NCBI GenBank assembly: GCA_028706735.1
Contig: JAQTVS010000061.1
Location: 1 to 11,590, forward strand
DNA: 11,590 nucleotides
Source: Thiomonas sp.
GTDB taxonomy: Bacteria; Pseudomonadota; Gammaproteobacteria; Burkholderiales; Burkholderiaceae_C
Direction: 5' to 3'
The notes beneath the pieces were generated by a model, which did not search any database, had not been told where the DNA came from, and saw only the letters and a list, made by a program, of their open reading frames with translations. Numbering within the stretch: position 1 is the stretch's first letter; every line of letters starts with the position of its first letter. Positions 1 to 11,590 of this stretch are shown one piece after another. Made by a program: the position numbers and the translations under genes.

Positions 1-2
1 CC

Positions 3-1829
3 GACTGGCGCGGGCGCGCGCACGCCACGGTGAAAACCCGCCCGCTGGCGTTTCACGCCATGCGCGGTCTGGCGGCGCATTCCAACGGCTTTCAGACCAT
101 CCGCGCGCTGTCCATTCTGATGAGCCTGCTGGGCACGATCGATGCGCCGGGCGGGTTCCGCCACAAGGCGCCTTACCCGAAGGACGTTCCGCCCGAGGTG
201 CGCAACCCGCGCGGCCCGCAGGATGTGCGGCCCAACACCCCGCTGAACGGCGCGCCGCTGGGCTGGCCGACTTCGCCGGACGACTTGGCGCTGATGGACG
301 ACGGCGGCCCGCTGCGCATCGACAAAGCCTTTTCCTGGGAATATCCGCTGGCGGTGCATGGGCTGATGCACAACGTCATCACCAATGCCTGGCGCGGCGA
401 CCCCTATCCCATCGACACCCTGCTGATCTTCATGTCCAACATGGCGTGGAACTCGGCCATGAACACCGTGGACGTGCGGCAGATGCTGCGCGACAAGCGT
501 GAGGACGGCAGCCACCGCATTCCCTTTCTCGTGGTGTGCGATGCGTTCCACAGCGAGATGACGGCGTTTGCCGATCTGCTGCTGCCCGACACCAGCTATC
601 TGGAGCGGCATGACGCCATGTCGCTGCTCGACCGGCCCATCTCCGAGTTCGACGGCCCGATGGACTCGGTGCGCGTGCCCGTGTTGCCGCCGCTGGCGCA
701 ATGCCGCCCGTTTCAGGAGGTGCTGGTGGAACTGGGCGGCCGGCTCGGGTTGCCCGCCTTTGCGGACGCAGATGGCCATCGCAAGTTCAAGGACTATCCC
801 GATTTCATCGTGCACTATGAAACCGCACCCGGCTCGGGCATCGGTTTTCTGTCGGGCTGGCGCGGGGCGGACGGCAGCAAATCGCTCAAGGGCGAGCCCA
901 ACCCGAAGCAGTGGGAGAGGTACGCGCAGAACAACTGCGTGCACTTCCACCACTTGCCAGAGTCGATGCACTACATGCGCAACTGGAACCGCGCGTATCT
1001 GGACTTCGCGCAGGAGCAGGGCTGGCGCGCGCGCAACACCCCGGTCATCGTCGGGCTGTATTCCGACGTGCTGCAGCAGTTCCGACTGGCAGCGCTGGGG
1101 CAGCGCCCCGGGCGGCAGCCGCCCGCGCACCTGCGCGCGCGCGTGGCGCATCACTTCGCCCCGCTGCCGTTCTGGGAGCCGCCGCTTGAACACGCCGCCA
1201 CCGATCTGGCGCGCTACCCGCTGGCCGCAGTGACCCAGCGCCCCATGGCGATGTACCACGCCTGGGATTCGCAGAACGCCTGGCTGCGGCAGATCCACGG
1301 CCACAACCGACTGTACGTCAACCCGGCGCTGGCACAGCAGCAGGGCATCGCCGACGGCGGCTGGCTGTGGATCGAGTCCAACTGGGGCCGGGCGCGCGCC
1401 CGCTGCCAATACAGCGAAGCGGTCGAGCCGGGGACGGTGTGGACCTGGAATGCCATCGGCAAGGCCAGCGGTTTCTGGGGGCTGCATCCGCGCGCCGAGG
1501 AGTCGCAGAGCGGTTTTCTGCTCAACCACCTCATCAGCGAAGAACTGCCAGGCGAGCCCCTGGGCGCGGGGGCAGGGCGGCTGTCCAATAGCGACCCGGT
1601 GACCGGGCAGGCCGGATGGTATGACGTGCGCGTGCGGCTGTTTCCGGCGGACGCGCCGCCGGAAACGGACGGCGCCCCACCGGGCCGCGCCAACCCGCGA
1701 GACGCCGCGCAAAGCTGGCCGCAATTCGACCCGCCAGCACCGCTGCCGCACAAGGCGCCGCACCTGCCGCAGATCAGTGTGCTGCGTTATTTCGCGGGAC
1801 GGTCGAACCGCAAAGGAAATCAGCCATGA
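3..1829 (+). CDS. soeA: Sulfite dehydrogenase (quinone) molybdopterin subunit SoeA, 3' part (5' end outside window)
   Basis: Catalytic subunit of a DMSO-reductase-superfamily molybdoenzyme, predicted to oxidise sulfite to sulfate in the cytoplasm. The frame is open from the first in-frame codon at 3, so the gene begins upstream. The GTG at 30 is an internal codon, not the start. About 608 C-terminal residues are visible of the roughly 950 usual for SoeA. The N-terminal [4Fe-4S] domain is therefore missing from view. Visible are the RGLAAHSNGFQT segment near 70-105, followed by LGTIDAPGGFR. The family segment AFADLLLPDTSYLER lies near 565-610. A C-terminal molybdopterin-dinucleotide-binding domain spans roughly 1240-1480 (AWDSQNAWLRQIHGHNRLYVNP). 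The last ~60 residues are Pro/Ala-rich. Its stop overlaps the soeB start as ATGA, so the two are probably translationally coupled. Other members of this superfamily (polysulfide, tetrathionate or thiosulfate reductases) are possible. The SoeA call rests on recalled family similarity plus the B and C partners. Confidence 0.85.
   Translation, partial: DWRGRAHATVKTRPLAFHAMRGLAAHSNGFQTIRALSILMSLLGTIDAPGGFRHKAPYPKDVPPEVRNPRGPQDVRPNTPLNGAPLGWPTSPDDLALMDDGGPLRIDKAFSWEYPLAVHGLMHNVITNAWRGDPYPIDTLLIFMSNMAWNSAMNTVDVRQMLRDKREDGSHRIPFLVVCDAFHSEMTAFADLLLPDTSYLERHDAMSLLDRPISEFDGPMDSVRVPVLPPLAQCRPFQEVLVELGGRLGLPAFADADGHRKFKDYPDFIVHYETAPGSGIGFLSGWRGADGSKSLKGEPNPKQWERYAQNNCVHFHHLPESMHYMRNWNRAYLDFAQEQGWRARNTPVIVGLYSDVLQQFRLAALGQRPGRQPPAHLRARVAHHFAPLPFWEPPLEHAATDLARYPLAAVTQRPMAMYHAWDSQNAWLRQIHGHNRLYVNPALAQQQGIADGGWLWIESNWGRARARCQYSEAVEPGTVWTWNAIGKASGFWGLHPRAEESQSGFLLNHLISEELPGEPLGAGAGRLSNSDPVTGQAGWYDVRVRLFPADAPPETDGAPPGRANPRDAAQSWPQFDPPAPLPHKAPHLPQISVLRYFAGRSNRKGNQP
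1640..1666. repeat. Perfect 11-bp inverted repeat inside the 3' end of soeA
   Basis: GTTTCCGGCGG (1640-1650) is followed by a 5-nt loop ACGCG and the exact complement CCGCCGGAAAC (1656-1666). It lies in the region coding for the Pro/Ala-rich C-terminal tail of SoeA. In mRNA it would form a stable GC-rich hairpin about 160 nt before the soeB start. No T-run follows, so it is not a standard intrinsic terminator. A role in mRNA processing or stability is only inference. Confidence 0.6.
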
Positions 1830-2644
1830 CCCAACTCGCCCTGGTCATCGACCTCAATGTCTGCGTGGGCTGCCATGCCTGCGTCACTTCGTGCAAACAG
1901 TGGAACACCTCGGGCGCGGCCGGTCCTCTCAGCGACCACGCCCCTTACGGCGAAGATCCGCTGGGCGTGTTTTTCAACCGTGTGCAGACTTATGAAGTGG
2001 GGCAGTTTCCGCACACGCAGACGGTGCATTTCCCCAAGAGCTGCCTGCATTGCGAAGAGCCGCCGTGTGTGCCGGTGTGTCCCACCGGCGCCTCGTACAA
2101 GCGCAAGGAAGACGGCATCGTGCTGGTGGACAGCGACAAATGCATCGGCTGCAAATACTGCGCGTGGGCCTGTCCCTACGGCGCGCGCGAGTACGACGAA
2201 GACCGCGGCGTGATGACCAAATGCACCCTGTGCGTCGATCGCATCTACGACGAGAGCATTCCGCAGGCGCAGCGCCGCCCGGCCTGCGTCAATGCCTGTC
2301 CCACCAACGCGCGGCTGTTTGGCGATGTGCATGATCCCGAGTCGGAGGTGTCGCGCGCCATCCGCGAGCACAGCGGCTATGCGCTCATGCCGGAACTCGG
2401 CACGCGGCCAGCCAACCACTATCTGCCCCGGCACATTCCGCAGGGCTCCGCGCCTGATTGCGGCCAAGCGCAGCCGGTGCAGCGCAACACGCCAGTCGCC
2501 GTATCGGCCGCGGCCTCAGCCCAGCGCACCGAAGCGGTGGAGGCCGCGGCCCTGGAAATCGAGGCCCGCAGCCTGTTCTCCCGGCTGTTTGGCGCGTTCA
2601 CCGGCAAGCCCGCTGGCGCCGCGGCGCAGCCGGTTGCGGAGTAA
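1826..2644 (+). CDS. soeB: Sulfite dehydrogenase (quinone) iron-sulfur subunit SoeB
   Basis: Electron-transfer subunit of the SoeABC complex (272 aa) with four [4Fe-4S] clusters, carrying electrons from SoeA to the membrane subunit. All sixteen ligand cysteines are visible in four groups: C13/C16/C19/C23, C73/C76/C81/C85, C106/C109/C112/C116 and C133/C136/C154/C158. This is the DmsB/PsrB-type ferredoxin pattern. There is no signal peptide, in keeping with a cytoplasmic enzyme. The ATG at 1826 overlaps the soeA stop (ATGA) and has an AAAGGA ribosome site about 8 nt upstream. Residues from about 205 to 272 form an extra tail. It starts Ala/Pro-rich and ends in an amphipathic-looking stretch (LEIEARSLFSRLFGAFTG) that may contact SoeC or the membrane; that contact is an inference. 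Confidence 0.9.
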   Translation: MTQLALVIDLNVCVGCHACVTSCKQWNTSGAAGPLSDHAPYGEDPLGVFFNRVQTYEVGQFPHTQTVHFPKSCLHCEEPPCVPVCPTGASYKRKEDGIVLVDSDKCIGCKYCAWACPYGAREYDEDRGVMTKCTLCVDRIYDESIPQAQRRPACVNACPTNARLFGDVHDPESEVSRAIREHSGYALMPELGTRPANHYLPRHIPQGSAPDCGQAQPVQRNTPVAVSAAASAQRTEAVEAAALEIEARSLFSRLFGAFTGKPAGAAAQPVAE

Positions 2645-2647
2645 GCC

Positions 2648-3580
2648 ATGCGTCCCGCGTTTTCCGTGTTGGTGCTCACCACCCTGGTGGGTTGTGCACA
2701 AGGCCTGGCGGTCGCCGTGGCGCTGCCCGCGTTGTGGGGCGTTGCGCATTCGGCCTCCTGGCTGGAGTTATGGCGTTTGAGTCTATGGATCATTCTGGGG
2801 CTCGGCGTCATTGGCCTGGGCGCGTCGTTCGCCCACCTTGGGCGGCCTGAGCGCGCCTGGCGCGCAGCGGCCATGTGGCGCACCTCCTGGCTGTCGCGCG
2901 AAGTCATCGCCTTGCCCGCTTTCCTCGGCATTGCCGCGCTCAGCCAGATTGCGCTGTTCAGCCTGCAAGGCTGGCCAGTCGTGCTGGCCGCGCTGCTCAT
3001 CGCGTCAGCCCTGGCGCTGTGGGTCTGCACCGCCATGATCTACGCTGGAGTGCGCTTTTTGCGCGAATGGGCCACGCCGCTGACGGTGCTGAATTTCCTG
3101 CTCATGGGTCTGGCCAGCGGTTGTCTGCTGGCCGCGTGCCTGGCGCTGTGGCGGCTCACTCCGCATGCGGTGCAGTATGGCCGCGCTGCGGCAGTGCTGC
3201 TGGCCCTTGCCCTGCTCGGGCGGCTGGCCGCATTGCTTCGGCTGCGCAATCTGGCCCCTGCGGGGTCGATGCAGACCGCCATCGGCGTTGCAAATCCGGC
3301 CATCCGCCAGACCTCCAAGGGCTTCACTGCGGGCGCGTTCAACACGCGGGAGTTTTTTCATGGCCGCAGCGCCGCGTGGGCGGCGGGCATGCGCTGGAGC
3401 TTTGTCCTGCTGGGTTTCGTGCTGCCGCTGCTGCTGGCGCTGCTGACCCCGCAAGCCCTGCGCGGCTTGGGCTGGCCGCTGGCGCTGGCGAGCAATCTGC
3501 TGGGCGCGCTGGCGGAACGCTGGGATTTTTTCGCCCAGGTGCGGCACCCGCAAAACCGCTATTACCAGGCCGCGTTGTGA
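2648..3580 (+). CDS. soeC: Sulfite dehydrogenase (quinone) membrane anchor SoeC (DmsC-like)
   Basis: Integral membrane subunit (310 aa) that anchors SoeAB to the cytoplasmic side of the inner membrane and passes electrons to quinone. Eight hydrophobic segments are visible, near residues 5-30, 41-63, 85-106, 110-133, 143-168, 178-197, 249-269 and 274-291. This matches the eight-helix DmsC family in number and length. The C-terminus (AERWDFF...HPQNRYYQ) is the usual end of DmsC-like anchors. The start ATG follows the soeB stop by 3 nt, with GGAG at 2638-2641 as ribosome site, so soeABC reads as one operon. An unrelated partner use (DMSO or polysulfide reduction) cannot be excluded from the anchor alone. 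Confidence 0.88.
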   Translation: MRPAFSVLVLTTLVGCAQGLAVAVALPALWGVAHSASWLELWRLSLWIILGLGVIGLGASFAHLGRPERAWRAAAMWRTSWLSREVIALPAFLGIAALSQIALFSLQGWPVVLAALLIASALALWVCTAMIYAGVRFLREWATPLTVLNFLLMGLASGCLLAACLALWRLTPHAVQYGRAAAVLLALALLGRLAALLRLRNLAPAGSMQTAIGVANPAIRQTSKGFTAGAFNTREFFHGRSAAWAAGMRWSFVLLGFVLPLLLALLTPQALRGLGWPLALASNLLGALAERWDFFAQVRHPQNRYYQAAL

Positions 3581-3635
3581 CCGATTGAAACCCCAGGGAA
3601 CGGCGACGCGCCCTTCGGCTCCATCCTCCTTTGAC

Positions 3636-3644
3636 GGGAGGGAG
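3636..3644 (+). promoter_or_regulatory. Strong ribosome binding site deciding the start of the LprI-like gene
   Basis: GGGAGGGAG ends 3 nt before the ATG at 3648, and its GGAGG core (3637-3641) is 6 nt away. It supports this start over the in-frame alternative at 3585. The same core is complementary to CCTCC at 3625-3629 across a 7-nt loop, so the site could be partly masked by a small hairpin. Confidence 0.6.
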
Positions 3645-3647
3645 ACG

Positions 3648-4055
3648 ATGCGGTGGCGTGTGATGCTGTGTGCAGTTTGGTGGACGTTTGGCTGGCTTGG
3701 ATCGGCGCAGGCCGCACCGGCGAACCCGCCGCCGCAGATCTGTCTGTCGCAGCCCGGCAGCGCGGCGTGTGCGGCCCAAACCCGGCAGGATCTCAATGCC
3801 CGCATGAATCACCTTTACCGGCGGGAAATGCGCAAGGTCATGGGCACTTACACTGAACGTCGGCTAGACCACGCGCAAACCCTGTGGCGGCGCTGGGCCA
3901 ATGCGGACTGCCTGTTCCGCAACGGCCCGCCCGGCCGGGGCGGACCGCAATGGCAAACCCGGCAGGATGGCTGTCTGTCAGACAAGATCCGCAGCCGCAT
4001 CGCGCAGCTTGATCGGTATGTGCACTGTGCCGGGGAGACTTGCCCACCCGGCTAG
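3648..4055 (+). CDS. Secreted cysteine-rich LprI/DUF1311-like protein
   Basis: A 135-residue protein with a Sec-type signal peptide: MRWR, a hydrophobic stretch at about 5-18, then AQA and a likely cleavage near residue 22. It is therefore probably periplasmic. The mature part resembles the LprI/DUF1311 family, which is named for a mycobacterial lysozyme inhibitor. It has C-x8-C, then DLNARMNHLYRREM, then RRLDHAQTLWRRWANADC, then a final conserved-looking RIAQLDRYVHC. Six cysteines remain in the mature protein (32, 41, 88, 109, 127, 132), suggesting disulfides. It lies 67 nt after soeC on the same strand and may share its transcript. Its TAG stop (4053-4055) lies within the CTAG left end of the repeat at 4052-4221. 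The family is a moderate-confidence call from the motif pattern. Function is unknown; lysozyme inhibition should not be assumed. Confidence 0.7.
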   Translation: MRWRVMLCAVWWTFGWLGSAQAAPANPPPQICLSQPGSAACAAQTRQDLNARMNHLYRREMRKVMGTYTERRLDHAQTLWRRWANADCLFRNGPPGRGGPQWQTRQDGCLSDKIRSRIAQLDRYVHCAGETCPPG

Positions 4056-4221
4056 GAGTCTGTCGGGCTTGGGAATCGCGGGCTGCAAAAAGGCTGTGTG
4101 GCGCCCTGCGGCAGCGGCTTTTTGCTCCATAGCTTGGGCTATGGGGCAGCAAATCCGCCGCCACAGGGCATCCCCACACCCTTTTTTCGCTCTACGCGCC
4201 CCAAGCCCGACAGGCTCCTAG
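4052..4221 (+). repeat. MITE-like palindromic repeat, subfamily A, copy 1
   Basis: A 170-bp non-coding element. Terminal inverted repeats lie at 4052-4073 and 4200-4221, with outer sequence CTAGGAGYCTGTCGGGCTT. The left end carries T where the other copies have C, the only mismatch between its two ends. The central palindrome is at 4124-4147 (GCTCCATAGC, loop TTGG, GCTATGGGGC). The two arms are also similar to each other when one is reversed, so the whole element can fold on itself. It differs from copy 4 at about 10 of 170 positions by eye. It overlaps the stop codon of the LprI-like gene and ends 40 nt before the next start codon. No internal gene is visible. Confidence 0.93.
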
Positions 4222-4249
4222 CAAGATGGCAACATCGACCGCTGAATCG

Positions 4250-4254
4250 AGGAG
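4250..4254 (+). promoter_or_regulatory. Ribosome binding site deciding the enoyl-CoA hydratase-like start
   Basis: AGGAG lies 7 nt before the ATG at 4262. An in-frame ATG at 4226 has no comparable site and starts only 4 nt after the end of the repeat. The downstream start is therefore preferred. Confidence 0.65.
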
Positions 4255-4261
4255 ACCTTTC

Positions 4262-5062
4262 ATGCAAAACCCAACGACTGACGAGAACGTCCTGCTGCGC
4301 GAAACCGATTCACGCGGCGTGGTCTGGCTCACCCTCAACCGTCCGCAGGCCTTCAATGCCTTGGCCGAGGCGTTGCTGGCGGCGCTGCAGCAACAGATCG
4401 ACGCGCTCATGCAGGATGACACGGCGCGCGTGGTCATCGTGCGCGGCGCGGGCCGGGCATTCTGCGCCGGACACGATCTGAAGGAAATGCGCGCCCAGCC
4501 CTCGCAGGCGTACTACCAGGCGCTGTTTGAGCGTTGCGGCAAGGTCATGACCGGGCTGATGCGCCTGCCGCAGCCTGTCATCGCCCAGGTGCACGGCATT
4601 GCCACTGCGGCGGGCTGCCAGTTGGTGGCAAGTTGTGACTTGGCGGTGGCCACGCAGGACGCGCGGTTTGCAGTGTCCGGCGTGAACTACGGATTGTTCT
4701 GTTCCACGCCCGGCGTGGCGTTGTCGCGCAATGTGCCGCGCAAGCAGGCCATGGAAATGCTGCTGACCGGCGAATTTATCGACGCCGCCACTGCGCAGCA
4801 ACGCGGCCTGATCAACCGGGTGACGGCGCCCGATGCGCTGGAGGCCGAGGTGGGCAAGCTGGCTGCCAGCATTCTGGACAAACCGGCCGCTGCGGTGCGG
4901 CTGGGCAAGGCGCTGTTTTACCGGCAGGCTGAAACCGGCATCGACGCCGCCTACCAACTCGCAGCGCAGACCATGACCTGCAATATGCTCGACGACTGCG
5001 CGCTGGAAGGCGTGCAGGCTTTCATCGACAAACGCCAGCCGACGTGGCGGGCCAAGGCATAG
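4262..5062 (+). CDS. Enoyl-CoA hydratase/isomerase family protein (ECHDC3-like), catalytic glutamates absent
   Basis: A 266-residue crotonase-fold protein expected to bind an acyl-CoA. The family core is clear. LTLNRPQAFNAL is near residue 24. FCAGHDLKEM (67-76) supplies the first oxyanion-hole element. HGIATAAGCQLVASCDLAVA (111-130) supplies the second. FIDAATAQQRGLINRV (172-187) is the usual later motif. In rat mitochondrial hydratase the two acid-base glutamates lie in GGCELA and PEILLG. Here the matching positions read GCQL (Q120) and VSGVNYG (G140), so both are missing. The pattern fits the ECHDC3-like branch, whose reaction is not well defined. Classical hydration of enoyl-CoA is therefore unlikely. 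The gene sits alone between repeats 1 and 2, with no beta-oxidation partner in the window. The family is certain; the reaction is not. Confidence 0.85.
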   Translation: MQNPTTDENVLLRETDSRGVVWLTLNRPQAFNALAEALLAALQQQIDALMQDDTARVVIVRGAGRAFCAGHDLKEMRAQPSQAYYQALFERCGKVMTGLMRLPQPVIAQVHGIATAAGCQLVASCDLAVATQDARFAVSGVNYGLFCSTPGVALSRNVPRKQAMEMLLTGEFIDAATAQQRGLINRVTAPDALEAEVGKLAASILDKPAAAVRLGKALFYRQAETGIDAAYQLAAQTMTCNMLDDCALEGVQAFIDKRQPTWRAKA

Positions 5063-5070
5063 GCCGACGC

Positions 5071-5269
5071 CTAGGAGCCTGTCGGGCTTTGGTCGTCGAA
5101 AGCGAAAATGGGGCCCAGCGAGGACAGTTTTTGCCGAATTTGCAGACCCATAGCCGCGCTATGGGTCAAAAAGACGGTGAAAACGAGCTTGCGATGTTTC
5201 GGCGTCGCCAAAAATGGACTGCTGCGCCCCATTTGCAGCCGACGATTCCAAAGCCCGACAGGCTCCTAG
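5071..5269 (+). repeat. MITE-like palindromic repeat, subfamily B, copy 2
   Basis: A 199-bp element between two convergent genes. It has perfect 22-bp terminal inverted repeats at 5071-5092 and 5248-5269 (outer part CTAGGAGCCTGTCGGGCTT, then TGG). It has a perfect central palindrome at 5145-5167 (GACCCATAGC, loop CGC, GCTATGGGTC). The ends and centre match copies 1, 3 and 4, but the arms are largely different and about 29 bp longer overall. It starts 8 nt after the stop codon of the hydratase-like gene. The PP2C stop codon (TAG on the minus strand, plus-strand 5266-5268) lies inside its right end. The hairpin could act as a terminator for both genes, which is an inference. Confidence 0.92.
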
Positions 5270-6102
5270 GCTCCCGGCGGAGGCAGGCGCACCAGGTCGA
5301 TGACGATGATCGACAGGTTGTCGCCGCGCCCGCCAGCGCGGGTGCGGGCCTTGTCGATGAGGTATTGGCAGCATTCGCGCGCCTGCAGCTTGGAGGTGGC
5401 GATTTCCAGATCCTGGTCGGTGAAGTAGTGCCACACGCCGTCACTGCACAGCATGAGCACATCGCCTGGGGCCAGCGCGCTTTCTTCCACGGGTTTGGGC
5501 GGCAGCTCCGACATGCCCAGGCTGCAGGTGAGCACATTGCTCATCGGGTGGCTGCGCGCCTTGGCTTCGGTGATTTCGCCCTTGTCCACCAGGGTTTGCA
5601 CATACGAGTCGTCCTTGGTGCGCAGCAACAAGCGGTCTTCGCGGAAGATGTACAGGCGGCTGTCTCCCACATGCGTCCAGTAGCAGCGGCCCTCATCGGC
5701 GTGGAACAGGGCGCAGATCACGGTGGAATGGGGTTCCTGCTCGGTGGACAGCGCGGTGAGGCGGATCATGCTGTGGCTCTCCTGCACGATCTGCCGCAGC
5801 AGGGCGTGCGGGTCGTCACTGTCGGGGTGGTAACGCTCGAAGAGTTGCTGCGCGGTGAGCATGACCTGATCCGCCGCCTTGCGCCCGCCGCTCTTGCCGC
5901 CCATGCCGTCTGCAATGACCGCGAGCACGCAGCCCGGCACGCGCGGATGTGCGATCACGCGCAACTGGTCCTGCTGATAGGGGCGATCGCCCTTGTGCAA
6001 GCCGCTTGCTGCATTCAACCGCCAGCGCGTCCCCGCCTGATGCTGCACGGGCTTGGGCAGCGGCGGCAGGCGGGACGGCGGATAGTGGTCTGTGGGGTCC
6101 AT
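5266..6102 (-). CDS. PP2C-family serine/threonine protein phosphatase
   Basis: A 278-residue soluble metal-dependent phosphatase predicted to remove phosphate from Ser/Thr residues. PP2C motifs appear in order from the ATG at 6102: GDRPYQQDQ (38-46, metal-ligand D45), VIADGMGG (62-69, D65), a THVGDSRLY block (143-151), LCSDGVW (218-224, D221) and GDNLSIIVI (260-268, D261). All expected metal-binding aspartates are present. There is no membrane segment or added sensor domain. The frame stays open upstream into the repeat at 6201-6371, but that part is repeat-derived and lacks homology, so the ATG at 6102 is preferred despite no clear ribosome site. The protein ends in PPPGA, and its TAG stop lies within repeat copy 2. 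No matching Ser/Thr kinase gene is in the window, so its substrate is unknown. Confidence 0.88.
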   Translation of the reverse strand: MDPTDHYPPSRLPPLPKPVQHQAGTRWRLNAASGLHKGDRPYQQDQLRVIAHPRVPGCVLAVIADGMGGKSGGRKAADQVMLTAQQLFERYHPDSDDPHALLRQIVQESHSMIRLTALSTEQEPHSTVICALFHADEGRCYWTHVGDSRLYIFREDRLLLRTKDDSYVQTLVDKGEITEAKARSHPMSNVLTCSLGMSELPPKPVEESALAPGDVLMLCSDGVWHYFTDQDLEIATSKLQARECCQYLIDKARTRAGGRGDNLSIIVIDLVRLPPPGA

Positions 6103-6200
6103 AGAATCGGCGGTTTGCCAGCGGTGTGCACGGTGTGTCTGGCTTGGCGGTGAGGCAACGCAGAGGGTGCGGATGAACGAGCAGTTGCAGTGGGCGGATT

Positions 6201-6371
6201 CTAGGAGCCTGTCGGGCTTGAGTCGCGTCAAGCGAAAAAATGGGTGTGGGGATGGCCTGTGGCGGCGGATTTGCCGCCCCATAGCTCAAGCTATGGGGCA
6301 AAAAGCCGTTGCCGCAGGACGCCGCACAGCCTTTTTGCAGCCCGCGATTCTCAAGCCCGACAGGCTCCTAG
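6201..6371 (-). repeat. MITE-like palindromic repeat, subfamily A, copy 3 (inverted)
   Basis: A 171-bp element in the opposite orientation to copies 1 and 4; its reverse complement aligns closely with copy 4. Perfect 22-bp terminal inverted repeats lie at 6201-6222 and 6350-6371. The central palindrome is at 6276-6299 (GCCCCATAGC, loop TCAA, GCTATGGGGC). The inner end of the terminal repeat reads CTTGAG/CTCAAG here against CTTGGG/CCCAAG in copy 4, so pairing is kept. It lies between divergent genes, 98 nt from the PP2C start and 20 nt from the helicase start. It may therefore sit in or next to the helicase promoter. Confidence 0.92.
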
Positions 6372-6391
6372 GCGGCGCGCAGGACAGGTGA

Positions 6392-8425
6392 GTGGCGCGC
6401 AGCAGCATGCACGCTGATTCCGCCGGGGCGCCGGCGCCCGACACCGCGCTGGCCGAACAGTGCGACGTGCTGTTCTCGCCGGGCAGCCCGCTGCAGGCCG
6501 AGCTGCCGCAGTGGTCGGTGCGCGAAGGGCAGCGTGCGCTGGCGCTGGCGGTGGCCTCTGCCATCAGCGACCGGGCCATTTTGTTGGCGGAGGCCGGCAC
6601 GGGAACCGGCAAGACGCTCGCCTACCTCGTTCCCGCGCTGCTGCATGGCGGGCGGGTGATCATCTCCACCGCAACACGCAACCTGCAGGATCAGCTCTAC
6701 ACCAAAGACCTGCCGGCCGCGCGCCGGGCGCTGGGCGCTGCGGTGAGCACCTGCGTGCTCAAGGGCCGCTCCAATTATGTTTGCCTCTACCGCCTGCAGC
6801 GTGCGGCGGAGTGGGTGCATGGCCGCCATGCGCATGCGCAGTTGCGCCGCATCGTGCAGTTCGCCAAGGCCGATGCGCGCGGCGACCTGTCCGCGCTGTC
6901 CGGGCTGGAAGAGAATTCCGCGCTCAATTTTCTCGTCACCTCGACCACCGACAACTGCCTCGGCGCGGATTGCCCGGATTACAAAGCCTGCTTTGTGATG
7001 AAGGCGCGGCGCGAGGCCATGGCGTCGGACGTGGTCATCATCAACCACCATCTGTTTTTCGCCGATCTGGCGCTGCGCGGCGAGGGCGTGGCCGAGCTGC
7101 TGCCCACCGCGGACACGCTGATTCTGGATGAAGCGCATCAGCTTGCCGAGATCGGCGTGCAGTTTCTCGGCGCGCGTTGCGGCACGGCGCAAGTGGTCGA
7201 CCTCAGCCGCGATGTGCTGGCGGGGGGCTTGCAGCATGCCAAAGGGCTGGCCGATTGGCAGACCCTGAGCGGCGCGCTGGAACGTGCCGCGCGCGATCTG
7301 CGCCTAGTTGCGCCGCAGGCGCCTGGCCGTCTGAGCCAGCCGCAGATGATCGACCTGCCTGGCTGGGATGTGGCCCTGCACGATCTGCAGGCGCAACTGG
7401 CCCACACCGCCGCCGTGCTGTCTGCGCATGAAGAAGCCGCACCCGAATTCGAGCGGCTGATGGAACGCTGCACCGCGCTGCAGCAGGCGTTCGGCAACTG
7501 GCAAAGCCCGGCAGTCGAGCGCGATGAGGGCGCCGCGCCCCAGGTGCGCTGGGCCGATGTCGGCAGTGCGCATCTGCGGCTGCAGTCCGCGCCGCTGTCC
7601 ATTGCCGCGGCGTTTGCCAACTTGCTGGCGCAGCGCAGCCAGGCCTGGATTTTCACCTCCGCCACCTTGAGCGTTGGCGGAAATTTTCGCCACGCACGCA
7701 CCGCCCTCGGCCTGACGCCAGAGCATGGCGGCTGCGCACCGGTGGAGCAGGGCGTTGCGCCGCGCTGCCGCGAATTGCGCGTGACCAGCCCCTTCGATTA
7801 CGCCGCGCAGGCCCGGCTGCTGGTGCCGCAAGATCTGCCGCTGCCCAACCAGCCGGGACATTCTGAAGCCGTTGGCGCGCTGGCGGCGCAACTGGCGGCG
7901 GGCAATGCGGGCGGCACCTTCGTGCTCACCACCACCTTGCGCGCCGCCAAGGTCATCGCGCAAACCCTGCGGCAATTGCTGCCTGGCCGGGCCGTGCTCG
8001 AACAGTTCGACGAATCCAAGCCCGCCTTGCTTGCGCGCTTTGCCGCCACTGCGCAGGCTGTGCTGGTGGGCAGCCAGAGTTTTTGGGAGGGGGTGGATCT
8101 GCCTGGAGACCGGTTGACCCTGGTGATCATCGACAAGCTGCCGTTTGCGCCGCCAGACGACCCGTTGACCGCGGCGCGCCTGCGGCAGATCGAAGCAGAA
8201 GGGCGCAGCGGCTTTACAGACTACAGCATGCCGCAGGCCGCGTTGTCACTGCAGCAGGGGGCCGGGCGGCTGATCCGCACAGAAACCGATCGCGGGGTGT
8301 TGGTGGTGTGCGACCGCCGCCTGACCGCGACGGGCTGGGGGCGGCAACTGCTCGCCAGCCTGCCGCCGTTCAGCCGGGTGAGCCGCGCTGAGGACGCGCA
8401 GGCCTTCTTGCAACAGATGCGCTGA
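6392..8425 (+). CDS. yoaA: Iron-sulfur ATP-dependent DNA helicase, YoaA/DinG family
   Basis: A superfamily 2, XPD-like 5'-3' DNA helicase (677 aa from GTG 6392) likely to act in DNA repair and replication-fork rescue. Walker A is AEAGTGTGKT (66-75) and the Walker B box is LILDEAHQL (243-251). The four [4Fe-4S] ligands are C131, C189, C194 and C200, the last three in TDNCLGADCPDYKACF. Motifs V and VI appear as SFWEGVDLPGD (about residue 565) and QGAGRLIRTETDRG (about residue 622). Length and these segments match E. coli YoaA more closely than DinG. In E. coli YoaA works with the clamp-loader protein HolC, which is not in this window. The start is uncertain: GTG 6392 has AGGACAGG just upstream, while ATG 6407 (MHADSAG) is also possible. 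The gene starts 20 nt after repeat copy 3. Confidence 0.88.
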   Translation: MARSSMHADSAGAPAPDTALAEQCDVLFSPGSPLQAELPQWSVREGQRALALAVASAISDRAILLAEAGTGTGKTLAYLVPALLHGGRVIISTATRNLQDQLYTKDLPAARRALGAAVSTCVLKGRSNYVCLYRLQRAAEWVHGRHAHAQLRRIVQFAKADARGDLSALSGLEENSALNFLVTSTTDNCLGADCPDYKACFVMKARREAMASDVVIINHHLFFADLALRGEGVAELLPTADTLILDEAHQLAEIGVQFLGARCGTAQVVDLSRDVLAGGLQHAKGLADWQTLSGALERAARDLRLVAPQAPGRLSQPQMIDLPGWDVALHDLQAQLAHTAAVLSAHEEAAPEFERLMERCTALQQAFGNWQSPAVERDEGAAPQVRWADVGSAHLRLQSAPLSIAAAFANLLAQRSQAWIFTSATLSVGGNFRHARTALGLTPEHGGCAPVEQGVAPRCRELRVTSPFDYAAQARLLVPQDLPLPNQPGHSEAVGALAAQLAAGNAGGTFVLTTTLRAAKVIAQTLRQLLPGRAVLEQFDESKPALLARFAATAQAVLVGSQSFWEGVDLPGDRLTLVIIDKLPFAPPDDPLTAARLRQIEAEGRSGFTDYSMPQAALSLQQGAGRLIRTETDRGVLVVCDRRLTATGWGRQLLASLPPFSRVSRAEDAQAFLQQMR

Positions 8426-8431
8426 GGCGGT

Positions 8432-9253
8432 TTACCAGAGCTTCCAGAACGGATCATTGCGGGACGGCAACCCCTGGGTGAGGTACGCGCTTTGCGGATA
8501 GTTGAGCTTGAGCACGCGCTCGGCGTCGTCGCGCAACTGCGTCATGCCGAGTTTGCCGTAGGCATGCACCAGCACCGCCAGCGCGAGCTGATTGGACGGC
8601 GCGTCCTGGTAATGATCGATGGCGCGTTGCGCGCGGTCGGCAGCAGCCACATAGGCGCCGCGGCGGTAGTAAAACAGCGCGACATGGGTTTCATACTCAG
8701 CCAGCGAGTTGACGATGTAGCGCATGCGCTGGCTGGCGTCCGGGGCATATTTGCTCTGTGGAAACCGCGTGACCAGTTCCTTGAACGCCTCAAACGACTG
8801 CTTGGCCGCACCCTGGTCGCGCTCATACAGCTTCTGGTCCGACAGGAAGGAGAACCAGCCCTGATCGGTATTGAAATTGATCAGGCCCTTGAGGTAGAGC
8901 ACATAATCGGTGTAGGGATTGTTGGGGTAGAGCTTGAGAAAGCGATCGGTTGCCGCCAGCGCCTGCGCGCGCTCACCCTGCTTGTAGTTGCCGTAGGCAA
9001 TTTCGATCAGCGCCTGCTGCGCCAACAGGCCGTAGGGGTAGCGGGATTCGAGCTTCTCGTACAGCTTCACCGCCTTGTCGGTGTTGCCGCTGTTCATCTC
9101 GTCCTTGGCCTCTGCATACAATTTGGCCGACGACCAGCCCAGGGTTTCGTCTTTTGCTGGCGTGGACGCGCAGCCCGCAAGGCCCAGAAACAGGGCAGCG
9201 GCGGCGGCGCCCAACAATCGCCGCGTCCAGAGACGGTACAACGCAACACGCAT
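8432..9253 (-). CDS. bamD: Outer membrane protein assembly lipoprotein BamD
   Basis: Essential lipoprotein of the BAM complex, which folds beta-barrel proteins into the outer membrane; it binds BamA from the periplasmic side. The 273-residue product has a lipoprotein signal peptide: positively charged MRVALYRLWTRR, a hydrophobic run, then lipobox LAGC with the acylated C28. The rest is a series of TPR-like helical repeats (for example AVKLYEKLESRYPYG and AKQSFEAFKELVTRFPQSKYAPDA) typical of BamD/ComL, at the usual family length. It is divergent from rluD, the same arrangement as in E. coli. Its stop lies only 6 nt from the stop of the convergent helicase gene. The residue after the lipid cysteine is Ala, consistent with outer-membrane sorting. 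Confidence 0.95.
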   Translation of the reverse strand: MRVALYRLWTRRLLGAAAAALFLGLAGCASTPAKDETLGWSSAKLYAEAKDEMNSGNTDKAVKLYEKLESRYPYGLLAQQALIEIAYGNYKQGERAQALAATDRFLKLYPNNPYTDYVLYLKGLINFNTDQGWFSFLSDQKLYERDQGAAKQSFEAFKELVTRFPQSKYAPDASQRMRYIVNSLAEYETHVALFYYRRGAYVAAADRAQRAIDHYQDAPSNQLALAVLVHAYGKLGMTQLRDDAERVLKLNYPQSAYLTQGLPSRNDPFWKLW

Positions 9254-9315
9254 AGCAATGACCCAGGGTGGTGTAAAGCTTGCAGATTATAGGGAGCCCC
9301 CTGCGCCCCGCCTCC
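9254..9315. promoter_or_regulatory. Divergent bamD-rluD intergenic region
   Basis: This 62-nt gap must hold the start signals for both genes. GATTAT at 9285-9290 is a possible -10 box for rluD, with no convincing -35 at the right spacing. AGGGAG at 9291-9296 is the only purine-rich ribosome-like site before the rluD ATG, but it is about 19 nt away, farther than usual. No clear operator is seen. Confidence 0.3.
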
Positions 9316-10359
9316 ATGACCAACCTTTCTTCTCTTCCCCCTGCTCATGCGAGGGACGGTGAACTCGCCGACCTCGATGAGGACGGCTCCAGCGCCGACC
9401 AGGCCGTGCTCGAAGCCGTCATCCCCGAGCCTGAGGCGGGACAGCGGCTCGACAAGGTGCTGGCGGCGCTGTTCCCGCAATACTCCCGCAGCAGATTGCA
9501 GCAATGGTGCGAAGCCGGGCTGGTGCGCATGGGCGCGCAGATCGCCGGGGTGCGCGACAAGGCGCGGGCGGGCGAGCTGCTGCGCATTGCCGTGCCCGCC
9601 TTGCCGGAAGACGCCGCGTTCGCTCCCGAAGAGATGCCGCTGGATGTGGTGTTTGAAGATGCGTCACTCGCCGTGATCAACAAGCCGGCCGGTCTGGTGG
9701 TGCACCCGGCTGCTGGCAACTGGAGCGGCACCCTGCTCAACGGCCTGCTGGCGCGCTACCCCGAGACCGCTGGACTGCCGCGCGCCGGCATCGTTCACCG
9801 GCTGGACAAGGACACCAGCGGCCTGATGGTCACCGCCCGCACTCTGGAAGCGCAGACTGAACTGGTGCGCAGGCTGCAGGCCCGCACCATGCACCGGCAA
9901 TATCTGGCGTTGGTCTGGGGGCGGGCAGACAGACTGTTCAATGTGGATGCGCCCATCGCCCGCCACCCGCGCGACCGCCTGCGCATGGCGGTGGTGCAGG
10001 GCGGCAAGCCTGCCCGCACCGATTTTGCCCCGTTGGCCGAGCTCGACACGCCCTGGGGGCCGCTGACCGCGCTGCGCTGCAAGCTCCACAGCGGACGCAC
10101 GCATCAGATCCGCGTGCACCTGCAGTTTGCCAAGCTGGAACTGGTGGCCGACCCGGTGTATGGCGGGCGCGTCCGTCCCGATCTGCCCCTGCAACGTCAG
10201 GCGCTGCATGCCGCGCGGCTGGGGTTTCGCCACCCCGGCAGCGGTGCGCCGTTGGACTGCGTTGCTCCCGTCCCGGACGACATCGCCGCATTCTGGGACG
10301 CCTGCGGCGGCGCGCCAGAAGACATCGCCCCCAAGCGCTGGCCGGTGTTTACAGATTGA
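9316..10359 (+). CDS. rluD: 23S rRNA pseudouridine synthase RluD
   Basis: Converts uridines of 23S rRNA helix 69 (positions 1911, 1915 and 1917 in E. coli numbering) to pseudouridine, aiding large-subunit maturation. The 347-residue product has an N-terminal S4 RNA-binding domain at about 43-75 (RLDKVLAALFPQYSRSRLQQW). The RluA-family catalytic domain follows, with INKPAGLVVHP at about 121 and HRLDKDTSG at 161-169, where D164 is the catalytic aspartate. GRTHQIRVHLQ is also present toward the C-terminus. The acidic segment at about 15-35 before S4 is specific to the N-terminus. The start ATG is chosen on homology; an in-frame TTG at 9280 lacks support. pgeF starts 13 nt after the stop, as in the conserved rluD-pgeF pair, so the two are probably one operon. 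Confidence 0.93.
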   Translation: MTNLSSLPPAHARDGELADLDEDGSSADQAVLEAVIPEPEAGQRLDKVLAALFPQYSRSRLQQWCEAGLVRMGAQIAGVRDKARAGELLRIAVPALPEDAAFAPEEMPLDVVFEDASLAVINKPAGLVVHPAAGNWSGTLLNGLLARYPETAGLPRAGIVHRLDKDTSGLMVTARTLEAQTELVRRLQARTMHRQYLALVWGRADRLFNVDAPIARHPRDRLRMAVVQGGKPARTDFAPLAELDTPWGPLTALRCKLHSGRTHQIRVHLQFAKLELVADPVYGGRVRPDLPLQRQALHAARLGFRHPGSGAPLDCVAPVPDDIAAFWDACGGAPEDIAPKRWPVFTD

Positions 10360-10372
10360 GGCCATCAACGCC

Positions 10373-11233
10373 ATGTCACTCAGCCTTCCGCAATGCACGG
10401 ATTTCCTGCCGCCCTGGTGCGCCGATTCCTCTGGCGTTGCGCCCTGGGTTCGGGTCGCCTGGCCGGGCAACCCGCGGGTTCACGCGGTGTTCACCAGTTG
10501 CGCAGGCGGGGTCAGCCAGGGCGCCTATGCCTGCGCGCAAGCGGCTGAAGCAGGGCAGACGCCGACCGGCGGCGGCATGAACCTTGGATCGCATGTCGGC
10601 GATCTGCCCGAGCAGGTTGCGCAGAACCGCCAGCGTCTGCAACAGGCGTTCGCGGGCGTGCAGCCACGCTACCTGCAGCAGGTTCACGGTGTGGAGGTTG
10701 CCGATCTGGACGCGCTGCCCGATCCATTCGCCGAGCCAGCCGCTGATGCGGCCTGCAGCACCCGTCCGGGCGTGGCGGCCACCGTGCTCGTTGCCGACTG
10801 TCTGCCCGTGCTGTTTGCCGCGCCGGACGGCCGCGCCGTGGCGGCGGCGCATGCCGGTTGGCGCGGTTTGGCGGGCGGCGTGCTGGAGGCCAGCCTGCAA
10901 GCGGTCTGCGTGCGCGCGGGCTGCGCGGCGTCCGCGGTGCAGGCGGTCCTTGGCCCGGCCATCGGCCCGCAGGCATTCGAGGTGGGGGAGGAGGTCTGGG
11001 CGGCGTTTGTCGGGCAACACGCCCAGACTGCAGACGCGTTCAAGCCGGGCAAGCCCGGAAAATGGCGGGCCGACATCTGGCAACTCGCACGCATCCGGCT
11101 CGAGCATGCGGGCATGCGCCCCGATCTGATCGCCGGGGGAGGGCTGTGCACCGTCAGCAACCCGCAGCGCTTTTATTCTTACCGCAGGCAGGCGGTCACC
11201 GGACGGCAGGCGGGTTGCGTCTGGATCGGCTGA
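10373..11233 (+). CDS. pgeF: Peptidoglycan editing factor / purine nucleoside phosphorylase PgeF (YfiH/YlmD family)
   Basis: A 286-residue member of the YfiH/DUF152 multicopper-like fold family. Members have been linked to correction of mis-built peptidoglycan precursors in E. coli and to purine nucleoside phosphorolysis. The metal-site residues are visible: H105 in QQVHG, C143 in VADCLPV and H160 in AAHAGWRG. They are followed by GPAIGPQAFEVG and the final RFYSYRR. The segment TSCAGGVSQGAYA (41-53) is separated from MNLGSHVGD (69-77) by about 15 residues, longer than the near-contiguous form typical of the family. Start ATG 10373 has only a weak GAGG at 10358-10361, overlapping the rluD stop, which fits coupled translation. 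Confidence 0.9.
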   Translation: MSLSLPQCTDFLPPWCADSSGVAPWVRVAWPGNPRVHAVFTSCAGGVSQGAYACAQAAEAGQTPTGGGMNLGSHVGDLPEQVAQNRQRLQQAFAGVQPRYLQQVHGVEVADLDALPDPFAEPAADAACSTRPGVAATVLVADCLPVLFAAPDGRAVAAAHAGWRGLAGGVLEASLQAVCVRAGCAASAVQAVLGPAIGPQAFEVGEEVWAAFVGQHAQTADAFKPGKPGKWRADIWQLARIRLEHAGMRPDLIAGGGLCTVSNPQRFYSYRRQAVTGRQAGCVWIG

Positions 11234-11258
11234 GTTTGTCCCTGAAGCGTGGACATGC

Positions 11259-11271
11259 CCGCACAGTGCGG
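11259..11271. repeat. Short dyad after pgeF
   Basis: CCGCACAGTGCGG is a perfect 13-bp dyad (6-bp arms around a central A) in the 68-nt gap between pgeF and repeat copy 4. It lacks a following T-run and its loop would be small, so it is weak as a terminator. It could be an operator-like site or chance. Confidence 0.3.
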
Positions 11272-11301
11272 TCTGGCACACATCCGCGCAACCTTCATCT
11301 G

Positions 11302-11471
11302 CTAGGAGCCTGTCGGGCTTGGGAATCGCGGGCTGCAAAAAGGCTGTGCGGCGTCCTGCGGCAGCGGCTTTTTGCCCCATAGCTTGGGCTATGGGGCGGC
11401 AAATCCGCCGCCACAGGCCATCCCCACAGCCTTTTTTCGCTTGACGCGACCCAAGCCCGACAGGCTCCTAG
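11302..11471 (+). repeat. MITE-like palindromic repeat, subfamily A, copy 4
   Basis: A 170-bp element in the same orientation as copy 1. Perfect 22-bp terminal inverted repeats lie at 11302-11323 and 11450-11471. The central palindrome is at 11374-11397 (GCCCCATAGC, loop TTGG, GCTATGGGGC). It lies between two convergent genes, 68 nt after the pgeF stop and 3 nt from the stop of the minus-strand partial gene. Both arms carry AAAAAGGCTGTG-like and CCTGYGGCRGCGG-like blocks in inverted order, so the whole element forms an imperfect long hairpin. No gene lies inside. Confidence 0.93.
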
Positions 11472-11474
11472 TGG

Positions 11475-11590
11475 TCAACCCGTCCGACGTTTGAGGTCGC
11501 GCACGATGAGCACCCAGATGCCGTCATCCCCGCTGCGCTGCCCTTTCCTGCAGGACAGTACTTCGGCATAGACGAACTCTGTCCGGTCGG
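11475..11590 (-). CDS. Unidentified protein, C-terminal fragment (5' end outside window)
   Basis: Reading the minus strand from the window edge gives an open frame of 37 codons ending at a TGA at 11475-11477. It contains TEFVYAEVLSCRKGQRSG, then DDGIWVLIVRDLKRR and TG. The mix of hydrophobic strands and charged residues, and the WVLIVRDLKRR end, faintly resemble the last strand of a PAS-type sensor domain. The fragment is too short to name. Its stop lies 3 nt from repeat copy 4, echoing the close fit of the other repeats to gene ends. It could be a chance frame, but its length to the edge and coding-like composition argue for a real gene end. Confidence 0.5.
   Translation of the reverse strand, partial: DRTEFVYAEVLSCRKGQRSGDDGIWVLIVRDLKRRTG

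Follow-up and report, generated by a model that had tools for sequence, protein, structure and literature searches.

Bacterial MITEs are usually described at the level of a strain, genus or family. REPs are about 20-40 nt long, have no extended repeats at their termini and are linked to RAYT enzymes, and a strong orientation bias relative to replication is a feature of IS200/IS605- or REP-like single-strand mobility. In the available parts of two papers, ERIC, Correia/NEMIS and RUP are each assigned to one bacterial group (PMC2229807 Table 1, PMC2759123), and YPAL / RU-2 have targets that span or adjoin dyads (PMC2229807, PMC2759123); the accessible text of the first describes YPAL / RU-2 as without terminal inverted repeats and with duplications of 3-26 bp (PMC2229807). 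The R6 repeat of Pseudomonas fluorescens, as given in an excerpt of its description, is 177 bp long and intergenic, with 34-bp inverted repeats and 50 copies (PMC2718517). Among insertion sequences (ISs), some members of the IS1182 family are reported to target palindromes, and IS1272 reportedly replaces its target without duplication (PMC5678879, available portion).

The window analysed here, a stretch of 11,590 nucleotides from Thiomonas sp., contains four copies of a palindromic repeat (Table 1), whose coordinates in an initial annotation were all correct. The central CCATAGC..GCTATGG palindrome described there is seen in all four copies, and R1, a covariance model of the interior only that excludes the terminal repeats, places copies 1 and 4 one way and copies 2 and 3 the opposite way, in line with the statement that both orientations occur. 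Two other points needed adjustment. The shared 22-bp terminal inverted repeats are perfect in three of the four copies, and those of copy 1 are mismatched at base 8 (T at the left end, C at the right end). The copies do lie between genes, with the refinement that at copies 1 and 2 the outer CTAG includes the TAG stop of the neighbour.

Table 1. Positions of the four elements and of their terminal inverted repeats in the window.
Feature	Position	Strand or R1 orientation	Folded strand	R1 score (bits)	Remark
Copy 1, 170 bp	4052..4221	+	minus	96.7	
Left terminal inverted repeat with CTAG, copy 1	4052..4070	+			TAG stop of LprI-like gene at 4053-4055
Right terminal inverted repeat, copy 1	4203..4221	-			
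Copy 2, 199 bp, long variant	5071..5269	-	plus	74.8	
Left 22-bp terminal inverted repeat, copy 2	5071..5092	+			
Right 22-bp terminal inverted repeat, copy 2	5248..5269	-			Contains TAG stop of PP2C-like gene (minus strand), 5266-5268
Copy 3, 171 bp	6201..6371	-	plus	85.7	
Left 22-bp terminal inverted repeat, copy 3	6201..6222	+			
Right 22-bp terminal inverted repeat, copy 3	6350..6371	-			
Copy 4, 170 bp	11302..11471	+	minus	93.8	
Left 22-bp terminal inverted repeat, copy 4	11302..11323	+			
Right 22-bp terminal inverted repeat, copy 4	11450..11471	-			

The annotation expected many copies genome-wide, with a total of just four as the outcome that would speak against it; both the counts of ends and the search with the interior model bear out the expectation. 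The 2.93-Mb genome has 63 + 58 occurrences of the end GAGCCTGTCGGGCTT at up to 2 mismatches, versus 9 + 15 for the reversed control; adding CTAG gives 50 + 48 versus 0 + 0. R1 gives 59 matches at 50 places in this genome, where the elements range from 105 to 222 bp. In two genomes from other families, each a single contig, it gives 81 (G750) and 47 (G524) matches. Copy numbers are unequal among congeners, of which 90 genus copies were retained (96 R1 rows minus 4 antisense and 2 contig-cut). Matches were found in 84 of 369 genomes sampled evenly across the class. Of 119 further loci collected, the 80 listed were examined. Terminal repeats of the same type flank both ends in 29 of the 30 phylum-scan matches examined (30 of the 35 listed), and likewise in 16 of 16 new class representatives. 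The element's range is at least the class, plus other classes, far beyond one genome, and the elements are short, non-coding and multi-copy, as MITEs are.

The full-length element with a transposase between the same ends, which the annotation proposed to look for, also exists. IS1182-family insertion sequences of about 1.6 kb have the same ends and CTAG flanks, and are found in the genus and in other families; the transposase scores 352 bits against NF033551 (cut-off 270). One lies in the window's own genome (contig C111; 90% identity, one end visible), others in G001 and, at five places with five different flanks and one broken frame, in G003, and further cognate ISs in G538, G550, G494, G701 and Methylotetracoccus. 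The IS of G064, located at the centre of a palindrome, has two identical ends that match 18 of 19 bases of CTAGGAGGCTGTCCGAGAA, a variant repeat in MITEs of other genomes from the same family. Terminal inverted repeats in common with an autonomous element mark MITEs, as do a target-site duplication and an empty site, and the latter are seen at copy 3, whose site is empty, with one CTAG only, in three relatives (G006, G008 and G012). At copy 1 the element is absent from the same place in relatives with an alignable left flank, and the copy 2 site in relatives is a short gap without the element. Either CTAG (4 bp) or its central TA (2 bp) fits as the duplicated target, with TA favoured by the boundary profile and by the IS of G064. 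CTAG occurs at 0.16/kb in coding versus 1.03/kb in intergenic sequence. Since CTAG is rare in genes and sometimes includes a TAG stop, copies are intergenic and a neighbour's stop can stay intact: 10 of the 90 genus copies, and copy 1 in addition, have a neighbour's stop codon within the terminal CTAG (CTAC in one decayed case), contexts being approximate because our own gene-calling script overlooked at least one gene (the LprI-like gene at copy 1).

Based on these findings, we propose that the elements are MITEs, mobile but non-autonomous. Their ends, of the form (G)GAGNCTGTCGGACTT, would be recognised in trans by an IS1182-group transposase, which would insert the element at CTAG, duplicating CTAG or, equally, its central TA. 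The element, usually of about 168 bp, forms a single long hairpin with conserved internal loops; lineages that still spread would keep a selected single-stranded folded form, likeliest RNA, and single copies would decay. We consider this combination, MITEs moved by an IS1182-group transposase with a strand-specific fold under selection in propagating lineages, reasonably probable. What counts against it is that a close cognate transposase is absent from most element-bearing genomes. The element is present in 3 of 6 class-sample genomes with a close IS versus 81 of 363 others (p = 0.13), and in the phylum sample any IS1182 transposase is present in 12 of 46 element carriers versus 47 of 352 others (p = 0.03). 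A simple internal deletion of IS1182 is rejected, since the autonomous IS is without the interior: the IS ends diverge from the elements beyond about 19 bp, with no subterminal sequence in common past the terminal repeat, and R1 with filters off gave only chance-level scores on six IS loci (best E = 1.2). Origin from the 3' noncoding stretch of IS1182, which is 168-173 nt long in three ISs, is likewise rejected; in other cognate ISs it is 131-180 nt long with other folds, and R1 is unmatched there where tested.

The new part, which the initial annotation did not notice, is the interior, whose conserved strand-specific hairpin is the more unusual feature. We examined it in 45 representatives drawn from 140 elements. 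Of these elements, 31 came from 72 rows of examined loci, after removal of antisense, cut-off and weak rows; 30 came from a further 36 rows, after removal of the own genome, a contig-edge match and antisense rows; and 79 were those of the 90 genus copies that had both ends. The hairpin has conserved internal loops, and its stem letters vary while pairing is kept, with compensatory changes in 30 of 49 pairs, 92.3% of alignment cells paired and 187 doubly changed cells versus 64 in shuffles; one of five measures, further pair types, gave no clear excess (66 versus 61.6 shuffled, a value reached by 56 of 500 shuffles). On the folded strand, G.U outnumbers A.C by 92:17 and G.A outnumbers C.U by 109:7. 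The asymmetry was repeated in 16 further representatives (31:7 and 34:1); removal of antisense rows had left 56 of 68, from which similar sequences were then discarded. These counts are orientation-neutral counts against the self-complement, which we preferred to an RNAalifold run with G.U forbidden; that run kept only 14 pairs in the 45 representatives, with 29 A.C and 7 G.T within them. Folding energy is lower on the folded strand in 45 of 45 representatives, which share ancestry and are not independent. Strand-specific wobble, G.A mismatches and covariation, as expected of a structured RNA, are all present.

It could be argued that these are ordinary IS1182 MITEs, with arm complementarity kept at the DNA level, either because the transposase recognises a cruciform or through template switching from one arm to the other, and with the asymmetry an inherited accident. 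In keeping with this, IS1272, of the IS1182 family, reportedly replaces stem-loop targets (PMC5678879, accessible part), the IS of G064 sits at a palindrome centre, and the elements show no orientation bias to genes. However, complementarity kept in DNA predicts G.T equal to A.C and G.A equal to C.T, and the opposite (model) strand gives 17:92 and 7:109; counted once per column pair, the excess is still 37 versus 16 (G.U versus A.C on the folded strand, A.C versus G.T on the model strand; p = 0.005), and it recurs in the new sequences. Template switching would also be expected to erase the conserved internal loops. Mutational strand bias is rejected as the cause of the A.C excess, since mutations in recent copies number 50 C>T versus 51 G>A (38 versus 49 at paired sites, where T>C and A>G number 14 versus 4). 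The mismatches of recent copies do lean mildly in the same direction as the old ones (52:34, p = 0.07), as the DNA-level account would have it, and a mutational lean may contribute somewhat to the asymmetry; when the count is restricted to rare mismatches, the ratio is 59:17 (p = 0.03 versus recent copies). We regard the DNA-level account as unlikely. Because complementarity is kept on one particular strand, we return to our proposal that a single-stranded folded form is selected. This form would be RNA or single-stranded DNA, most likely RNA.

Mapping the copies to gene ends, as the annotation had suggested, revealed unbiased orientation (38:31 at 3' ends, 32:28 at 5' ends), also in tandem gaps (17:19). 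A cis-acting mRNA element is rejected on these counts, which a host regulatory RNA with a strand-specific fold would not predict. In mRNA ends such a hairpin could terminate or stabilise transcripts or be an RNase III site, as has been considered for YPAL, ERIC and Correia elements; some copies begin at a stop codon, the predicted RNA fold is strong, and convergent-gene gaps are enriched (19 of 71 copies versus 15 of 139 background gaps; gap classes are from 71 of the 90 genus copies, 6 overlapping a predicted gene and 13 lying at a contig edge). Nevertheless, the variable copy numbers among congeners and the empty sites in relatives also speak against a host function, which we consider quite improbable; on our proposal, the fold would be required for propagation and not for the host.

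If single-stranded DNA were the mobile form, with the hairpin as substrate of an IS200/IS605- or REP/RAYT-like HUH enzyme during replication, the strand-specific fold and the tetranucleotide at the hairpin foot would be accounted for, and with DNA energy parameters, too, that strand is the favoured one for 44 of the 45 representatives. The strong replication bias expected of such mobility was not seen in four genomes: pooled orientation is 70:98 (p = 0.04), a weak bias in which the C-rich side bears the folded strand slightly more often, and by genome it is 20:21 (41 own copies), 7:13 (20 copies in G002), 17:26 (43 of 47 G524 matches) and 26:38 (64 of 81 G750 matches), the last two among those listed. 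Replication-linked mobility of this kind is rejected on the weak bias, and it is further opposed by the duplicated target and by terminal repeats in common with DDE-type ISs; we judge it very improbable.

The annotation could not match the repeats to a named family and named such a match as a second outcome that would speak against it; none was found in Rfam, in plasmid and phage collections or in the literature searched. A known RNA family is rejected, as none reached Rfam gathering thresholds on the window, nor on an element in a relaxed search of 12 element-bearing loci. That search gave two group II intron matches adjoining the element at L137 and several sub-threshold matches, of which a single one, to an animal-type microRNA hairpin model, fell on an element, that of L470 (29.1 bits, E = 0.011; gathering score 100). 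Plasmid or phage carriage is rejected, copy 4 being unmatched in both collections.

Tentatively, and with considerable doubt, we suggest that these are class-wide mobile structured nucleic acids that borrow IS1182 ends and need a strand-specific RNA (or single-stranded DNA) to spread. If so, the passenger would supply the RNA or hairpin that DNA transposition depends on, a minimal analogue of IS-encoded bridge or omega RNAs; we know of no such RNA encoded by the IS1182 family. One architecture with conserved internal loops extends across a class while absent from Rfam at thresholds. The strand-specific mismatch pattern indicates that something single-stranded is selected, and such selection in the passenger of a DDE transposon is unexplained by standard double-stranded cut-and-paste. 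Ends, target, cognate transposase and fold together yield a testable system, and the covariance model can annotate intergenic repeats.

The family is large, occurs in many bacteria and is apparently uncatalogued, and several nearest candidates are set apart by their descriptions. Like REP/BIME, the elements are high-copy intergenic palindromes. ERIC, Correia/NEMIS and RUP are also short non-coding palindromic MITE-like repeats, but differ in size and in TA termini as described in the available parts of PMC2229807 and PMC2759123. YPAL / RU-2 of Yersinia, at about 167-168 bp, palindromic, intergenic and mobile (PMC2229807, PMC2759123, in the parts available), agree in length; YPAL is nonetheless rejected as the same family, since the 22-bp terminal repeats and CTAG flanks found here depart from its definition in the available part of PMC2229807, and the RU-2 sequence in the available text of PMC2759123 is without CTAGGAG repeats at its start or end. 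The R6 repeat, from the excerpt available, resembles the present elements in its description. With the IS1182 family, including IS1272, they share the end type (CTAG)GGAGNCTGTCGGACTT and, in the cognate group, CTAG flanks; unlike its members, they carry no transposase and have an interior unmatched to the IS, and unlike IS1272, as reported in the accessible part of its description, they turn one CTAG into two.

The four MITE-like elements of the window lie exactly where the initial annotation placed them (see the table), and the 22-bp ends it described are common to all four, with a single mismatch, in copy 1. Each copy folds along its whole length into a single hairpin, whose RNA minimum free energy on the plus strand is -116.6 to -122.5 kcal/mol. 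By Pfam, the neighboring genes encode a molybdopterin oxidoreductase with ferredoxin and DmsC-like subunits, LprI, enoyl-CoA hydratase, a PP2C/SpoIIE phosphatase, a helicase (DEAD and Helicase_C_2), YfiO, a pseudouridine synthase, and a Cu-oxidase_4 protein; these gene contexts rest on a home-made gene caller.

Elements of the window and the stop codons lying inside their terminal CTAG
Feature	Coordinates	Length (bp)	Strand
Copy 1	4052-4221	170	
Stop codon of LprI-like gene	4053-4055		
Copy 2	5071-5269	199	
Stop codon of PP2C-like gene	5266-5268		minus
Copy 3	6201-6371	171	
Copy 4	11302-11471	170	

The high genome-wide copy number that the initial annotation suggested from the density of these elements was borne out. 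Our covariance model R1 was made from 21 elements after removal of their terminal repeats, which leaves the ends available for an independent check; it gave 59 matches in the element's own genome, 9 of them antisense re-readings, leaving 50 places. The 15-base end, allowing up to 2 mismatches, occurs there 63 + 58 times (reversed control, 9 + 15). A 19-base end is present in 10 of 13 genomes of the genus, where the control gave one chance match in each of 2 genomes, and R1 found 20, 23, 20, 2, 2, and 1 matches in six congeners and none in the six others. In distant hosts, most elements measure 167-170 bp, the exceptions ranging from 148 to 207 bp; the own genome also holds variants of 190-222 bp and 105-108 bp. 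Short derivatives with the same ends, 105-108 bp in the own genome, are seen at L033:1501-1606, L041, L049, and L308, and such forms are also present in the autonomous IS carriers G003 and G001, where R1 has no match.

An exact-end scan of public genome contigs returned at least 119 stretches, and 37 of the 80 examined contain the R1 interior (E up to 1e-5). Among these 37 are 20 of the 63 loci that did not contribute to the model, some from the same assemblies as model members. Named carriers include Extensimonas, Hydrogenophaga, Massilia, Nitrosomonas, Sulfuricella, Endozoicomonas, Billgrantia, Dyella, and Pseudomaricurvus, together with two assemblies labelled Deltaproteobacteria and Desulfuromonadales. 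Using the kinship labels attached to the compared genomes (class, family, phylum), R1 matches were found in 46 of 398 genomes of an even phylum sample, 37 of these belonging to one family of another class, and in 84 of 369 genomes (69 of 272 genera) of an even class sample; both counts probably underestimate the true numbers, since each genome had few candidates scored and the filters were strict. Two single-contig genomes have 47 and 81 matches. Although absent from R1, terminal repeats of the same type flank 29 of the 30 phylum-scan matches examined on both sides, often as a matched variant such as CTAGGAGGCTGTCCGAGAA, and in one of them (L245) quite divergent; at a weak R1 match (L160), no terminal repeats were found. 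The same repeats also enclose other interiors, at L127:5449-5504 (56 bp), L112:6221-6338 (118 bp), L148:1043-1194 (152 bp), and L166:4728-4883 (156 bp); some of these assemblies bear the label of another phylum and may be contaminated. In a Nitrosomonas assembly, group II intron matches lie near an element (L137:6141-7058).

The fold is conserved. In the 21-element alignment, 92.3% of consensus-structure cells are paired, and doubly changed cells number 187, compared with 64 +/- 6 for shuffled alignments and a maximum of 56 with partners slid. In the slide control the structure has an advantage, having been derived from the same 21 sequences. Further pair types (66 versus 61.6 in shuffles, reached by 56 of 500) are not clearly above expectation. 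If complementarity were kept in double-stranded DNA, the two members of each mismatch pair should be equally frequent. We used an orientation-neutral self-complement alignment to count isolated stem mismatches in 45 representatives (85% identity or less). On R1-, the strand complementary to that of the model, G.U outnumbers A.C by 92 to 17, G.A outnumbers C.U by 109 to 7, and G.G outnumbers C.C by 27 to 6. On the model strand, A.C occurs in 37 distinct column pairs and G.T in 16 (p = 0.005), and rare mismatches alone give 59 versus 17. R1- has the lower energy in 45/45 representatives with RNA parameters and 44/45 with DNA parameters, and we interpret its conserved internal loops as tandem G.A motifs, such as GGAC opposite GGAC. 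Sixteen new class-scan representatives gave G.U/A.C 31:7, G.A/C.U 34:1, and lower R1- energy in 14. R1 should be biased against this asymmetry, because it was built on the other strand with pair rules tolerating G.U. Recent single-copy changes in seven families show no overall C>T/G>A strand bias (50:51), but their mismatch types lean mildly the same way (52:34, p = 0.07), with 49 G>A, 38 C>T, 14 T>C, and 4 A>G at paired sites. Long-term filtering is therefore the likelier main cause; old and recent mismatches differ by Fisher's test, with p = 2.6e-4 when all isolated mismatches are taken and p = 0.03 when the comparison is limited to rare ones.

What is the folded strand for? Element orientation shows no bias relative to neighboring genes, which makes action in a neighbor's mRNA unlikely. 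Relative to replication, any bias is weak (70:98 in four genomes combined, p = 0.04); lagging-strand elements have a stronger bias. Since the fold is retained from family to family even though single copies decay, we infer that the fold, as RNA or single-stranded DNA, serves propagation.

The full-length element with a transposase and the same ends, which the initial annotation suggested seeking, exists as IS1182-family elements in G001 and G003. In the congener G001, the transposase lies between CTAGGAGACTGTCGGACTT and CTAGGAGGCTGTCGGACTT in an element of 1,610 bp; G003 has five copies of 1,620-1,621 bp in five different flanks with CTAG on both sides of each, and the reading frame of one copy is broken. 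The own genome has one such IS (90% protein identity), which lies so near a contig end that a single terminal repeat can be seen. Transposase homologues with 58-67% identity, found in four other families, are bounded by the same type of ends; the scripted search placed none for a fifth (G736, 57%). The G064 transposase is only about 30% identical, and its IS ends, identical to each other, equal 18/19 bases of the variant repeat in that family's MITEs, the odd base being the C of CTAG; G064's own listed MITE ends in GATAA, not GAGAA. This G064 element (L366:1340-3090) is centered in the palindrome GAACCACCTA/TAGGTGGTTC, not CTAG. The IS1182 family is proposed as partner because its ends and target match; co-occurrence is not strong, with close cognate transposases present in 6 of 369 class genomes and the element in 3 of those 6. 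A second IS1182-family element in G001:C2 (e.g., L071; transposase 42% identical, 10 places with the same score) showed no terminal repeat of this type at L071.

Three relatives have an empty copy 3 site that carries a single CTAG, and relatives also lack copies 1 and 2 at their places; in G008, we read the target at those two places as ATAG and CTAC. Genes contain CTAG less often (0.16/kb) than intergenic DNA does (1.03/kb), which together with selection can explain the intergenic location; the home-made caller flagged 6 of 90 genus copies as overlapping a predicted gene. Across 142 ends, C is retained in 131, T in 109, A in 125, and G in 139. Because the fourth base is kept most, the element may start with that G, duplicating only TA. 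In copies of G000, G002, G004, and G005, the terminal CTAG has decayed mostly to forms such as CCAG, CTGG, or CAAG with the flanking GAG retained; mismatch-directed loss of CTAG could lie behind this decay. Elements at L250 (1003-1132 and 1167-1297, R1 coordinates) and L022 (1648-1681) abut or share the terminal CTAG with another copy or end, which suggests that the ends of one element are usable as target by the next.

Topic searches, with ISfinder and most subscription journals outside their scope, returned no description of this repeat family, and by titles and abstracts the end sequences were not found in a repeat context among the papers listed. R6 of P. fluorescens (PMC2718517), set beside these elements by description in the accessible text, may be kin. 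YPAL/RU-2 elements have the same length, but their ends and duplications differ as far as the available portions of PMC2229807 and PMC2759123 describe them. IS1272, of the IS1182 family, replaces stem-loops, according to the available part of PMC5678879. Of 71 gaps that hold our elements, 19 lie between convergent genes, versus 15 of 139 background gaps, and in this enrichment they resemble IS1182, which the accessible part of PMC9208149 includes among the families over-represented between convergent genes.
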